Below are positions 1-64,000 of a stretch of 64,000 nucleotides of DNA, in pieces (position 1 is the first letter of the stretch; each line of letters starts with the position of its first letter). The notes beneath the pieces were generated by a model, which did not search any database, was not told the origin of the DNA, and saw only the letters and a program-made list of their open reading frames with translations. Origin of the DNA: Polynucleobacter sp. AP-Kolm-20A-A1 (lineage in GTDB: Bacteria > Pseudomonadota > Gammaproteobacteria > Burkholderiales > Burkholderiaceae); NCBI RefSeq assembly GCF_018688315.1, contig NZ_CP061315.1, positions 310,001 through 374,000 of the forward strand, in the 5' to 3' direction. The translations under genes were made by a program, and so were the position numbers.

Positions 1-1
1 A

Positions 2-262
2 AAAATTATTCGCTACATACTTGATTTGGAGAATAAGATATATGAAAAATACTATAGGAATATAAAGCTAAATTGTGCGCATGGGGCTTACCAAGCATTT
101 TCTTATATCCCTTTGGATACAAATTCTATAAGTTATTTTACGAGTCGTAGACATGACAAATGGCATGCATATGTATTATTAATTTCACCACTCATAATAA
201 TTTATTTACTAATTATAGTAATTAGAAGGATAAAGGCGGTAGAAAATAATAAAAATGCATAA
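2..262 (+). CDS. C-terminal part of an unidentified membrane protein (5' end outside window)
   Basis: The reading frame is open from base 2, so this is most likely the tail of a longer gene that begins before the window. A TTG at 26 could start a 78-residue protein, but the frame stays open upstream of it. The visible part has a soluble stretch followed by one strongly hydrophobic segment (about the last 35 residues) ending in a basic, cytoplasm-type tail. Its stop overlaps the next gene by 8 bases (ATGCATAA), which points to translational coupling. The very AT-rich composition matches the rest of the glycan locus. I do not recognise the family. The position suggests a surface-polysaccharide role. 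Confidence 0.55.
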   Translation, partial: KIIRYILDLENKIYEKYYRNIKLNCAHGAYQAFSYIPLDTNSISYFTSRRHDKWHAYVLLISPLIIIYLLIIVIRRIKAVENNKNA

Positions 263-1925
263 AATTAATACTTATTTAACAAATAATTTTAATTTTTCAA
301 AAAGTAAAATAAGATTATTATTCGCATTAAAAATATTAATAATAATATTTGCGATTTATTCTGCCTCTAAGTTACCTATTTATCCCGATGAAGTAGCTTA
401 CAAGATTTTCCTTGAAAGATTTTTCATAAATGGTGGATTTAAACAGTCTCTTACCCCGTACTGTACTTCTGGGTTCATGATCCGCCCTGCAGCCTTTTTA
501 TGGCCCGCAGCTATTGCATGGTCGTCTTTAGCATTCTTTGGGGAGGGGTGGGCTTCATATAGGTTGTTACCTCTATTGCTACTACTCACGGTTCTAATTT
601 ATTTAGCTTTTGTTAACTATAAGGCTTGTGGATCGATACCTTGGGCTTCAATTTTATTGGTGGGAATATCGCCATGGCTTTATGGATTATTGATATTAAG
701 ACCTGAAATTTTCCTTTTAGCACTTGGATTACTTATATATATATTATGTTTAAAGATAAATAAAACGTTTAATAAATATTTATTAATATTTTTGCCTATA
801 ATAGTTATATTCATTTATAGTCTAATATTATATATTCATCCAAAGGCACTCTATTTCCTGCCATTAATTTTATATGGGATATTATTGGGTGCATTAAATA
901 TTAAAGGTAATTTTAAATCATTAATCTATAGCATATTTTTTTGTTTAATTGCAGTGCTATTATCGATATCGGCATTGAATATTCATAAGGAGCAATATTT
1001 AACATGCCCTGAAGTTCCTAGTATTCAAATAACCATGAATAGCCAGGCCTTAAATTTGATGAAAATATTTGAAGATAGAGGTGATTTTTTAAAGCAGGTA
1101 AATAAATTATTTGGCCCTGAAATTACTGAAAGAACTTTATCACAGTTTAATTTTAAAAAAAATTATGATATTGGATACTTACCTTCAAAGCCATTCATTG
1201 AGAATATTGATAAAATAATGAATTTTAGTAATAAAATTGTAATTCTATTAGAATTGCTAATATTAATATTATCAGTTATTTTTAGCTTTAAAGTAATGCC
1301 TATAAAAGATTGGATATTAATATTTTTATTTACAATTGGATTATTATCATCAAGTTTTCTTAGCTTTTCTCGTAACTGGTATGATATTTCAATGTTTATG
1401 GGTTCAATATTGGTATCCACAGCATTATACTATTCGCATTGTTATAATTTTTTAATAAAATATTTCAATAATACATATAAAACTATTTATATGTATTTAA
1501 TAATATTTTGTTCAATTGGTACGATGTATCTAATATCAGTAAATTTTAATAATTCTTTTGATGGTGGATATACTGGTCCTGGCATTCCATTGTCTATTGA
1601 TAAATCAACTCTCAAAACAAGTATTAATGAAATTCTTGATAAATATGATTTAGACATAAGGGATTCAATCATTGTTGATGATCTCACATATGAGTACTTA
1701 AAAAAAAGTAAAAAAGTTTTTCCTGCTAGCTACCTAGGTCTATTATTTGATCAGCCCAATCTTATTAACAATGTTCTTTATACTGAAAAGGTGAAATATG
1801 GAATTGTTCGCTGCAATACTTTTACATATTTGATCTCCTCAATTCCCAGCTTAAATTGGGGGTTAATTGAAATGACTCTGGATAAATCTTCTTTAGAAAA
1901 ATTATGTATATTTTCTACCAAATAA
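255..1925 (+). CDS. Multi-spanning membrane protein, GT-C glycosyltransferase-like
   Basis: This 556-residue protein has about ten or more hydrophobic segments. After the first membrane helix comes a short loop with P44-D45-E46. An acidic pair at that place is typical of GT-C enzymes that use polyprenyl-phosphate sugars (the ArnT/PMT and GtrC-like groups). The C-terminal roughly 130 residues look soluble and would be periplasmic. The gene overlaps its upstream neighbour by 8 bases and precedes a GtrB-like gene. That fits the third, acceptor-specific transferase of a Gtr-type decoration system, although the assignment rests on topology and context. It is among the most AT-rich genes in the window, which may reflect horizontal acquisition. 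An O-antigen polymerase or an uncharacterised membrane protein are the alternatives. Confidence 0.6.
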   Translation: MHKINTYLTNNFNFSKSKIRLLFALKILIIIFAIYSASKLPIYPDEVAYKIFLERFFINGGFKQSLTPYCTSGFMIRPAAFLWPAAIAWSSLAFFGEGWASYRLLPLLLLLTVLIYLAFVNYKACGSIPWASILLVGISPWLYGLLILRPEIFLLALGLLIYILCLKINKTFNKYLLIFLPIIVIFIYSLILYIHPKALYFLPLILYGILLGALNIKGNFKSLIYSIFFCLIAVLLSISALNIHKEQYLTCPEVPSIQITMNSQALNLMKIFEDRGDFLKQVNKLFGPEITERTLSQFNFKKNYDIGYLPSKPFIENIDKIMNFSNKIVILLELLILILSVIFSFKVMPIKDWILIFLFTIGLLSSSFLSFSRNWYDISMFMGSILVSTALYYSHCYNFLIKYFNNTYKTIYMYLIIFCSIGTMYLISVNFNNSFDGGYTGPGIPLSIDKSTLKTSINEILDKYDLDIRDSIIVDDLTYEYLKKSKKVFPASYLGLLFDQPNLINNVLYTEKVKYGIVRCNTFTYLISSIPSLNWGLIEMTLDKSSLEKLCIFSTK

Positions 1926-2011
1926 TTTATGAAGATGGTCTTTTTATTGCGTTTTAGATAGACATCTTAATATTCATTTTTAAGCATTAAAAAATAAATA
2001 ATTGACCATTT

Positions 2012-2953
2012 ATGAAAACTATAACTATAGTCATTCCCGTTTACTTTAACCAAGACTCACTACGCGATCTATCGAAGAGGCTATCTTTAGTTTGTTCTCA
2101 GTTGACGTCTATGGGTGTTAACGCATCTATAGTTTTTGTTGATGATGGATCAAAAGATAATTCATGGGACGAAATTCAGCAAATTCACATTGAGCATTCT
2201 AATGTTATCGCCGTTAGACACGCAAAGAACTATGGAACGGTGCAGGCAATTAAAACAGGATATATGCAAGTCGAATCAGATTGTTATACCTGTATCGCAG
2301 CAGATTTGCAGGATCCTCCGGAGTTAATTGTGGAAATGGTAAGACTTTGGGTTGATACTGATTATAAAATTATTTTATGTAGTAGAGAGAGTAAAAGTGA
2401 TGGGTTTATTACAGATTTTTTATCTGCTTGTTATTTTAAGTTTATGAATATTTTTTTGGGAAACTATCCAGCTGGAGGGTTTGATATAACCTTGATTGAT
2501 TCATCTTTAATTGGTTATTTCAGAAAGCTTCCTAAATATATGTATTTTCAACCATTAGTGATTGGGCTTGGAATTAGGTACTTGCAAATTCCATATGGTA
2601 GGTCAAAGAGAGTTCATGGAAAATCTAAGAATAATTTTATTAAAAAAATAAGATACTTTTCGGACAGCATCTTATCCGTTTCAAATTACCCACTAAGATT
2701 TGTCACATTATTTTCCTTGTCAATTGCGGCTACCTCACTTTTCTATTCCACATACTTGATAGGTTATAAAATCCTATTCGGAATAGAGACTAAAGGCTTT
2801 GCAACTTTAGTGGCGCTTTTTTCTTTTTTGGGTGCATCAATTATTGCAATGTTAGGAATTATTGGTGAATATGTATGGCGTTTATATGATTCCCAGTATG
2901 GACTTCCAGGGCCCGTTATAGAGGATGTATTGCGGAAAAATTTCGATGCCTGA
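2012..2953 (+). CDS. GtrB/DPM1-like polyprenyl-phosphate glycosyltransferase (GT2)
   Basis: The protein is predicted to transfer a sugar from its nucleotide carrier to undecaprenyl phosphate on the cytoplasmic face of the inner membrane. The 313-residue sequence has the GT2 order: a first acidic motif DDGS at residues 44-47, then the metal/donor-binding motif DLQDP at 98-102. Two C-terminal transmembrane helices (about 228-250 and 263-290) are the hallmark of the GtrB/ArnC/DPM1 subgroup. Length is normal for the family. The sugar cannot be read from the sequence. The FdtA/FdtB genes downstream suggest a dTDP-3-amino-3,6-dideoxyhexose rather than glucose, and this is inference. The GtrA-like partner lies at 6774. 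Confidence 0.85.
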   Translation: MKTITIVIPVYFNQDSLRDLSKRLSLVCSQLTSMGVNASIVFVDDGSKDNSWDEIQQIHIEHSNVIAVRHAKNYGTVQAIKTGYMQVESDCYTCIAADLQDPPELIVEMVRLWVDTDYKIILCSRESKSDGFITDFLSACYFKFMNIFLGNYPAGGFDITLIDSSLIGYFRKLPKYMYFQPLVIGLGIRYLQIPYGRSKRVHGKSKNNFIKKIRYFSDSILSVSNYPLRFVTLFSLSIAATSLFYSTYLIGYKILFGIETKGFATLVALFSFLGASIIAMLGIIGEYVWRLYDSQYGLPGPVIEDVLRKNFDA

Positions 2954-3875
2954 TTTTATTGTCTCGATTGGCTCAATTGGCTTTCTTGGGGAGGGGGCGC
3001 ATTTCAACACTCCAGAGTTTTTGGGGCAACTCAATTACGATAAAAAAATATCATTCGAATTCCATTTTGGAAAAAAAAAGCTATTCATTGCTTTTGTTCA
3101 GACTGATGAACTTACGTGGACAAGTTTGCCTAGTTCAACATTTGGCGGATTTGAATCGAATGATAAATCTTCACTTGATCTACTGATTCAATTTATTGGG
3201 CTCATAGAAAAATATTTTTTGCAAAATAGCCTTGCAAAGATATTAAAAATCCACCTTCCCCCAACCTCCTCAGGCTACCACGCTGCTGAGCTTCAATTTT
3301 ATTCGCTATATACACAAGGTTATTTAATAGAAAATTGTAATTTAAGTTATTGCTTACCAATTCAGGGCTTTAATTTCAATGATCTTGTAAGCCAAGGCAA
3401 TCTAAAAAGAATAAAAAAATGCATCAGAGAAGGATGTGTTTTTCATGTGGCAGGAGTTAGGGATTTGAGCGCTGTATATGAGGTTATTTCATTGAACAGG
3501 GCGTTTAAGGGTTACCCTATGACTTTGAGCTATTCCCAGTTATTGGAGCAAGTCCAATTATTCCCATCTAAATTTAAGTTTTTTTGCTATAAATTAAACG
3601 ATGAAATTATTGCAAGTGCAGTAGCAATAAAAATTACTGCCAATACTCTTTACGTGCTTTATTGGGGTGATGTACCCGAGTATCGCTCTTACAGCCCTAT
3701 CGTTAGTTTATGTAAAAATATTTACGATTACTGCAATGAAAATAAGATTGATTATCTTGATATCGGCACAGCAACTGTTGATAAGGAGCCTAATTTTGGC
3801 CTAATTGATTTCAAATCGGATTTAGGATTTAGTCCCAATTTAAAATTTACCATGCAGAAAGTCATAAAAATATAA
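2946..3875 (+). CDS. GNAT/FemAB-like acyltransferase domain protein
   Basis: I chose the ATG at 2946, which overlaps the GtrB-like stop by 8 bases (ATGCCTGA). A longer in-frame start at 2925 is possible, but its GAGG directly abuts the codon. The 309-residue protein has the layout of FemAB/GNAT-type proteins: a variable N-terminal half, then a C-terminal half in which a basic stretch rich in K and R (the LKRIKKCIREG region) precedes a fold with an IIASAVAIKI strand and an LYWGD strand. Such enzymes move acyl or aminoacyl groups onto amines. Beside a 3-aminosugar pathway, N-acylation of the amino sugar is a reasonable guess. No catalytic residue can be assigned with certainty. Confidence 0.55.
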   Translation: MPDFIVSIGSIGFLGEGAHFNTPEFLGQLNYDKKISFEFHFGKKKLFIAFVQTDELTWTSLPSSTFGGFESNDKSSLDLLIQFIGLIEKYFLQNSLAKILKIHLPPTSSGYHAAELQFYSLYTQGYLIENCNLSYCLPIQGFNFNDLVSQGNLKRIKKCIREGCVFHVAGVRDLSAVYEVISLNRAFKGYPMTLSYSQLLEQVQLFPSKFKFFCYKLNDEIIASAVAIKITANTLYVLYWGDVPEYRSYSPIVSLCKNIYDYCNENKIDYLDIGTATVDKEPNFGLIDFKSDLGFSPNLKFTMQKVIKI

Positions 3876-4609
3876 TGAGAAACTTAGATAGCTATACAGA
3901 TGAGTTCCTGGAATTACCTTTTGAGAGAACGCAGGAATTATTTAGAAGGGAGGCTATTTTAGAATGTATTGATAAAAATGGTTACAAAAATATCTTGGAA
4001 GTTGGGTGTGGGATTGAGCCTATTTTTACATCATTGCCAGATAGCATCAACTGTACGGTTGTGGAGCCCACTAAAAGCTTTTTTCAAATTGCATCTCTAA
4101 AGGCAGAAAATTATAGAAATTGCCAAGTCGTTAATTCCACGGTTGAAGAGTTTGAAACTCAGTCGGAATACGATTTAATAATAGTTGCCAGTGTTTTGCA
4201 TGAAGTGGTTGAGAAAGAGGCATTCATCAAGAAGATATGGCATCTTGCTGGCAGCAACACAAATTTGTATATTAATGTGCCAAATGCAAAGTCTATGCAT
4301 CGGTTATTGGCGGTGTCTATGGGGCTAATAAAAGTAGAAACTGAGATATCTGCCACCCAAGTTAAGATGCAGCAAATTTCTGTTCCCTATACATTAGAAT
4401 CACTCTCAAATTTTTTAACGAAGTTTAATTTTACTGTAATGAATTATGGTACGGTATTTATTAAGCCGTTTACGCATGATCAAATGCAGTATTTGGTTAG
4501 CACTGGATTTTTGACAAATGAGATGCTGCGCGGTTTTAATCGCCTGACAGAATTTTTTCCTGAATTTGGCTCAGAAATATGGATGATGGCAAGGAAAGAA
4601 AATGTATAA
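3875..4609 (+). CDS. Class I SAM-dependent methyltransferase (copy 1 of a paralogous pair)
   Basis: The 244-residue protein has SAM motif I at residues 40-48 (ILEVGCGIE) and a later acidic and hydrophobic strand (DLIIVASVLHEV) typical of methyltransferase motif IV. Its start overlaps the previous stop in a TAATG arrangement. The C-terminal half carries NVPNAKSMHRLL and FIKPFTHDQMQYL. Matching motifs occur in the methyltransferase at 6007, so the two are likely paralogues. The substrate is probably the sugar or lipid-linked intermediate of this locus, which is inference. The glycine-poor motif I (GCGIEP) is acceptable for the fold but less canonical than GxGxG. Confidence 0.75.
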   Translation: MRNLDSYTDEFLELPFERTQELFRREAILECIDKNGYKNILEVGCGIEPIFTSLPDSINCTVVEPTKSFFQIASLKAENYRNCQVVNSTVEEFETQSEYDLIIVASVLHEVVEKEAFIKKIWHLAGSNTNLYINVPNAKSMHRLLAVSMGLIKVETEISATQVKMQQISVPYTLESLSNFLTKFNFTVMNYGTVFIKPFTHDQMQYLVSTGFLTNEMLRGFNRLTEFFPEFGSEIWMMARKENV

Positions 4610-6014
4610 CTCACTTATTCTTGGCGGCGGCTTAAATTCGCTTATTGCAAGCCTAACTTTGAGTGATGTTCAATCAAACCAGGTTAATCTTTTTACAGAT
4701 GGCAGACCTTTTGGGGCTCATTTTTTGGGCCAAGAGTTAGATGGTTATTCGTTTGATAACGGAATGATCTATGTGGAGCCCGCTATTAATGTCAGAGAGC
4801 CGCAAGTAAACGCTACTCCACCCTATAGCCCTGGCGTTAGATATGACTGGGCAAGGTTTGGACATCAATTAAATAATTTTCTCTCTGACATTATTACCTT
4901 GAAGCAGGTGGATACCCCCCTTTCTTATATTAATGGCCGGTACTATCCAGACTTGCTTATTTCAGATAGATTAGATTCTATCCGCGATATTATTGGTATC
5001 CATGGGCCGAGAGACCCTTGCCCCGAGCATTTACACCCTAGATACAAAAATATTAGCTCACAGTGGGATGAGCTCACATATGTAGAGGCTACTAAAATTT
5101 TTCATGGGCAGGATTTAAGTGAATTGATAAATGGATCATTTCTCAAAAAGTTTTGCCCGCCAGAGCAGGTAACTAAAATTTTAGCAAGATATCATCGAAT
5201 GTTATGGCTTCCGATTTATTATCCAGAAACAATTTTGTCTGCCATCCAAGGGTCTACAGAAATCCCTCTGCCTGAATATAAATTTTTTGTACCGGAAAAT
5301 GGATTTGTAGGGGAATTGGTGCGTAACTTGGTGGATAAGTTAAAGTCGCGAAAGAATGTGAAGCTGTATACGGCCCCCATAAAGAGTTTGGCTATAAACG
5401 AGAATGTATTTAATATACTCACAGATGACTCTGTTGTCTCAATCGATGTTAATGGTTCGGCGTACTCAAGTTTGTCTATGGATAGATTGCTTAAGTTGGG
5501 TGGAAGCAGTTTCAAGCATAGCGGGAAATTAGAGTGTACTGGAGTGCATGTGTGCTATGTCATAGTTGATAAGAGATATATAAAAAATAAATTCTCAACC
5601 TTGAATATTTTAGACTCATCGGAGCCCCTTCTTAGAATTTCAAATATGGATTCGCTAACCCATGATTTAGAGGGCTATTCGCGAATCACTATCGAGTACC
5701 CATTGGATTTTTCTGATCCCGATGGCGGCCCCCCTCCATCGGATGAGTTCGTAAGGCGAGATATTTCTAGGCATATTTTCTGTGGGGGGGTCCATGACAA
5801 TGATGCAGTTCACATTCTAAAGAAGGTCACATTAAATAAGGCATTAGTATTGCCCACCTTAGATAATTTAGCCCTCTACCGCCAGTCTAGAGAGATTGTA
5901 GGGCGAGAATTACCTCAAATTAAATGTTTTGGTAGTGCGTCTCACTATGGGGCTGCCAGTATGAATGATCAGATCATTCAAGGACTTTCCGTTGGGAGGA
6001 GATTTTATGAATAA
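4602..6014 (+). CDS. FAD/NAD(P)-binding flavoprotein of the amine oxidase/UGM-like type, function unknown
   Basis: The N-terminus (LILGGGLNSLIASL, residues 5-18) is a Rossmann dinucleotide-binding motif, followed by an acidic-end strand and a loop with DGYSFDNG. That layout is typical of flavin amine oxidase, protoporphyrinogen oxidase and UDP-galactopyranose mutase-like proteins. The C-terminal segment with GAASMNDQIIQGLSVG resembles the conserved FAD-closing motif of these enzymes. Length 470 is in range. The gene overlaps the methyltransferase genes on both sides by 8 bases (ATGTATAA and ATGAATAA), so it is surely co-translated with them. A role as sugar mutase, desaturase or amine oxidase on a glycan or glycolipid intermediate is possible. 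None can be chosen from the sequence alone. Confidence 0.65.
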   Translation: MYNSLILGGGLNSLIASLTLSDVQSNQVNLFTDGRPFGAHFLGQELDGYSFDNGMIYVEPAINVREPQVNATPPYSPGVRYDWARFGHQLNNFLSDIITLKQVDTPLSYINGRYYPDLLISDRLDSIRDIIGIHGPRDPCPEHLHPRYKNISSQWDELTYVEATKIFHGQDLSELINGSFLKKFCPPEQVTKILARYHRMLWLPIYYPETILSAIQGSTEIPLPEYKFFVPENGFVGELVRNLVDKLKSRKNVKLYTAPIKSLAINENVFNILTDDSVVSIDVNGSAYSSLSMDRLLKLGGSSFKHSGKLECTGVHVCYVIVDKRYIKNKFSTLNILDSSEPLLRISNMDSLTHDLEGYSRITIEYPLDFSDPDGGPPPSDEFVRRDISRHIFCGGVHDNDAVHILKKVTLNKALVLPTLDNLALYRQSREIVGRELPQIKCFGSASHYGAASMNDQIIQGLSVGRRFYE

Positions 6015-6735
6015 TCTTGGTGCGCACCTTGATTTGATTGCTGCAAACTATCACCTCTCTGACAGCATGCAAGATAAGCACATAGAGGAAATATCGCAGG
6101 TTTTTGCAGTTTCACGAATTGCCCAAGATATAAAGCCTTCAGATAGCATCTTGGAGCTAGGATACGGTGATGGGATTACTACTCAGATATTATCTGAGCA
6201 ATTTGAAAATTATTCAGTGATTGAGGGCTCCAAAATACTTTTTGACATTGCATCAAAATTATTTCCACGAGTAAATTTTATACACTCCTTTTTTGAGGTT
6301 TATGAGCCATCGCAGCCTTATAATAAAGTGTTGGCTTTACATGTCTTTGAGCATGTAGACAATCCTATCGAGCTATTATTAAAGCTGCGCAGTTGGGTTA
6401 GTGACAATGGAGAGTTAATAGTAATTGTCCCCAATTCGCAATCTTTTCATCGTCGCCTAGCATTAGAGGCTGGGTTAATAGGCTCCCTTGATGAGTTGAG
6501 CTCTAGGGATAAGATGGTCGGCCATCTTCGTGTGTATAATTTGTCCACCCTCACAGATCATTTGCAAAGTGCCGGCTTTGAAATTATTGAGTCGACTGGA
6601 TTGTTTTTTAAGCCATTTGCAAATTCACAGCTGTTGCATTTAGATAAAAATATTATTAGTGCAATGAACTCTGTGGCTGTTAATTTTCCTGCTGAGTTTG
6701 GAGCTAATCTTCTAATCAGGGCACGAAAATGTTGA
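6007..6735 (+). CDS. Class I SAM-dependent methyltransferase (copy 2 of a paralogous pair)
   Basis: I chose the ATG at 6007 because a strong ribosome binding site (GGGAGGAG, 5994-6001) lies at the right distance. A longer in-frame version from 5965 lacks this support. The 242-residue protein has motif I ILELGYGDGITT, an ALHVFEHVDNP motif IV region and VIVPNSQSFHRRLALEAGL, which are hallmarks of methyltransferase type 11/23 proteins. The tail FFKPFANSQLLHL matches the tail of the methyltransferase at 3875, so the pair probably arose by duplication. The preceding flavoprotein is overlapped by 8 bases. The substrate is unknown and probably sugar-related. Confidence 0.8.
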   Translation: MNNLGAHLDLIAANYHLSDSMQDKHIEEISQVFAVSRIAQDIKPSDSILELGYGDGITTQILSEQFENYSVIEGSKILFDIASKLFPRVNFIHSFFEVYEPSQPYNKVLALHVFEHVDNPIELLLKLRSWVSDNGELIVIVPNSQSFHRRLALEAGLIGSLDELSSRDKMVGHLRVYNLSTLTDHLQSAGFEIIESTGLFFKPFANSQLLHLDKNIISAMNSVAVNFPAEFGANLLIRARKC

Positions 6736-6773
6736 TAAATTTGCCTTTGTCGGGTTGACATGAGATCCCATTG

Positions 6774-7157
6774 ATGTGCGCAAAAAAAAGTCCGCTAAGA
6801 AAAGAGGTAATTAGGTTTTTGATGGCCGGCTCTATCAACACCGTACTAACCTATTTAATTTATTATGTAGCAGTAGTAAGTCTTGGATATGCCCAAGCTT
6901 TTAGCCTTGCCTTTGTTTTTGGGGCTATATTTTCTTATATTTTTTATTGTATTTTTGTCTTTAAGGCCCGGATAAAATTATCTAAATTTTACAAATATCC
7001 TTTATTATATTTAATGCAATACCTTGCTGGCCTGATAGTTTTAACTATCTTAATTAGGATAGTAGGCATTGATATGAAGATTGCCCCAATTTTTAATGTG
7101 GCCATAACTATGCCAGTTACTTTTTTTCTTAATAGATGGTTTTTTCTTAGGGAATAA
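6774..7157 (+). CDS. GtrA-like membrane protein (polyprenyl-phosphate sugar flippase family)
   Basis: This small membrane protein of about 127 residues has four predicted helices and a basic N-terminus that leads into KEVIRFLMAGSINTVLTYLIYY, here seen as RFLMAGSINT at about residue 15. That is the typical entry of the GtrA family. GtrA proteins are thought to move undecaprenyl-phosphate-linked sugars across the inner membrane, and they usually pair with GtrB. Here the GtrB-like gene lies about 4 kb upstream in the same operon. A TTG at 6771 directly precedes the ATG I chose. No clear ribosome binding site is visible for either. Confidence 0.8.
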   Translation: MCAKKSPLRKEVIRFLMAGSINTVLTYLIYYVAVVSLGYAQAFSLAFVFGAIFSYIFYCIFVFKARIKLSKFYKYPLLYLMQYLAGLIVLTILIRIVGIDMKIAPIFNVAITMPVTFFLNRWFFLRE

Positions 7158-7160
7158 TTA

Positions 7161-7574
7161 ATGCCGAAGTGGAGTGTTGATACCTGCCAACTTCTAGAGC
7201 TTCCTAGAGTTAATGACCGTCGTGGGAATTTAACGTTTATTGAAAATTCAAATCAAATTCCTTTTGACATCAAACGAGTTTACTATTTATACGATATCCC
7301 CGGTGGGTCTGATCGGGGCGCTCATGCTCATAAAAACCTTCATCAATTTGTAGTGGCAATGTCTGGGAGCTTTGACATTGAATTGGATGATGGTGTTAAG
7401 AAGAAAAAATTTCATTTAAATAGGTCTTATTATGGGCTTTATGTTTGTCCAATGATGTGGAGGTCATTGGACAACTTTTCCTCAGGGGCTGTGTGTATGG
7501 TTTTGGCTTCCGATATTTATAGTGAGGATGACTATATTCGTAGTTATCGGGAATTCCAAAATATAAAAGGATAG
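7161..7574 (+). CDS. FdtA/QdtA-type dTDP-6-deoxy-3,4-ketohexulose isomerase (cupin)
   Basis: The enzyme moves the keto group of dTDP-4-keto-6-deoxyglucose from C4 to C3, preparing it for 3-amination. The 137-residue length and single cupin domain match the FdtA/QdtA/WxcM-C family. The conserved [12 protein letters not shown] block places H55, H57 and H61 at the active site. Conserved entry residues ([10 protein letters not shown] at about 19-28) are also present. FdtA (giving Fuc3N) and QdtA (giving Qui3N) differ in the stereochemistry of the C4 product, which I cannot decide here. The gene is followed 4 bases later by its usual partner aminotransferase. Confidence 0.88.
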
Positions 7575-7578
7575 TGCA

Positions 7579-8685
7579 TTGAAAGTTCCCTTTTTAGATC
7601 TTCATTCCATAAATAATCGCTTTAGAGATGAGTTTCATTTAGCTCTTGATCGCGTCCTTGATTCTGGTAGTCTCATCTTAGGCTCGGAAGTGGAAAGATT
7701 TGAAAAGTCATTTGCCGCTTTTTCTGATGCTAAGTATTGTGTAGGTGTTGCAAATGGCCTCGATGCCTTAACTTTGGTTTTAAGGGCATGGGGCATAGGT
7801 CCTGGCGATGAAGTGATTGTTCCCTCAAATACGTTTATTGCAACTTGGTTGGCAGTAAGTAATTTAGGGGCGACTCCGATTGGAGTTGAACCAAATTTAG
7901 AAACTCATAATATCGACGTTTCTAAAATCGAGGAAGCCGTCACACCGCGAACTAAGGTAATTATTCCGGTGCATTTATTTGGTCAGCCTGCGGATATGGA
8001 CTCTGTCAATTCCCTTGCTAAAAAATATAATTTACTAGTCTTAGAGGATGCTGCTCAAGCCCATGGTGCCAGATATAAAAATCGGTCGGTAGGCTGCTTG
8101 GGGGATGCTGCAGCATTTAGCTTTTATCCAGGGAAAAATCTAGGTGCGCTGGGGGATGGGGGTGCCATTACAACAAATAATTTTGAGTTAGACCAAAAAC
8201 TTCGCATGTTAAGAAGCTATGGCTCAATGGTGAAATACGAACATCAAATTCTGGGGTGTAATTCAAGATTGGACGAGCTTCAGGCGGCATTTCTTTCCGC
8301 AAAATTGCCATTACTGGACTCGGATAACCAGAGGCGAAAGGACATCGCTAGCATGTATCAGGCTGGACTTAGGGATTCAGGCCTTTTATTGCCTTTTGTG
8401 CCCGATTGGGCAAATCCTGTATGGCATCTTTATGTTGTGCGTATAAAAAATTCTAGAGATATTTTCAAGGAGCATCTTAATTCACTTGGTGTGGGCACTC
8501 TTATTCACTATCCCAAGCCTCCTCATATGCAGATGGCATACTCGGGCCTAAATCAGATAGATAAACATTCTTTGGCGCAGTCTTTGTCTGATCAGATATT
8601 GAGTCTGCCAATGGGCCCACATTTAGGTGATGAGCAGGTTGAATTTGTTATTAATTCCCTTTGTAGGTTATCCGTCGCGGGCTAA
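7579..8685 (+). CDS. FdtB/QdtB-type dTDP-3-amino-3,6-dideoxyhexose transaminase (DegT/DnrJ/EryC1/StrS)
   Basis: This PLP aminotransferase of sugar nucleotides would add the 3-amino group to the product of the FdtA/QdtA gene. It starts with TTG at 7579, supported by AAGGA just upstream and by the family N-terminus KVPFLDL. The 368-residue protein shows EDAAQAHGA (156-164) and [15 protein letters not shown], in which K186 is the predicted PLP-binding lysine. Substrate class 3-amino is inferred from the neighbour. It is the last gene of the AT-rich glycan operon. No rmlA or rmlB is in the window, so the dTDP-sugar precursor must come from elsewhere. Confidence 0.88.
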
Positions 8686-8754
8686 TCTGATTCCTAATTT
8701 AGAGAATTAAAAGTGGCGGTAAAGTGGCAATGCTCCATATCGTCAAGTTTAATC

Positions 8755-9783
8755 TTAGGGCACCAAGCTCAAGAACAAATACTCAAAAAATATGATGAGG
8801 TGCACAACGCCTTGCAGTATGGTTGTTCTGCCGATGGCCAGTGTCAGCGCCCCAATAAAGAATGACAAATACATTAATGTAAGATTAAGCGAGCTGATGC
8901 CAAGGCTAAGGGGTAGATTAAAGAAAATTGCGATCGCTGCTACCGTAGGAATCGTTAAGCCAATACTAGCTAATGCAGATCCCAGCGCTAAATTCAGACT
9001 GCTTTGTAAGCGTTTTGCTCTTGCTGCCCTAACTGCGGCAAAGCTTTCTGGCATAAGAACTAATAGGGCAATCGCAATACCTACAATAGTTTTTGGGGCT
9101 CCGGCGGATTTCACGCCAGATTCAATAGCCGGGCTTAATAGTTCTGCAAGCCCCACAACCACAATCAGTGACAAAATGAGTAATGTAGCGCTAATAGCAG
9201 TCTTTAGATTACTTGGTTTTTGTGCGTGAAAATTAACGTCTGTTTTCTTTTCATTTGTCTTGGGTAGGTAATAGTCGCGATGGCTAACTGTCTGGAAGAA
9301 TAAAAAAGCGGCATAAAGTGCAAAGGAGGCAATGCCGGCAAATGCAAGCTGACTCTTTGTAAAATCAGGGCCAGGCGTGCTAACAGTGACAATGGGCATG
9401 ACCAAAATAAATGTAGCTAAGGCGGTCAGCACTGCCAGGGCAGAATTAGCACCTTCATTACGAAAAGACATTTCATATTGTTTGAGGCCGCCCACAAAAA
9501 TACACATACCAATTACGCCGTTAATGACAATCATCACGGTGGCAAAAACAGCATCTCTCGCAATAAACTCAGAGCCTTCATGGCCTGTAAGCATCATGGA
9601 AATAATCAAAGACACTTCAATAATGGTCACGCTAATCGATAGTACGAGGGTACCAAATGGCTCACCTGTTTTATGGGCAATGACCTCGGCGTGGTGGACT
9701 GCTGAGAGTACGCCTCCAATCAACATTACCGCCATCAGGATGATGAACCAAGTTTGACTGGCTAGGGAATGTAGTAGCTCCAT
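8755..9783 (-). CDS. chaA: Calcium/proton antiporter ChaA-like
   Basis: This 342-residue inner-membrane transporter of the Ca2+/cation antiporter superfamily has about ten or eleven helices. Both alpha repeats are visible: SVTIIEVSLIISMM in the N-terminal half, with its membrane glutamate, and LVLMPESFAAVRAARA in the C-terminal half. In E. coli, ChaA exports Na+/K+/Ca2+ in exchange for protons at high pH or high salt. The gene is single, faces the glycan operon tail to tail across a 69-base gap, and shares a 107-base divergent region with the chelatase gene. The regulatory region shows no operator I can name. Confidence 0.88.
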   Translation of the reverse strand: MELLHSLASQTWFIILMAVMLIGGVLSAVHHAEVIAHKTGEPFGTLVLSISVTIIEVSLIISMMLTGHEGSEFIARDAVFATVMIVINGVIGMCIFVGGLKQYEMSFRNEGANSALAVLTALATFILVMPIVTVSTPGPDFTKSQLAFAGIASFALYAAFLFFQTVSHRDYYLPKTNEKKTDVNFHAQKPSNLKTAISATLLILSLIVVVGLAELLSPAIESGVKSAGAPKTIVGIAIALLVLMPESFAAVRAARAKRLQSSLNLALGSALASIGLTIPTVAAIAIFFNLPLSLGISSLNLTLMYLSFFIGALTLAIGRTTILQGVVHLIIFFEYLFLSLVP

Positions 9784-9890
9784 TGGTGGTCCTTATTTAT
9801 TGATGCAGATACACTTTTATTAAATTACGGTTAAGCTATTAACGTAGATTTATTGATTATGAGAGTTCGTATTGGAGTTTATAGGTATTT

Positions 9891-10253
9891 ATGAAAGCAA
9901 TCATTCTTTTTGGCCACGGTGCCCGCGATGTGCGTTGGCGTGAGCCCTTTGATCGACTTACCGGTCTATGGCGTGAGCAGCATAGCTCGACCCCGGTAGA
10001 GTTGGCGTTCTTGGAGATGATGCAGCCTACGCTCGATGAAGCCTTTGCCTCTCTGGCTTCTCGGGGCGCTACTCAAATTACGGTTATTCCTGTATTTTTT
10101 GGCCAAGGTGGCCACTTGCGTAATGACTTTCCAGTGTTGCTTGCTGCATGTCGGGAAAAGTATCCTCAGATTGCCTTAAGCGCTACGCCTGCCGTTGGCG
10201 AGGACTTGGCTGTCTTGCAGTCTATTGTGGATTTCGGAGCTAGAGCGCTCTAA
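9891..10253 (+). CDS. Small CbiX/SirB-type sirohydrochlorin chelatase
   Basis: This single-domain chelatase of 120 residues would insert Fe2+ (or Co2+) into sirohydrochlorin. The metal-binding histidines stand out: H9 in FGHGARD and H75 in FFGQGGHLRNDFP. Length corresponds to the short, homodimeric CbiX(S) type. Neighbouring cobA and the siroheme-using sulfite reductase suggest that its job is siroheme synthesis and that it replaces the chelatase part of CysG. Its 3' end overlaps the 3' end of the convergent cobA gene by 78 bases. The precorrin-2 dehydrogenase step is not encoded in the window. Confidence 0.85.
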   Translation: MKAIILFGHGARDVRWREPFDRLTGLWREQHSSTPVELAFLEMMQPTLDEAFASLASRGATQITVIPVFFGQGGHLRNDFPVLLAACREKYPQIALSATPAVGEDLAVLQSIVDFGARAL

Positions 10254-11006
10254 GTTTTGAGTAGTAAAGGCTGCGCCCACCATGATGAGTGCTGGGGAGC
10301 TGCTATCAAACCAAGTATCTGCTTTGCCCTGGGCTAATTCGCCAAGCGTGCTACTCCATAAACGTTCGCGCGAAGTGCTCACCGCCTCTAGTATATGCAC
10401 CGGAGTGTTGCCTGTTTGGTTAGGGCTTTGCTTAATTAACTGCTTCGCAATCTTTACAGCATCCTTGCGACCCATGTAGTACACCAAAGTATCTGCGCTT
10501 GGATTGGTAATAGGTTGACCAGGAACCGCACTTTGGGTGTTCTCGGTTCCTTGCGCTAATGTTACAAAAGCCACACTTCTAGAGGTGCCGCGTAGTGTCA
10601 GTGATTGTTGAATGCTAGCTGCACCTGCTAAAGCTGCGGTGATACCTGGCACTACTTCAACTGGAATACCTACCGCCTTAAGGGATTGTATTTCTTCATC
10701 AGCCCTACCAAAGAGCATGGGGTCGCCGCCCTTGAGGCGCACAATGACTTTATGTTTTTGAGCGGCGTCCACTAAGCGCTTATTAATGAAATGTTGAGCA
10801 GAAGAGAGTTTTCCACAACGCTTACCCACTGCAATCAGCTCAGCTTGTGTACAGAGGGACAACATCTCTGGATCAACCAAAGCATCATGAAAAACAATAT
10901 CAGCCTGCGCTAGCAACTTAGCGCCACGCACAGTAATGAGATCGACCGCGCCAGGGCCAGCGCCAACTAAATAGACTTTACCGAGATTTGAGAAATTACT
11001 TTTCAT
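10176..11006 (-). CDS. cobA: Uroporphyrinogen-III C-methyltransferase (SUMT)
   Basis: The enzyme methylates uroporphyrinogen III at C2 and C7 to give precorrin-2, the branch point to siroheme. I chose the ATG at 11006, just after the DUF934 stop. A TTG at 11063 would overlap that gene. The 276-residue protein starts with VYLVGAGPGAVDLITVRG and contains RLKGGDPMLFGRADEE, the two SAM- and substrate-binding blocks of the family. It lacks the N-terminal dehydrogenase/chelatase half of CysG. The last roughly 25 residues are read from DNA that also encodes the end of the chelatase gene on the other strand. It is likely in one operon with cysI and DUF934. Confidence 0.9.
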   Translation of the reverse strand: MKSNFSNLGKVYLVGAGPGAVDLITVRGAKLLAQADIVFHDALVDPEMLSLCTQAELIAVGKRCGKLSSAQHFINKRLVDAAQKHKVIVRLKGGDPMLFGRADEEIQSLKAVGIPVEVVPGITAALAGAASIQQSLTLRGTSRSVAFVTLAQGTENTQSAVPGQPITNPSADTLVYYMGRKDAVKIAKQLIKQSPNQTGNTPVHILEAVSTSRERLWSSTLGELAQGKADTWFDSSSPALIMVGAAFTTQNLERSSSEIHNRLQDSQVLANGRRSA

Positions 11007-11026
11007 GATGATGAATTTTTTTATCT

Positions 11027-11611
11027 TTAGATGGTAGCTAGCAAGCTTCTCTTGCCACGCCAACTGTTCTGAGTTGTTACTGAGAACAAATCAAACTGTC
11101 TAAGTGCAACATCTAAGTCTTGATCAGGACGCAATGCAAAACTATCAAAACCGACACGAGCACCCTGCAATAGTTGATCAATGAGCACATCGCCAATAGC
11201 GCGAATCTCGCCAGTCCATTGGAAACGATCTCTCAGTAGCGCTGCAGTGCTGAAGCTTCTACCATCCCTGAAGATTGGGAAGTGTGCGGCCACTAAAGGC
11301 CAGATGCTCTTACCTTGCTCAATCACATCTGCATGCTTAAGGATGTCATCATCCGCTGCAAACCACACGCCAATGTGACCAGATTTAGTCTTTGCTTGTA
11401 CATCTATTTCATAGTGATGTTGAACCCACCAAGCAAATGGCACCAAAACCTTGCTCTTGCCATGCTTTAGGTCGGGTAAGCCGCCTTCATCTTGGCTGCC
11501 GCTCCAGATAAGCCATTCATTTGGGCCAAAGCTTGGTTTTTGCCCTTTTGGAAAGCGCAAAATCTGTTCGTGCGCAGCGATAGTATTGCTATTGCTCTGC
11601 GCCTGACTCAT
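11027..11611 (-). CDS. DUF934 family protein of the sulfite reduction operon
   Basis: This 194-residue soluble protein of the DUF934 family is commonly found next to hemoprotein sulfite reductases in betaproteobacteria, where it is thought to help electron supply or assembly. The exact role is not established. The C-terminal half contains RDGRSFSTAALLRDRF and GDVLIDQLLQGARVGFDSF, the typical family core. Its start overlaps the cysI stop by 4 bases (ATGA), so the two are translationally coupled. No metal-binding cysteines or other catalytic motif can be seen. Confidence 0.8.
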   Translation of the reverse strand: MSQAQSNSNTIAAHEQILRFPKGQKPSFGPNEWLIWSGSQDEGGLPDLKHGKSKVLVPFAWWVQHHYEIDVQAKTKSGHIGVWFAADDDILKHADVIEQGKSIWPLVAAHFPIFRDGRSFSTAALLRDRFQWTGEIRAIGDVLIDQLLQGARVGFDSFALRPDQDLDVALRQFDLFSVTTQNSWRGKRSLLATI

Positions 11612-13326
11612 GATGCATCTCCAGTTGCTTCAACTGCATTACTTTTCTTGGCGTGCTCTTTCTTATTTTTATAAGCCGCTTCTTTGAAAGGGATTACTCC
11701 AAGGCGGCGATAGCTAGCAATAAAGGATTCATCCTCAGTGCGCTCTTTAACGTAGGTATTAATGATGTTGGTAATCACATCAGGGATCTCATCGGCATAG
11801 AAAGAAGGCCCAATAACTTTGCCAATAGCAGCGTTATTGCCTTGCTCGCCACCTAAGGTGATTTGATACCACTCTTCACCGTCTTTATCGACCCCTAAAA
11901 CACCGATATTGCCAACGTGGTGGTGACCGCAGGAATTAATGCAACCTGAGATGTTAAGGCTGATGTCGCCAAGATCAAATAAATAATCTAAGTCATCAAA
12001 ACGTTCTTGAATCGCCTTAGCAATTGGTAGAGACTTAGCATTAGCTAAAGAGCAAAAGTCACCACCTGGGCAGGCAATGATGTCAGTTAGCAAACCCACA
12101 TTAGGCAATGCCACTTTTTGCTTTTTTGCTTCTTGCCAGAGCTCATAAAGTTTGGCTTGCTCAACATCTGCCAGAACCAAGTTTTGTTCATGGGTAGCGC
12201 GCAACTCACCAAAACTATATTGATCGGCTAAGTCGGCAATGGCATTCATTTGCGCAGTAGTAGCATCACCGGGCGCAACAGTGCCGTGTGGCTTGAGTGA
12301 CAAAATCACGCTGGCATAGCCAGGCACTTGATGTGGTTTGACATTGCGTTCTAACCATCTTGCAAATGCTGATTTTTCTGTATCACTTGCTTGGTTAGTA
12401 ATTTGTTCGATTGTTAAGGCTGGCAAGCTCTTGTAAGCAGGCTTAGTAAAGTGTTTTGCAACACGATCCCATTCTGCTTGAGTGAAATTATCGTCACCAT
12501 CTTTGTTGTAAAGCCATTCACCTTCAACTTGGCGAGCAAACTCCTCAGGGCTGAGTGCTTTCACTAAGATCTTGATGCGGGCCTTGTAGAGGTTGTCTCT
12601 GCGGCCGAAGCGGTTATACACACGCAATAGGGCTGTTAGATAACCGGGCAATAACTGCCATGGGAGATCTTGCTTAATGAGTGATCCCAATATTGGGGTA
12701 CGACCCATGCCACCGCCAGCATAGATATCAGCTATGAGTTTACCCTGTGCATTCTTTTTAAGCTCGATGCCAACATCGTGGCAGAGTAATACTGTGCGAT
12801 CTTCTTTGGCACCGTTGACAGCAAACTTAAATTTACGCGGCAAGTGTGCGAATTCAGGATGTAGCGTTGACCACTGACGCAGAAGTTCGCAAATTGGGCG
12901 AGTATCAACATATTCATCACCAGCAACACCAGCAAACGCATCGCTCGTAATATTGCGAATGCAGTTGCCTGAGGTTTGGATGGCATGCATTTCTACTTTA
13001 GCTAAGTCAGCCAAAATATCTGGTGTGTCTTCTAGTGTTACCCAGTTGTATTGAATGTTTTGGCGTGTAGTGAAGTGACCATAACCACGGTCATATTTTT
13101 CAGAGATATACGCTAAGGCTCTAAGCTGTTTGGAATTAAACAGGCCATATGGAATAGCTACGCGCAGCATATAAGCATGGCGTTGATGGTAGAGGCCATT
13201 TTGCAAACGCAGTGGACGGAATTCTTCCTCGGCTAGGGTGCCATTGAGGCGCCGTGCTACTTGATCCTGAAATTGCGCAACTCGTTGATCTACAAGGGTT
13301 TGGTCAATGTGGTCATATCTATACAT
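11608..13326 (-). CDS. cysI: Sulfite reductase hemoprotein (siroheme and 4Fe-4S)
   Basis: This enzyme reduces sulfite to sulfide in sulfur assimilation. The family usually begins MYxYD, so I chose the ATG at 13326. A TTG at 13362 adds 12 residues. Counted from the longer start, the siroheme/4Fe-4S cysteines are C431 and C437 (ACPGGDFC) and C474 and C478 (GCINSC). The conserved TSGNCIRNITSD block around 130-141 belongs to the ferredoxin-like/siroheme-binding half. No cysJ flavoprotein lies nearby, so electrons probably come from ferredoxin or from the DUF934 partner. Nitrite reduction is a possible alternative, but the sulfur-assimilation neighbours argue for sulfite. Confidence 0.88.
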   Translation of the reverse strand: MYRYDHIDQTLVDQRVAQFQDQVARRLNGTLAEEEFRPLRLQNGLYHQRHAYMLRVAIPYGLFNSKQLRALAYISEKYDRGYGHFTTRQNIQYNWVTLEDTPDILADLAKVEMHAIQTSGNCIRNITSDAFAGVAGDEYVDTRPICELLRQWSTLHPEFAHLPRKFKFAVNGAKEDRTVLLCHDVGIELKKNAQGKLIADIYAGGGMGRTPILGSLIKQDLPWQLLPGYLTALLRVYNRFGRRDNLYKARIKILVKALSPEEFARQVEGEWLYNKDGDDNFTQAEWDRVAKHFTKPAYKSLPALTIEQITNQASDTEKSAFARWLERNVKPHQVPGYASVILSLKPHGTVAPGDATTAQMNAIADLADQYSFGELRATHEQNLVLADVEQAKLYELWQEAKKQKVALPNVGLLTDIIACPGGDFCSLANAKSLPIAKAIQERFDDLDYLFDLGDISLNISGCINSCGHHHVGNIGVLGVDKDGEEWYQITLGGEQGNNAAIGKVIGPSFYADEIPDVITNIINTYVKERTEDESFIASYRRLGVIPFKEAAYKNKKEHAKKSNAVEATGDAS

Positions 13327-13435
13327 AGGCCACGATTGTGCAGGCTTTTCATTATTCTTCAAAATACTAAAATATCCACCCTATATAACTTATAGATATA
13401 TAGAGCTAAATTCGGCAAAGGTTGCCTCTGAAAGT

Positions 13436-13464
13436 AGTAAAGCCCCAATCTATGGGGCTTTACT
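13436..13464 (-). terminator. Hairpin, likely terminator of the small membrane protein pair
   Basis: Two perfect 11-base arms (AGTAAAGCCCC and GGGGCTTTACT) are separated by 7 bases. The hairpin lies downstream of the minus-strand genes at 13527-14138 and upstream of cysI. The U-tract that follows is weak on either strand, so efficiency is uncertain. Confidence 0.6.
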
Positions 13465-13526
13465 GAGTATTTTCAAGTTTTTATTGCTTGCTACTTGCAG
13501 CCAGTTTTGGTTTGTTGAAGGTTTGC

Positions 13527-13898
13527 TTAGAGACCAAATTCCCGATAGTGCCTGTAGAGGTTGGCAATAGAGGCGAATCCCAGAATCACAATGAGTACCG
13601 CAAATAGGTAATCAACCGTGAGATAGCTAAAGACACCAAAGTGGACGAGCGCTACAGCCGCAACAAAGGCGGCAATAGATCCAAACGCTACCAGTTTGAA
13701 GTTAGGAATAAATGCACCCAAAGTAATCGCAATGAACACAATATAGAGATCAGAGACCAGTTGATCTGCGGTTACAAACACAGTGTTCGTAAATTCTGGA
13801 TTAATGAACTTACCCAGTACTGCAATAATCAGAATCAGCGCCAAGATGGCAAAGTTTAGCTTTGCCTTAAGCAGAATTGTTTTGAGTTGATCATTCAT
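13527..13898 (-). CDS. Unknown four-helix membrane protein
   Basis: This 123-residue protein has four hydrophobic segments (about residues 15-30, 48-65, 70-90 and 95-112) and a short basic tail ending HYREFGL. No family is recognised and no catalytic motif is visible. It follows the 74-residue membrane protein gene after 15 bases on the same strand, so the two probably form a small operon that ends at the hairpin at 13436. The high content of aliphatic residues and lack of charged residues inside the helices argue against a transporter. Confidence 0.6.
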   Translation of the reverse strand: MNDQLKTILLKAKLNFAILALILIIAVLGKFINPEFTNTVFVTADQLVSDLYIVFIAITLGAFIPNFKLVAFGSIAAFVAAVALVHFGVFSYLTVDYLFAVLIVILGFASIANLYRHYREFGL

Positions 13899-13913
13899 AT
13901 TGGGCTGACTTAC

Positions 13914-14138
13914 TTAAGCGCCGTTACCGTTAAACACTAGGCTGATACCGAGCCATAGCAATACAAAAGCGACGAGCACGGTAAAGCCAATCTTTTTCAG
14001 AAAGTATTCCAGACTATCCATATAGGCTTCATCGTTGCGGCCAAACCATTGGTCAAAACGTTTCCACACAAGGCGGCCCACTACAAGCGGTAGAAGCATG
14101 GCGACGATGCCAAGAATCACGGTAAGGGTGGTATCCAT
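13914..14138 (-). CDS. Unknown small membrane protein with two helices
   Basis: The 74-residue protein has a hydrophobic N-terminal helix (about 5-23), a charged middle (WKRFDQWFGRNDEAYMDSLEYF) and a second helix (about 50-68). I do not recognise it. It lies directly upstream of the four-helix membrane protein gene and downstream of the LigI-like hydrolase gene after 36 bases. All are on the minus strand, so it could be transcribed with either. Confidence 0.55.
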   Translation of the reverse strand: MDTTLTVILGIVAMLLPLVVGRLVWKRFDQWFGRNDEAYMDSLEYFLKKIGFTVLVAFVLLWLGISLVFNGNGA

Positions 14139-14174
14139 TTAGTTTGTTCCTTATTGCTAAATGCGGTTTACTGT

Positions 14175-15101
14175 TCAAGTGGCGTCAGCATGGGTGCTGT
14201 AGGCCGGAAAGTCATACAGAATACAGGGGTTATCGACCAGGATGGATTTTTTAAGTACGGGATCACCCGCCCATTCACCCAAAAGATCGCACAGTTCAGC
14301 ATCGTGGGGCATTTGCTTCTTGACCATCACGTGCGGCCAATCAGTGCCCCAAACCAGTCTTTGCGGGTTTGCTTCAATCACAGCGTCATTGAGGGGGCGC
14401 ATATCGATATAAGGAAGATTGCCATCGCAAATGCGGTAGGGGCCTGTCATTTTGACCCAGGCCCGCTGATTTTTGAGTAGTTCTAGTAGCCCCTGAAAGC
14501 CTTTGTTATGGATTCCGTTATTAGCATGGCTATAACCAAAATGACCAAATACTAAATCGACTGGAAAGTTTTCAAAGACCTTAGCTAAATCAGGATACTC
14601 ATTTACGTGCATCAATAATTCTAGATGCCAGCCAAAAGGTTTAATTCTGTCGGCTAAATTTTTGAGTTGTTGGATTGGTAATCCAGCAGACTTATCCGCT
14701 ACATCCACAATATTGCAGCGAATACCGCGAACACCAGTTTGATGGAGTTGCTCTAATTCTGCATCGTTAATTTCACTAATGCTATTTGGTATGACTGCAA
14801 CACCACGAAATGAATTTGGATTTGCTTTGAGTGCTGCGAGCATGGCGCGATTATCGGTGCCATACACACTGGGTTGCACTAATACTGCACGATCAATGCC
14901 CAACATCTTCAGTAAGGCTTGGTAGCTTTCTACCGTAGCATCCGGCGGTGTATAGATGCGCTCTTGCGCGTATGGGAATGTGCTTGCAGGTCCGCAGACG
15001 TGTGCATGGCAATCAACCGCCCCGGCCGGAAATGCAATTTTTGGGGATCTGATTTCTGGATCTGGGGCTTGGCACAACGGTGCCCAAAGAGCTTGATTCA
15101 A
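14175..15101 (-). CDS. Amidohydrolase of the 2-pyrone-4,6-dicarboxylate hydrolase (LigI) type
   Basis: This 308-residue TIM-barrel metal hydrolase has AVDCHAHVCGP (an HxH metal site after the first strand), a middle FGHFGYSHA block and VWGTDWPHV near the C-terminus, whose Asp is the usual catalytic base of the COG3618 amidohydrolases. LigI opens the lactone ring of 2-pyrone-4,6-dicarboxylate in the protocatechuate 4,5-cleavage pathway. No other gene of that pathway is in the window, so the substrate could be another lactone. The start is TTG at 15101, the only good fit, with a weak AAG upstream. It follows the Bug receptor gene after 29 bases, which hints at a coupled uptake and breakdown role. 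Confidence 0.75.
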   Translation of the reverse strand: MNQALWAPLCQAPDPEIRSPKIAFPAGAVDCHAHVCGPASTFPYAQERIYTPPDATVESYQALLKMLGIDRAVLVQPSVYGTDNRAMLAALKANPNSFRGVAVIPNSISEINDAELEQLHQTGVRGIRCNIVDVADKSAGLPIQQLKNLADRIKPFGWHLELLMHVNEYPDLAKVFENFPVDLVFGHFGYSHANNGIHNKGFQGLLELLKNQRAWVKMTGPYRICDGNLPYIDMRPLNDAVIEANPQRLVWGTDWPHVMVKKQMPHDAELCDLLGEWAGDPVLKKSILVDNPCILYDFPAYSTHADAT

Positions 15102-15130
15102 GATGATTGCTTCAAAATAATTAATGTTGT

Positions 15131-16153
15131 TTATTGAGGTTCAATATTCGCTTCTTTGGCAATCTTTTGATACTTAGCCATTTCTTCGCGAACGAACTTA
15201 CTAAATTCAGCAGGGCTCATCGGGGTTGCTTTGATCCCTTTGGTTTCATAAGCAGTTTTTACTTCAGGATCTTGCATTGCCTGATTGATGTCGGTGTTGA
15301 TCTTCTTCACGATGGCATTCGGTGTGCCTGCAGGTGCCCATACGCCAAACCACAATCCAATTTCAAAATTAGGGTAGCCTTGCTCCGCTACGCTTGCAAT
15401 ATCCGGAATAGCAGCATTACGTGTTTTGCTGGTAACGCCAAGCGCGCGTAACTTGCCGCCTTTAAGTTGACCAATCGCAGTATCGAGCGGTGCCATATAA
15501 AACGCGGTACGACCAGACATGGTGTCCTGAATTGCTTCTGGAGATCCTTTATAAGGAACATGAATCAGTTTGATGCCCATCACTTGATTAAAGTACTCAG
15601 CTGCTAGATGGGTTGAGCTACCAACCCCAGCAGAAGCAAAGGTAATTTCACCGGGCTTGGATTTGGCGGCAATCACTAAGTCGCGGATTGTCTGATAGGG
15701 GCCATCTGCAGCAGTCACCATGACATAAGGTGTTTGCCCCAAAATTGCTACATCAACCAAACTCTTTAATGGGTCGTACGGTAATTTTTTATAGATCGCT
15801 GGATTGGCTGCATACGATGCTGACTGTACCAACAAGGTATAACCGTCAGGTTCGGAGCTCACCACCACACCTGTCCCGATAAGTCCGCCAGCACCAGGAC
15901 GGTTTTCAATAATGACTGACTGCTTCCAGCTTTCTGAAAGACTCTTAGCAACCACGCGGCCAGCAATATCAGCGCCTGAGCCAGTGGTCAAAGGAACAAC
16001 CATTTTGACAGTACGGTTGGGGTAGTTTTGGGCGTGCGCTAGATTAGCCCCAATGACTCCAATTGCCAGGCTCGCCAAGAGGGTGATTCTCCCAAACTGA
16101 CCAAGTGTAGATGCTGAAAGGCTGCGTAGGCCCTGGGTATAAGAGGTGAACAT
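15131..16153 (-). CDS. Bug/TctC family periplasmic solute receptor
   Basis: This 340-residue exported protein of the Bordetella uptake gene (Bug) family serves tripartite tricarboxylate transporters. It has a signal peptide with a hydrophobic stretch ending ANLAHAQ, then YPNRTVKMVVPLTTGSGADI, the usual first-strand and ligand-loop signature. Such proteins bind carboxylates or aromatic acids. No TctA or TctB membrane subunits are nearby, which is normal for the many orphan Bug proteins in Burkholderiales. It lies upstream of the LigI-like hydrolase gene and may feed it, which is inference. The divergent region to the lactonase gene contains a 13-base tandem repeat. Confidence 0.85.
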   Translation of the reverse strand: MFTSYTQGLRSLSASTLGQFGRITLLASLAIGVIGANLAHAQNYPNRTVKMVVPLTTGSGADIAGRVVAKSLSESWKQSVIIENRPGAGGLIGTGVVVSSEPDGYTLLVQSASYAANPAIYKKLPYDPLKSLVDVAILGQTPYVMVTAADGPYQTIRDLVIAAKSKPGEITFASAGVGSSTHLAAEYFNQVMGIKLIHVPYKGSPEAIQDTMSGRTAFYMAPLDTAIGQLKGGKLRALGVTSKTRNAAIPDIASVAEQGYPNFEIGLWFGVWAPAGTPNAIVKKINTDINQAMQDPEVKTAYETKGIKATPMSPAEFSKFVREEMAKYQKIAKEANIEPQ

Positions 16154-16245
16154 TTTGTCTCCTTAGTATTTTTATAGTTTCGTTGGATAATCTAACACGC
16201 TCTGGGAAATCAATAAATAAAGAAGCGCTAGTTAAGGGGCCCCAT

Positions 16246-16271
16246 TAAGGGTGTTCACTAAGGGTGCTCAA
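16246..16271. repeat. 13-base tandem direct repeat upstream of the lactonase gene
   Basis: TAAGGGTGTTCAC at 16246-16258 is followed at once by TAAGGGTGCTCAA at 16259-16271, differing at two positions. It lies in the divergent promoter region of the Bug receptor and PcaD-like genes and could be a regulator site. It is too short to be sure of its role. Confidence 0.4.
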
Positions 16272-16286
16272 TAGGGAGACTTAAAA

Positions 16287-17102
16287 ATGACTCAAATGCA
16301 AGACACGCAAATAGCGCAAGTAAACGGGGTTGAGATTGCCTACCGTTTTGATGGCCCTCAAGATGGGCGCGTCTTATTGGTGGCAAACAGCTTAATGGCC
16401 AACGGCAGCATGTGGGATTGGAATGTGCCTGCTTTTGCTGATCGGTATCGTGTATTGCGTTATGACAAGAGAGGTCATGGCAAATCTGGAGTAACTCCTG
16501 GGCCTTACAGTATTGCGCAATTGGCTGACGATGCAGTCGGACTATTAGACGCATTAAAAATCGATAAAGCGCATTTCATGGGCTTGTCGATTGGCGGCAT
16601 GATTGGCCAGCAATTGGGCGCCCGCTATCCTGAGCGTGTGTACTCCCTCTCACTTTGCAATACCGCATCTGAAATGCCGCCACGTAGTTTGTGGGAAGAC
16701 CGTTTTGAAACTGCTCGCACTAAAGGTATTGCAGGTTTAGTGGATGGAACAATTCAGCGTTGGTTTACCGCTCCTTTTATTGAGCGTGCTCCAGGCGATA
16801 TTGAAAAAGTACGTCAAATGATTTTGGGTACAAACGTAGACGGCTACATTGGTTGTGGCAGCGCTGTACGTGATATGGCCCAAAGCACGATGTTGCTCAA
16901 GATTAAAACACCGACCCTCGTTCTCTCTGGCCGCAAAGACCCGGCTTGCACAGTAGAGCAGGGCACTGTTATTCATCGTTTGGTTGATGGATCCAAGATG
17001 GTTATCTTGGAGGATGCCGCCCATTTGTCTAATATTGAGCAACCCGCAGGATTTAACAAAATAGTGCGAGAATTCATTGATTCTGTAGATAGCACTTTAT
17101 AA
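16287..17102 (+). CDS. pcaD: Alpha/beta hydrolase, 3-oxoadipate enol-lactonase-like (PcaD)
   Basis: The 271-residue enzyme has the serine hydrolase layout: oxyanion-type loop around YDKRGHGKSG (59-68), nucleophile S101 in MGLSIGGM, then an acid in SGRKDPACTVEQ and a histidine in LEDAAHLSNIEQP. These blocks are typical of PcaD, which opens 3-oxoadipate enol-lactone in the protocatechuate ortho-cleavage pathway. The start has a good GGGAG site. It stands alone without pcaB, pcaC or pcaIJ, so the pathway is either scattered or the substrate is another lactone/ester. The neighbouring LigI-like gene also cleaves a lactone. Confidence 0.75.
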   Translation: MTQMQDTQIAQVNGVEIAYRFDGPQDGRVLLVANSLMANGSMWDWNVPAFADRYRVLRYDKRGHGKSGVTPGPYSIAQLADDAVGLLDALKIDKAHFMGLSIGGMIGQQLGARYPERVYSLSLCNTASEMPPRSLWEDRFETARTKGIAGLVDGTIQRWFTAPFIERAPGDIEKVRQMILGTNVDGYIGCGSAVRDMAQSTMLLKIKTPTLVLSGRKDPACTVEQGTVIHRLVDGSKMVILEDAAHLSNIEQPAGFNKIVREFIDSVDSTL

Positions 17103-17157
17103 AACATCAGAAACACCATTTTCGTATTTCACTGCATTACTTTTAGAAAGCAAGTTC

Positions 17158-17736
17158 ATGACGCAATTAGATGCTGCACAAGTTAAAGAGATTCGCACTG
17201 CTGTTTTAGGTGCGGCCGCCAAAGTTCCTGGAGCACTGATTGGACTTGGTATTTTGTTCATCGTATTGGGCATGATTGGAGTGGCGGGTCAGGTATTGTT
17301 TTCTTTGGTATCGGTAAATGTTTTGGGAATCTTCCTGTTTGCTGGTGGCTTGCTTCAGGCGATCCATGCATTTAAATCTGCAGGTTGGAAAAGTGTTAGC
17401 GTGCAAATGATTTTTGCTGTGATGTATATCGCTGTAGCAATTTATGTTTGGGCTTTCCCAATTCCAGCGCTTGAAGCGATTACTTTGTGGCTTGCCGCCA
17501 TTTTCTTTATTACCGGCTTCTTACGTTTGGTTGCTGCATTTCAGCATCGCCATTTTGCTGAGTGGTTCTGGTTGGCTTTATCTGCTGCAATCTCGATTTT
17601 GATGGGCGTGCTCATCATGAACAACTTCCCGGCTGCCAGCTTATGGTTGCCAGGCCTGTTGATTGCCGTTGAATTGCTTTTGCAAGGTTGGTCATTATTC
17701 TTTATGGGCTTAGCAGCACGCTCACTCACGAAGTAA
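17158..17736 (+). CDS. HdeD/DUF308 family membrane protein
   Basis: The 192-residue protein has six predicted helices in three pairs, the DUF308 repeat pattern of HdeD-like proteins. HdeD is linked to acid resistance in E. coli at high cell density. Elsewhere these proteins are only loosely tied to membrane stress. N-terminal residues (about 1-20) are soluble. It is followed after 32 bases by the small lysine-rich protein gene, which might be cotranscribed. Confidence 0.75.
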   Translation: MTQLDAAQVKEIRTAVLGAAAKVPGALIGLGILFIVLGMIGVAGQVLFSLVSVNVLGIFLFAGGLLQAIHAFKSAGWKSVSVQMIFAVMYIAVAIYVWAFPIPALEAITLWLAAIFFITGFLRLVAAFQHRHFAEWFWLALSAAISILMGVLIMNNFPAASLWLPGLLIAVELLLQGWSLFFMGLAARSLTK

Positions 17737-17768
17737 ATTAGTAAAACAGGGATCTAAGGCGCATTCTT

Positions 17769-17999
17769 ATGGCAATGAAAAAAACCGATCTGTACAAGAA
17801 TTTGGCCTTAGCTACTGCTCAGCGCATGAAGAATGCAGCTAAGGCACCCAAGCTTGGAACTGCTGAAGAAAAAGCAAAATCCAAAAAAGAGTTGGCAGAG
17901 TCAAATCCTTTGCTCGCATCTTTGATGGGCAAAACCAAGGCGAAGCCTGTTAAGCCTGCCAAGCCAGCTAAGACCGCTAAGCCAGCCAAGACTAAGTAG
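17769..17999 (+). CDS. Small basic lysine/alanine-rich protein with a KPAK-repeat tail
   Basis: The 76-residue protein has a helical, Lys/Ala-rich N-terminal part with NLALATAQRMKNAAKAPKLG and a C-terminal tail of short KPAK/TAK repeats, like the tails of histone H1-like or AlgP-like bacterial proteins. The strong positive charge suggests nucleic-acid or acidic-surface binding, but this is inference. The gene starts with ATG at 17769 and lies between the HdeD-like and TonB-receptor genes. I do not know a named family for it. Confidence 0.6.
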   Translation: MAMKKTDLYKNLALATAQRMKNAAKAPKLGTAEEKAKSKKELAESNPLLASLMGKTKAKPVKPAKPAKTAKPAKTK

Positions 18000-18030
18000 T
18001 ATCGATTCGATTTATTTCTTTTTTGAATAT

Positions 18031-20196
18031 ATGAGCATGAGATTGAAGCCGAAGGATTGTGTTTTTATTCTCGGCTTTATTTCTCAAGCAGCAGTGTCAT
18101 GGGCGCAAATTGCGCCACCCCCAGATTACGATCAAAAGTTAGGCGACATGGTTGTTAATGCAACTCGTTCAGGAACGCCTCTGGACGAAATGTCTTTGAA
18201 CACCACCATCTTGACCAAGGAAGTGCTGGAGTCTTCGCCTGATCAAACCATTGATCAAGTGTTGAAGAACGTGCCGGGCGTCTTCTTAAACGATGTACCT
18301 TATTACCAGAAGGATCCAACAGGGCAAAGCATCAATGTGCGCGGCTTGGGCTATGGCAGAACTCTAGTATTGATCGATGGACTCCCAGCCAATGATGCTT
18401 TTTATGGAACGGTGCAGTGGAATTTAGTACCCATGTCTTCGATTGAGTCTGTGGAGTTTGTGCGCGGCGGGGTTTCTAGCTTGTACGGCAACTATGGCAT
18501 GGGCGGTGTAATTAATATCAATACCAAAAACCCTAAAAACAGTTCTCAAGATGTATCGGCAAGTATGGGTTCATTTGGCACAGGCAATGTGGCCGCCTCT
18601 AAAGACTTGATTGTTTCCGATGCGGTGCAAATGCGGTTTTCTGCGGATTACTTTTCAAGCGAAGGGTTTCAAAACTACGCAACGATCTCGCCAGGGTCGC
18701 CAAGCAATATTAAAAATGGCATGGGTACCGATGCAGCCAAGAATTCCAATGTCCGTTTGCAAAATTACTTTAAGCCAACGCAAGATACCAATGCCTTTCT
18801 CAGGATGGGCTACAGCACCATGGCAGATCAGAGTAATAACTATGCCATTGCCCCCAACTTGATACAGACTGCAGATGTAGCAGGCGGCTCCACAACCAAT
18901 CTGGATGTTAATAAAAAAGTTCAGATGAATATCTATTATCAGAACACGAACTTTTATAAACAAACTGCCAATAACTTATCCACCGTACCTTACAAGCCTT
19001 ACATCAACGCCAATTACACAGACCCATATTCAACACTTGGTGCATCGGCACAGTACACACATGATTTGAAAGCTGCCGGAATTGACCAGTACATTATTGG
19101 GGTGGATGCCAGAAACATTTCTGCATCCAATCAAACGAATAATCTCAGCCCTGTTGGTGCCGTTAGCTCCGTAAGCTATGCGCAAGGTCAACAAAATTTT
19201 TATGGCCTGCTGGGTCAAATTAAATCAAAGGCCAGCGCGATTCCACTGGAGGCTACATTAGGTGCGCGTGTTGATGTGTGGAATAGTCAAACACCAACTT
19301 CGTATAACGCCGGCGCCAATGGTGTCAACCCGGTTTATCAAGGCATACCAAATCAAAGTAAAACTCAAGCAAGCCCAACATTAGGCTTGCTATATAAGGC
19401 AACACAAAATTGGGATTTGCGTAGCGCTGCCTATCAAGCGTTTCATGCACCTAGTATGAACAACACATTACGCAGTTACGGTAACTCTGTTAGCGGCTAC
19501 TCCCTAGCAAACCCGAACTTAACACCTGAAACTATGACGGGCTATGAGGTCGGAACCGACTACCGATGGAAGGGTGGTTTTGCGCAGCTCACTGCTTTTA
19601 ATAATTACATTCAGAATGCCATCGCTAGTTACAAAATCACCAGCGCTAATTGGGCGTTTGCAAATGGACTGTGTAGTTCATCGGGACTTTCTGGGTGCTC
19701 TCAAAACAGTACGACCCCTGGCTATACCAATGTGAGTTACTACACCAATCAGCAGAATTTACAAAGTCGCGGTCTTGAACTGCAATATCACCATGATTTA
19801 AATAGTCATTGGGCTGTAGATGGTGGCTATACCTACACTAGAACAGTGTTGACATGGACCGCTACCACCGACCCAATTAATGCTCAGGTTGGCGGCGTTC
19901 CGATGAATATGGCTAATGCGGGCGTCACCTACTTCCCAGTTCCTGAGGCAAGCCTGACGACCACTGTTCGTTATGTCGGCAATTCGTGGATGTCAACAGG
20001 CACTCTTCCGGTCCCCGCTTATGCGGTGGTAGGTCTGAAAGCGAATTACCAGGTAACACCTCAAGCCACAGTATTTGCTTCCGTTGTGAACTTACTGAAC
20101 CGCCAATATGTCACCTTCAATATTGCCTCCCAGGCTACGGCATATCAGGCCGGCATGCCCCAGGCGTTCACTGTTGGTGCGCGCCTTACCTTCTAG
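18031..20196 (+). CDS. TonB-dependent outer-membrane receptor
   Basis: The 721-residue protein has a signal peptide (ending near SWAQ), a TonB-box-like segment at about residues 36-45 (GDMVVNATRS), a plug domain with QSINVRGLGYGRTLVLIDGLP and SSLYGNYGMGGVININT, and a long beta-barrel ending in TVGARLTF with the terminal phenylalanine. Size is in the normal range. The ligand is not visible. It is followed by a PQQ-type dehydrogenase and a cytochrome c, so uptake of PQQ (as for E. coli PqqU/YncD) or of a sugar-like substrate is a reasonable idea. No Fur box is visible upstream. Start ATG 18031 lacks a clear ribosome binding site. Confidence 0.9.
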   Translation: MSMRLKPKDCVFILGFISQAAVSWAQIAPPPDYDQKLGDMVVNATRSGTPLDEMSLNTTILTKEVLESSPDQTIDQVLKNVPGVFLNDVPYYQKDPTGQSINVRGLGYGRTLVLIDGLPANDAFYGTVQWNLVPMSSIESVEFVRGGVSSLYGNYGMGGVININTKNPKNSSQDVSASMGSFGTGNVAASKDLIVSDAVQMRFSADYFSSEGFQNYATISPGSPSNIKNGMGTDAAKNSNVRLQNYFKPTQDTNAFLRMGYSTMADQSNNYAIAPNLIQTADVAGGSTTNLDVNKKVQMNIYYQNTNFYKQTANNLSTVPYKPYINANYTDPYSTLGASAQYTHDLKAAGIDQYIIGVDARNISASNQTNNLSPVGAVSSVSYAQGQQNFYGLLGQIKSKASAIPLEATLGARVDVWNSQTPTSYNAGANGVNPVYQGIPNQSKTQASPTLGLLYKATQNWDLRSAAYQAFHAPSMNNTLRSYGNSVSGYSLANPNLTPETMTGYEVGTDYRWKGGFAQLTAFNNYIQNAIASYKITSANWAFANGLCSSSGLSGCSQNSTTPGYTNVSYYTNQQNLQSRGLELQYHHDLNSHWAVDGGYTYTRTVLTWTATTDPINAQVGGVPMNMANAGVTYFPVPEASLTTTVRYVGNSWMSTGTLPVPAYAVVGLKANYQVTPQATVFASVVNLLNRQYVTFNIASQATAYQAGMPQAFTVGARLTF

Positions 20197-20226
20197 GCAA
20201 TTAAACATATAGCAAACATAGGGCAT

Positions 20227-20240
20227 TACCCTAGGGGGTA
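20227..20240. promoter_or_regulatory. Candidate operator TACCC-N4-GGGTA before the PQQ-type dehydrogenase
   Basis: Inverted 5-base arms (TACCC and GGGTA) enclose TAGG, and a GGG/CCC-rich stretch follows (GGGGG at 20234-20238 and CCCCC at 20247-20251 can also pair). It lies between the TonB-receptor stop and the dehydrogenase start. A two-component regulator of the NarL/FixJ type is a guess from the shape. Confidence 0.4.
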
Positions 20241-20320
20241 TGGGTAGCCCCCTTTGCAAAAGAGTGATTAAATAGGCGCTGAAGTCAGAATAAATATTAA
20301 AAAATTTGGGAGATTTATAA

Positions 20321-21577
20321 ATGAAAGCAATGAATAAGCCGGCGATGAATAAGTTCATCCCATTGGCAGCTGCTTTATTGGCAACCTCAGTGATTGGTCT
20401 ACAGGGTTGCTCTACCGGCACCAATACTGCTGCGGGTGCTGCGCAGCCTGCTCCAGCTTGGAAGCAGGGTATGGGCGCAGATATGTCTAGTTCTAAGTTA
20501 GCCCCTATGGCTGGCAAGATGACTGCTACACCAGCAAACGAGATTCCACTTAACACCTTAAAGATGCCCCCAGGTTTCAAGATTGAGGTTTATGCAGCGG
20601 GCATTCCTGGCGCTCGTGAAATGGCGATGGGTGACAACGGAAAAATTTATGTTGGAACACGTGGCATTGGTCGCGTTTATGAAGTCAGCAATAACGGCAA
20701 AGAGCGCACTAGCCGCATAGTGGTTGATAAATTGGTGCAGCCATCTGGTGTTGCTTATAAAAATGGATCGCTCTATGTGATGGCGATTGACAAAGTGTTG
20801 CGCTACGACGGCATCAGCAAGAATCCAAATGTTGCTGCAGTTGATTTAACTTCGAAGTTCAACTTGCCACCAGAGCAGCACCATAACTGGAAGTACTTGG
20901 CCTTTGGCCCAGACGGCAAGCTATATGTTCCATTTGGAGCGCCTTGCAATATCTGTGAGTTGCCAACTCCCGAGTATGCGCAGATTCGTCGTTATAACCC
21001 AGATGGATCCGGTATGGAGGTGCTCGCTACTGGAGTACGTAATACCCAGGGCTTTGATTGGCATCCGATCACCAAACAACTCTGGTTCACAAACCATGGG
21101 CGCGATTGGATGGGCGACGATAAACCAAACGACACGCTCAATATCCTCACTAGCAAAGGTGAAAACTTTGGCTTCCCTTATTGCCATCAAGGCGACTTGC
21201 CAGATGACAAAATCATCAAGCCAAATGCCTGCGAAGGTGTAACTAAGCCGGTAGCGTTGTTGGGTGCTCATGCTGCGGCAATGGGCATTAAGTTCTACAC
21301 AGGCAATATGTTCCCGCCAGAATATAAAAACGTGGCTTTCATTGCACGCAAGGGCTCTTGGAATCGTAATGTCAAATCAGGCTACGACGTTGTTACTGTA
21401 AAAGCCGATGCTGATGGTAAGAACGCCAAGATCACACCTTTCATTACTGGCTTTATGAATCCAGCAGATCAATCGTTCTGGGGTCGTCCTACATTCTTTA
21501 TACAGTTGCCTGACGGCTCTTTGTTGCTTAGCGATGAACAGTTAGGTGCAATCTACAGAATTACGTATAAGAAATAA
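20321..21577 (+). CDS. PQQ-dependent sugar dehydrogenase/sorbosone dehydrogenase-like lipoprotein
   Basis: This 418-residue protein has a lipoprotein signal (basic start, hydrophobic core, lipobox LQGC at about residues 27-30) and then a six-bladed propeller typical of sGDH/L-sorbosone dehydrogenase proteins. Family blocks seen are PPGFKIEVYAAGIPGAREM, HHNWKYLAFGPDGKLYV, NTQGFDWHP and GENFGFPYCH. These enzymes use periplasmic PQQ to oxidise aldoses, sorbosone or related aldehydes. Ribosome binding site GGGAG precedes the first ATG, and other ATGs follow in frame. Substrate is unknown. The cytochrome gene downstream is its likely electron acceptor. No PQQ biosynthesis gene is in the window. 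Confidence 0.82.
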   Translation: MKAMNKPAMNKFIPLAAALLATSVIGLQGCSTGTNTAAGAAQPAPAWKQGMGADMSSSKLAPMAGKMTATPANEIPLNTLKMPPGFKIEVYAAGIPGAREMAMGDNGKIYVGTRGIGRVYEVSNNGKERTSRIVVDKLVQPSGVAYKNGSLYVMAIDKVLRYDGISKNPNVAAVDLTSKFNLPPEQHHNWKYLAFGPDGKLYVPFGAPCNICELPTPEYAQIRRYNPDGSGMEVLATGVRNTQGFDWHPITKQLWFTNHGRDWMGDDKPNDTLNILTSKGENFGFPYCHQGDLPDDKIIKPNACEGVTKPVALLGAHAAAMGIKFYTGNMFPPEYKNVAFIARKGSWNRNVKSGYDVVTVKADADGKNAKITPFITGFMNPADQSFWGRPTFFIQLPDGSLLLSDEQLGAIYRITYKK

Positions 21578-21601
21578 GGCAAGAAATAAGGCAAGAAATA
21601 A
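21569..21601 (+). repeat. 12-base tandem repeat (AAGAAATAAGGC) spanning a stop codon
   Basis: Two full copies (21569-21580 and 21581-21592) and a 9-base partial copy (21593-21601). The first copy includes the last Lys-Lys codons and the TAA stop of the dehydrogenase gene. Each copy repeats an in-frame stop. It probably arose by slippage. Confidence 0.75.
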
Positions 21602-21631
21602 AACAAAAACAGTATTGGTATAAAAGTACTA

Positions 21632-22216
21632 GTGTTAATTAAATTGCTAAAAATAGCGGCGTTACTTTCGGGGCTTTATCTCTCCACCGGTACGCCGCTT
21701 TCTTATGCTCAAAATGTAAGCGCTAAATTAGCGGTTTGCGCTGCTTGTCATGGCGCTGATGGTAATTCGACTATGTCGGGTGTGCCGTCATTAGCAGGTC
21801 AACCAAAAGTCTTTCTTGAAAATAACCTCATCATGATTCGAGAGGGCATTCGAGACATTCCTGCGATGAAGGGTCAGCTAGATGGTTTGACCGATCCTCA
21901 GATTATTGCGTTGGCGAAGTTTTATTCTGCTCAAACGCTTAAGCCTGTACCAGGGCAGCGTGACGATGCTCTTTATGAGCGAGGCCAAGTACTTTCTAAG
22001 CAGGCACTCTGTGGAACATGTCACTTGCCTGATTATGTGGGTCGGGAGCAAATGCCGAGATTAGCTGGGCAGCGAGAAGATTACTTGTTACACACCATGC
22101 GCCAGTTCCGAAATAATCAAGCAACTGGGCGCGATACCATCATGGCGGCCTCTTTGTATGGCATGAATGATGATGATCTTAGGGCTATCGCCCAGTACTT
22201 ATCCCAATTAAAATAA
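21632..22216 (+). CDS. Diheme c-type cytochrome, c4-like
   Basis: The 194-residue exported protein has a signal peptide (to about residue 26) and two heme-binding motifs: C36-A-A-C39-H40 and C127-G-T-C130-H131. Each half is followed by methionine-containing segments that can supply the axial ligand (MKGQLDG and MAASLYGM). This is the two-domain layout of cytochrome c4, a periplasmic electron carrier. The start is GTG at 21632. The gene directly follows the PQQ-type dehydrogenase gene and most likely takes its electrons to the respiratory chain. Confidence 0.88.
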   Translation: MLIKLLKIAALLSGLYLSTGTPLSYAQNVSAKLAVCAACHGADGNSTMSGVPSLAGQPKVFLENNLIMIREGIRDIPAMKGQLDGLTDPQIIALAKFYSAQTLKPVPGQRDDALYERGQVLSKQALCGTCHLPDYVGREQMPRLAGQREDYLLHTMRQFRNNQATGRDTIMAASLYGMNDDDLRAIAQYLSQLK

Positions 22217-22297
22217 GATTTTTATCAGCTTATCAAACTACTTTACCCAGAGTCTTAAGGTAAATATTGATGCGTCGCCTATAAGTAGATTATTTCA

Positions 22298-23362
22298 TTG
22301 CAAGCAAAAAACCATTTTTTATTCATTGATTTCTTAAAGGTCTTCGCAGCCCTTTTAATCATTCTTCATCATTTGTCGAGCTATGGCCAAATTGCTGAAG
22401 ATGCTCGCTCTGTATTACCTGGTGTCATGACCTGGCTTTTTGAGTATGGCCGGTATGCGGTTCAGATCTTCTTGGTGATGGCGGGTTATTTAGCTGCACA
22501 ATCCTTAAGTCGATATGCAGAGAATAAATTTAGTGCGCATCGTCTACTCAAAATCATCCTCAATCGTTATCTGCGACTATTTGCGCCTTATGCTGCGGCA
22601 CTAGCCTTTACGATACTTTGTGCCTATATTGCACGCTTTTGGGTAAATGATGAATTCGTTGGCGAATCCGAAACACTATCCCAATTTTTAGCGCACCTCT
22701 TTTTTATCCAAGGCATCTTGGGTTTAGATTCAATTTCTGCCGGCGCTTGGTATATCGCAATTGATTGGCAGCTGTATTCAGTGCTCGCTATCTTGCTGAT
22801 TACTTTCTCTTCCTATCAGGCAGTGATCTGGGTGATCAGTATTCTGGCGGTTGCTTCGCTATTAATCTTTAATCGCTCGGCTAGCTATGAAGCCTATTTC
22901 GTTTACTTTATCGGCTCTTATGGATTAGGCGTTCTAGCTTATTTAGCTAAAGAGTTTCAGAATCAAGGCGTCAATCGCTTGGCCAAAATTAGTCTTGTGC
23001 TAATTGGCATGGTGATTGTGATTTCTTCTTTTCAAGAAGTTTGGCTACGCAATTTCTTAGCCTGGTTTGTAGCCATTGTCTTGTTATTATGGGGTAGTAC
23101 TTCCTATCCATCTCAATTGCGAGATAAAGCATTATTTCTCAAGGCAATCTCTTGGGGCAGCAAGCGCTCTTACTGCGCCTTCTTAATTCACTTTGCTTTT
23201 ATCTTGCTTGCGAACACGGTGTATATCGCAAGCGACTTGCACCAACATGAAAGTGGTGCATTGGCTTTATTGATGATGCTGTCAGTGGTGGTATGCAGTA
23301 CGATTGCTTCCAACTATCTGTACCGATGGATTGAGCTGCCATCGATGAAGCTTAAGGTATAG
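22298..23362 (+). CDS. Acyltransferase 3 family membrane protein
   Basis: The 354-residue protein has about ten helices and starts with FIDFLKVFAALLIILHHLSSYG. The acyltransferase-3 family has a catalytic His in that first helix. The later RYLRLFAPY block and an AGAWYIAIDWQLY segment also fit the family. Such proteins O-acylate sugars of lipopolysaccharide, capsule or peptidoglycan. The TTG start at 22298 is the only fitting start and has no clear ribosome binding site. It follows the cytochrome gene after 81 bases, so a functional link with the oxidation module is uncertain. It is not near the glycan locus at the start of the window. Confidence 0.85.
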   Translation: MQAKNHFLFIDFLKVFAALLIILHHLSSYGQIAEDARSVLPGVMTWLFEYGRYAVQIFLVMAGYLAAQSLSRYAENKFSAHRLLKIILNRYLRLFAPYAAALAFTILCAYIARFWVNDEFVGESETLSQFLAHLFFIQGILGLDSISAGAWYIAIDWQLYSVLAILLITFSSYQAVIWVISILAVASLLIFNRSASYEAYFVYFIGSYGLGVLAYLAKEFQNQGVNRLAKISLVLIGMVIVISSFQEVWLRNFLAWFVAIVLLLWGSTSYPSQLRDKALFLKAISWGSKRSYCAFLIHFAFILLANTVYIASDLHQHESGALALLMMLSVVVCSTIASNYLYRWIELPSMKLKV

Positions 23363-23379
23363 AAATTACTCTAGATCCT

Positions 23380-23907
23380 CTAGAGCCCCATATCCTTTAA
23401 GACGCGGAAGATTTCTCGATAAGCCTTAGGCGGCTTGTTTTGTTCTTTCTCTTTGCGTGCATTGCGAATGAGGGTGCGCATATTCTGAATATCCATATCC
23501 GGATATTGCTCAATCATCTTGGTAAAAGCTTCATCATTGGCAATGAGGCGATCACGATAGCTTTCTAGGAAATGCAATTTAGCTGTTTCAGCTTTGCTCA
23601 CACCCTGAATAGCATCTAACCTTTTTTGAATGGCATCTAGCTCTTCTTCATCTAAAAAGCGCATAAGTTTGCCAAGGTATTGTTTATGGCGTCTGATGGC
23701 CTCAAAACTCTTAATCTTGTTAGTCTCTGCAATAGCCGTCTTAATGGCTTCATCCAAAGGTATGGATTTGAGGGCATCGCTACTCAGGGCTGCCAAGACT
23801 TCCGCCAATTTTTGGCGTTCGGTCATTTGGCGCTTTAGCTCTGATTTGCTAGGGCCTTCATCGGCTTCAACCAATTTTGGCGTGCGATTCTTCTCATTAA
23901 TGTGCAT
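23380..23907 (-). CDS. darP: Ribosome-associated protein DarP (YjgA)
   Basis: This 175-residue, charged, mostly helical protein aids late 50S ribosomal subunit maturation. Family motifs are SKSELKRQMTERQKLAEVL near the start, FEAIRRHKQYLGKLMR in the middle and AYREIFRVLKDM at the end. Length matches. It lies tail to tail with the acyltransferase gene, with a small 7-base-arm hairpin over its stop, and just downstream of the toxin-antitoxin pair. Confidence 0.88.
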   Translation of the reverse strand: MHINEKNRTPKLVEADEGPSKSELKRQMTERQKLAEVLAALSSDALKSIPLDEAIKTAIAETNKIKSFEAIRRHKQYLGKLMRFLDEEELDAIQKRLDAIQGVSKAETAKLHFLESYRDRLIANDEAFTKMIEQYPDMDIQNMRTLIRNARKEKEQNKPPKAYREIFRVLKDMGL

Positions 23908-23939
23908 TTGGCTATTTTAGACGGGTATTGGCCTTGCAA

Positions 23940-24257
23940 CTATTCTTTACTAATTTTCTGCTTTAAGAGCTTTAGGTCTGCACTAGAGAATAACTGGCTT
24001 CTGCCGACAATTGATGTAGGTTTTAATCTGCCAGATTGAACGTGCCTTCGCAGGGTGGGAAGTGACACCTCTAAAAACTCCGCGGCTTCTTCTGCTGAAA
24101 AAGTCGCATTTCTTAGATGCCCAAATACTTCCTCATGGGTATAGTTCGTCTCCTGGAAAGCATTTATCGCAATTAGAGAGAAAAATTTGATGCGCTCTTT
24201 TGATGGCATTTTTTGTACGTGAACAAATAAATCCTCTGCGGTCATGTATTGAGTCAT
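23940..24257 (-). CDS. Excisionase-like helix-turn-helix antitoxin (probable)
   Basis: The 105-residue protein has a helical N-terminal extension (about 1-50) and a C-terminal winged HTH: FSAEEAAEFLEVSLPTLRRHVQSG, with recognition-helix residues SLPTLRRHV and a wing with GRSQLF. MerR/excisionase-type domains of this form serve as antitoxins for RelE/ParE-type toxins. The gene follows the toxin gene after 40 bases on the same strand, an inverted order compared with classical relBE. It would bind the toxin and repress their shared promoter. The assignment rests on the pair. Confidence 0.65.
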   Translation of the reverse strand: MTQYMTAEDLFVHVQKMPSKERIKFFSLIAINAFQETNYTHEEVFGHLRNATFSAEEAAEFLEVSLPTLRRHVQSGRLKPTSIVGRSQLFSSADLKLLKQKISKE

Positions 24258-24263
24258 ATTTAG

Positions 24264-24285
24264 ACTTCACTTTCTGAATTGAAGT
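24264..24285. repeat. Hairpin-forming inverted repeat between toxin and antitoxin genes
   Basis: ACTTCA at 24264-24269 pairs with TGAAGT at 24280-24285 across a 10-base loop. It lies in the 40-base gap between the toxin gene and the antitoxin gene. It could influence antitoxin translation or be an operator. The evidence is only the symmetry. Confidence 0.35.
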
Positions 24286-24297
24286 GGCTTAACTTTT

Positions 24298-24600
24298 TCA
24301 TTTGAATCGAATAGATTTTTTCAATTGCGTATAAAAATTTTCATGTGACCCAATTTGGCAAAATTCAATCCAGGTTATTTCCGTTGCACCCGTAAAGCTG
24401 TCAAATTGATAGGCCATCAAATACTCCTGCGTATTAAAGCGAAATTTATAAACAAACATTCCTTGTAAATCACCTTGCTTTTGTTGGCCTATCCCAGGGT
24501 CATTGCATACCTCATCTACCCTGATTTCAATTGCCAATTGCAAGGGCTTAGAGGCCTTTTTTACAAACTGTGCAAAGGCTCGTTTATAGGTAACTTTCAT
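24298..24600 (-). CDS. RelE/ParE-fold toxin (probable)
   Basis: The 100-residue protein has the RelE-fold pattern: an N-terminal strand and helix (KVTYKRAFAQFVKKA), a central helix, and strand-rich GDLQGMFVYKFRFNTQEYLMAYQF followed by an ITWIEF strand. Such toxins cleave ribosome-bound mRNA or poison gyrase. No catalytic residue can be picked with confidence. It is the first gene of the pair with the HTH gene downstream. The pair is isolated between darP and an oxidoreductase gene and could have arrived by transfer. Confidence 0.7.
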   Translation of the reverse strand: MKVTYKRAFAQFVKKASKPLQLAIEIRVDEVCNDPGIGQQKQGDLQGMFVYKFRFNTQEYLMAYQFDSFTGATEITWIEFCQIGSHENFYTQLKKSIRFK

Positions 24601-24717
24601 GATCTTATATTAGATCAATAATGACTCTATATCAAATCAACAAAAATGACAAGAAATACCTGATTTTTTGTATTGGTAAATAATAGGATCAGACCAGATC
24701 CATCTAACGCCAAGACC

Positions 24718-26343
24718 ATGACTCAAGCAAATACCTACGACTACATCATTATTGGGGCGGGCAGCGCCGGCTGTATGTTGGCCAAGCGCTTGACCGAGAA
24801 CCCCGCCAAAAAGGTTTTGTTAATTGAAGCCGGCAAAAACGATAACTATATTTGGATTCATATTCCAGTTGGCTATCTGTACTGTATTGATAATCCTCGC
24901 GCAGATTGGCGTTTTAAGACAGTCGCTGAAAAAGGTCTTAACGGCCGCTCATTGTTATATCCCCGCGGTCGAGTGCTTGGCGGTTGTTCATCGATTAACG
25001 GCATGATCTACATGCGTGGTCAAGCTGGTGATTATGAATCTTGGGTGCAAGCTACAGGCGATGATTCTTGGTCATGGAAAAACGCTTTGCGTCGTTACAA
25101 ATCTTTTGAGGATTACTACGGTGCCGCGAACGAGTGGCACGGCAAAGGTGGCGAGTGGACGGTATCAAAGCAACGTCTGCGTTGGCCCATCATGGATAAG
25201 TTCAAAGAGGCTGCAGTCCAGGCAGGCGTTCCTGCATCAGAAGACTTCAATCGTGGCGATAACTTTGGCGTAGGTTACTTTGACGTCAGCCAGCGCGCAG
25301 GATGGAGATTAAATACATCTAAGGCTTTCTTAAAAGATGCTGCCAAGCGCAGCAATCTCACGGTAATTACCGAAGCGGTAGTGAGCAAACTCAAAATTGA
25401 TCCAACGACAAAAAATTGTTACGGCGTTGAGTACATTAAGGATGGTGCAAACCAGGAAGCTTTGTGCGCAATCGATCATGGCGGAGAAGTTTTGTTAAGT
25501 GCGGGCGCTATTGGAAGCGTACAAATTTTGGAGCGCTCTGGTGTTGGAGCTGCTGCACATTTAAATGCTTTGGGTATTCCGGTGCTTGCTGATTTACCGG
25601 GTGTCGGCGAGAACCTGCAAGACCACTTACAGCTGCGCATGGTCTATAAAGTAAATGGCATCAAGACTTTAAACACCAAAGCGAATTCTTGGTTTGGCAA
25701 GATGATGATTGGTTTGGAGTATGTATTGAAGCGCTCGGGTCCAATGTCAATGGCCCCTTCTCAGTTGGGCGCTTTTGCCTATAGCTCACCTGCGCAAAAG
25801 AGTGCCAACGTGGAGTATCACGTGCAACCTTTGTCGCTAGAAAAGTTTGGCGAAGATTTACATTCCTTTAATGCATTCACGGCAAGTGTTTGTAACTTGC
25901 GTCCAACTTCTCGTGGCAGCGTTCACATCACATCGACTGATCCAGAAGCTCCACCAGCTATTCGCCCAAATTATTTATCGACCGATGAGGATCGCAAAGT
26001 GGCAGCAGAGTCTTTGCGTCTCACTCGTAATATTGTTGAGCAATCTGCGCTCGCACCATATACACCAGAAGAATACAAACCCGGTGTGCAATATCAATCA
26101 GACGAAGAGTTGGTGAAAGCTGCAGGCGATATTGGTACAACTATCTTTCACCCAGTCGGCACTTGCAAGATGGGTCGTGCAGACGATCCAATGGCAGTTC
26201 TAGATTCTGAGTTGCGTGTGAGAGGTATTGGGCATTTGCGCGTAGTAGATGCATCCGCAATGCCAACGATTACTTCCGGTAACACTGCGGCGCCGACCAT
26301 GATGATTGCGCAGCGCGTAGCGGAATTAATTGCGGGTGAATAA
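24718..26343 (+). CDS. GMC family oxidoreductase (FAD-dependent alcohol/choline dehydrogenase type)
   Basis: I chose the ATG at 24718 because YDYIIIGAGSAGCMLAKRL, the FAD-binding motif, follows within ten residues. An upstream start at 24673 would add 15 unrelated residues. The 541-residue protein has GRVLGGCSSINGMIYMRGQ (the second family signature) and the C-terminal FHPVGTCKMG with its catalytic-site histidine, then TSGNTAAPTMMIAQR. GMC enzymes oxidise alcohols, choline or sugars. The substrate here is not visible. Its stop overlaps the start of an EamA transporter gene, so the two are coupled. The enzyme has no obvious signal peptide and is likely cytoplasmic. Confidence 0.85.
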   Translation: MTQANTYDYIIIGAGSAGCMLAKRLTENPAKKVLLIEAGKNDNYIWIHIPVGYLYCIDNPRADWRFKTVAEKGLNGRSLLYPRGRVLGGCSSINGMIYMRGQAGDYESWVQATGDDSWSWKNALRRYKSFEDYYGAANEWHGKGGEWTVSKQRLRWPIMDKFKEAAVQAGVPASEDFNRGDNFGVGYFDVSQRAGWRLNTSKAFLKDAAKRSNLTVITEAVVSKLKIDPTTKNCYGVEYIKDGANQEALCAIDHGGEVLLSAGAIGSVQILERSGVGAAAHLNALGIPVLADLPGVGENLQDHLQLRMVYKVNGIKTLNTKANSWFGKMMIGLEYVLKRSGPMSMAPSQLGAFAYSSPAQKSANVEYHVQPLSLEKFGEDLHSFNAFTASVCNLRPTSRGSVHITSTDPEAPPAIRPNYLSTDEDRKVAAESLRLTRNIVEQSALAPYTPEEYKPGVQYQSDEELVKAAGDIGTTIFHPVGTCKMGRADDPMAVLDSELRVRGIGHLRVVDASAMPTITSGNTAAPTMMIAQRVAELIAGE

Positions 26344-27250
26344 ATCTTCTCGGCATCAGCAAATGCCGGCAAGCCATCTGTTATTGGCTCTGGCTATCGT
26401 AGCTGTGTGGGGCACCAACTTTGTAGTGATTAAGGTTTCGTTAGAAGCTTTCCCACCATTTTTATTTGCTGCCTTGCGTTATCTATTTGCTTTATTGCCG
26501 GTGGTGTTTTTCTTGCCGAAACCTAAAGTTTCATGGGGCAATCTCTGCGTCTATGGTTTGGCAACTGGAGTAGGGCAGTTCGGCATCATGTATTTCGCGA
26601 TTGACGGTCGCATCTCTCCAGGCTTAGCTTCCTTAGTAATTCAGACTCAAGTTTTTTTCACAATTGGCTTTGCCATGTTTTTTGCCAGAGAGGGTTTGCG
26701 ACTCTATCAAGCTGTTGCTGTGGGTGTGGCCATGATCGGTCTTTTAATTATTGCGCTGCACACCGATGCAAATACCACCTTCCTTGGTTTGGCCTTAGTT
26801 GTCTTTGCGGGATTTTCATGGGGTGTGGCCAATACAGTCAGTCGTCGGGCGGGTGCAATCAATATGCTGGCCTACGTTGTGTGGGCAAGTGCATTCTCAA
26901 TTCCGCCACTTGTGCTCATGGCCCACCTCTTTGAGGGTGGATGGCAGCAGATGGGCTCCTCAATAGCCTCGGCTTCAGTGGGGGCATGGGCCGGAGTGCT
27001 TTGGCAATCCTGGGCCAACACCCTGTTTGGTTACGCTGCTTGGGGTTGGTTGCTCTCCAAGCATCCTGCCGCCGTGGTGGCGCCCGCACCGCTATTAGTC
27101 CCTATATTTGGCATGGGGGCATCTGCTTATTTTTTAAGCGAACCACTGCCCCTATGGAAGATCATGGCTGCGGGGTTAGTGATCGCTGGCTTGGTAGTGA
27201 ATTTATTTTGGCCAAGCATTGAGCTCAAGCTCAAACAGCATTTTTCCTAA
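26336..27250 (+). CDS. EamA/DMT family exporter
   Basis: This inner-membrane protein of about 304 residues has ten helices in two EamA repeats. The first starts HLLLALAIVAVWGTNFVVIK, the usual family entry. The start could be TTG at 26330, GTG at 26336 or ATG at 26363. I chose the GTG because GTGAATAA overlaps the upstream stop. Members export amino acids or metabolites such as O-acetylserine. The coupling to a GMC oxidoreductase suggests that its substrate may be related to that enzyme's product, which is inference. Confidence 0.8.
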   Translation: MNKSSRHQQMPASHLLLALAIVAVWGTNFVVIKVSLEAFPPFLFAALRYLFALLPVVFFLPKPKVSWGNLCVYGLATGVGQFGIMYFAIDGRISPGLASLVIQTQVFFTIGFAMFFAREGLRLYQAVAVGVAMIGLLIIALHTDANTTFLGLALVVFAGFSWGVANTVSRRAGAINMLAYVVWASAFSIPPLVLMAHLFEGGWQQMGSSIASASVGAWAGVLWQSWANTLFGYAAWGWLLSKHPAAVVAPAPLLVPIFGMGASAYFLSEPLPLWKIMAAGLVIAGLVVNLFWPSIELKLKQHFS

Positions 27251-27313
27251 AGAATTTGCTCCCCTATGGGGTAATGTAAAACCCTAATAGATGGCCCTTT
27301 TTTTGCCCTTGCA

Positions 27314-27341
27314 TTGACTGTAAGATAGCTATTCGTTATCT
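27314..27341 (+). promoter_or_regulatory. Candidate sigma-70 promoter of the ABC solute receptor gene
   Basis: A -35 element TTGACT (27314-27319) and a -10 element TTATCT (27336-27341) are 16 bases apart, upstream of the receptor start at 27399. AGATA and TATCT inside this stretch form a short inverted repeat that could be an operator. Confidence 0.55.
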
Positions 27342-27398
27342 GTAGTACCTATAAAAAAGTATTTATTTAATTAGCATTTTTTTAGTCATGGAGACTTT

Positions 27399-28583
27399 AT
27401 GAATATTCGTCGTCACATTTTTGCAGTAGCTGCTACTGCAATGCTTGCAACCGGTGCTTACGCTGCCGATATCAAACTTGGTGTTTCAGGACCTTTCACT
27501 GGCGGCTCTGCCTCAATGGGCGTAAGTATGCGTGATGGTGTGCGTCTTGCTACAAAAGAGATTAATGCTGCTGGTGGTATCAATGGCAACAAAATCGTTT
27601 TGGTTGAGCGCGACGATGAAGCAAAAAATGAGCGTGGTGTGCAAATCGCACAAGAGTTGATCAACAACGAAAAAGTAGTTGCAACTTTGGGCTTTATTAA
27701 TACTGGTGTTTCATTGGCTGCGCAACGTTTCTATCAAGATGCGAAGATTCCAGTAATGAACAACGTGGCAACAGGCACAATTGTTACTAAGCAATTCCCT
27801 AACGCACCAGAAAACTATATTTTCCGTAACGCTGCAGCCGATAACATTCAAGCACCAATGATCGCTAAAGAGGCAGTTGAGAAGCGTGGCTTGAAGAAAG
27901 TGGCTATCTTGGCTGACTCTACAAACTACGGTCAGTTGGGTCGTGAAGACTTAGAAAAGGCTTTGAAGGGCTATGGCGTAACTCCAGTAGCTACTGAGAA
28001 GTTCAACATTGGTGACGTCGATATGACTTCACAATTGCTCAAAGCAAAAAATGCTGGTGCAGATGTGATTTTGACTTACGCAATTGGACCTGAGTTGGCA
28101 CAAATTGCTAACGGTATGGCGAAGTTGGGTTGGAAGAAGCCAATGATTGGTTCATGGACATTGTCTATGGCTAGCTTCATTGATACAGCTGGTAAGAACG
28201 GTAACGGCGCAACAATGCCAGAGACTTTCATTCAGAACCCTGCAACTACACCAAAGCGTAAAGCTTTCGTAGATGCATACCTGAAGGATTTCAAGCCAAA
28301 GAACGGCATCATCGCTTCTCCAGTATCAGCAGCTCAAGGTTACGACTCTGTATACCTCTTGGCTGCCGCTATCAAGCAAGCTAACAGCACAGAAGGACCA
28401 AAGATTTTGGCTGCTTTGGAGAACTTGAATGCTCCAGTTGACGGCGTTGTGATAACTTACAACAAGCCATTTAGCAAAACTGACCATGAAGCAATCAAGA
28501 CTAAAGACGTAGTAATGGGCGTTGTAGAAAACGGCCGTGTTGAGTTCTTGAATGCTGAAGACGCAACAGCTAAGAAGAAGTAA
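27399..28583 (+). CDS. Branched-chain amino acid/amide ABC transporter, substrate-binding protein (LivK-like)
   Basis: The 394-residue exported receptor has a signal peptide cut near AYAADIKLG. Then come GVSGPFTGGSASMG (ligand-loop start), LATKEINAAGGINGNKIVLVERDD and TLGFINTGVSLAA, which are type I periplasmic-binding-fold blocks typical of LivK. It feeds the permease and ATPase genes downstream. A strong terminator hairpin sits between this gene and livH, so this gene is probably expressed at a higher level than the rest. The ligand could be branched amino acids, short amides or urea. The family does not allow a choice here. Confidence 0.85.
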   Translation: MNIRRHIFAVAATAMLATGAYAADIKLGVSGPFTGGSASMGVSMRDGVRLATKEINAAGGINGNKIVLVERDDEAKNERGVQIAQELINNEKVVATLGFINTGVSLAAQRFYQDAKIPVMNNVATGTIVTKQFPNAPENYIFRNAAADNIQAPMIAKEAVEKRGLKKVAILADSTNYGQLGREDLEKALKGYGVTPVATEKFNIGDVDMTSQLLKAKNAGADVILTYAIGPELAQIANGMAKLGWKKPMIGSWTLSMASFIDTAGKNGNGATMPETFIQNPATTPKRKAFVDAYLKDFKPKNGIIASPVSAAQGYDSVYLLAAAIKQANSTEGPKILAALENLNAPVDGVVITYNKPFSKTDHEAIKTKDVVMGVVENGRVEFLNAEDATAKKK

Positions 28584-28647
28584 TTAGTTCCAGGTCTGCA
28601 GGCAAGAGGACTACTTATCTTGCACTGCAACATTTGTTAGATCAAAG

Positions 28648-28670
28648 CGCCGCCCAAAAGGCGGCGTTTT
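28648..28670 (+). terminator. Rho-independent terminator between the receptor and permease genes
   Basis: Stem CGCCGCC (28648-28654) and GGCGGCG (28660-28666) with a 5-base loop, followed by TTTT. It lies between the receptor stop and the LivH-type start and probably attenuates read-through. Confidence 0.8.
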
Positions 28671-28731
28671 GCTTACAATGTCGGATTCGTTAATAAAACA
28701 GTTTTAAGTATTTTCTTTTAGGCCAATAAAA

Positions 28732-29610
28732 ATGGACATGCTTGCACAAATCCTCTCAAGCGGTATCGCTGTGGGGATGATCTATGCGGTGATCGCTTTC
28801 GGTTTCCAGCTCACTTTTGCCACATCAGGCACTTTGAACTTCGGTCAAGGTGAAGCGCTGATGTTAGGCGCTCTAGTAGGTTTAACCTGCGTTGACACTT
28901 TTGGCATGAACTATTGGGTGATGATTCCTGTAGTTTGCTTATTTGGAATGCTGCAAGGTGGCTTTGTTGAGCTTATCGGTGTACGTCCAGCCATCAAAAT
29001 TAAATCTGAGTTTGGTTGGATTATGTCCACCATTGCACTCGGCATTATTTTCAAGAACGTAGCTGAAAATATCTGGGGCCGTGATGCATTGCCATTCCCG
29101 TCACCATTGCCAATGGAGCCAATGGAGTTCCTTGGTGCGAACATTTTGCCAATGGAGATCCTGGTGGTAGTAGGTGCTTTGGTCATGATGTTATTAGTAG
29201 AATTTTTCAACCGTAAAACAATTTATGGCAAAGCGGTTGTTGCTACTGCAAACGACCGTGATGCCGCTGGTTTGATGGGTATTAATACCAGTGTTGTGAT
29301 TACCTTCTCTTATGCACTCTCTTCATTAACTGCGGCATTTGCTGGTGTATTGATTGCACCTCTGACATTGACTGGCGCAAGCATGGGCGGCGCCTTAGGT
29401 CTTAAGGCCTTCGCAGTAGCGATTATTGGTGGTCTCTCAAGCGGTATGGGAATTATTGTTGGTGGCTTGATCCTCGGAATTGTGGAGACAGCTACAGGCT
29501 TTTATATCTCTACTGGCTATAAAGATGTGCCAGGTTTGATCTTGCTCTTGCTAGTGCTGGCATACAAACCATCAGGCCTCTTTGGTAAATCTGCAATTAA
29601 GAAAGTTTAA
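28732..29610 (+). CDS. LivH-type ABC transporter permease
   Basis: The 292-residue permease has about eight helices and the typical start QILSSGIAVGMIYAVIAFGF followed by LNFGQGEALMLGA. It forms the membrane channel with the LivM half of the next protein. Its stop overlaps the ATG of the next gene (TAATG), so translation is coupled. Confidence 0.88.
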   Translation: MDMLAQILSSGIAVGMIYAVIAFGFQLTFATSGTLNFGQGEALMLGALVGLTCVDTFGMNYWVMIPVVCLFGMLQGGFVELIGVRPAIKIKSEFGWIMSTIALGIIFKNVAENIWGRDALPFPSPLPMEPMEFLGANILPMEILVVVGALVMMLLVEFFNRKTIYGKAVVATANDRDAAGLMGINTSVVITFSYALSSLTAAFAGVLIAPLTLTGASMGGALGLKAFAVAIIGGLSSGMGIIVGGLILGIVETATGFYISTGYKDVPGLILLLLVLAYKPSGLFGKSAIKKV

Positions 29611-31538
29611 TGATGAAGAAGTCTCTAATCCCTCTATTAATTGCAATTGCGGGGCTCTTTGTATTGCCCCTCTTTATTCACAATCCTTATTACATTCACT
29701 TGGTTGAAACCATTCTGATCTACACCATTCTGTTATTTGGTTTGGACATCGTGGTGGGTTATGTAGGTCAGGTTTCTTTAGGGCACGCAGCCCTATTTGG
29801 AATTGGTTCGTACACCGCTGGCGTTTTGTACTTCCACTTTGGATTGCCAATTTGGGTCAATATTCCGGCAGCTATTATTGTTACGGCAATCTTTGGCGGT
29901 ATCTTGGCTTTGCCTGCTTTGAAGGTAATCGGACCATACCTGGCGATGGTGACTTTGGCATTTGGCACGATCGCACAGATTCTCATTAATGAGATGACTT
30001 GGTTGACTGAAGGCCCATTGGGCATCAAGATTCCAAAGCCTGAGTTGATGGGTGTTCCGATGACCAAGGCGGAGTACTTCTGGCTGGTTTCCGTTATCTT
30101 GATTCTTTCCATGATCGTTGTAGACCGTTTTGTAAAGTCACAAATTGGTCGCGCCTTTGAAGCCTTGCGTGATAGCCCGATTGCCTGTGACTGTATGGGC
30201 GTTTCCGTATATCGCTTTAAGGTGATCGCATTTGTGATCAGCGCTGCTTTTGCAGGTTTGGCTGGTTGCTTGTACGCCTACTCAGAGCAATATATTTCAC
30301 CAAATACTTACAACAACGAACTTGCTGTTTTGTTCTTGCTCGGCATCATCATGGGTGGACGTAAGTCTCGCCTTGGTGCAGTCATTGGCGCCGCCATCAT
30401 CGTATTGTTACCTAAGCTCTTGGACGATATTTTCTTGTTCCGTATTGTTGCTTCGATCATTGCGCTCGTAGTAGTAGCAGGTGCTGCAATGGCCTTGTCT
30501 AAGAAGGTGACTACTCCACGTCGTGTAGCGGTACCTATCGCTGGTGTGGTTGGTTTAGCTGCGTTCTCATTCTGGCTCAACAGCATCTCTGACTGGCGCT
30601 TGAGTATTTTCGGCTTCATGATTTTGTTGGTGGTGTACTACTTGCAAAACGGTATCGTTGGTTTTGCGAAAAGCTTCTACCAGTCAATTGTTGGTAAAGC
30701 TAAAACTACCCGCGGTGGTGATGCTGAAGCGGTGGATGATTCCATTAGCTTTATTAGCGCCGTTTCAAATACCAATACTGGCGCTGAGCTCTTGAAAGTT
30801 GACTCTGTATTGATGCAGTTCGGTGGCTTGAAGGCATTGAACAATGTTGATCTCAGTATCAAGCGCGGCACTATTCATGGTCTGATCGGCCCTAACGGTT
30901 CCGGTAAGAGCACGATGATGAACGTGTTGACGGGTATTTATGTGCCTACGGCAGGTAACGTGCTGTACGCTGGCGAAAGCGTTGTTGGTAAGACGTCTTC
31001 AGACATCGCTTTATCTGGTATTGCACGTACCTTCCAAAACGTTCAGCTTTTCGGTGAAATGACTGCTATCCAAAATATTTTGGTTGGTTTGCATCACACC
31101 TTCAAGTCAAACATGGTGGAAATTGCCTTGAATCTGCCACGCTATAAGCGTGAAGAGGCTGAAGCTCATGCTCGCGCAATGGCGCTCCTCAAGTTCGTTG
31201 GTTTGGATGACTTGGCGAATGAAGAAGCGCGCAACTTGCCATATGGTAAGCAGCGTTTGCTCGAGATTGCCCGTGCCTTGGCATTGGATCCTGAGTTGCT
31301 CTTGTTGGATGAGCCAGCAGCAGGCTTGACAGCTCCCGACATTAAAGAACTCTTGCGCATTATTCGTAAGATCCGCGATAGCGGTATTACCTTTATCCTG
31401 ATTGAGCATCACATGGATGTGGTGATGTCAGTTTGCGATACCGTTTCTGTATTGGACTTCGGTCAGAAGATTGCAGAAGGTAAACCAGCTGAAGTTCAGG
31501 CAGACGAGAAGGTGATTCATGCCTACTTGGGTACTTAA
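29610..31538 (+). CDS. LivM-LivG fusion: ABC permease with C-terminal ATPase
   Basis: The 642-residue protein fuses two subunits. Residues 1 to about 370 are a LivM-type permease with GYVGQVSLGHAALFGIGSYTAG and a GIIMGGRKSRLG segment. From about 395 to the end it is a LivG-type ATPase with Walker A GPNGSGKST, signature LPYGKQR and Walker B LLLLDEPAAG. Normally these are two genes. The fusion is seen in several Burkholderiales, to my knowledge. Signature LPYGKQR differs from the classical LSYGQQR but keeps its layout. Together with LivH, LivF and LivK it makes a complete importer. Confidence 0.88.
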   Translation: MMKKSLIPLLIAIAGLFVLPLFIHNPYYIHLVETILIYTILLFGLDIVVGYVGQVSLGHAALFGIGSYTAGVLYFHFGLPIWVNIPAAIIVTAIFGGILALPALKVIGPYLAMVTLAFGTIAQILINEMTWLTEGPLGIKIPKPELMGVPMTKAEYFWLVSVILILSMIVVDRFVKSQIGRAFEALRDSPIACDCMGVSVYRFKVIAFVISAAFAGLAGCLYAYSEQYISPNTYNNELAVLFLLGIIMGGRKSRLGAVIGAAIIVLLPKLLDDIFLFRIVASIIALVVVAGAAMALSKKVTTPRRVAVPIAGVVGLAAFSFWLNSISDWRLSIFGFMILLVVYYLQNGIVGFAKSFYQSIVGKAKTTRGGDAEAVDDSISFISAVSNTNTGAELLKVDSVLMQFGGLKALNNVDLSIKRGTIHGLIGPNGSGKSTMMNVLTGIYVPTAGNVLYAGESVVGKTSSDIALSGIARTFQNVQLFGEMTAIQNILVGLHHTFKSNMVEIALNLPRYKREEAEAHARAMALLKFVGLDDLANEEARNLPYGKQRLLEIARALALDPELLLLDEPAAGLTAPDIKELLRIIRKIRDSGITFILIEHHMDVVMSVCDTVSVLDFGQKIAEGKPAEVQADEKVIHAYLGT

Positions 31539-31568
31539 TCACTAGAACATATTGAATCGGTAAATACC

Positions 31569-32297
31569 ATGCTATCTATTAAGAATCTTGAAGCAGGCTA
31601 CGGCAAAGTCAAAGTCCTCCACGGCATCAATATTGATGTTCCAAAAGGACAAGTCATTACTTTGATTGGCTCAAACGGCGCCGGCAAAACAACAACGATG
31701 CGTGCCATCACTGGCATGATCAAACCAACAGCTGGTGAGGTCACTCTAGGCGGCGAAAAAATTGATGGTTACGACTCTCATAAGATCGCTCGCTTAGGTT
31801 TGGCTCACAGCCCTGAAGGTCGCCGTGTATTTACGACGATGTCAGTTACCGACAACTTATTGTTGGGCGCATTTCCACGCTTTACAGGTAGTCGTCCAAA
31901 AGGCGACATCAAGAATGACTTGGAAAAGTCTCTTGAAATGTTCCCGCGTTTGAAAGAGCGTCGCAATCAATTGGCTGGAACGCTATCTGGTGGTGAGCAA
32001 CAAATGTTGGCCATGGCTCGTGCTGTGATGCTCAATCCAGAGATTATTCTCTTAGATGAGCCATCAATGGGTCTGGCACCAATTTTGGTTGAGGAAGTAT
32101 TTAAGATCATTTCTAACTTGAAGTCACAGGGTGTGACCATGTTGTTGGTTGAGCAGTTTGCTGCTGCAGCCTTGAATGTGGCTGACTACGGTTATGTGCT
32201 TGAGAACGGTAAGATCGCTACTCACGGACCTGCTGCTAAGCTCAAGGATGATCCTGCTGTGAAAGCGGCTTACTTGGGTGGTGCTGGTGGCCACTAA
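31569..32297 (+). CDS. LivF-type ABC transporter ATP-binding protein
   Basis: The 242-residue ATPase has Walker A IGSNGAGKTT, signature LSGGEQQM and Walker B EIILLDEPSMG, with the characteristic LAPILVEEVFKII after it. It is the second ATPase of the branched-chain amino acid/amide importer. The gene follows the LivM-LivG fusion gene after 30 bases. A perfect 11-base-arm terminator closes the operon. Confidence 0.9.
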   Translation: MLSIKNLEAGYGKVKVLHGINIDVPKGQVITLIGSNGAGKTTTMRAITGMIKPTAGEVTLGGEKIDGYDSHKIARLGLAHSPEGRRVFTTMSVTDNLLLGAFPRFTGSRPKGDIKNDLEKSLEMFPRLKERRNQLAGTLSGGEQQMLAMARAVMLNPEIILLDEPSMGLAPILVEEVFKIISNLKSQGVTMLLVEQFAAAALNVADYGYVLENGKIATHGPAAKLKDDPAVKAAYLGGAGGH

Positions 32298-32330
32298 GTA
32301 GCTAGTTAAATACCCAACTACCTCTAATAG

Positions 32331-32358
32331 AAAAGCCCTTAGTAATAAGGGCTTTTTC
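32331..32358 (+). terminator. Terminator of the ABC transporter operon
   Basis: Arms AAAAGCCCTTA (32331-32341) and TAAGGGCTTTT (32346-32356) with a 4-base loop and a U-tract. It also serves the convergent minus-strand genes, since the A-rich left arm gives a U-tract on that strand. Confidence 0.85.
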
Positions 32359-32361
32359 TTT

Positions 32362-32958
32362 TTAGTCAGCTAAGAGCTTTACCGCTTCCCGTATCAGCAG
32401 GGCGCGATAGCCCATATATATAGCAACTACAGTAAATCCAAACAAAAAGAGCTTGGGTATCAATGCGCCTTCAGCCACCAATTCACTATTGAGTAAGCCA
32501 ATCGCTACGGCAAAAAAGAAGAGTGCTCCTAGTCCGAGGATGATCCAATTCTCATTGCTGCTGACTTGTTTGGTTTGGTTGCTATAAGCAAGAACCTGAA
32601 GAGACTCACCTTTTTGGTATCCAGCTACTCTGATTTGATCGCCATCAGCAATCTGCATTGGTGCGGAAAATTTGGCTTCGATTGTCTTATCTCCCAAATT
32701 AAATTTAGAGATAAAAAAGCGCTTGTAATAAACCGAAGAATGGTCGTGGGTAGGCTTTTCATGGTTTACGTATTCGAGCAATTCATTATTGAGATTGCTC
32801 ACTGTGCCAGAAATCGAGCTAATAGAGCTTGAAAGCAAAGAGCTTGGTTTACTTGTGGACATCAGCAGGACTCCCAAAAGGCTAAAGCTGAGTATAAAGA
32901 GAAGAGATAGTAACGGTCTTTTGAGGTGCACTGAATGATTATTACTGCGATTGCCCAA
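32362..32958 (-). CDS. Unknown membrane protein in the sulfide operon
   Basis: The 198-residue protein has one N-terminal helix (about 14-32), a soluble region of about 100 residues with beta-strand character (HSSVYYKRFFISKF, APMQIADGDQIRVAGYQKGESLQVLAY), then two C-terminal helices (about 137-190). I do not recognise a family. It follows the TSUP gene after 9 bases on the minus strand, so it is the third gene of the SQR operon. The soluble part resembles membrane-anchored beta domains of NfeD-like proteins in shape only. Confidence 0.55.
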   Translation of the reverse strand: MGNRSNNHSVHLKRPLLSLLFILSFSLLGVLLMSTSKPSSLLSSSISSISGTVSNLNNELLEYVNHEKPTHDHSSVYYKRFFISKFNLGDKTIEAKFSAPMQIADGDQIRVAGYQKGESLQVLAYSNQTKQVSSNENWIILGLGALFFFAVAIGLLNSELVAEGALIPKLFLFGFTVVAIYMGYRALLIREAVKLLAD

Positions 32959-32967
32959 TTAGGGAGT

Positions 32968-33786
32968 TCAAATATGATTAATCGCCTTGATCATTAGACT
33001 TACGGCAATAATTAAAGTAAAGATCGCAAATATTTGCTGAATTCTGGGGCCACTTATCTTTCTTTCTAACGTTTTCCCTAAAAGAAGTCCCAATAATGAA
33101 CCGCAGGCAAATGGAATGGCAATAGCCATGTTTAGGGTTCCGGATGCAAGTGAAATGAAGGCGCCTCCAGCAGAAACAATTGCAAGCACACCAAGTGATG
33201 TAGCCACAATTGATTTCATTGGTAGATCTGTAAATTTATTTAGTGCAGGCACCAAAATAAATCCTCCCCCAACCCCCAATAGACCCGATAGAAAGCCTGC
33301 TGTAGCACCAGAAATCATGAGTGCGCGTGCACATGGAGCCGTCCAAATTAGCTTGCCAATCGAAGAGTCTAATTGGCACGGTGGAGTTTTGGCTTGTTGA
33401 TCTGACTTGCCGGAAAGGTTTTTTGCTACTTGCAGAAGCATGCGAACCGCAACATACATCAACACCAAACTAAATAGTATTGATAATGGAGTGTTAGGCA
33501 CTTTCTGGGCTAGCCATAATCCAAGAGGGGAAAGTATTAAACCAAAGATTGCCATTAACATGGCCGCTTTATACCGAAGTGCCTTGGCTTTTAAGCCTAT
33601 TGCTGCTCCTACAGCAGCGGATATGGTGATGGCTGTTAAGGCAATTGGACCTGCTTCAGAAATAGGCAGGTGTAGCAAAAAAACCAATAGCGGTACTGAT
33701 AAGATGCCGCCACCAGCACCGGTGAGACCCATTAGGACGCCAACAAAGACGCCTATCGCTAAGGTTAGGTAGGGCAAAAAATCCAT
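32968..33786 (-). CDS. TSUP (TauE/SafE) family anion exporter
   Basis: The 272-residue membrane protein has two DUF81 repeats. The first begins GVFVGVLMGLTGAGGGILSVPLL and the second GFLSGLLGVGGGFILVPAL. TSUP proteins export sulfite, thiosulfate or sulfoacetate. Between SQR and an uncharacterised gene, export of sulfite or thiosulfate from sulfide oxidation is the natural reading, as for related proteins of bacterial H2S-response loci. It starts 3 bases after the SQR stop. Confidence 0.82.
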   Translation of the reverse strand: MDFLPYLTLAIGVFVGVLMGLTGAGGGILSVPLLVFLLHLPISEAGPIALTAITISAAVGAAIGLKAKALRYKAAMLMAIFGLILSPLGLWLAQKVPNTPLSILFSLVLMYVAVRMLLQVAKNLSGKSDQQAKTPPCQLDSSIGKLIWTAPCARALMISGATAGFLSGLLGVGGGFILVPALNKFTDLPMKSIVATSLGVLAIVSAGGAFISLASGTLNMAIAIPFACGSLLGLLLGKTLERKISGPRIQQIFAIFTLIIAVSLMIKAINHI

Positions 33787-33789
33787 AAA

Positions 33790-35034
33790 TTAGTTTTCAA
33801 ATGGGCGAGCTAGCCACTCTTTCCCTTTAAGCATTGCATTCCAGTAAAGCCAAGGGAGAACATCTTTCTTCAGAATCCAGGCGAGTCTGGTTGCTTTGAG
33901 TGGATTAATGAGCCATGGGAAGGTTGGCAGGAGTTTTCCGCCAAAGCCAAACTCAGCTAAAACAATTTTTCCATTTTCTACCGTCAATGGGCAAGATCCA
34001 TAGCCATCATATTTGGTTGGCAGTGGCTTGTTATGTTTTGCTGCGAGTAAATTTTCGGCAACCACCACAATTTGTTTTCTGGCTGCTGCTGCAGTTTTAG
34101 AATTTGGCGATGAACAACAATCTCCTAGTCCAAATATATTGGGGTAGCGAGTATGTTGAAGCGTAAATTGGTCTACCTCGACAAAGCCATCCGCATTGGA
34201 AACGGGACTTCCTTTGAGGCAATCTTGAGGTCCTTGTGGAGGCACGACATGCAGAATGTCAAAGGATTTTTCAACCTGTGTGACATTGCCATCCGCATCT
34301 TTCACTGCAAAGATAGCCTTTTTAGCTGGGCCATCCACCGAAATAAGGTTTGTGTTGAAATTGAGTTTGGCATTGTATTTTTTGACGTACTCCATGAGGG
34401 GTGGAACAAAGTCCGCCACGCCAAATAGGGCGGCTCCCGCATTATTTAATTCAACCTCAATATTGTTTAATCGACCTTGTTTTTGCCACTCATAGCAAGA
34501 TAGATACATTGCTTTTTGAGGTGCGCCTGGGCACTTTATCGGCATTGGTGGTTGCGTGAAAATGGCTTTGCCAGACTTCAAGTTGCGCACCAGCTCCCAG
34601 GTGTATGGTGAGTAATCATAGCTGTAGTTGGAGGTCACCCCATTTTTGCCAAGCGTTTCTTTCAGCCCAGGAATCGCATCCCAGTTGGATTTAATGCCAG
34701 TTGCAATTGCCAACTGTTTGTATTTAACGGGAGCGCCATTGTGAACAAGAACTTCATTGGCATCTGGATTGAAGCCTGCAACCTTTTCCTTAATCCAACG
34801 AACACCTGACGGAATGAGGTCTTTGGTATGGCGACGACTTTTTTTGATATTAAATGCACCACCTCCTACAAGTGTCCAAGAGGGTTGGTAAAAATGCTCT
34901 TCAGAGGGTTCAATGATTGCAATGCTTAATGAGTGATCTCTGGCTTTAAGGCTGGCAGCCAGACCTATTCCGGCGGCGCCACCACCTGCAATTACCACGT
35001 CAAACACATCAGATTTTGAGCTTGCTAGAGTCAT
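33790..35034 (-). CDS. Sulfide:quinone oxidoreductase, type II (SQRDL-like)
   Basis: The enzyme oxidises sulfide to sulfane sulfur and passes electrons to quinone at the membrane. The 414-residue flavoprotein has FAD motif VVIAGGGAAGIGLA (13-26). C168 in PIKCPGAPQK and C348 in GYGSCPL match the two redox cysteines of the mitochondrial SQRDL type. A further C306-C307 sits in GLGDCCSSP near the FAD-contact Asp. Length and block order fit. It is divergent from a persulfide dioxygenase-like gene. Together they would detoxify H2S and persulfides. Confidence 0.85.
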   Translation of the reverse strand: MTLASSKSDVFDVVIAGGGAAGIGLAASLKARDHSLSIAIIEPSEEHFYQPSWTLVGGGAFNIKKSRRHTKDLIPSGVRWIKEKVAGFNPDANEVLVHNGAPVKYKQLAIATGIKSNWDAIPGLKETLGKNGVTSNYSYDYSPYTWELVRNLKSGKAIFTQPPMPIKCPGAPQKAMYLSCYEWQKQGRLNNIEVELNNAGAALFGVADFVPPLMEYVKKYNAKLNFNTNLISVDGPAKKAIFAVKDADGNVTQVEKSFDILHVVPPQGPQDCLKGSPVSNADGFVEVDQFTLQHTRYPNIFGLGDCCSSPNSKTAAAARKQIVVVAENLLAAKHNKPLPTKYDGYGSCPLTVENGKIVLAEFGFGGKLLPTFPWLINPLKATRLAWILKKDVLPWLYWNAMLKGKEWLARPFEN

Positions 35035-35124
35035 ACTCCTTTTACCCCCATATTTTTTAGATTTAGATCATTAAAATAGCTCGAATTGACTCAATTGGCT
35101 ATCAGGGTTTGTGATTAGTCTACA

Positions 35125-35150
35125 ATTTTATATATTATTTATTATAAAAT
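35125..35150. promoter_or_regulatory. Candidate operator for the ArsR-type sensor
   Basis: Perfect inverted arms ATTTTATA (35125-35132) and TATAAAAT (35143-35150) are separated by 10 bases, in the 146-base divergent region between SQR and the MBL gene. AT-rich palindromes of this kind are typical of BigR/SqrR targets. The operator role is inferred from position and symmetry. Confidence 0.6.
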
Positions 35151-35180
35151 AAGCTATTCACAGCAAACTGGAATAAATAC

Positions 35181-36041
35181 ATGAAACCGATCGTTAAGGG
35201 CTTTTTTGACCCAGATACCTGGACCGTAACCTATGTGGTTTATGAAAAGCCAGGCTCACCATGCGTCATCATTGATTCGGTGCTGAATTATGACCACAAG
35301 TCAGGCCGTACCAATACGAAATCCGCTGATGAGGTAATCGAGTTTGTTAAGGCTAATAACCTGACTACGGAATGGATCTTAGAAACCCATGCCCACGCAG
35401 ATCATGTTTCAGCGGCACCATATTTAAAAGCAAAGTTAGGTGGCAAGATTGCCATTGGTGACCATATTTCAGTGGTGCAAGGTGTCTTTAAGAAGGTCTT
35501 CAATTTAGAAGAGGCATTTCAGGTGGATGGCTCTCAGTTTGATTATTTGCTTAAAGATGGGGAAGAAATCCAGTTTGGAAACCTGAGCCTGAAATCTCTC
35601 TTTGTTCCTGGACATACTCCGGCCTGTATGGCATATCAAGTAGGTGATGCCGTTTTTGTAGGCGATACGATGTTTATGCCTGATGTCGGGACTGCGCGAT
35701 GCGACTTTCCGGGCGGAGATGCGCACACACTCTATAAGTCTATGCAAAAGATTTTGAGTCTTCCCGGTGAGACTAGATTATTTATGTGTCACGACTATCC
35801 TCCAAATGGTCGTGCAGTAAATTATGAAACAACTGTGGCAGACCAAAAAAAATCTAATATACATATGCATGATGGCATTTCTGAAGATGAGTTCGTGCAA
35901 ATGCGAAGCAAGCGAGATGCTACTTTGCAAATGCCGGTACTCATTCTGCCATCCATTCAAATGAACATCCGGGCTGGTGAAATGCCTCCCAAGGAAAGTA
36001 ATGGCATCGCTTATCTAAAAATTCCACTGAACGCACTGTAA
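35181..36041 (+). CDS. MBL-fold persulfide dioxygenase-like protein
   Basis: The 286-residue protein has the metal-binding motif H70-A-H72-A-D74-H75, a later VPGHTPACMAY histidine and a GDTMFMPDVGTARCDFPGGD segment that the ETHE1/PDO and BLH families share. Persulfide dioxygenase oxidises glutathione persulfide to sulfite. Its partner SQR produces the persulfide. The next gene encodes a persulfide sensor of the BigR/SqrR type, the classic neighbour in bacteria. It starts with a good ATG at 35181 close to the candidate operator. Confidence 0.85.
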   Translation: MKPIVKGFFDPDTWTVTYVVYEKPGSPCVIIDSVLNYDHKSGRTNTKSADEVIEFVKANNLTTEWILETHAHADHVSAAPYLKAKLGGKIAIGDHISVVQGVFKKVFNLEEAFQVDGSQFDYLLKDGEEIQFGNLSLKSLFVPGHTPACMAYQVGDAVFVGDTMFMPDVGTARCDFPGGDAHTLYKSMQKILSLPGETRLFMCHDYPPNGRAVNYETTVADQKKSNIHMHDGISEDEFVQMRSKRDATLQMPVLILPSIQMNIRAGEMPPKESNGIAYLKIPLNAL

Positions 36042-36046
36042 TTCTG

Positions 36047-36367
36047 ATGTTGAACGAAAAGAAGCGGGTTGCTGAGTTTAAAAAGATGCAGTCCTCTGCC
36101 TCCAAGGCTTGCGAGTTCTTAAAGGTGCTCTCAAACCCGAGTCGACTCATGCTGTTATGTGAAATCGCCGTTGAGGAGCGCTGTGTTGGGGATCTGGAGG
36201 AATCAACAGGAATACATCAGCCAACCTTATCGCAACAACTTACAGTGCTGCGAACTAAAAAGTTGGTTAAGACACGGCGAGAGGGTAAGCAAATTTACTA
36301 CTCTCTTTCCAGCGATATAGCGCTATCAGTAATGAATTTGCTTTATAGCCATTACTGCAAAAAATAA
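36047..36367 (+). CDS. ArsR-family persulfide-sensing repressor (BigR/SqrR-type)
   Basis: The 106-residue winged-helix protein has the ArsR HTH (VGDLEESTGIHQPTLSQQLTVLRTKKLV). It carries C38 (MLLCEIA) and C104 (SHYCKK), 66 residues apart. BigR and SqrR use two cysteines with the same separation that join in a tetrasulfide when persulfide appears, which releases the DNA. C22 and C46 are extra. It follows the persulfide dioxygenase-like gene after 5 bases and is expected to control both divergent transcripts. Metal sensing is less likely, because the ArsR metal box CxC is absent. Confidence 0.85.
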   Translation: MLNEKKRVAEFKKMQSSASKACEFLKVLSNPSRLMLLCEIAVEERCVGDLEESTGIHQPTLSQQLTVLRTKKLVKTRREGKQIYYSLSSDIALSVMNLLYSHYCKK

Positions 36368-36402
36368 GACTCCCTTGCTGCTCTAGGAATTTAAAGAATA
36401 AT

Positions 36403-36816
36403 TTATTTTGACTTCCTCGGCACAAGTAGATGCAGCAGAAAGATGCCAATAAACATCAAGCCGATGATCCAATGAGTGCTAATCACTCCTTCGCGAAATT
36501 CTTCTGGTCCGTAATAAAGTAATGCTCCAGTAATTAATAGTGAAAATAGAAAGCTCAGCTGACTAAAGCCACTTAGCCACTTTCTTTTTGATAGGAAACC
36601 CGCCTTGATATGAAATGGCAGCACCGAACCAAGGGCTAAGGTTGCCAGCATAGCAGCAACACCATGGGCAGCTAGGATGCTATGAGTTCCAAGAGTGGTT
36701 CGCTGTATCTGAAATTGATGGCCTAGTAGATACATGAGGCCCGTAATAGAGCAAGTCATCATGCCGATAATCACAAACTTTCTTTGCCAGTTCGGCATTT
36801 TCCCAAGGCGGCTCAT
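36403..36816 (-). CDS. Four-helix membrane protein with paired histidines (possible heme b protein)
   Basis: The 137-residue protein has four hydrophobic helices and a basic tail. Helix 2 carries H45, H51 and H69. Helix 4 carries H115 and H129, exactly 14 residues apart. Histidines 13-14 apart on helices commonly ligate b-type heme. It is the last gene of the Fur-box operon and its start overlaps the apbE stop by 4 bases. I therefore propose that it passes electrons from quinol or a cytoplasmic donor to the flavinylated periplasmic protein, which is inference. A resemblance to DUF4405/cytochrome b561-like domains is only by pattern. Confidence 0.6.
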   Translation of the reverse strand: MSRLGKMPNWQRKFVIIGMMTCSITGLMYLLGHQFQIQRTTLGTHSILAAHGVAAMLATLALGSVLPFHIKAGFLSKRKWLSGFSQLSFLFSLLITGALLYYGPEEFREGVISTHWIIGLMFIGIFLLHLLVPRKSK

Positions 36817-37637
36817 GCGGCAATTCTCAGGGCTTGCGCTGAAAAGCGGGTGAAACAGGGATGGTGCTCATTATTGGATAAGGCTAAGACTTTCGTGAGG
36901 GCGTCTGCATAGACGCACTCTTTAGCTAGAACTGAGAATGAGCCCAAAACCTCAGCGTGCACTTCAGAAAGGTTCTGGGCCAGGGGATTGATAATGTGAC
37001 TTATCTGTTGATCTCTTTTTGCAAAGTAAAGACTGCTTGTTGCAATGGCGCCATCTTTCAAGGAGCCAATCTCAATCAGTTTTTCAGGAAGCCCTGGATC
37101 TCGGATCTGAATTGGCAGCGCAGTTTTACCAAATACCCGTAGGTCACCACCAGCATTTACAGATCCCGATGTTATTCCCTCGGAGATTAAAACTCTTACT
37201 GCCATATCAACCGCAAATCCTTTAGCAATGCCACCAAGGTCCAAACACACTGGTCGATCTGATTTGATGAGATCAGGCGCCAAAAACTGAATATCCTCAA
37301 TGCCGCCAAGCTCATGGTTTGTGAAGGTGATGTGTCGCGGCAATAGGCCTGCAGCAACGAGGCGATGGCCAATGCCGCAATTGAATAGACCATCTGAAGC
37401 CAAATAAACTTCTTTAGCAATCTTGATTACTTGGGCTGTCCACGGATGAATTTCAACAGCTTCTTTATGGGCAAGTTGATTGATGAGGCTGAGCTCACTC
37501 TCAGGATTATGAAACCCCATGAGGTCGTGTACTTTCTGAATTGCATTGAAGGCGTTTTCAATCGCCTCTAATCCATCTTCATTTTCCCGAATGGAGATTT
37601 CCACAAAAGTACCCAGTAGGGGTTTGCAACGAATCAT
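36813..37637 (-). CDS. apbE: FAD:protein FMN transferase ApbE
   Basis: The enzyme cuts FAD and attaches FMN through a phosphoester bond to a Thr/Ser of a target protein. The 274-residue sequence starts RCKPLLGTFVEISI, the usual first block, followed by LGGIAKGFAVDMA, GSVNAGGDLRVFG and YADALTKVLAL, which bind FAD and Mg2+. No signal peptide or lipobox precedes the first block, which is odd because the likely target protein has a Sec signal. The gene overlaps its neighbours by 4 bases on each side, so it is made with the FMN-binding protein. Confidence 0.9.
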   Translation of the reverse strand: MIRCKPLLGTFVEISIRENEDGLEAIENAFNAIQKVHDLMGFHNPESELSLINQLAHKEAVEIHPWTAQVIKIAKEVYLASDGLFNCGIGHRLVAAGLLPRHITFTNHELGGIEDIQFLAPDLIKSDRPVCLDLGGIAKGFAVDMAVRVLISEGITSGSVNAGGDLRVFGKTALPIQIRDPGLPEKLIEIGSLKDGAIATSSLYFAKRDQQISHIINPLAQNLSEVHAEVLGSFSVLAKECVYADALTKVLALSNNEHHPCFTRFSAQALRIAA

Positions 37638-38206
37638 TTTGCTTTGATAGTTTGGGTTTGGGCGCCTGGCGAAGAGGTGTTCTTCAGGGCTAACTCATAT
37701 AAAACGGCAACTCGCTTCACGCCATCAGTGAGATGCTTGCAAGAGAGGGTGGCTCCCCCAATATTTTGAATATCCTGATTAAGCTTAATGGGATCGCTTG
37801 CGGTCTTGCCCACAAATTGCTTGCGCCATTGCGCTTCCGCCACTTCATAACCATAAGACTCAACGTATTCCAAAACTTCAATACCGGCGATGCTGCCATT
37901 TGGATTGATAGCAACAGCATAGGTAATCATTTCATGTTTGCCTACCACTTCATCGATCACTAGCCAGCTTCCATCAGCGGCCTTCCATATCCTATCGCCC
38001 TGAAAGGGGTGGCGAATGCTGGAGGCAGAGCGCATTTTGTCTTGCAGGTCATCGGTAATGATGATGGGATTTTTTGTTAGCGTCTTATTGGGAAAGAGTA
38101 TTTTCTGAGCTTGCTCTACAGAAACATAAATTTTTGCATGGGCAATGATCGGTGCACTAATCATCGCAATGCCAATAAGAGCTAAAGGGTTAGGTTTCCA
38201 AATCAT
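37634..38206 (-). CDS. Exported FMN-binding domain protein with a flavinylation motif
   Basis: The 190-residue protein has a signal peptide (hydrophobic 8-22, cut near AHAK) and an FMN_bind domain of the NqrC/RnfG/NosR kind. The motif around D145 to S155 (DIQNIGGATLS) fits the ApbE target consensus, predicting FMN on T153. The upstream domain contains conserved aromatics and a YVESYGYE segment. The next gene encodes ApbE, overlapping by 4 bases. It would be a periplasmic one- or two-electron carrier. There is no sign of a transmembrane anchor other than the signal. Confidence 0.82.
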   Translation of the reverse strand: MIWKPNPLALIGIAMISAPIIAHAKIYVSVEQAQKILFPNKTLTKNPIIITDDLQDKMRSASSIRHPFQGDRIWKAADGSWLVIDEVVGKHEMITYAVAINPNGSIAGIEVLEYVESYGYEVAEAQWRKQFVGKTASDPIKLNQDIQNIGGATLSCKHLTDGVKRVAVLYELALKNTSSPGAQTQTIKAK

Positions 38207-38215
38207 TATTTCAAT

Positions 38216-38395
38216 TTAAGCAGTAAGTAGTTCATTTGCTTCGTTACAAAGCGTTTGGATATCGTTGTTAATGCCTTTGAGATTGGAGAGTGTTTCAAAC
38301 ATCATTAGCGCTCTCTCCTTAGCTATTTGGCATTGGGTCGCTTGAAACTTCAACAAGTGAGTCAGAGCCGCAACTAATAGATTCTGAGTTTCCAT
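38216..38395 (-). CDS. Unknown 59-residue protein inside the Fur-box operon
   Basis: I chose the ATG at 38395, just after the outer-membrane protein stop. A longer start at 38452 would overlap that gene by 38 bases. The protein is mainly helical, amphipathic, with one cysteine in the middle (QATQCQIAK) and one near the end (TLCNEANELL). No signal peptide, no known family. It is kept between the outer-membrane protein gene and the FMN-binding protein gene, with 19- and 9-base gaps. It might be a small accessory subunit, but coding status itself needs support from relatives. Confidence 0.45.
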   Translation of the reverse strand: METQNLLVAALTHLLKFQATQCQIAKERALMMFETLSNLKGINNDIQTLCNEANELLTA

Positions 38396-38414
38396 AAGTT
38401 CTTTCGTTTGGTTT

Positions 38415-39329
38415 TTAGTTAAGAGGGAAGCCAACTTTGACAATGAATTCATTTACTGAGTGGCTATCCCAAACGCGGGCGTTAGAGCATTCAGCAGTAC
38501 CGTCACCCATGCAGGTGTTGCCTTTCAGCTGGTAGCGCCAGGCACCAGTAATCCACCAGTCTTTGGCTGCATAGTGCACATTAGGGCCAACAAAAGTGGC
38601 TTTCTGAACCTGGTTTTGTAAGTTGTAGCTTGAGTAGTCATTATGGAAGCGCGCTTCTACGCCGGCTGACCATTTGGGGGCAAAACGATAGCTTGCACCC
38701 ACTAAAAAATCCAGCATCGATTCTGGTACGTTGCCATTGCCAACAAATTTCAATTGCTCGTTTGCAACGACCACGTTTCCAGCCAGTATTAGGCGATCAT
38801 CAATAAAATTTGATTGCAATAACAGACGAGCTTCAATTTCATTTTTATTGCGACCGAGTGTTGGCTCTAAGTAAAGTCCTACTCCAACTGGAGAGGTCAC
38901 TGGATTAGTAATTCGATATATGGCCTCTAGAGAGCCGCCCTCAATACCGCTTTTGCGATATGGTGTCGCTGGATTGTGACTTTCAGGAACGGGTTGACCA
39001 CCAGTACAGGTAGCCGCCTCACCGCATGCCTCTGGGTTTGTGTAGTTTTGGTTGGCATTTACGTAATACGCATTTAAATAGCCTGCGATTTGTAAATCAT
39101 TAGTAAGGCCGTACTCAAGCTCTGTGCGTGATAGCCAGTTGTTATAAGAACCGCTTGCTTGTTGTTTGTTGAGTTGCAGGCGCTGTTCAAACTCTAGACT
39201 TCCTTTGGGCTGTAGATCCAGGGTGTAGATCCACCCAAAAGCGCCTTCCCCAGCATGGGCGAGAGAGAAGTGGAGGGCGGCTGCAAGAAAACAGGTAAAG
39301 GCGAGTAGTTTTTTGAGGTTGAATTTCAT
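38415..39329 (-). CDS. Outer-membrane beta-barrel-like protein, DUF6662-like
   Basis: The 304-residue protein has a signal peptide (cut near AHAGEG) and a strand-rich rest with many alternating aromatic residues, GYLNAYYVN, GVGLYLEPTL and a terminal VKVGFPLN, as in outer-membrane barrels. Two cysteine pairs (C102/C108-region and C272/C279-region) may form disulfides in loops. It is the first gene behind two Fur boxes, so it is probably induced by iron limitation. The name DUF6662 is my recollection of such proteins and has not been checked. It has no TonB plug domain and is too small for a TonB receptor. Confidence 0.6.
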   Translation of the reverse strand: MKFNLKKLLAFTCFLAAALHFSLAHAGEGAFGWIYTLDLQPKGSLEFEQRLQLNKQQASGSYNNWLSRTELEYGLTNDLQIAGYLNAYYVNANQNYTNPEACGEAATCTGGQPVPESHNPATPYRKSGIEGGSLEAIYRITNPVTSPVGVGLYLEPTLGRNKNEIEARLLLQSNFIDDRLILAGNVVVANEQLKFVGNGNVPESMLDFLVGASYRFAPKWSAGVEARFHNDYSSYNLQNQVQKATFVGPNVHYAAKDWWITGAWRYQLKGNTCMGDGTAECSNARVWDSHSVNEFIVKVGFPLN

Positions 39330-39358
39330 CTTTTTAGTGGGCCGGTTGTTAATCTAAA

Positions 39359-39373
39359 TGAGAATTGTTCTCA
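39359..39373. promoter_or_regulatory. Fur box 1 (TGAGAATTGTTCTCA)
   Basis: The 15-base sequence is a palindrome with 6-base arms TGAGAA/TTCTCA around TTG, the common core of a Fur box. It lies 30 bases upstream of the outer-membrane protein start and between it and the divergent DUF3820 gene. Confidence 0.85.
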
Positions 39374-39386
39374 CTATAACACTAAA

Positions 39387-39401
39387 TGAGAATGATTCTC
39401 A
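39387..39401. promoter_or_regulatory. Fur box 2 (TGAGAATGATTCTCA)
   Basis: A perfect 7-1-7 inverted repeat, the canonical Fur-box form. Its centre is 28 bases from the first box, so two Fur dimers could bind on about the same face of the DNA. It lies between the operon and the divergent gene at 39478. Confidence 0.9.
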
Positions 39402-39477
39402 AGTGACTTAATAGCCATCAACTTAACAATGGTGAAATAAATGGCCCCTTCCTTATTTGCTTGTAAGATTTCTCCAA

Positions 39478-39720
39478 ATGAACGCAGAGTCCTTGGAAAA
39501 GCTGGTTTTAATGAAGATGCCCTTTGGTAAATATGTAGGGCGTGCTTTGGCTGATTTGCCGGGAAACTATTTGGCGTGGTTTGCCCGCGAAGGCTTTCCT
39601 AAGAGTGAGCTTGGTCAGCTGCTAGAGTTAATGCACACACTAGATCACAATGGCTTGCGTGGACTATTGGCGCCTATACAGCGCGCACATGGATTGCAGG
39701 CTAAATCTAAATTACTTTGA
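39478..39720 (+). CDS. DUF3820 family small protein
   Basis: The ATG at 39478 gives an 80-residue protein, and an upstream TTG at 39457 adds seven residues. It carries KMPFGKYVGRALADLPGNYLAWFAREGFPK, the family core that resembles the N-terminal part of exodeoxyribonuclease X C-terminal-type domains and is listed as a putative quorum-sensing-regulated virulence factor. No function is known to me. It is divergent from the Fur-box operon and its 3' end overlaps the secreted nuclease gene by 9 bases. Confidence 0.75.
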   Translation: MNAESLEKLVLMKMPFGKYVGRALADLPGNYLAWFAREGFPKSELGQLLELMHTLDHNGLRGLLAPIQRAHGLQAKSKLL

Positions 39721-40743
39721 ACGAACAATCAGGGTGACACGATTTCGTTCGTAAGTCACGGTTGCTGAGTCAGGTGGGCTGCTTTGCAGCAGGCTGACTT
39801 GTAGATTGGTTTGGGACGTAATCTGTTTGGCGATCTGTTTTGCTAAATTCTCATTGCGGTCATATTGAATCTGAATGTTCTCCACCTTGCCTGCTTTGAT
39901 GTTCTCAATGACCCCATTGAGCTTACTGGATGAATATTCGTCAAAAAATATGGGATACCATCCACCAAGCAATGGCTTCTGAGCCTTTGTTTTTAAAGGT
40001 TCTGTCGTTGCAAGGGGTTGCTGATTTGTATTGTTATCAACCGTCAAATGAAAATCAATGCCCGTTTTTTGCACCAATTCTTGATAAGAGATTGGCGGAC
40101 GCATATTTGCCCCATTGATGTTTTCAATCCAGTAGGCCCAGGCACTATTTTTGCTCGGGTCGTAGACTAGCTTATAGAGGTGACTGGGAATCGTCACGCG
40201 ACTTCGACCAATGCTGCCGCTATTGCCAACCGAGCCAGTGAACACATAAACATCACCCTCAGCTCTTTTGACATAGGCTCGAGTTGGCTCCTCAACGTTT
40301 TTAGCCCAGATGCCCTGATTATTCTGTCTTGCCTGGGGCATCATATTTGCTAGCGAGAACGATTGAGCCATGGAGCGTTCATTGCTCATATCTCCAGCTG
40401 GAGCATTGTGCCCACGGTCATAACCGCTACCGCGGTAGTCCGCTAGGAGTGAGCGCTCTGCGAAGGGGAGCCTGGCTTCTTCGTAAAACTGGTTGCTTCT
40501 TCGTGGGTGCGGGCCAGACAGTTGCTCTTTATTCAGTTTCTCAACTGTGTAGATGGGCTTTTTATCTTGTGGGGAGTAATAGATTGCAAAGCTATCAAAG
40601 CAGAGGTCTCGTCCAGCCTGGGCGGTTGTGGGTATCTGTTGGCCTGGAAAATGGTCTTTGCAGTCCTCAAAGGCTGCAAGCACATTGAGCGAAGCACACA
40701 GCGTTACGAGGGCAAGTAGGTTGCGAAACAATTTCATGGGCAC
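39712..40743 (-). CDS. Secreted DNA/RNA non-specific endonuclease (NUC1 type)
   Basis: The 343-residue protein has a signal peptide (cut near VLAAFE) and the beta-beta-alpha-metal nuclease motif D109-R-G-H112-NAPAGD. A downstream asparagine in MMPQARQNNQGIWAK would hold Mg2+. The family includes Serratia nuclease and EndA. H112 is the expected general base. The C-terminal 100 residues have a mixed fold with YDRNENLAKQIAKQIT and IVRSK at the end, longer than the core domain. The location suggests extracellular or periplasmic nucleotide scavenging. Confidence 0.87.
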   Translation of the reverse strand: MPMKLFRNLLALVTLCASLNVLAAFEDCKDHFPGQQIPTTAQAGRDLCFDSFAIYYSPQDKKPIYTVEKLNKEQLSGPHPRRSNQFYEEARLPFAERSLLADYRGSGYDRGHNAPAGDMSNERSMAQSFSLANMMPQARQNNQGIWAKNVEEPTRAYVKRAEGDVYVFTGSVGNSGSIGRSRVTIPSHLYKLVYDPSKNSAWAYWIENINGANMRPPISYQELVQKTGIDFHLTVDNNTNQQPLATTEPLKTKAQKPLLGGWYPIFFDEYSSSKLNGVIENIKAGKVENIQIQYDRNENLAKQIAKQITSQTNLQVSLLQSSPPDSATVTYERNRVTLIVRSK

Positions 40744-41142
40744 TAAGTGTATGAGCTCTACTTCCAGTCTTCACACTTTTTTATCTTTAGCTAGCTTAAG
40801 AGCTAATAAGAATCAGGGCCCCATCAATGTTTTTCTGAGTATAAAAATCTATTTTTTAGATCGGGCGCCTTGGTAAGTAGTGCTACGCAATAACTTTCGG
40901 CTTGCTACTACCCCTAGAAAATAAGGGATGCGAAAACACTAGATGTATGGTTTTCGGGACTGAATTTTTGGCCAAAATCACAAAAAAGTCCTAATTAAGT
41001 CATTTTTTTACAGAGTGAAATTAGCGCCCCCTAACTTTTATAAGTAATTGATTTTATTGATTTATATATGCTTTTTAGGGTAATTATCAGTAATTCCCCG
41101 TATTTCTAGATCAATAAGTTATTGATTTGTACTTCCTTATTC
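40744..41142. other. Non-coding stretch between the nuclease and transglycosylase genes
   Basis: The whole gap runs from 40744 to 41244. Up to the promoter at 41143 it is AT-rich, without a supported gene, tRNA or strong terminator. A possible nuclease promoter must lie near 40744. I see no ORF with a ribosome binding site and no strong repeats. Confidence 0.5.
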
Positions 41143-41171
41143 TTGACTTGATATAAGAAACTTCTTAGGAT
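41143..41171 (+). promoter_or_regulatory. Candidate sigma-70 promoter of the transglycosylase gene
   Basis: A -35 element TTGACT (41143-41148) and a -10 element TAGGAT (41166-41171) with the optimal 17-base spacing, about 73 bases upstream of the start at 41245. Confidence 0.6.
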
Positions 41172-41244
41172 GACCCATGTTTTTAAGATATTGCAATGCA
41201 GCATAAAACAGCAGTACAGTTTTTTGAGGTCTTGCAAACAATGA

Positions 41245-42237
41245 ATGAGTAAATGTTTATCTAACAATTTGAGCGACATGCAGACTGTGCAGCCAACTAT
41301 GTTGACTGCTAAAGAGCTGCTAGCGCACGCCATGGCTCCAGTCTATCGAGTCATTAATGGCTTACTCGTTGTTACTGTATTTATGGTGGTTGGTCTCTGG
41401 CTCTCAGGCAACGGTACAAACGCCGGTGCTTTTGACTTAGCTCGTATTCTGGTTCCAGACGAAGCGCGCCATATGGTTTGGAGCAATGGATTTGGCATGC
41501 TCAACCAATACAAAGAATCTAATGAAGTAGCTTCTGCTTCAGCTGCCGATACTGAAATCGCAGCAGTGATCTATAACAAGTCTAAGTTGCCAGCGACGAC
41601 AGGCTTGGCTAGCGCTAAGCAGCAGACCGTTGCCTTGCTCATGCCTTCCGTAGCGCAAATGCAGGTGAAATCGATTTCTCATTTGTCAGATCGTATTCCG
41701 ACATCGAGGATTGATCCCCAGGCTTTGGATAGCAACTTGATGGGCTCTATTCAGAATCAACGTGCTGTAGCAGACTTCTTTGAAAAGAAGTACAGCCTCG
41801 ATCGTGCCAAGATTGAAGAGTATGTTTCTAATACCATCTTGATTGCTAAAGAAGTCAATATTGATCCAGTGCTTTTGTTGGCGGTGATTTCAGTCGAGTC
41901 CAACTTCAATCCAAACACGAAGAGTCATGCTGGCGCCGAAGGTTTGATGCAAGTAATGACTTCAGTGCATAAAGATAAGTACGCAATCTTTGGCGGAACT
42001 TCTGAGGCTGCTAAGCCGGAAGTGAATATCCGTGTTGGCGCTTACATCCTGAAGTACCTCATTGCTACAGCAGGCTCATTGCGCAATGGCTTGAAGTATT
42101 ACGTTGGTGCTGCAAATGCTGAAGATGATGGCGGCTATGCCGACAAGGTAATGGCTGAAAGAAATCGCTTGATTGGTTTATGTCAGAACCGTTCATCTAA
42201 TCGCTTGACACTAAACGGCAAGGATTTGCGCTCTTAA
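41245..42237 (+). CDS. Lytic transglycosylase (SLT domain), membrane-anchored
   Basis: The 330-residue protein has one N-terminal helix (about 38-55), an Ala/Ser-rich linker and a C-terminal SLT domain. The catalytic glutamate is E218 in VISVESNFNP, with SHAGAEGLMQVM after it, both typical of Slt/MltC-type enzymes. It cleaves the MurNAc-GlcNAc bond in peptidoglycan and leaves a 1,6-anhydro end. The start could also be the ATG at 41278, because the one at 41245 has only a distant TGAGG. It is preceded by a good promoter and followed by a bidirectional terminator. Confidence 0.87.
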   Translation: MSKCLSNNLSDMQTVQPTMLTAKELLAHAMAPVYRVINGLLVVTVFMVVGLWLSGNGTNAGAFDLARILVPDEARHMVWSNGFGMLNQYKESNEVASASAADTEIAAVIYNKSKLPATTGLASAKQQTVALLMPSVAQMQVKSISHLSDRIPTSRIDPQALDSNLMGSIQNQRAVADFFEKKYSLDRAKIEEYVSNTILIAKEVNIDPVLLLAVISVESNFNPNTKSHAGAEGLMQVMTSVHKDKYAIFGGTSEAAKPEVNIRVGAYILKYLIATAGSLRNGLKYYVGAANAEDDGGYADKVMAERNRLIGLCQNRSSNRLTLNGKDLRS

Positions 42238-42269
42238 GCTATTGATCATTGCTTGATCGAAGAATATAA

Positions 42270-42293
42270 AAAAGCCACCCTAGGGTGGCTTTT
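42270..42293. terminator. Bidirectional terminator between transglycosylase and FKBP genes
   Basis: Perfect palindrome with arms AAAAGCCACCCT and AGGGTGGCTTTT, working for both converging genes since each strand ends in a short U-run. Confidence 0.8.
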
Positions 42294-42316
42294 GCTTTAC
42301 TGCCTATCTAGCGCTA

Positions 42317-42664
42317 TTAGTTAACGCCGTGCAATTCCACATCAAACACGAGAGTCGCATTCGGAGGAATCACACCGCCTGCACCGCGTGGTCCATAACC
42401 CATTTCAGAAGGGATGATGAGAGTGCGCTTGCCACCAATTTTCATACCAGCAACACCTTCGTCCCAGCCCTTAATTACATGGCCAGCACCTAATGGGAAG
42501 CTAAAGAGTTGTCCGCGATCTAAGGAGCTATCAAACTTCTGACCTTTGTGGTCAGCAGCTTTCTCGTCATACAGCCAGCCGGTGTAATGTACGTCCACAT
42601 GATTGCCTTTTGTAGCTTCTTTGCCTTCGCCAACAACGGTATCGATTTTTTTGAGTTCACTCAT
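42317..42664 (-). CDS. FKBP-type peptidyl-prolyl cis-trans isomerase
   Basis: The 115-residue single FKBP domain has the classic blocks [33 protein letters not shown] and [19 protein letters not shown], with all usual hydrophobic pocket residues. No signal peptide, so it is cytoplasmic and likely assists protein folding. It is a single gene with its own promoter region shared with a divergent gene. Confidence 0.92.
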
Positions 42665-42749
42665 GATGTTTTCCTATTTCACGCAAATTGATGGGCTAGT
42701 ATATTCTGAGCTCTGTAAATTGACAGCAAGCCAACTTTAGTTAAAACGT

Positions 42750-43766
42750 ATGACAAATTATTGGGCAAATTCTGCCTACAGCACTCTAGCAGCTAGTCCT
42801 GATCATCAGTTACTGGTGACAGATGATTTTTTGCGTACTTATATGGCCAGGCCGGAGCTCGCGCTAGTCCCTGAATCTTGCCCGAATGAGCGTGCTTTGC
42901 ACCAGCGCTTGACCGATAACCCGCGTGTTGAAGTATCTGAGGCTGAAATCGCTGCAATGGCCGATGTGGACATCCAAGAGAACTATCGCGTTTGGTTGCG
43001 CTATCGGGCGCGCCTACTTTCAGCTAGCTCCCTAGAGAGTTTTTATATGAGCTTATTTAAAGGTGAGGGCGTAGATGTTCCACCTTTGTTTATTTCATTG
43101 CTGGCCCAAATTTTTGTAAGGCATATTCTGGGTGATGACGCTCATCCATTGGAAGTGCGGATGGGGGAGCTTTTCTTTAGGACTCAGAAAATCACTGTCA
43201 TCGAAGATGGCATCGTGATGGGAGCGGATGAAGAGGTAGTGGCTCGCAATGCGCAAGCGGGCGAGACAGGCAACATCATGGATTTGCTCAAAGGTAAATC
43301 GATGAGTATGCGCTCGGCGGATCTGGATGTAATTCATGAAGACAATGCTGATGAGTATTGGCTGCGCAACGAAGACTTTGATTTGGCAGTTCAACTCAAT
43401 TTTGGTCACGAGCCTATCAATCATTTTTGTCGCGTTTTAGAAAAATGGGTCAAGCATTTCTTAGGTGCCAGCGTTCGCATAACGCCTATGCAGCAAATTA
43501 GCGATCCCAAATGGTCATGGCATGTTGGCTTGGATGCGGCTGCAACTGAAGTTCTGAATAAGCTCTACAACAAAGAGTTGGTTGAGGCGGATGAGCTGCA
43601 AAAAGTCATTTGCTTATTCCGACTAGACTTTATTGACGAGGCTGCTGTAGCTAAGGCTCAAGCAGGCAAGCCGGTCTATATGGCCATTGCCATGAATGAT
43701 CAGCAGCAGCTCAAGTTAAAACCTCAAAACCTACTATTTAATCTGCCGCTGGCAAAAGCTTCTTAA
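42750..43766 (+). CDS. DUF6352-like protein of unknown function
   Basis: This 338-residue soluble protein starts TNYWANSAYSTL and contains QITVIEDG-like, MGELFFRTQKITVIEDGIVM and HVGLDAAATEVLNKLYN segments. I recall similar proteins in Burkholderiales under DUF6352, but no function is known to me. No signal peptide or membrane helix. The last bases overlap the end of the convergent MFS gene by 4 bases. It is a single gene after the FKBP gene, 85 bases away, on the opposite strand. Confidence 0.65.
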   Translation: MTNYWANSAYSTLAASPDHQLLVTDDFLRTYMARPELALVPESCPNERALHQRLTDNPRVEVSEAEIAAMADVDIQENYRVWLRYRARLLSASSLESFYMSLFKGEGVDVPPLFISLLAQIFVRHILGDDAHPLEVRMGELFFRTQKITVIEDGIVMGADEEVVARNAQAGETGNIMDLLKGKSMSMRSADLDVIHEDNADEYWLRNEDFDLAVQLNFGHEPINHFCRVLEKWVKHFLGASVRITPMQQISDPKWSWHVGLDAAATEVLNKLYNKELVEADELQKVICLFRLDFIDEAAVAKAQAGKPVYMAIAMNDQQQLKLKPQNLLFNLPLAKAS

Positions 43767-44959
43767 GCTGGGGTCTGTGACTTTTTACGTTGCTGAGCGA
43801 GCCAGTAAAGCGCAAGCCCAGTAATCGCTACGGGAATCAGTGATCCCCAATTCAGAATGCTCCACCCATGAGAAGTGACGAGGGCGCCTGAACCAAAAGA
43901 GGTGAAAGCCATGGTGCCAAAGACAAAGAAGTTAATTGCTGCTTGAGCTTTGTCTCGTTCGTTAGGTTGATATGCGGTCATTGCCAAAGAAGTGGCTCCG
44001 GTAAATAAAAAGTTCCAGCCGACACCTAGTAAAAATAAAGCAATAAAGAATTGATGCAGGTCAGTGCCGGTAAGCGCAATGGCGATACAGATGAAGTTCA
44101 GCAGCACTCCGACGCCCATAATCTTTAATGTCCCAAATCTCTGAATGAGGGAGCCCGTAAAAAATCCGGGTGCAAACATTCCAATCACATGCCACTCTAG
44201 AACTAAAGCGGTGTCCGAGAAAGGCAGTCCGCAGATCTGCATCGCTAAAGGCGTGGCGGCCATTAATAGATTCATCACCCCATAACCTAAAGCTGCACCA
44301 ATGATGGCAACTACAAATACAGGCTGACGAAGAATCACGTTTAAGGGGCGCCCATCAGAGAGCGAATGTTGAGTCTTTAACTCTTGGGGGAAGTGAATGA
44401 ACTGCATCACAAAGATGCCAATGAAGCCTGCGATAGAGAGGGTCAGGTAGGCACCCAGAAAAGCGGTATCAAAGAGGTCTCTTGTCCATGAGGCGAGGTT
44501 GGGTCCGATAACGGCGCCAAGGATGCCGCCAGCAAGCACCCAAGAAACCGCTTTGTCACGCTGCTTTAGGTCTGTCAGTTCTGCTGCAGCAAAGCGATAA
44601 AGCTGACCATTGGCGCTGTAGTAGCCGGCAATAAAGGTACCCATGACCAAAAGCCAAAAGTTTTTGCTCACAGCAGCGTAGGCGCATAAAAGTGCGGACA
44701 GCATTGCCACCAGCAGACCCAGCTGAAATGAAATCTTGCGCCCAAAATAGTTCTGGGATTTGGCTACGATGGAGGTGGAAAAGGCGCCTCCAACTACATA
44801 GCCCATAACAGGAAGGGTAGCCATCCAGCTTACTGGCGCCAAACTAAGACCCACTAGGCCATTAATGGCAATAAAAGTGACGTTATTGGTTAGAAATAGC
44901 CCCTGACAAATTATCAGCAGCACTAGGTTTCTGTTGAGTAAGGGATGTTTGCTGGTCAT
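43763..44959 (-). CDS. MFS family transporter
   Basis: The 398-residue protein has twelve predicted helices. The loop between helices 2 and 3 contains KSQNYFGRKISF, which resembles the MFS motif A (GxxxDRxGRR). No substrate-defining motif is visible. It might be a drug or metabolite exporter. It is single, convergent with the DUF6352 gene and divergent from icd with a 236-base gap. Confidence 0.85.
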   Translation of the reverse strand: MTSKHPLLNRNLVLLIICQGLFLTNNVTFIAINGLVGLSLAPVSWMATLPVMGYVVGGAFSTSIVAKSQNYFGRKISFQLGLLVAMLSALLCAYAAVSKNFWLLVMGTFIAGYYSANGQLYRFAAAELTDLKQRDKAVSWVLAGGILGAVIGPNLASWTRDLFDTAFLGAYLTLSIAGFIGIFVMQFIHFPQELKTQHSLSDGRPLNVILRQPVFVVAIIGAALGYGVMNLLMAATPLAMQICGLPFSDTALVLEWHVIGMFAPGFFTGSLIQRFGTLKIMGVGVLLNFICIAIALTGTDLHQFFIALFLLGVGWNFLFTGATSLAMTAYQPNERDKAQAAINFFVFGTMAFTSFGSGALVTSHGWSILNWGSLIPVAITGLALYWLAQQRKKSQTPA

Positions 44960-45195
44960 GACCTGCAGTTTACGGTTATTTTGCAGTATTGGTTAGCTCG
45001 GTGGATTCCCTTAAATTGCCCTTTATCAACGGTTTTCTGGGTCAAAACCACCATTTTTGCCAGGTCCAATGATTTAAAATGGAGGACTCGTCTCATTGGC
45101 AATTGGTGCGCTAAAAGCGACTTGCAAAATGGGGATTTGAGGGCGACAGGGTAAAAACCTGACTCTGTAATTTGTTCAATATTGAGGAAACATTC

Positions 45196-47430
45196 ATGGC
45201 TTCAGATAAATCAAAGATTATTTATACGCTGACAGATGAGGCGCCACTTTTGGCCACCCGTTCATTTCTGCCAATCATTCGCACTTTTGCAGCCCCTGCT
45301 GGTGTTGAGGTTGCGACAAGCGATATTTCAGTTGCTGCTCGTATCTTGGCCGAGTTTCCTGAATGCCTTACCCCTGAACAGCAAGTCCCAAATAATTTGG
45401 CTGAGCTGGGGAAAATGACTTTATTGCCTGACACCAATATTATTAAATTACCAAATATTAGCGCCTCGGTTCCTCAGTTGCTTGCCGCAATTAAAGAGTT
45501 GCAATCCAAAGGCTACAAGATTCCCGATTTCCCTGAAGATCCAAAATCGGATGAGGAAAAATCTATTCGTGCCCGCTATTCAAAATGCTTGGGCAGCGCT
45601 GTAAATCCGGTGTTACGTGAAGGCAACTCTGATCGTCGTGCTCCCCCTGCTGTGAAGCGTTACGCTCGTAAGAATCCGCACTCGATGGGGGAGTGGAGTC
45701 AAGCTTCACGCACTCACGTTTCTCACATGCATGGCGGTGATTTCTACGCTGGTGAGAAGTCAATGACGATGACTAAGGCGTGTGATGTAAAGATGGACTT
45801 GGTAACCAAGAGCGGTAAGACCATTGTCCTCAAGCCAAAAGTCTCCCTATTGGCTGGCGAAATCATCGATAGCATGTATATGAGTAAAAAAGCGCTTTGT
45901 GAGTTCTACGAGAAAGAGATTGAAGATGCTTATAAGACTGGCATGATGTTGTCCTTGCACGTGAAGGCAACCATGATGAAAGTTTCGCACCCAATCGTAT
46001 TCGGTCACGCTGTAAAGATTTTCTACAAAGATGCTTTTGCTAAACACGCTAAGTTGTTTGAAGAATTGGGTGTGAATGCCAATAATGGCATGAGTAGCCT
46101 ATATGAAAAGATCAAAACTTTGCCGGAATCTAAGCGTGAAGAAATTATCAAAGACCTGCATGCCTGCCATGAGCATCGCCCTGCTTTAGCGATGGTTGAC
46201 TCTGCGAAAGGTATTACGAATTTATTTTCACCTAGCGATGTGATCGTGGATGCTTCTATGCCAGCCATGATTCGCGCTGGCGGAAAAATGTGGGGCGCGG
46301 ATGGTCGTTTGCATGATACGAAAGCGGTAATTCCAGAAAGTACCTTTGCGCGTATCTATCAAGAAATGATTAATTTCTGTAAGACACACGGTAACTTTGA
46401 CCCAACAACCATGGGTACCGTTCCAAACGTGGGCTTGATGGCTCAACAGGCTGAAGAGTACGGCTCACATGACAAGACTTTTGAGATTCCAGAGGCTGGT
46501 GTAGCCCGCATTGTTGCTGACGACGGCACAGTATTGCTCGAGCAAAATGTAGAAGAGGGTGATATCTGGCGTATGTGTCAGGTTAAAGACGCCCCAATTC
46601 GTGACTGGGTCAAGTTAGCCGTTAATCGTGCACGTCTTTCTAATACTCCAGCAGTATTCTGGTTAGATGAATACCGTCCACACGAAGCTGAGTTGATCAA
46701 GAAGGTAAATACTTACCTTAAAGATTATGATCTCACAGGCGTTGACATTCAGATTATGTCTCAGACACGTGCCATGCGTTACACCTTAGAGCGTGTGATT
46801 CGTGGCAAGGACACCATCTCTGTAACAGGTAATATTTTGCGTGACTACCTTACAGACTTGTTCCCGATTATGGAATTGGGAACAAGTGCAAAGATGTTGT
46901 CCATCGTGCCTTTGATGGCTGGTGGCGGCTTGTTTGAAACTGGTGCAGGTGGTTCTGCGCCAAAGCATGTCCAACAGTTAGTGGAAGAAAATCACTTACG
47001 TTGGGATTCTCTTGGCGAGTTCATGGCTTTAGCGGTTTCTCTTGAGGATATTGGGGACAAGACTGGTAACTCAAAAGTGAAGCTTTTGGCACGCACTTTG
47101 GACGAGGCTACTGGTAAGTTATTGGACAACAATAAGTCACCTTCACCACGTACAGGCGAGCTTGACAATCGCGGTAGCCAGTTCTACTTGGCAATGTACT
47201 GGGCTGAAGCATTGGCCGCCCAAACCGAAGACAAGGAATTGCAAGCGTTCTTTGCACCTTTGGCAAAAGCGTTAATGGAGAATGAGCAAAAAATTACAGC
47301 TGAACTCAAGGCGGTTCAAGGTAAGCCAGCAGATATCGGCGGTTACTTTATGCCTGATGCCGAGAAGTTTGAAGCGGTGATGCGTCCTAGCTCTACTTTT
47401 AATGCAGTCCTAAAATCCGCAGGGATTTAA
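45196..47430 (+). CDS. icd: Monomeric NADP-dependent isocitrate dehydrogenase
   Basis: The 744-residue enzyme oxidises isocitrate to 2-oxoglutarate in the TCA cycle with NADP. Start ATG 45196 is preceded by GAGGAA. A longer TTG start at 45172 is not favoured. The size and the segments starting [52 protein letters not shown] (seen as [18 protein letters not shown]) and [18 protein letters not shown] are typical of the monomeric (IDH type II) family, unrelated in length to the dimeric Icd. A strong TTCG-loop terminator follows. Confidence 0.93.
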
Positions 47431-47478
47431 TAGGTAGAAGCGCTAAGTATCTATTTTTTTAAATTAGTTTTAATATTT

Positions 47479-47506
47479 AAAGGCAAACCTTCGGGTTTGC
47501 CTTTTT
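47479..47506 (+). terminator. Terminator of icd
   Basis: Eleven-base arms AAAGGCAAACC (47479-47489) and GGTTTGCCTTT (47494-47504) closed by the stable TTCG tetraloop and a U-tract. Confidence 0.9.
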
Positions 47507-47539
47507 AATTTATAAATTCCTATTTACTATTTTTGTGTG

Positions 47540-47947
47540 ATGCCAAAACCAAAAGACCTGGTTGAATTGAGTTATCTGAGCGAAGCAGTCTCGGATATGT
47601 CATTTCTTGGCTTAATGCGTTTGCTGGAGTCAGCTCGCGCCTTTAATCAGGCAAATGGTATTTCTGGGATTCTCTTATATGACAACCAGCAGTTTGGTCA
47701 GATCATTGAAGGTGAGCGCGCAAGCGTGATGAAGGCCTGGAAACGCATTCAGGAAGACAAGCGTCATCATCGGGTTGAGCTGTTAGAAATTCGGGAGATT
47801 TCAGAGCGCAGTTTCCCAGATTGGTTGCTGCGCTTCTACGGTGGCGAAACGCTTACTCGAGACTATCCAGCTCTTGCTGAGATGGTTGGCGGCATGGATA
47901 AACATAGTATGGCCCTCATGAATAAGATGCGCGAAACCGAGCGCTAA
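47540..47947 (+). CDS. BLUF-domain blue-light photoreceptor
   Basis: This 135-residue single-domain protein carries flavin-binding BLUF residues Y12, N36, Q54 and W95, with the same offsets as in cyanobacterial TePixD (Y8, N32, Q50, W91). The motif block GISGILLYDNQQF and EGERASV follow the usual pattern. Blue light shifts the hydrogen bonding of the bound FAD. No output domain is fused, so it must act through a partner protein or be a short regulator. It follows the icd terminator and has its own ATG at 47540, with an in-frame GTG just before. No obvious partner is adjacent. Confidence 0.88.
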   Translation: MPKPKDLVELSYLSEAVSDMSFLGLMRLLESARAFNQANGISGILLYDNQQFGQIIEGERASVMKAWKRIQEDKRHHRVELLEIREISERSFPDWLLRFYGGETLTRDYPALAEMVGGMDKHSMALMNKMRETER

Positions 47948-48022
47948 TACTTCTTTAGGCGTCTTCAGCAATAAAACAGTATCAGTAGCAAAATAGCCTC
48001 ATTACATTCATTGAGGTGAGAT

Positions 48023-48985
48023 ATGCGTTTTATTGATAGAACCATCCTTCCGAGTGATATTACCCCTCAAGCAGTTTTTGAAAATCGCCGCTCCTTGATT
48101 AAGGCTGCCGCTGCAGGTAGCTTTGGTATGGCCCTGGCGCCTTGGTTTTCTAGGGAGGCGCTTGCGGCTAATCCTGAAAAGCTGAATGTACAACTCAATG
48201 CTACGTATTCCGCCGCAGATGAAACTACCCCCTATAAATACGCCACAACGTATAACAACTTTTATGAGTTTGGAACGGATAAAGCGGACCCCGCTGCAAA
48301 TGCACACACCCTACAAACAAAGCCATGGTCTATTTCAATTGAGGGCTTAGTAAAGAAGCCCGTCACTCTTGATATTGACGCATTGCTCAAGCTAGCGCCA
48401 ATGGAAGAGCGCATTTACAGAATGCGTTGTGTTGAGGGTTGGTCGATGGTCATTCCTTGGGATGGATTTTCTTTATCGAAGCTGATCAGTAAAGTCGAGC
48501 CGTTGGGATCTGCAAAGTTCGTCGAATTTATTTCCTTGGCAGATCGTAAGCAAATGCCGGGGGTCAAGAGCAATATTATTGATTGGCCTTATCGTGAGGG
48601 CTTGCGAATGGACGAGGCTATGAATCCTTTGACTCTACTGACATTTGGTATGTATGGTGAAACCCTACCAAAACAAAACGGAGCCCCGGTGCGCATTGTG
48701 GTGCCATGGAAGTATGGCTTTAAGAGCGCTAAATCAATTGTCAAAATCCGATTTACTGAAGAGATGCCAAAAACAAGCTGGAGTCAATTTGATGCACGGG
48801 AATACGGCTTTTATTCCAACGTAAACCCTCAGGTTGACCATCCGCGCTGGAGTCAGGCAACGGAACGCCGGATTGGCGATAGTAAAGGTGTATTTGCGCC
48901 TAAGATCAAAACCCAAATGTTTAATGGATATGCCGACCAAGTAGCAAGCATGTATGCAGGAATGGATCTCAAGAAATACTATTAA
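48023..48985 (+). CDS. msrP: Protein-methionine-sulfoxide reductase catalytic subunit MsrP (YedY)
   Basis: The enzyme repairs oxidised methionines in periplasmic proteins with a molybdopterin cofactor. The 320-residue protein has a Tat signal ([12 protein letters not shown], 21-32, then the hydrophobic core) and the Mo ligand C136 in YRMRCVEGW. Other blocks are PMEERIYRM and [13 protein letters not shown]. Membrane partner MsrQ is usually adjacent, but here it lies at 56176. A lipocalin gene follows after 13 bases, so both may be cotranscribed. Confidence 0.92.
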
Positions 48986-48998
48986 GTATGATTGGGTA

Positions 48999-49556
48999 AT
49001 GACTAAACTTTATTCCGCGGTATTTGCCAGCATTTTCTGCTTTATTTCTTTGACTGCCTATGGCCAGTCAGATGAATCAGTTAAAACCATTTCATCTTTG
49101 GATGTTCCACGATATTTAGGTACGTGGTATGAAATAGCCAAGTTTCCGAACTGGTTTCAGAAAAAGTGCGTCGGCAATACAAAGGCCGTATATTCAGTTA
49201 GGCCGGATGGAAATCTGAAAGTGCTCAATAGCTGTAAAACAGCCGATGGCAGCATGTCTGATGCTGAAGGTACAGCACGCCAGCTTGGCGCAAAAGACTC
49301 CCCTAAGTTGGAGGTACGTTTTGCACCCGCATGGCTTTCTTTCTTGCCCATGGTGTGGGGGGATTACTGGGTGATTGATCTGGACCCGCAATATCAAGTT
49401 GCTGCCGTCAGTGATCCACGCCGAGAATATTTATGGGTTCTATCTAGAAGCCCTCAGTTGGATAAGAAAGTCTATGATGATTTGCTACAACGTTTACAGG
49501 CGCAGCAGTTTGACGTGCGCAAACTAGAGATGACTACTCAAGCTGTATCGAAATAA
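48999..49556 (+). CDS. Exported lipocalin (Blc-like)
   Basis: I chose the ATG at 48999, since the signal peptide (cut near AYGQS) starts there. A start at 48954 would lie inside msrP. The 185-residue protein has the first lipocalin motif YLGTWYEIAKFPNWF and the C-terminal DPRREYLWVLSRSP. Blc proteins bind fatty acids or lysophospholipids and appear under envelope stress. No lipobox is seen, so it would be soluble in the periplasm. Location behind msrP fits a role in envelope damage repair. Confidence 0.85.
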   Translation: MTKLYSAVFASIFCFISLTAYGQSDESVKTISSLDVPRYLGTWYEIAKFPNWFQKKCVGNTKAVYSVRPDGNLKVLNSCKTADGSMSDAEGTARQLGAKDSPKLEVRFAPAWLSFLPMVWGDYWVIDLDPQYQVAAVSDPRREYLWVLSRSPQLDKKVYDDLLQRLQAQQFDVRKLEMTTQAVSK

Positions 49557-49572
49557 CTGAAATAAGAAAATC

Positions 49573-50496
49573 GTGACCGCACATCTATTGCCGCCAGGTA
49601 TTGAAGTTTTTGAGAGAGGCTGGCTATCAGCTAATAACATCCTGCATTATGGTGACACCGATGTATCTTTGGTGGACAGCGGTTTTCATGCTCATCAGAA
49701 CCTGACCTTATCTTTAGTTAGACATGCATTAGAAAAAAATGGGTTAGGTCAGCTAAATAAAGTAGTTAATACTCATCTCCATTCAGATCACTGTGGTGGT
49801 AATGCTGCTCTAGAAAAAGCGTTTGATTGTGAAATTTATATTCCGGCTGCCGAAGCCTTGGCCGTCAAGACATGGGATATGAATTTACTTAGCTATGAAA
49901 ACCTTGGGCAAGAGTGTCCCCGGTTTGCGCATCACAATGTATTGGTCCCAGGGCAGCAAATACAGTTGGGTCGATATCGATGGGATATCTTGGCAGCCCC
50001 TGGTCATGACCCGCATTCGGTGATGTTTTACCAGCCAGAGCATGAGATCTTGATTTCAGCTGATGCCTTGTGGGAAGAAGGATTTGGCGTCATCTTTCCG
50101 GAGCTTTGGGGTGAACCTGGATTTGAAGAAGTGGCGCAAACTTTAGACTTAATTGAATCACTGTCGATCAAGCTGGTGATTCCTGGTCATGGCAAACCTT
50201 TTGTGGATGTTGAAAAATCTTTATCTACAGCGCGCTCTCGATTGGATTATTTGGCCTCAGATCTTGATCGCAACGCTAGGCATGGTGCAAAGGTTTTATT
50301 GAAATACCGGCTATTGGAGTGGCGCAATCAAGAATTATCATCAATCAATGAGTGGATTGCTCAGACGCCTGCATTAATTAGTTCGGCCAAAATTCTGAAT
50401 ATGAGTATTGAAGAGTTTGTCGAATGGTTGCCAAAAGCTTTGGTGAAGTCAGGTGCAGCAAAGTTGGACGGCACTTGCCTGGTGGATCTAGCATAA
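49573..50496 (+). CDS. MBL-fold metallo-hydrolase
   Basis: The 307-residue protein starts with GTG at 49573 and has the metal motif THLHSDHCGGN (HxHxDH), then a VIPGHGKPFVD histidine near residue 215. The family covers lactonases, glyoxalase II and others. No more specific assignment is possible. It lies 16 bases after the lipocalin gene and 27 bases before the SDR gene, on the same strand, so an operon from msrP to the SDR gene is likely. Confidence 0.78.
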   Translation: MTAHLLPPGIEVFERGWLSANNILHYGDTDVSLVDSGFHAHQNLTLSLVRHALEKNGLGQLNKVVNTHLHSDHCGGNAALEKAFDCEIYIPAAEALAVKTWDMNLLSYENLGQECPRFAHHNVLVPGQQIQLGRYRWDILAAPGHDPHSVMFYQPEHEILISADALWEEGFGVIFPELWGEPGFEEVAQTLDLIESLSIKLVIPGHGKPFVDVEKSLSTARSRLDYLASDLDRNARHGAKVLLKYRLLEWRNQELSSINEWIAQTPALISSAKILNMSIEEFVEWLPKALVKSGAAKLDGTCLVDLA

Positions 50497-50523
50497 TCAA
50501 TATAAATAAAGCAAAGAGGAAAT

Positions 50524-51294
50524 ATGGAACATACCGTTTTAGTAACTGGCGCAACCGCTGGATTTGGTGAAGCAACCGCAAGACGTTTTTTGGCTAATGG
50601 CCATAAAGTCATTGCTGTTGGCAGAAGATTAGAGCGCTTAGAAGCATTGAAAAACTCATTGCCTGCTGATCAACAGAAAAAACTCCTCACCATGGTGGTA
50701 GACGTTTGTGATAGCGCCAAGGTGGATGCTCTGGCTGCCGCTTTGCCTGCTGAGTTTTCGAAGGTTACGGTGCTTGTGAATAATGCTGGCCTGGCATTGG
50801 GCTTAGAGCCTGCGCATAAAGCGTACTTGAGTGATTGGGATCAAATGATTGATACCAATATCAAAGGCTTGGTACACATGAGCCGCGCATTTTTACCAGG
50901 TATGGTTGACCGCAAATGCGGGCATGTAATCAATTTAGGATCTGTAGCTGCAAACTATCCCTACCCAGGTGGAAATGTCTACGGTGGTACTAAGGCGTTT
51001 GTAAAGCAGTTTAGTTTGAACTTGCGCGCTGACTTGATCGGCACCCCAGTGCGAGTCACCTGTATTGAGCCAGGCATGTGCGCCGGAACAGAGTTCTCAA
51101 ACGTTCGCTTTAAGGGTGATGATGAGAAAGCGGAGAAGGTTTATACCGGTGTTAAAGCCTTGAGCGCTGACGATGTTGCCGAAACGATCTACTGGTCAGC
51201 CACTTTGCCAAGTCACATGAATATTAATGTGCTTGAGGTGATGCCGGTGCAGCAAGCATTCAACGCATTTAACGTGCATCGTGGAGAGTTTTAA
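50524..51294 (+). CDS. Short-chain dehydrogenase (YdfG-like)
   Basis: The 256-residue enzyme has the NADP-binding motif TGATAGFGEATARRF, the NNAGLALG block and the catalytic Y-x3-K in YGGTKAFVKQF. YdfG oxidises 3-hydroxy acids and serine-like substrates with NADP. A C-terminal CIEPGMCAGTEFSNVRFKGD matches that subgroup. The ribosome binding site AAAGAGG precedes the ATG. Its end overlaps the convergent DUF2889 gene by 4 bases. Confidence 0.85.
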   Translation: MEHTVLVTGATAGFGEATARRFLANGHKVIAVGRRLERLEALKNSLPADQQKKLLTMVVDVCDSAKVDALAAALPAEFSKVTVLVNNAGLALGLEPAHKAYLSDWDQMIDTNIKGLVHMSRAFLPGMVDRKCGHVINLGSVAANYPYPGGNVYGGTKAFVKQFSLNLRADLIGTPVRVTCIEPGMCAGTEFSNVRFKGDDEKAEKVYTGVKALSADDVAETIYWSATLPSHMNINVLEVMPVQQAFNAFNVHRGEF

Positions 51295-51833
51295 GCTCCA
51301 GGCTTTTTCCATTGGTAAAACTGGGGATAGACTCGCATCACAACGGGTCCATCAAAGTCCCAAGATTTACAGGTACCCAAATATTTAGGCGGTTCTTTAC
51401 CTTCTGGATCAAAAAATGCGCCTGGAATGGATTGAAAGGCTGCTGTCGCTAGACTGTTGAGAAGTTCTCGCAAGTGAGTGCAGCCTTTAATTCCGCCTAT
51501 ATTCATATCAATTGTTTTTCGCCAACCTTTTCCAAGCTTTGCGCCAATGAGAGAGTGCATAGGGGGAACGGCAGCAGTACATTCAGCGTGTGGGTGTCCA
51601 TCCATAACGGCTTCAATGTCTTGTACAACTAGATCGCTATTTAACGTGACACGTACCCACATGTCATGAAACGCCTCACCAGGCTGCCAGGTTTTAGCGC
51701 TCGTAACAAAAGGATTTGATTTGTAGTCCTTTAGATGACCTTCAATATCCCATAGTCCATCCTCCCTTGCATACCCCTGAAAGGTAATCTCTCTTGTATG
51801 AAGTGGTGAGCGAGGTTTTGGGGCTGAAAGCAT
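51291..51833 (-). CDS. DUF2889 family protein
   Basis: The 180-residue protein has HTREITFQGYAREDGLWDIEGHL near the start and GWRKTIDMNIGGIKGCTHLRELL in the middle, the typical DUF2889 blocks. No function is known to me. Conserved H and C residues (C in GCTHL) could be catalytic or metal-binding, but this cannot be shown here. It is a single gene on the minus strand next to the pseudouridine synthase gene on the plus strand. Confidence 0.8.
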   Translation of the reverse strand: MLSAPKPRSPLHTREITFQGYAREDGLWDIEGHLKDYKSNPFVTSAKTWQPGEAFHDMWVRVTLNSDLVVQDIEAVMDGHPHAECTAAVPPMHSLIGAKLGKGWRKTIDMNIGGIKGCTHLRELLNSLATAAFQSIPGAFFDPEGKEPPKYLGTCKSWDFDGPVVMRVYPQFYQWKKPGA

Positions 51834-51916
51834 GGTGATGGATAGGTATAAGGTGGATGCCTAATGATATCAACTGCTAGAAAATCAGGGGTGCTCTGTA
51901 GTATTCTCTGCAGCAT

Positions 51917-52642
51917 ATGGCAAAACCCATTTCCTTAGAAAAAATCCTCTTTAGCCAAGGCTTTGGTACACGTCGCTATTGCAGCGATTTGGTATATGCA
52001 GACCTCGTTAAAGTGAATGGGGTGCAGGCGGAAGATCCTGAGCAGCGCATTCCCACTGAAGGCTTAACGCTGAATGTTGAGGGTAAGGATTGGGAATATC
52101 ACGAAAAGGCTTACATTGCCTTTAATAAGCCACCCAACTATGAGTGCTCGCATAAGACTACACATCATCCTAGCGTCTATAGCCTCTTACCCAGTCCTTT
52201 TGTAGAGCGAGGGCTGCAATGCGTTGGACGTCTAGACTATGACACTACGGGTCTATTATTAATTTCTGATGATGGTCAGTTTATCCATAAGATGACCACT
52301 CCAAAGAAAAATATCGGTAAGGTTTATGAGATCACCACACCTGATCCAATAACTCAAAGTCAAATAGATCATCTGCTCAATGGAGTGGTATTAGATGATG
52401 ATCCTAAGCCTTGTTATGCCACTGCTTGCAAATTGATTTCTGAGAACGTATTGGCGATGACCATCGTTGAAGGTCGCTACCATCAGGTCAAGCGCATGAT
52501 GGCTGCCGTGGGTAACCATGTTGCCAAACTGCATCGAGTTGAAATCGGTGCTTACGTCATGCCTGCCGATTTGGCTGAGGGTCAGTGGCGCTGGCTATAC
52601 CCAGAAGATTTAAAGCAACTATCTCAAAGTGTTGCCTCTTAA
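51917..52642 (+). CDS. rsuA: 16S rRNA pseudouridine synthase, RsuA family
   Basis: The 241-residue enzyme makes pseudouridine at 16S position 516 in E. coli. It has a short S4-like N-terminal domain (ISLEKILFSQGFGTRRYCSDL) and the catalytic motif GRLDYDTTGLLL with its Asp. The VEGRYHQVKRMMAAVGN block is the usual family end. Membership in the RsuA/RluB/RluE/RluF group is sure, and the exact target is likely but not proved. The next gene starts on the base after its stop. Confidence 0.87.
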   Translation: MAKPISLEKILFSQGFGTRRYCSDLVYADLVKVNGVQAEDPEQRIPTEGLTLNVEGKDWEYHEKAYIAFNKPPNYECSHKTTHHPSVYSLLPSPFVERGLQCVGRLDYDTTGLLLISDDGQFIHKMTTPKKNIGKVYEITTPDPITQSQIDHLLNGVVLDDDPKPCYATACKLISENVLAMTIVEGRYHQVKRMMAAVGNHVAKLHRVEIGAYVMPADLAEGQWRWLYPEDLKQLSQSVAS

Positions 52643-52942
52643 ATGAATAGCACTTTGCTACCTCTCGATTATGACTTTGAGGGTGGTGCGCCTTTATGGG
52701 AGAGAGATATTAATCGCAAGATGATCGGGCGCGAATTTATTTTTAAAGACTTTGAGCAGGCTTTTCAATTCATGACACTGAGCGCCCAATATGCTCAAGA
52801 GATTGACCATCATCCCGATTGGTCAAATTCTTGGAATCGGGTGATGGTGAGCTTAACAACGCATTCTGCTGGCGGACTTACTCAGCTGGATATTAAGATG
52901 GCTCAAGCAATGAATCAATTTGCCGAGCAAATCAATTCTTAG
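52643..52942 (+). CDS. Pterin-4a-carbinolamine dehydratase
   Basis: The 99-residue protein has the family block DHHPDWSNSWNRVMVSLTTH, with the two catalytic histidines and a Trp, then AGGLTQLDIKMAQAM. PCD recycles the pterin cofactor of aromatic amino acid hydroxylases and also has roles around molybdopterin. No phenylalanine hydroxylase is in the window. A molybdenum hydroxylase follows at 53357. It begins immediately after the pseudouridine synthase stop (TAAATG), so it is translated from the same transcript. Confidence 0.85.
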   Translation: MNSTLLPLDYDFEGGAPLWERDINRKMIGREFIFKDFEQAFQFMTLSAQYAQEIDHHPDWSNSWNRVMVSLTTHSAGGLTQLDIKMAQAMNQFAEQINS

Positions 52943-52945
52943 TAA

Positions 52946-53161
52946 TTAGTGCTCATCACCTTCGTGATCTTCCTCGTTCATGCTCATGAGGATCGTAGCT
53001 AATAGACCATAGACCACTTCAGTGGAAATCATGCCGTCTTCATCAAGCTCATCAATTAAGTCATTCAAACGATCTTCAGTGGGCTCATTGAGCAAGGTCA
53101 TTGCACATTCACACCCATAGTCAAAATCTTCATCGTTTTGGGTTTGATTTTCTTCGGTCAT
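52946..53161 (-). CDS. Small acidic protein of unknown function
   Basis: The 71-residue protein is strongly acidic (runs of D and E at both ends) and has a C-E-C pair in YGCECAMTLL and a MISTEVVYGLLATILMSM segment of medium hydrophobicity. No family is recognised. Its stop lies 3 bases from that of the convergent pterin dehydratase gene. It has its own upstream region of 195 bases. Confidence 0.55.
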   Translation of the reverse strand: MTEENQTQNDEDFDYGCECAMTLLNEPTEDRLNDLIDELDEDGMISTEVVYGLLATILMSMNEEDHEGDEH

Positions 53162-53356
53162 ATATATCCTTAATTGAGGCTTCAGAATAGCAAATTACGA
53201 CCAAATTCGATAGGAATAAATGAATCTTGTTCGGACTACCTTGGCCGTATATTGACTAACTGAGCTCGAAAGGTCAAATACTGTGCAAAAAATGTGCGCC
53301 TGCAAAAAGCCAATAATGATTTATAGTAATTTGAAAATAGAACTATAGGAGACAGC

Positions 53357-53854
53357 ATGAAACTCAATGTAAATGGAAAAACCCATGATATTGATGTGGA
53401 GCCCGATATGCCCTTGTTGTGGGCAATACGCGAGGTAGTTGGTCTAACGGGTACTAAGTACGGTTGTGGCGTTGCTCAATGCGGCGCTTGTACTGTTTAT
53501 TTAAATGGCGAACCAGTACGATCCTGCTCAATTCCGGTATCAGCCGTCGCAAATGCAAAAATCACAACGATTGAAGCGCTTTCTAAAAATAATACACATC
53601 CTGTGCAGCAAGCCTGGATTGCACTAGATGTTCCCCAGTGCGGATATTGCCAGTCAGGACAAGTGATGGCTGCTGCTGCGCTCCTCAAGAGAAATCCGAA
53701 GCCTACTGATGCAGATATTGATAGTGCTATGGGCAATCTTTGTCGCTGCGGCACATACCAAAAGATTCGGGATGGTATTCATGTGGCATCTGGCCAAAAG
53801 AAATTGGCAGACGTTCTAGCGCAATACGACGCAAGTCTAGCGACTCGCGGATAA
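53357..53854 (+). CDS. 2Fe-2S subunit of an Ior-type molybdenum hydroxylase
   Basis: The 165-residue protein is the small, two-cluster subunit of xanthine dehydrogenase-family enzymes. It has [17 protein letters not shown] (plant-ferredoxin-type cluster) and [10 protein letters not shown] with [11 protein letters not shown] (the second cluster). It passes electrons from the molybdopterin subunit to an acceptor. The ribosome binding site GGAGA lies before the ATG. The large subunit gene follows after 10 bases. Confidence 0.92.
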
Positions 53855-53864
53855 GGGGAAGAAT

Positions 53865-56072
53865 ATGACATTAGAAAATACTTCCCGTCGCGAATTTATT
53901 ATCAAGGGTACGATGCTGGGCGGAGGCTTGGTATTAGGTATTGGCGCAATACCGGATGCACTTGCGCAAGCAGGCGCTGCATATGACCCGAACACCCCAA
54001 CTCAATATGGTGAGGCTGAAGTTAATGCTTGGGTCAGCATTAAGCCGGATGACACGGTATATATACGTATAGCGCGTTCAGAAATGGGGCAGGGCACTCG
54101 TACCGGTTTAGCTCAGCTAGTGACTGAAGAGCTTGAGTGCAACTGGAAAAAAGTCAAAACTCAGTCTGCAACCCCAGGGCAAAGTTTGGCGCGTAAACGT
54201 GTTTGGGGTGAGCATGGCACAGGTGGTAGCCGCGGTATTCGAATCTCCGAGGATTATGTGCGTCGCGGTGCTGCCGCTGCTCGAATCATGTTGCTTCAAG
54301 CAGCCGCCGATCAGTGGAAGGTCCCTGTAGGTGAGCTAAAAGTGGATAAGGGTGTGATCACGCATATTCCAACTGGGCGTAAAACTACTTACGGCAAAGT
54401 TGCTGAATTGGCATCCACCTTAACGCCGCCTGATCCTAAGTCGATTACCTTACGCAATCCTCGAGATTGGAAGGTTGCTGGGCAGCCTTACGCACGTCTT
54501 GATACTGCCAATAAGGTAAATGGTTCCAAGGTATACGGCTTGGATCTACAGCTCCCCGGAATGGTTTGCGCATCTATAAAGGCCTGCCCTGTATTTGGCG
54601 GCAAACTGGTGAGTTATGACGAAGCCAAGATCCAAAATATGCGCGGAGTTAAGGGGGTTGTCAAAATTAATGACAGTACTCTGGCCGTTGTAGCTGACAC
54701 CTGGTGGCATGCCAATAACGCGTTAAAAGCTTTGCCAATTGTTTGGGATGAAGGTAAAGCTGCTAGCGTCTCACAAGATGGCATCGATAAGATGTTGCGT
54801 GAAGGCTTAGATGAGCAAGGAGACTTTTGGCAACGCAAAGTCGGCGATGCACCTCAGGCAATTAATAGTTCTGCCAAAAAGGTCGAGGCCATTTATTACA
54901 CGCCATATCGCGCACACGTCACGATGGAGCCGATGAATGCCACCGTCAAAATCACTGGCGATCGTGCGGAAGCTTGGGTGCCAACTCAAAATGGCGAGGG
55001 CTCACTTGCAGCATTATCAGAAGCCACTGGGTTCCCGCTAGCCAATTGTGAAGTTTACAAATTAGATTCTGGTTGCGGCTTAGGGCGTCGTGGCTCAACA
55101 CAAGACTTCACGACTTTTGCTGCCAAAGTGGCGCAAAAATTTCCGGGAGTTCCTGTGAAGGCTATCTGGAGTCGTGAGGAAGACATGACTCATGATTACT
55201 ATCACCCGATTGCGATGGCGAAAATGACTGCCGGTATAGATGGCTCAGGCAATCTAACAGGTATGCATATTAAGGTTGCGGGCCAATCGATTAATGCCAC
55301 ATTAGCGCCGCAGAATATTAAAGATGGCAAGGATGAGCGTCAGCTTCAAGGCTTCTATGAAAAGGGTCCTGATGCGCAGCTCGGGTATACATTCCCAGCA
55401 CTCCTGACTGAGTACGTCATGAAGAACACCCATGTTCCAGTGGGCCCATGGCGAGGTGTGAATACCAATCAAAATGGCATCTTCATGGAATGCTTCATGG
55501 ATGAGTGCGCTAAAGCAGCTGGTAAGGATCCAGTCAAATTTAGACAGGCGCTGATGCAAAGTCATCCAAAGCATTTGGGTGTTCTTAATGCTGCCGCTAA
55601 AAAGGCGGAGTGGGACAAACCATTGCCTGCTGGAACCTATCGTGGCGTGGCTCAGTTCATGGGTTATGCAAGCTACTCAGCCTGCGTAGCTGAGGTGACT
55701 GTGCAAAATAATGTTGTAAAAGTCACCCGTTTAGTATTCGCTCTCAATTCTGGACATGTCGTTAATCCATACTTAACGCGTGAACAAATTGAAGGCTCTG
55801 TTGCCATGGCTTTGGGCGCTATTTTCTTGCCTGAGATTTCAGTTGAAAAAGGCCGGATCAAGCAGCAGAATCTGGACACTTATCCGCTCCTCAAGCTTTC
55901 AGCAACCCCTAGAATTGAAACTGTTCTGGTACCTACTTATGACTTCTGGGGCGGGGTAGGTGAGCCTACTATCTGCGTTGTGGGTCCTGCCGTAGCAAAT
56001 GCAGTCTCTGCTGCGATTGGAAGGCCGGTCCGAAACTTCCCACTAAGCAAAGAAGGTTTAACTTTGGCTTAA
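53865..56072 (+). CDS. Molybdopterin-binding large subunit of an Ior-type dehydrogenase
   Basis: The 735-residue protein has a Tat-type signal (SRREFIIKGTMLGGGLVLGIG, about residues 7-27, cut near ALAQ) and a typical aldehyde/xanthine dehydrogenase second-domain layout. It lacks a fused FAD subunit, as in isoquinoline 1-oxidoreductase (IorB) and related aldehyde dehydrogenases. The CGLGRRGSTQDFT block and GPWRGVNTNQNGIFME block hold the cofactor. The substrate is unknown: aldehydes or N-heterocycles. Periplasmic location is implied. A terminator follows. Confidence 0.88.
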   Translation: MTLENTSRREFIIKGTMLGGGLVLGIGAIPDALAQAGAAYDPNTPTQYGEAEVNAWVSIKPDDTVYIRIARSEMGQGTRTGLAQLVTEELECNWKKVKTQSATPGQSLARKRVWGEHGTGGSRGIRISEDYVRRGAAAARIMLLQAAADQWKVPVGELKVDKGVITHIPTGRKTTYGKVAELASTLTPPDPKSITLRNPRDWKVAGQPYARLDTANKVNGSKVYGLDLQLPGMVCASIKACPVFGGKLVSYDEAKIQNMRGVKGVVKINDSTLAVVADTWWHANNALKALPIVWDEGKAASVSQDGIDKMLREGLDEQGDFWQRKVGDAPQAINSSAKKVEAIYYTPYRAHVTMEPMNATVKITGDRAEAWVPTQNGEGSLAALSEATGFPLANCEVYKLDSGCGLGRRGSTQDFTTFAAKVAQKFPGVPVKAIWSREEDMTHDYYHPIAMAKMTAGIDGSGNLTGMHIKVAGQSINATLAPQNIKDGKDERQLQGFYEKGPDAQLGYTFPALLTEYVMKNTHVPVGPWRGVNTNQNGIFMECFMDECAKAAGKDPVKFRQALMQSHPKHLGVLNAAAKKAEWDKPLPAGTYRGVAQFMGYASYSACVAEVTVQNNVVKVTRLVFALNSGHVVNPYLTREQIEGSVAMALGAIFLPEISVEKGRIKQQNLDTYPLLKLSATPRIETVLVPTYDFWGGVGEPTICVVGPAVANAVSAAIGRPVRNFPLSKEGLTLA

Positions 56073-56113
56073 CTTTAGTGAAAGTTTTGCCAAGGCTTTA
56101 CTTGGAATAAATA

Positions 56114-56139
56114 AAAAGGCCGCTGACGCGGCTTTTTTA
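56114..56139 (+). terminator. Terminator of the molybdenum hydroxylase operon
   Basis: Arms GCCGC (56119-56123) and GCGGC (56128-56132) extended by an A-run and a T-run, with a TGAC loop and six T residues. Confidence 0.8.
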
Positions 56140-56175
56140 TTGCTTTGCGATTGTTTTGATCATCTAATATGGTTT

Positions 56176-56778
56176 ATGAAATTGTTTAAGAGCTTTATCT
56201 TCATTGCCGGACTTGTACCATTGGCGCGCCTATTTTGGCTGGGCACGAATGACGGGCTTGGTGCAAATCCAATTGAATTCATTACGCGCTCCACTGGCAC
56301 ATGGGCCTTAGTTTTTTTGTGCATCACCTTGGCAATGACGCCACTGCGAATTTTCAGTGGATCGACATCTTGGATTAAGGTGCGACGTATGTTGGGTCTA
56401 TTTAGCTTCTTCTATGCCTGCATTCATTTTTCAATCTGGTTTTGGCTTGATCAAAATCTAGATATTGGCGCGATGTGGGCGGATGTAATTAAGCGTCCCT
56501 TTATTACTATGGGTTTTCTGTCATTTGTTTTGCTCATTCCACTGGCTCTCACCTCCAATCAGTGGGCGGTTCGTCTATTGGGGAGGCGCTGGGCTTTATT
56601 ACATAAACTCATTTATCTCATTGCTTGTACTGCCATTGCTCACTACTGGTGGCATAAGGCCGGCAAGAATGATGAGGGTGTTGTGATGATTTATGGGGCG
56701 GTAATTTTGGTGTTGTTGCTTTGTCGTTTGCCAATGATCAAAGCGTTTCTACAAAACAGAATAAAACCGAAGTCGTAA
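56176..56778 (+). CDS. msrQ: MsrQ (YedZ), heme membrane subunit of MsrPQ
   Basis: The ATG at 56176 gives 200 residues. A TTG at 56140 lies inside the preceding terminator and is less likely. The protein has about six helices and heme-ligand histidines in FFYACIHFSIWFWLD and in LLHKLIYLIACTAIAHYWWH, with the GFLSFVLLIPLALTS block. MsrQ passes electrons from the quinone pool to MsrP. Its partner gene lies about 7.2 kb upstream, so they are not in one operon. It is a single gene with no clear ribosome binding site. Confidence 0.9.
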   Translation: MKLFKSFIFIAGLVPLARLFWLGTNDGLGANPIEFITRSTGTWALVFLCITLAMTPLRIFSGSTSWIKVRRMLGLFSFFYACIHFSIWFWLDQNLDIGAMWADVIKRPFITMGFLSFVLLIPLALTSNQWAVRLLGRRWALLHKLIYLIACTAIAHYWWHKAGKNDEGVVMIYGAVILVLLLCRLPMIKAFLQNRIKPKS

Positions 56779-56801
56779 AAGGTGGCTTTAAGTTTTAAGC
56801 T

Positions 56802-57692
56802 TTAAAACTCTGTGGTGTAGCGCATGATGAAGCGACGTGTTTCTACAAAACCATTTTTGATTTCCATATCGCGGCCGTATTGAAGGCTGATGCGGCCAAA
56901 GGGATAGTAAGCCAACGCGCTCAATAAAAATCTTTGAGTATTGACTACATTATTTTGATAGGTATTGCCAATCGTTGTAGCGCCACCAGCTACATAGAAA
57001 TACGAGGCACCAACGGTGTATGTCTGACTGATCTTGTAGATGGGACCAAGTTGCGTAGTCGTCAGCGACTTTTGCGTAAGAGAAGTGTTGGCTGTCGATA
57101 AGCAGGCTGCAGCGCACTGACTATTGCCGCCAAACCACATCGTATCGACCGCAATCATGCCATCTAAATCTCCAATAATGGGTTGTTGATAGCCCATCTG
57201 AATATCTGATTTATAGCGATTTTCTCCGGTGTTAAAAGGTTGCTGGCTGTTATAGCTTCCGGTTGGTGCGGTAAGGTATCCGGCAATACCTAAATATCTG
57301 CGATTGACTCGATCGGAGTATGGCCAGATAGCTGTAGCAAAGGTTAAATCACCAACCCCGGTATCCGTTGGATATGCTGCAAGAGAGCCTGCTGGTTTAA
57401 TCGTTCCATAAGGTAATTGCAAATAGGATACTGCTGGTAGGTCACTTACTGAATATGATGTAAGTAAGCGTAGGATCGCGCTCTGAGTGCTGATATCCGG
57501 ACTCTTGTATGGGCCTGTTGAGACTGCTGAACCATTTCTATAGAACGTACTGTTATCTGTATTGAGATAACTGATCATTGCATGATTTTTTCCTGGTATA
57601 GGAGCAACGATATCGTTCGGCTGCAAATCAATGGCCAGTGCAGTAAATGGCAGGGCCATCAGGGCAAAAGCAAGTGATCGTAAAAATTTCAT
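56802..57692 (-). CDS. Outer-membrane protein, MetA-pathway of phenol degradation-type
   Basis: The 296-residue protein has a signal peptide (cut near ALAIDL) and the typical blocks PYGTIKPAGSLAAYPTDTGVGDL and GYLTAPTGSYN of the Phenol_MetA_deg family. Such outer-membrane proteins act as pores or channels of hydrophobic compounds. The C-terminal RRFIMRYTTEF ends in a phenylalanine typical of barrels. No aromatic-degradation gene is directly adjacent. It is single on the minus strand. Confidence 0.82.
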   Translation of the reverse strand: MKFLRSLAFALMALPFTALAIDLQPNDIVAPIPGKNHAMISYLNTDNSTFYRNGSAVSTGPYKSPDISTQSAILRLLTSYSVSDLPAVSYLQLPYGTIKPAGSLAAYPTDTGVGDLTFATAIWPYSDRVNRRYLGIAGYLTAPTGSYNSQQPFNTGENRYKSDIQMGYQQPIIGDLDGMIAVDTMWFGGNSQCAAACLSTANTSLTQKSLTTTQLGPIYKISQTYTVGASYFYVAGGATTIGNTYQNNVVNTQRFLLSALAYYPFGRISLQYGRDMEIKNGFVETRRFIMRYTTEF

Positions 57693-57784
57693 GTGAATAT
57701 TGTAATTAATATAAAAATTAGATGCTGAATAGACGGTAATGTAATGATATTGGGGGTGCTCCTGTATTCACCTACAATGAATTG

Positions 57785-58108
57785 ATGAAACCACTCCATT
57801 TAAGCCTGTGCAGTGCCTCTTTCTTGTTGAGTGCTTCGGCATTGGCACAGACCCCAATAAATCAGGGGATGCAGACCTTCTCACCTTATTCTGCCGAGCA
57901 AATAAGCGAGTTCAATCATCAAGTGATATCGCCAGTAGAGGGCCCTTTTGGTCCGGTTGCTCCAAATACTCAAGGGATGAACTTAAGACAAAGACCTACT
58001 TTAGATTCTAAGTTGTACAACAATCCTGAAGGTGAGGATGAAGCTGAGGCACTCGAGACGCAGTCAGCTGAGCCCTATCAGCCTTCGAGTCCTGTTATGA
58101 GTTTTTAA
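57785..58108 (+). CDS. Small exported protein of unknown function
   Basis: The ATG at 57785, with a TTG directly before, gives a 107-residue protein. It has a signal peptide (cut near ALAQTP) and a mature part rich in Pro, Gln, Glu and Ser, with EDEAEALETQSAEP near the end. No family is recognised and no motif is visible. It is divergent from the phenol-type outer-membrane protein gene. Confidence 0.55.
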   Translation: MKPLHLSLCSASFLLSASALAQTPINQGMQTFSPYSAEQISEFNHQVISPVEGPFGPVAPNTQGMNLRQRPTLDSKLYNNPEGEDEAEALETQSAEPYQPSSPVMSF

Positions 58109-58132
58109 GTCGAGAACTTATATAAAGCTGAC

Positions 58133-58753
58133 TTAAGCAATTTCGAGATCCGGAATCGAATGGAGTTGTAGCAAGGATTGAGCAGTTTCTGGTGTTGCAT
58201 TTAGCCAGTCATGAAATAACTCAGGCTTCAGTGGCACTATGGTGCGTTTTTCATCTTCTGGTTTATGAAAGCGTCTCATGATGGGATGCTCGCTGGCGTC
58301 AATCGTTAACATTGAAAACGACGCAATCAGCTCACCTGTTTCCGGTTCTGTCCAGGTATCCCATATGGATGCTATCGCCATGGGATCATTATTGGATTGT
58401 TTGATTCCTGTTCGCACTGCTTTACCGGTTTCGTAGTTGGGCTCATAAAACGTATCAGCCAGAGTGAGGGCGTAATGACGCTTTGACCATGCATTTCTAT
58501 AAGAAGGTTTTTCGCTAACCGTTTCTGCTCTGGCGTTATAGGTCTTTCGACCAAACTCTTCATCTTTTGCCCAAGATGGAATTAGCCCAAAACGAGCCAG
58601 ACCAATCGCGGTACGGCCGGTATTGTGGCTCTTAAGTATGATGGAGCCGGGATAGGTTGGAAACACATCATGGGATGCGGCAACAGGCAAATCTAGGTCA
58701 AAATGATTTTTGACCCAATCAATGTTGGCCGTGGTGAGGTATTGAACACACAT
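58133..58753 (-). CDS. HMCES/YedK-type abasic-site shield (SRAP domain)
   Basis: The 206-residue protein has the invariant N-terminal catalytic cysteine: after removal of Met, C2 forms a thiazolidine link to abasic DNA. The blocks ARFGLIPSWAKDEEFGRKTYNARAETV (contains NARAET) and STIDASEHPIMRRF-like (IDASEHPIMRRFH) carry the other active-site residues. The family protects abasic sites in single-stranded DNA and is part of the SOS response in bacteria. It lies convergent with the small exported protein gene. Confidence 0.88.
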   Translation of the reverse strand: MCVQYLTTANIDWVKNHFDLDLPVAASHDVFPTYPGSIILKSHNTGRTAIGLARFGLIPSWAKDEEFGRKTYNARAETVSEKPSYRNAWSKRHYALTLADTFYEPNYETGKAVRTGIKQSNNDPMAIASIWDTWTEPETGELIASFSMLTIDASEHPIMRRFHKPEDEKRTIVPLKPELFHDWLNATPETAQSLLQLHSIPDLEIA

Positions 58754-58834
58754 GTTTTTATTCTACTGTGGCTAGGACTTGCTGACGACCCTCTCCTGTT
58801 ACTATTGGGTCTACTTTTTAGAAAGACTTTATAC

Positions 58835-59677
58835 ATGAAACCCTTGATTTCCTGCCTTAAGCCCAAAATGATCAGCATGCTTGCTGGAGCAATTTTGTCA
58901 GGCATATTTGCCGCCCCCCTCTATGCACAGCAAAGTGGTTTGCCGATTAATGCGGCCGCTTCCGTAAATGGAGCCATCATTACCAATGACATGGTGGAAC
59001 AGGGAATTAAGATGGCGCTATCTCAGGGTCAGAAAGATTCTCCTGAATTGCGCAAAGCGGTAGTTCAGAAATTTATCGAAGTGCTGCTCTTGTCCCAGCA
59101 GGCTGAAAAGGATGGATTAGCTAATTCTGAAAAAGCAAACAGTCAATTGACGCTCATTCGCCAAAATTATTTGGCTGACCTTGAGCTCTCTTCATATATG
59201 GCAAAGAATCCAATCTCTGATGCCGATGTTCAGGCTGAATACAACAAAGAGATTGCCTCTCTTGGTCCACAAGGCATGATTGTTGAATACAAGATCAGCG
59301 ATATTGCTGTGGCAAGCGAAGCAGATGCCCAGGCTGCTTTAAACAGAATTAAAAAAGGCGAGGCGTTTGATAAGGTGGCCAGAAGCGTTTCTTTGGCTCC
59401 CAATAAGGCGCAAGGTGGTGCAGTTGGTTGGGTTCAGCCTGGACAAGTTGGCCCGCAGATTGGTGCGGTATTGATTAATCTAGCTAAAGGTCAGGTATCG
59501 CAAGCCCCCATTCAGGTTCAGCAGGGTTGGTATTTAATTAAATTGGAAGATAAAAAATCGAGCAAGCCGCCAAGCTTTGAGCAGGCTAAGCCAGCGATTC
59601 GTGCTGGAATGACGCAAAGAAAACAGCTTGAGTTTTTATCGCAAATTGCAAAAGATTCTAAGATTATTGTGCAGTAA
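58835..59677 (+). CDS. Exported parvulin-type peptidyl-prolyl isomerase
   Basis: The ATG at 58835 gives a 280-residue protein, and an upstream frame from 58703 has no signal. It has a signal peptide (cut near LYAQQS), a SurA-like N-terminal helical region and a PpiC domain at about 130-250 with VEYKISDIAVAS, RIKKGEAFDKVARSVSLAP and GGAVGWVQPGQV. It assists outer-membrane or periplasmic protein folding. A strong palindromic terminator follows. Confidence 0.87.
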   Translation: MKPLISCLKPKMISMLAGAILSGIFAAPLYAQQSGLPINAAASVNGAIITNDMVEQGIKMALSQGQKDSPELRKAVVQKFIEVLLLSQQAEKDGLANSEKANSQLTLIRQNYLADLELSSYMAKNPISDADVQAEYNKEIASLGPQGMIVEYKISDIAVASEADAQAALNRIKKGEAFDKVARSVSLAPNKAQGGAVGWVQPGQVGPQIGAVLINLAKGQVSQAPIQVQQGWYLIKLEDKKSSKPPSFEQAKPAIRAGMTQRKQLEFLSQIAKDSKIIVQ

Positions 59678-59679
59678 GT

Positions 59680-59705
59680 AAAAAGGGCTCCTCGGAGCCC
59701 TTTTT
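59680..59705. terminator. Bidirectional terminator after the parvulin gene
   Basis: Arms AAAAAGGGCTC (59680-59690) and GAGCCCTTTTT (59695-59705), good U-tracts on both strands. Lies between convergent parvulin and folA genes. Confidence 0.87.
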
Positions 59706-59743
59706 AATGGATTCAACTGCAATGTTGAATCATATGCGGTTCT

Positions 59744-60232
59744 TTATTTTCGCTCTAGCGTTACAAAGTTGAAAGTAATCTCGCCTTCTGATCCTGGGGT
59801 GCGTTCAACCGCGTTCCAGTCTGATTCATTCGGAACTTCAAAAAAAGTATCGCCACCATCAACATCCATATCAATTTCAGTGATGTAGAGGCGATCAGCT
59901 TTATCAAAGGCTTGTTTAAAGAGCTGCTCTCCGCCAATTACAAATACACGCGGAAATTCATTAAGAGAGTTGAGAGCCTCATCCAGAGAGTGCACGACTT
60001 CGGCGCCTGTAAGTTCAAGATCTTTATTGCGAGTAACTACGATGTTGCGACGACCCGGCAAAGGGCGCCCAATAGATTCCCAGGTCTTGCGACCCATGAT
60101 GACAGGGTGGCCGATGGTGACGCGCTTAAAGAATTGCAAATCTGCCGAGATTTTCCAGGGCATCTGGTTATCACGACCGATTACGTGATTGCGCGAACGC
60201 GCAACGATCATGGAGATGGCAGGCTGAGTCAT
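59744..60232 (-). CDS. folA: Dihydrofolate reductase
   Basis: The 162-residue enzyme reduces dihydrofolate to tetrahydrofolate with NADPH. It shows the order MIVARSRNHVIGRDNQMPWKIS, MGRKTWESIGRPLPGRRN and VFVIGGEQLFKQAF, with the active-site Asp expected in the first helix (here within SADLQFFKR). It follows thyA after 10 bases, the usual operon. Confidence 0.95.
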   Translation of the reverse strand: MTQPAISMIVARSRNHVIGRDNQMPWKISADLQFFKRVTIGHPVIMGRKTWESIGRPLPGRRNIVVTRNKDLELTGAEVVHSLDEALNSLNEFPRVFVIGGEQLFKQAFDKADRLYITEIDMDVDGGDTFFEVPNESDWNAVERTPGSEGEITFNFVTLERK

Positions 60233-60242
60233 GGTGGTGTTC

Positions 60243-61037
60243 TTAAATGGCTACAGGAGCCTTGATATGTGGGTGAGATTCATAGCCAACAATCTCAAAA
60301 TCTTCGAACTCATAGTCAAAGATCGAGTCAGGCTTGCGCAAGATCTTCAACTTAGGTAGCGGGAAGAAGTCTCTGGAAAGCTGGAGGTCGACTTGTTCGA
60401 GATGGTTGCTATACAAGTGGCAATCACCACCAGTCCAAATAAAATCACCCACCTCTAAGTTGCACTGTTGCGCCATCATATGGGTAAGCAATGCATAGCT
60501 AGCGATATTAAAAGGAACGCCCAAGAAAATATCAGCACTACGCTGATAGAGCTGGCATGACAATTTGCCATCAGCTACATAAAACTGAAAGAAGGCATGA
60601 CATGGAGCCAAAGCCATGCGAGGAATATCAGCAACGTTCCAGGCGGAAACAATAATGCGACGTGAGTCTGGATTTTTCTTGATGGTCTCAACGACTTCGG
60701 AGATTTGGTCGATATGCTTCCCGTTTGGGGCTGGCCAAGAGCGCCATTGATAGCCATAGATGGGGCCTAGATCGCCGTCTGGGGCAGCCCATTCGTTCCA
60801 AATAGAAACGCCGCGATCTTTAAGCCAGTTGTTATCAGTGCTACCTTTGAGAAACCAGAGTAATTCGTAAATGATCGATTTAAGGTGTAGCTTCTTGGTC
60901 GTCACCATCGGGAAACCATCTGCCAAGTTAAAGCGCATTTGATGGCCAAACACTGAGACAGTGCCAGTACCAGTCCTATCGGATTTATTGACGCCCTTAG
61001 CTAGGACTTCTTTCATGAGATCGTGATATTGGCGCAT
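60243..61037 (-). CDS. thyA: Thymidylate synthase
   Basis: The 264-residue enzyme makes dTMP from dUMP and 5,10-methylene-THF. The catalytic cysteine is in [13 protein letters not shown]. Further signatures are [36 protein letters not shown] and [13 protein letters not shown]. It forms an operon with folA. Size is E. coli-like. Nothing odd. Confidence 0.96.
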
Positions 61038-61137
61038 AGAGGTATTGGCTTATTTAGATTTCTAGAGACCTAGTTAAAAACTTCAACGGGGCTATCAAGA
61101 TCGATGCAATAGGTCTTGCATCGATCAATGAAGACTC

Positions 61138-61461
61138 TTACTTTACTAACTGATCCAGTTTATTTTTAACATCTTTCCATTCTTCAGCTTCTGGTAGAGC
61201 AGCTTTAGATTTGGTGATGGATTTCCAGGAAGGCGATAGATCGGCATTGAGTTTGATAAACGCCTGTTGATCACCAGGAACATCATCTTCTGCATAAATT
61301 GCATTTACCGGGCACTCTGGAACGCAAACTGCACAATCAATACATTCATCTGGATCGATGACGAGAAAGTTAGGGCCTTCGCGGAAGCAGTCAACTGGGC
61401 AAACGTCAACGCAGTCAGTGTATTTGCAGCGGATGCAGGATTCGGTAACAACGTAAGTCAT
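61138..61461 (-). CDS. fdxA: Seven-iron ferredoxin FdxA
   Basis: The 107-residue ferredoxin has C-x2-C-x4-C-x3-C in its N-terminal half ([18 protein letters not shown]) and [17 protein letters not shown] for the 4Fe-4S cluster, as in the Azotobacter FdI type. Such ferredoxins give electrons to redox enzymes. The sulfite reductase at 11608 is a possible but unproved client. It is single and shares its upstream region with the 2-hydroxyacid dehydrogenase gene. Confidence 0.92.
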
Positions 61462-61581
61462 GGCGGTTTTATTTCAAGAGTCCCAAAATTCGGGCTTACT
61501 AAGTTATAAAACCTCAATTTTAGCCGAATTAGCCTAATTTTCAGGCTAAAGGGTTAATTTACTTGAGGTAAAGTTCCCCAT

Positions 61582-62595
61582 ATGAATACACAAGTTACCC
61601 CGCAATCTGGCGGCCAAAAGCCCAAAATTCTTGTGGCTAGGGCTATTTTTCCAGAAGCTTTGGCTAAATTAGAAGAGTCCTTTGATGTTCGGTCCAACCA
61701 AGAGGATCGGATTTTTACTCCTGAAGAACTCCAAAAAGAGTTATCTGGAGTCGTCGGTGCATTAGTTGCCGGCAGTGAAAGAATTGATGCTACCGCTTTG
61801 GCCAATGCAAAAGATTTAAAGGTGGTGGCCAATATCTCTGTGGGCTATAACAATTTTGATGTGCCTGCCATTACCGCAGCTGGTGTGATGGCAACCAATA
61901 CGCCAGACGTATTGACTGACACAACTGCTGACTTTGGTTTTGCACTATTAATGGCTACTGCACGTCGCATTACAGAATCCGAGCACTGGGTAAGAGCGGG
62001 CAAGTGGGATAAGTGGTCGATTGTGAACAACCCATTGGGTATGGATTTGCATCACAGCACTGTTGGCATCATTGGTATGGGACGTATTGGTCAGGGTATT
62101 GCTAAACGCGCATTAGGTTTTGGCATGAATGTGATTTATCACAACCGTAGCCATCTATCGGATGCTGATGAAAAAGCTTGCGGCGCAAACTATGTTTCCA
62201 AGGAGGAGCTGCTGCGAACTGCTGATCACGTCGTTTTAGTTCTGCCTTACACAGCACAGAGCCATCACACCATTGGTGCAGCAGAAATTGCACTCATGAA
62301 ACCTACTGCAACCCTGATAAACATTGCCCGCGGAGGAATTGTGGATGACGCAGCTCTAGCGCAAGCGCTGAAAGAAAAGAAGATTTTTGCTGCCGGTTTA
62401 GACGTATTTGAGGGTGAGCCTTCGGTTCATCCGGAATTGCTCAAATTGAGTAATGTTGTGCTGGCCCCCCATATTGCTAGCGCAACAGAAAAGACGCGTA
62501 GAGCGATGGTGGATTTGGCTATAGAAAACTTACGCACTGCATTGGATGGTAAAAAGCCGCCAAGCTTAATTAATGCTGAAGTACTGAAGACTTAA
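61582..62595 (+). CDS. D-isomer-specific 2-hydroxyacid dehydrogenase (glyoxylate/hydroxypyruvate reductase type)
   Basis: The 337-residue enzyme has the NAD(P)-binding motif GIIGMGRIGQGIAKRA, the catalytic R and E/H regions in ARGGIVDDAALAQALKEKKI and PHIASATEKTRRAM, which places it in the glyoxylate/hydroxypyruvate reductase group. It is probably a cytoplasmic enzyme. The terminator with 12-base arms lies directly after it. Substrate choice is family-based. Confidence 0.88.
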   Translation: MNTQVTPQSGGQKPKILVARAIFPEALAKLEESFDVRSNQEDRIFTPEELQKELSGVVGALVAGSERIDATALANAKDLKVVANISVGYNNFDVPAITAAGVMATNTPDVLTDTTADFGFALLMATARRITESEHWVRAGKWDKWSIVNNPLGMDLHHSTVGIIGMGRIGQGIAKRALGFGMNVIYHNRSHLSDADEKACGANYVSKEELLRTADHVVLVLPYTAQSHHTIGAAEIALMKPTATLINIARGGIVDDAALAQALKEKKIFAAGLDVFEGEPSVHPELLKLSNVVLAPHIASATEKTRRAMVDLAIENLRTALDGKKPPSLINAEVLKT

Positions 62596-62617
62596 ATAAG
62601 TTGGTGTGACGGATAAA

Positions 62618-62646
62618 AATAAAGCCGAGTCATGCTCGGCTTTATT
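62618..62646. terminator. Bidirectional terminator after the 2-hydroxyacid dehydrogenase gene
   Basis: Arms AATAAAGCCGAG (62618-62629) and CTCGGCTTTATT (62635-62646), loop TCATG. Serves both convergent genes. Confidence 0.85.
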
Positions 62647-62663
62647 GATTGAAGTATGTGAAT

Positions 62664-62957
62664 TTACTCGGCTTCGATTTCTTCTGGAAGATCGCGTAGC
62701 GCTAATTCAATGCCACCGAATTTTCCAGCAACCCAGTTATAAACCTTGCAAGCAATCCACAGCAATCCAAAGCCTAGTAAGGCATTCAGAATTAAAGCGG
62801 AGAGCACTGTAAAACCAGGGATTGCGCCATCACGAATGAAGGCAACAAACAGGGCCAATAAAACGATTGGAACGGAGAAGCAGAGGTAAACCAACACTAA
62901 GGTTTTGGCAGTGTGTGCTGGATCTAGAAATACAAGTTCTTTTTTGCTAAGTTTCAT
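62664..62957 (-). CDS. Small membrane protein, DUF3566-like
   Basis: The 97-residue protein has two helices (about 20-42 and 52-72), the second followed by KVYNWVAGKFGGIELAL, which resembles the end of DUF3566-type proteins. Function unknown. It lies 12 bases after moeA on the same strand and may be cotranscribed with it. Confidence 0.6.
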   Translation of the reverse strand: MKLSKKELVFLDPAHTAKTLVLVYLCFSVPIVLLALFVAFIRDGAIPGFTVLSALILNALLGFGLLWIACKVYNWVAGKFGGIELALRDLPEEIEAE

Positions 62958-62969
62958 AATGACGCAATC

Positions 62970-64000
62970 TTAAAGCAGTCCATCAAAAAGCGCTATATCT
63001 ACCCAGTCTCCAGCGGCAATATTTTCTTGGTCATGGCCAAGAATGACAAAGCAGTTCGCCTCACTCATCGAGCGCAAAATGCCAGCTCCCTGGCTGCCAG
63101 TAATTTTGACTGTTGGCCTACCTTCCGCGTTGCGCCCCAAGATGGCGCGCTGAAACTCGGTACGCCCCGCTTTTTTCCGAATAGGCTCTACCGAGATGGC
63201 CTGCATCAGAGGAGGCTCTGTTTGGGCAGCCCCGTTGAGTTGCAAAAGGGCGGCGCGCACAAATTGATAGAAGGTGACCATTACGGCAACCGGGTTACCT
63301 GGTAAGCCAAAGAATAAGGTTGAACAAGATTTTCCTGGTACTGCTTTGAGTGTTCCAAAGGCCATAGGCCGTCCTGGACGCATCGCAATTTTCCAGAAGC
63401 CTACGTCTCCAAGTTCTTGCATGATTTGCTTGGTGAAGTCAGCCTCCCCAACAGATACGCCGCCAGAAGAAATCAATACATCTGCTTTAGTTGCGGCATC
63501 AATAAATGCTGCTTTCAGCGAGGAAGGGTCATCACGCACGATGCCGCAATCCACAATCTCCATATTGAGACGGTTGAGCAGTCCGGTGAGGCTATAGCGA
63601 TTGCTGTCATAAATGCTGCCAGATACCAAAGGTTGACCGAGGGCGCAAAGTTCATCTCCTGATGACAGGATGGCAACCTTGAGTTTGTGCCTTACTGGAA
63701 GTGTTGCAATTCCGAGTGATGCCGCTAAACCAATATCAGAGGGACGCAATAAACGACCCGCAGCAATCGCGGACTTTCCCTTTTGTAGATCTTCGCCGCG
63801 CAAGCGACGGTTATTGCCCGGCTTTAATTGGTTTTGCTGAAATGTAATGTTGTGCTGATCTTGTGCACCAACGAGCTCTTGCGGAATGACGGTATCGCAA
63901 CCAGTTGGCATGAGGGCGCCAGTCATGATTTTGAGGCATTCACCAGGGCCGATGCTGCCTTCATAGGGTTTGCCAGCCAGAGCAGTGCCAACTAGCTTAA
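62970..64000 (-). CDS. moeA: Molybdopterin molybdotransferase MoeA, 5' end beyond window
   Basis: The enzyme inserts molybdate into adenylylated molybdopterin. The frame continues to the last base of the window, so the N-terminus is missing. A Met at 63926 (MTGALMPTGCDTVIPQE) is an internal part of the family motif, and upstream codons still read a MoeA-like ECLKIMTGA. Visible blocks include SSGDELCALG, SSGGVSVGEADF and FFGLPGNPVAVMV, the molybdopterin-binding core. It fits the presence of two Mo enzymes (MsrP and the Ior-type pair) in the window. Confidence 0.93.
   Translation of the reverse strand, partial: KLVGTALAGKPYEGSIGPGECLKIMTGALMPTGCDTVIPQELVGAQDQHNITFQQNQLKPGNNRRLRGEDLQKGKSAIAAGRLLRPSDIGLAASLGIATLPVRHKLKVAILSSGDELCALGQPLVSGSIYDSNRYSLTGLLNRLNMEIVDCGIVRDDPSSLKAAFIDAATKADVLISSGGVSVGEADFTKQIMQELGDVGFWKIAMRPGRPMAFGTLKAVPGKSCSTLFFGLPGNPVAVMVTFYQFVRAALLQLNGAAQTEPPLMQAISVEPIRKKAGRTEFQRAILGRNAEGRPTVKITGSQGAGILRSMSEANCFVILGHDQENIAAGDWVDIALFDGLL

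Follow-up and report, generated by a model that had tools for sequence, protein, structure and literature searches.

A conserved FMN_bind/ApbE cassette behind Fur-like boxes in Polynucleobacter, with a putative role in iron use

Among the bacterial flavinylation systems set out in PMC8238504, the PepSY-like, MsrQ-like, NapH-like and DsbD systems are defined by membrane proteins of the families PF03929/PF16357, PF01794, PF12801 and PF02683, respectively, and the Rnf, Nqr and Nos systems are recognised by RnfB, NqrF or NosZ in the cluster. Repression by Fur has been published before for flavinylation operons of the DUF2271/PepSY type (PMC8238504, PMC3751524). Operons of this type are linked to VIT1 and TonB genes (PMC8238504), and the CC3059-3063-type operon of Caulobacter crescentus is induced by low iron and by the loss of Fur (PMC3751524). 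Small membrane cytochromes also occur in apbE clusters, and binding of heme b has been demonstrated for one of them, a DUF4405 protein (PMC11334425).

The DNA analyzed here, called the window throughout, is a stretch of 64,000 nucleotides from Polynucleobacter sp. AP-Kolm-20A-A1. Polynucleobacter is a common freshwater genus. According to a transcriptome study of P. asymbioticus (PMC6629928), the iron uptake systems known for this species, FeoAB among them, are all ferrous, and the Fe3+ of its medium is unusable to it; the study also describes a roughly fourfold rise of feoA and feoB in samples where iron seems short. A Fur-box-linked cassette that resembles a periplasmic ferric reductase, with an FMN_bind protein present in most genomes of a genus sample, would fill a missing step in Polynucleobacter iron use. 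The cassette would also extend the published catalogue of flavinylation systems by a membrane component.

Layout and conservation of the cassette

The operon consists of five minus-strand genes lying downstream of two Fur-like boxes (Table 1), with 4-base overlaps between the FMN_bind and ApbE genes and between the ApbE and four-helix genes. The reading frames of the window and the Pfam matches (FMN_bind 42.1 bits, cut-off 22; ApbE 141.1 bits, cut-off 25.6) agree with the gene set and order given in an earlier note on this DNA. That note had also counted a 59-residue protein as a member of the cassette, but the small gene lies outside the conserved core. It is optional: it turned up at 9 of the 13 congener loci but at none of 27 other loci searched, and has been seen in the genus Polynucleobacter only. 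Its product has no Pfam or NCBIfam family above cut-off.

Table 1. Features of the operon and of the region upstream of it (window positions)
Feature	Position	Strand	Remarks
Operon of five genes	36403-39329	-	
DUF6662 outer-membrane beta-barrel	38415-39329	-	304 aa; signal-like N-terminus (by eye); 12 strands predicted
Small ORF	38216-38452	-	78 aa, or 59 aa from ATG at 38395
FMN_bind protein	37634-38206	-	190 aa; signal-like N-terminus
FMN_bind codons D145-S155, presumed flavin attachment site (Thr153)	37742-37774	-	
ApbE-family FAD:protein FMN transferase	36813-37637	-	without signal peptide
Four-helix membrane protein	36403-36816	-	137 aa; His51/His69/His115/His129; predicted diheme b-type cytochrome
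Fur-like box 1	39387-39401	.	TGAGAATGATTCTCA; perfect palindrome; 0 mismatches; covers predicted -35
Fur-like box 2	39359-39373	.	TGAGAATTGTTCTCA; 1 mismatch; touches predicted -10
Sigma-70-like promoter	39373-39402	-	TTGAGA-18-TATAGT, TG before -10; 10/12; -35 at 39402-39397, -10 ending at 39373; weak evidence alone

The remaining four genes form a core that is widely kept. Among 80 named relatives, the best of 555 loci, 71 retain the order and strand of the barrel, FMN_bind, ApbE and four-helix genes, with a spread from Beta-, Gamma- and Alphaproteobacteria to Verrucomicrobia, and 77 contain an ApbE match. Within the genus, FMN_bind was found in 13 of 14 other congeners sampled, and all 13 congener loci fetched hold matches to the barrel, FMN_bind, ApbE and the four-helix protein together with two boxes at up to 2 mismatches. 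In one congener locus (L069), the barrel and ApbE matches are spread over several frames. Seen from the barrel, DUF6662 adjoins FMN_bind and ApbE in 11 of 12 DUF6662 genes (11 positive genomes among 398 sampled), and all 5 DUF6662-positive genomes in a class sample of 369 have a cassette-type FMN_bind nearby. In L085, genes for an imelysin, a diheme oxidoreductase, a second imelysin and a DUF1513 protein stand directly before DUF6662, an arrangement that was counted for a role in iron.

A second group of FMN_bind matches, called clan B (about 30% identity), was set aside; it is the sole type in 74 of the 82 positive class genomes. Thirteen clan B loci were fetched (L086-L098), and FMN_bind was matched by tblastn in 11 of them, with none in L086 and L091. 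None of the 13 has a barrel or ApbE match, and the 11 proteins carry a canonical D-[G/N]-I-[S/T]-G-A-T type motif, as judged by eye. In L097, a four-helix gene is convergent to FMN_bind. A search of a phage collection gave no match. No paper in the open-licence literature searched was recognized as describing the cassette, although the supplement of PMC8238504 may include it.

Fur-like boxes and the link to ferrous iron uptake

The classical 19-mer Fur consensus, GATAATGATAATCATTATC, has no match within 3 mismatches, so the 7-1-7 form TGAKAATNATTMTCA was taken instead. The K/M wobble and the mismatch limit of this pattern were set after the window boxes had been seen, and independent support therefore comes from the relatives and from feoAB. 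The two boxes that the earlier note placed ahead of the operon were found, and they are the only sites in the window at up to 1 mismatch and 2 of the 8 such places in the 1.92-Mb genome. Matches to a sigma-70-like promoter are frequent by chance (5.5 per shuffle versus 2 found).

Of the best 80 named relatives, 48 have a box at up to 2 mismatches in the 200 nt ahead of the first gene. The 48 are made up of all 15 loci titled Polynucleobacter, 9 of 10 beta-proteobacterial MAGs that carry no genus name (in the tenth, the sequence ends 1 base upstream of the gene) and 24 of the 55 others, several of which have 60-67% GC. Across the rest of these loci, the pattern has 14 sites in 993,506 bases, which corresponds to 0.0029 expected per upstream stretch. 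The reversed pattern was found upstream of the first gene in 0 of 80 loci, and the box was found upstream of ApbE in 0 of 74 and upstream of the four-helix gene in 0 of 77. The earlier note's picture of a distinct conserved cassette tied to Fur boxes is borne out by these counts. The outcome that the note named as refuting it, scattered genes and missing boxes in relatives, is not what the relatives show, except that 32 of the 80 have no box at the threshold of 2 mismatches. Judged from its sequence, the operon is a candidate member of the Fur regulon, with a Fur-like box at the promoter to which Fur would bind.

The feoA-feoB genes of this genome are preceded by a Fur-like site with 1 mismatch that starts 58 bases upstream. 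In a sample of 186 Polynucleobacter genomes, the cassette FMN_bind occurs in 142; 105 have both it and FeoB, 37 have FMN_bind only, 8 have FeoB only and 36 have neither (Fisher p 5e-11). In 3 of the 80 relatives, feo genes come after the cassette: feoA and feoB in Polaromonas (L107), one further frame and then FeoB and FeoA in Azonexaceae (L155), and the start of FeoB followed by the contig end in Dechloromonas (L168). Iron is the best-supported purpose of the cassette because the same box precedes feoAB, because the cassette and FeoB co-occur and because of these three loci; the cassette would presumably act by reducing it. Four TonB receptors are encoded in the genome. For the families listed, none of the four passes an NCBIfam cut-off, and none has an upstream box at up to 2 mismatches; they may still be iron receptors.

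The genes around the cassette could also be read as a sign that it supplies periplasmic electrons to something other than free iron, such as a copper ion, a periplasmic peroxidase or a repair enzyme, with Fur control serving iron sparing or the response to oxidative stress. MsrPQ is a known electron supply line for repair. Copper ATPase genes, partly with multicopper oxidase genes, stand beside the cassette in L072-L074, L108-L111, L166 and L167, and a MauG/CCP peroxidase gene with a porin-type gene does so in L076-L078 and in Ideonella (L219). However, such neighbors vary by clade, whereas the four genes are constant. Clustering of the flanking proteins of 92 loci returned mainly clade-specific synteny among the 45 clusters listed, and the commonest shared neighbors outside it were Porin_O_P (9 of 92 loci) and a copper-type ATPase (7 of 92). 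The feo genes beside the cassette also speak against another acceptor, and no iron would be spared by a cassette that is predicted to carry two hemes. An acceptor other than iron is therefore considered unlikely.

A predicted electron path to ferric iron

The reading considered probable starts from the gene order and its conservation, the boxes, the predicted folds, the histidines and the FeoB linkage. When iron is short, Fur would leave both boxes and the operon would be expressed. The four-helix protein, acting as a diheme b cytochrome of the inner membrane, would accept electrons, most likely from quinol; one heme would be held by the His69/His129 pair near the cytoplasm and the other by the His51/His115 pair near the periplasm. 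From there the electrons would pass to FMN bound covalently to Thr153 of the exported FMN_bind protein, and the reduced flavin would convert periplasmic ferric iron to Fe(II). Iron or a weak iron chelate would come in through the DUF6662 12-strand barrel as the outer-membrane channel, and the resulting Fe(II) would be taken up by FeoB, which sits behind the same kind of box in this genome.

The four helices of the window protein come from a predicted structure, and its four histidines are conserved in 64, 64, 63 and 64 of 64 rows (out of 67 non-redundant rows; L126, L161 and L163 were dropped as short). The model looks similar to diheme b cytochromes: heme bundles are among its best VIA matches, as are non-heme bundles. 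The protein is predicted to be a diheme b-type cytochrome, which is in keeping with the paired histidines pointed out in the earlier note, and the two pairs would lie at opposite sides of the membrane. NADH, which had been offered there as a possible direct donor, is unsupported, since a domain scan found no nucleotide-binding domain in the 137 residues. An outward-in flow, from a periplasmic donor or superoxide through the flavin to quinone, would make the protein superoxide-oxidase-like and the operon a means of limiting radical damage. Superoxide oxidases are not known to require FMN_bind, ApbE or a barrel in the outer membrane, and the Fur boxes and FeoB linkage indicate uptake, which leaves this direction highly improbable.

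The path to ferric iron further depends on a flavin at Thr153. In the window, the presumed attachment site reads D145-I-Q-N-I-G-G-A-T153-L-S. Compared with the substrate motif D-x-x-[S/T]-G-A-[S/T] (PMC12052999), Q replaces the aspartate that would lie six residues ahead of the threonine, and G replaces the S/T residue. Thr153, which lies in the pattern D-x-x-N-I-[S/G/T]-G-A-T-L-S, is found together with G-A-T-L-S in all of 53 FMN_bind rows; the S/T residue is found in 42 and the canonical aspartate in 1. The ApbE target motif of the earlier note is thus present in its threonine and its G-A-T-L-S but is a variant that lacks the canonical aspartate. Among solved proteins, RnfG is the nearest relative of this FMN_bind profile (E 1.9e-8, against 0.0029 for NqrC). 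The N-terminus in the window is hydrophobic, as judged by eye, and a simple AxA-before-Tyr pattern was seen in 37 of the 80 loci and a Tat-like pattern in 1.

The FMN_bind and ApbE domains, both above their Pfam cut-offs, are encoded together and adjacent in the window and in relatives, and the cassette ApbE is the only ApbE match in the genome. Its frame, taken from the previous stop, holds no hydrophobic segment, that is, no signal peptide. Among the 77 loci with a match, the domain start was located in 75, and 73 of these have no hydrophobic stretch ahead of it (28 of the 73 have fewer than 15 residues before the domain); L122 and L139 are the exceptions. The catalytic residues of ApbE are Asp-Ser-His (PMC12052999). 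In 34 cassette rows picked by hand, the window among them, Ser and Asp are kept in all, the column of the general base has His in 3, including the window, in a gappy loop, and a Lys is fixed in ADALTK in all 34. The outgroup enzymes retain SGDY...SH..[DE]P and ADA[WY]AT in 6 of 6. By these motifs, the cassette ApbE appears to belong to a subgroup with an altered active site. The lack of a signal peptide raises the question of how an exported protein is modified.

The scarcity of the general-base His, the fixed Lys beside canonical outgroups and the near absence of the motif aspartate could mean that the divergent ApbE does not flavinylate and that FMN_bind holds a ligand or free FMN, the covalent flavin having no role. 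The invariance of Thr153 and its surroundings, the ApbE Ser and Asp kept in every row and the near-constant presence of ApbE beside its partner argue the other way, as does a Klebsiella protein in which substitution of this aspartate is reported to have had only slight effects (PMC12052999). A cassette without covalent flavin is thus rather improbable. A bolder form of the proposed ferric path, put forward tentatively and as somewhat doubtful, is a self-contained iron-acquisition route in which the outer-membrane channel (DUF6662) and the diheme cytochrome are families particular to it and ApbE and its substrate have diverged as a pair. In this form, the signal-less ApbE, mostly without the general-base His and with the Lys fixed in ADALTK, would attach FMN at a non-canonical site, probably before export. 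If true, it would explain the ferric-iron life of bacteria like Polynucleobacter, which are credited with ferrous uptake only.

The barrel model (pLDDT 91.9) has 12 strands, and the FapF and COG4313 channels are among its best PDB fold matches (E 2e-10 and 2e-7), at an identity of only 9-12%. The window protein scores 41.2 bits against a cut-off of 27 for PF20367 (DUF6662), which all 39 aligned rows match at E 0.001 (L125 was left out and L085 added). A PDB sequence search with the barrel profile gave no match, and DUF6662 is named in no paper of the open-licence literature searched. If iron is indeed the purpose, the cassette would suggest a function for this family.

Comparison with described systems

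The set had been called different from Nqr, Rnf and NosR, and a scan of ten window proteins around the cluster found no gene for their other subunits and no RnfB, NqrF or NosZ. The P19/FTR1 clusters (PMC8238504) and sifABCDE of Bifidobacterium (PMC5449479) place an FMN-binding protein in an iron-uptake cluster, as is proposed here. They differ in that the operon has no P19, FTR1 or ABC transporter genes and in that most descriptions of them are from Gram-positives.

The membrane families that define the PepSY-like, MsrQ-like, NapH-like and DsbD systems are not listed for the window four-helix protein at E up to 1, nor are they among the 25 families shown, of 26, for the 64 rows. Cytochrome b561 (PF01292) is likewise unlisted for the window at E up to 1, and 22 of the 64 rows reach it at E 0.01 (best 1.3e-8). 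For PF14358 (DUF4405), the window scores 13 bits against a cut-off of 26.7, and 22 of 64 rows reach E 0.01 (best 1.6e-6). Profile alignment by hhalign was weak and partial, with one b561 (probability 11) and one DUF4405 (27), and a PDB sequence search with the profile returned antenna proteins only, at E above 0.05. DUF4405 cytochromes, as portrayed in PMC11334425, are also small membrane proteins with four central histidines in apbE clusters, but they are six-transmembrane and often have a flavodoxin-type substrate, whereas the window protein has four helices.

The DUF2271/PepSY-like/DUF4198/ApbE operons, such as that of Caulobacter, share with the cassette an ApbE, an exported flavin substrate and a membrane cytochrome, and the five DUF2271-linked ApbEs examined also begin without a signal peptide at their annotated starts. 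In contrast to the cassette, their ApbE active-site motifs are canonical, and no DUF6662 barrel is annotated in the five regions viewed. Their substrate is a DUF2271 protein, where here it is FMN_bind, and their membrane part is PepSY, where here it is the four-helix cytochrome.

Operon layout and Fur-like boxes

The genome holding the window is one contig of 1.92 Mb, and its minus strand carries in order a DUF6662 barrel gene, a small ORF, an FMN_bind gene, an ApbE gene and a gene for a four-helix membrane protein. The barrel start is preceded by two Fur-like boxes, beginning 30 and 58 bases before it, which Fur would bind; they are the only boxes with at most one mismatch in the 64-kb window. 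Genome-wide there are eight such places, including these two. Another precedes feoA-feoB, starting 58 bases ahead, one lies before a HiPIP gene and one before a cytochrome b561 gene; three of the eight have no recognised iron gene alongside. At locus L198 of the same genome, a perfect box is followed by a HiPIP gene and then by an HPP-family membrane protein, an unexpected position for an iron-sulfur protein.

Coordinates of the operon and of associated features
Feature	Location	Strand
Operon	window 36403-39329	minus
Fur-like boxes	window 39359-39373 and 39387-39401	
FMN_bind gene	window 37634-38206	minus
Sulfide/persulfide set beside operon	window 32968-36367	opposite strand to operon
TonB receptor gene	window 18031-20196	
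Second TonB receptor gene, same genome	L204:2088-4373	
Perfect box before HiPIP gene (L198)	own genome 288825	
Imelysin cluster before DUF6662-FMN_bind-ApbE	L085:6000-11451	

The adjoining persulfide-type genes code for a TauE/SafE-like membrane protein (recognised by eye), a type III SQR-like oxidoreductase, a Blh-like sulfur dioxygenase and a BigR-like ArsR regulator. None of the searched members reached an NCBIfam equivalog or exception cut-off, and the BigR-like regulator passed the general ArsR model.

Distribution of the cassette and its boxes

A scan of the species-genome collection confirmed at least 555 relatives, and the best 80 were kept for counting. In 48 of these best 80, the 200 bases ahead of the first gene contain a box with at most two mismatches: all 15 loci titled Polynucleobacter, 9 of the 10 beta-proteobacterial MAGs that lack a genus name and 24 of the 55 others, which include near-identical loci (L108-L110, L166-L167). 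The background in the remainder of the same loci is 14 such sites per 993,506 bases, or 0.0029 per search window. The reversed pattern was found upstream of the first gene in 0 of 80 loci, and the box itself upstream of ApbE in 0 of 74 and of the four-helix gene in 0 of 77. In Verrucomicrobia, 10 of the 12 loci within the best 80 have no box by this measure.

The observed gene order, barrel-FMN_bind-ApbE-four-helix on one strand, recurs in 71 of the best 80 of at least 555 loci. The other nine have a divergent barrel (two), no barrel match (four) or no ApbE match (three, two of them also without a four-helix match). Hosts among the best 80 include Polaromonas, Roseateles, Variovorax, Ralstonia, Acinetobacter, Nitrospirillum, Chthoniobacter and Verrucomicrobia MAGs. 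The four main genes and both boxes are present in all 13 congener loci fetched, and the small gene in 9. Possibly the cassette has been repeatedly lost within Polynucleobacter. An FMN_bind match occurs in 142 of 186 genomes of the genus sample; the 44 lacking it include some incomplete genomes. In one congener (G094, L069), the ApbE and barrel matches are spread over several frames, as if broken.

DUF6662 is almost restricted to this setting, since 11 of 12 DUF6662 genes in 398 sampled genomes stand next to FMN_bind and ApbE genes. The twelfth is a second copy (L233) in a Polynucleobacter genome (G064) with a full cassette elsewhere; neither FMN_bind nor ApbE lies within 1.5 kb of this copy. 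In the class sample, DUF6662 occurs in 5 of 369 genomes, each time with a cassette-type FMN_bind nearby, once with a porin gene between them. The converse fails: 3 of 8 class genomes with a cassette-type FMN_bind have no DUF6662. In loci L076-L078, Porin_O_P occupies its place.

Predicted proteins and a possible route to ferrous iron

With moderate confidence, the most likely reading is the following whole route. Quinol would give electrons to a diheme cytochrome, the four-helix protein, which would pass them to periplasmic FMN; this would reduce Fe(III) to Fe(II) for import by FeoB, with DUF6662 as outer-membrane entry for a putative cargo. What the sequences show is the order of the genes, the boxes, the predicted folds, the histidines and the linkage to feo; donor, direction, acceptor, cofactors, barrel cargo and the binding of Fur are inferred.

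In the four-helix protein, His51, His69 and His129 are present in 64 of 64 aligned rows and His115 in 63, with a gap in the remaining row. The predicted model (pLDDT 89.7) has helices at 9-33, 44-76, 80-102 and 105-131. Basic residues at both termini and in the central loop suggest an N-in orientation, which would place His51 and His115 towards the periplasm and His69 and His129 towards the cytoplasm. Heme-bearing VIA neighbours include the designed 4D2 and m4D2, cytochrome b6, b561 superoxide oxidase, FdnI and HyaC; designed non-heme bundles appear with similar Z. Foldseek alone gave nothing below E 0.001 (best FdnI, E 0.05), and the window protein is below the cut-off of the DUF4405 and b561 families.

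The barrel model has 12 strands (pLDDT 91.9), its best matches include FapF and COG4313 channels, and E28, E72, Y214, E225, H252 and Y253 are invariant in 39 rows. The nearest solved relative of FMN_bind is RnfG. In FMN_bind, Thr153 is invariant in 53 rows, within a motif, D145-x-x-N-I-[S/G/T]-G-A-T, that differs from D-x-x-[S/T]-G-A-[S/T]. Its signal-like N-terminus is often M-x-W-x-P, which is unusual for a plain signal peptide: among the best 80 of at least 555, the third residue is W in 52 and the fifth is P in 49. A second FMN_bind family elsewhere in the class (L087-L098) carries W-x-x-DEIGKE-x-PIT, FRESRGWEV and I-S/T-G-A-T-L-S; its gene in L097 is convergent with one for a four-helix cytochrome-like protein.

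The cassette is tied to ferrous uptake by feo neighbours, co-occurrence and a shared box. Feo genes lie downstream in 3 of the best 80 of at least 555 loci (Polaromonas L107, Dechloromonas L168 and, with one additional frame between, Azonexaceae L155). Among 186 congeners, FeoB and the cassette FMN_bind are both present in 105, FMN_bind only in 37, FeoB only in 8 and neither in 36; the operon and feoA-feoB of the window's genome have the same kind of box. A Methylocystis plasmid cassette is followed by multicopper oxidase and ferritin-like genes. However, neighbours in other clades are copper ATPases, multicopper oxidases and peroxidases, which argues against a pure iron reading.

In L085, imelysin, diheme oxidoreductase (DHOR), imelysin and DUF1513 genes directly precede DUF6662-FMN_bind-ApbE, a link of imelysin clusters to flavinylation. 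Separately, two TonB receptors in the window's genome have similar N-termini, and each gene is followed by one of about 410 aa; the product in the window scores below the cut-off against a PVC-type heme-binding CxxCH model.

ApbE and published flavinylation systems

The operon ApbE is the sole ApbE match in the genome and begins at the domain itself. ApbE was matched in 77 of the best 80 of at least 555 loci, with the domain start visible in 75; 73 of these have no in-frame hydrophobic stretch ahead of it, and L122 and L139 have one. Of the published triad, Ser and Asp are kept in every one of 34 hand-picked rows and His in 3, the window's included. The cassette's ADALTK corresponds to ADA[WY]AT in six of six outgroup ApbEs. 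A signal-less ApbE is not unique, because all five DUF2271-linked ApbEs inspected likewise start without a signal peptide (by annotated starts). Cytosolic ApbEs are also known, for example one serving the soluble fumarate reductase of Klebsiella, as described in PMC12052999.

In the list of flavinylation systems in section 23 of PMC8238504, no membrane component resembles the four-helix protein. The DUF4405 cytochromes, a later addition, differ from it in being described in PMC11334425 as six-helix proteins that frequently have a flavodoxin partner. A Fur-repressed, iron-linked ApbE operon is already published, and PMC3751524 reports it at the expression level in Caulobacter. Since such operons are known and the membrane component is absent from that list, the cassette is a variation on a known principle, and its newest part is the unusual pair of ApbE and substrate.
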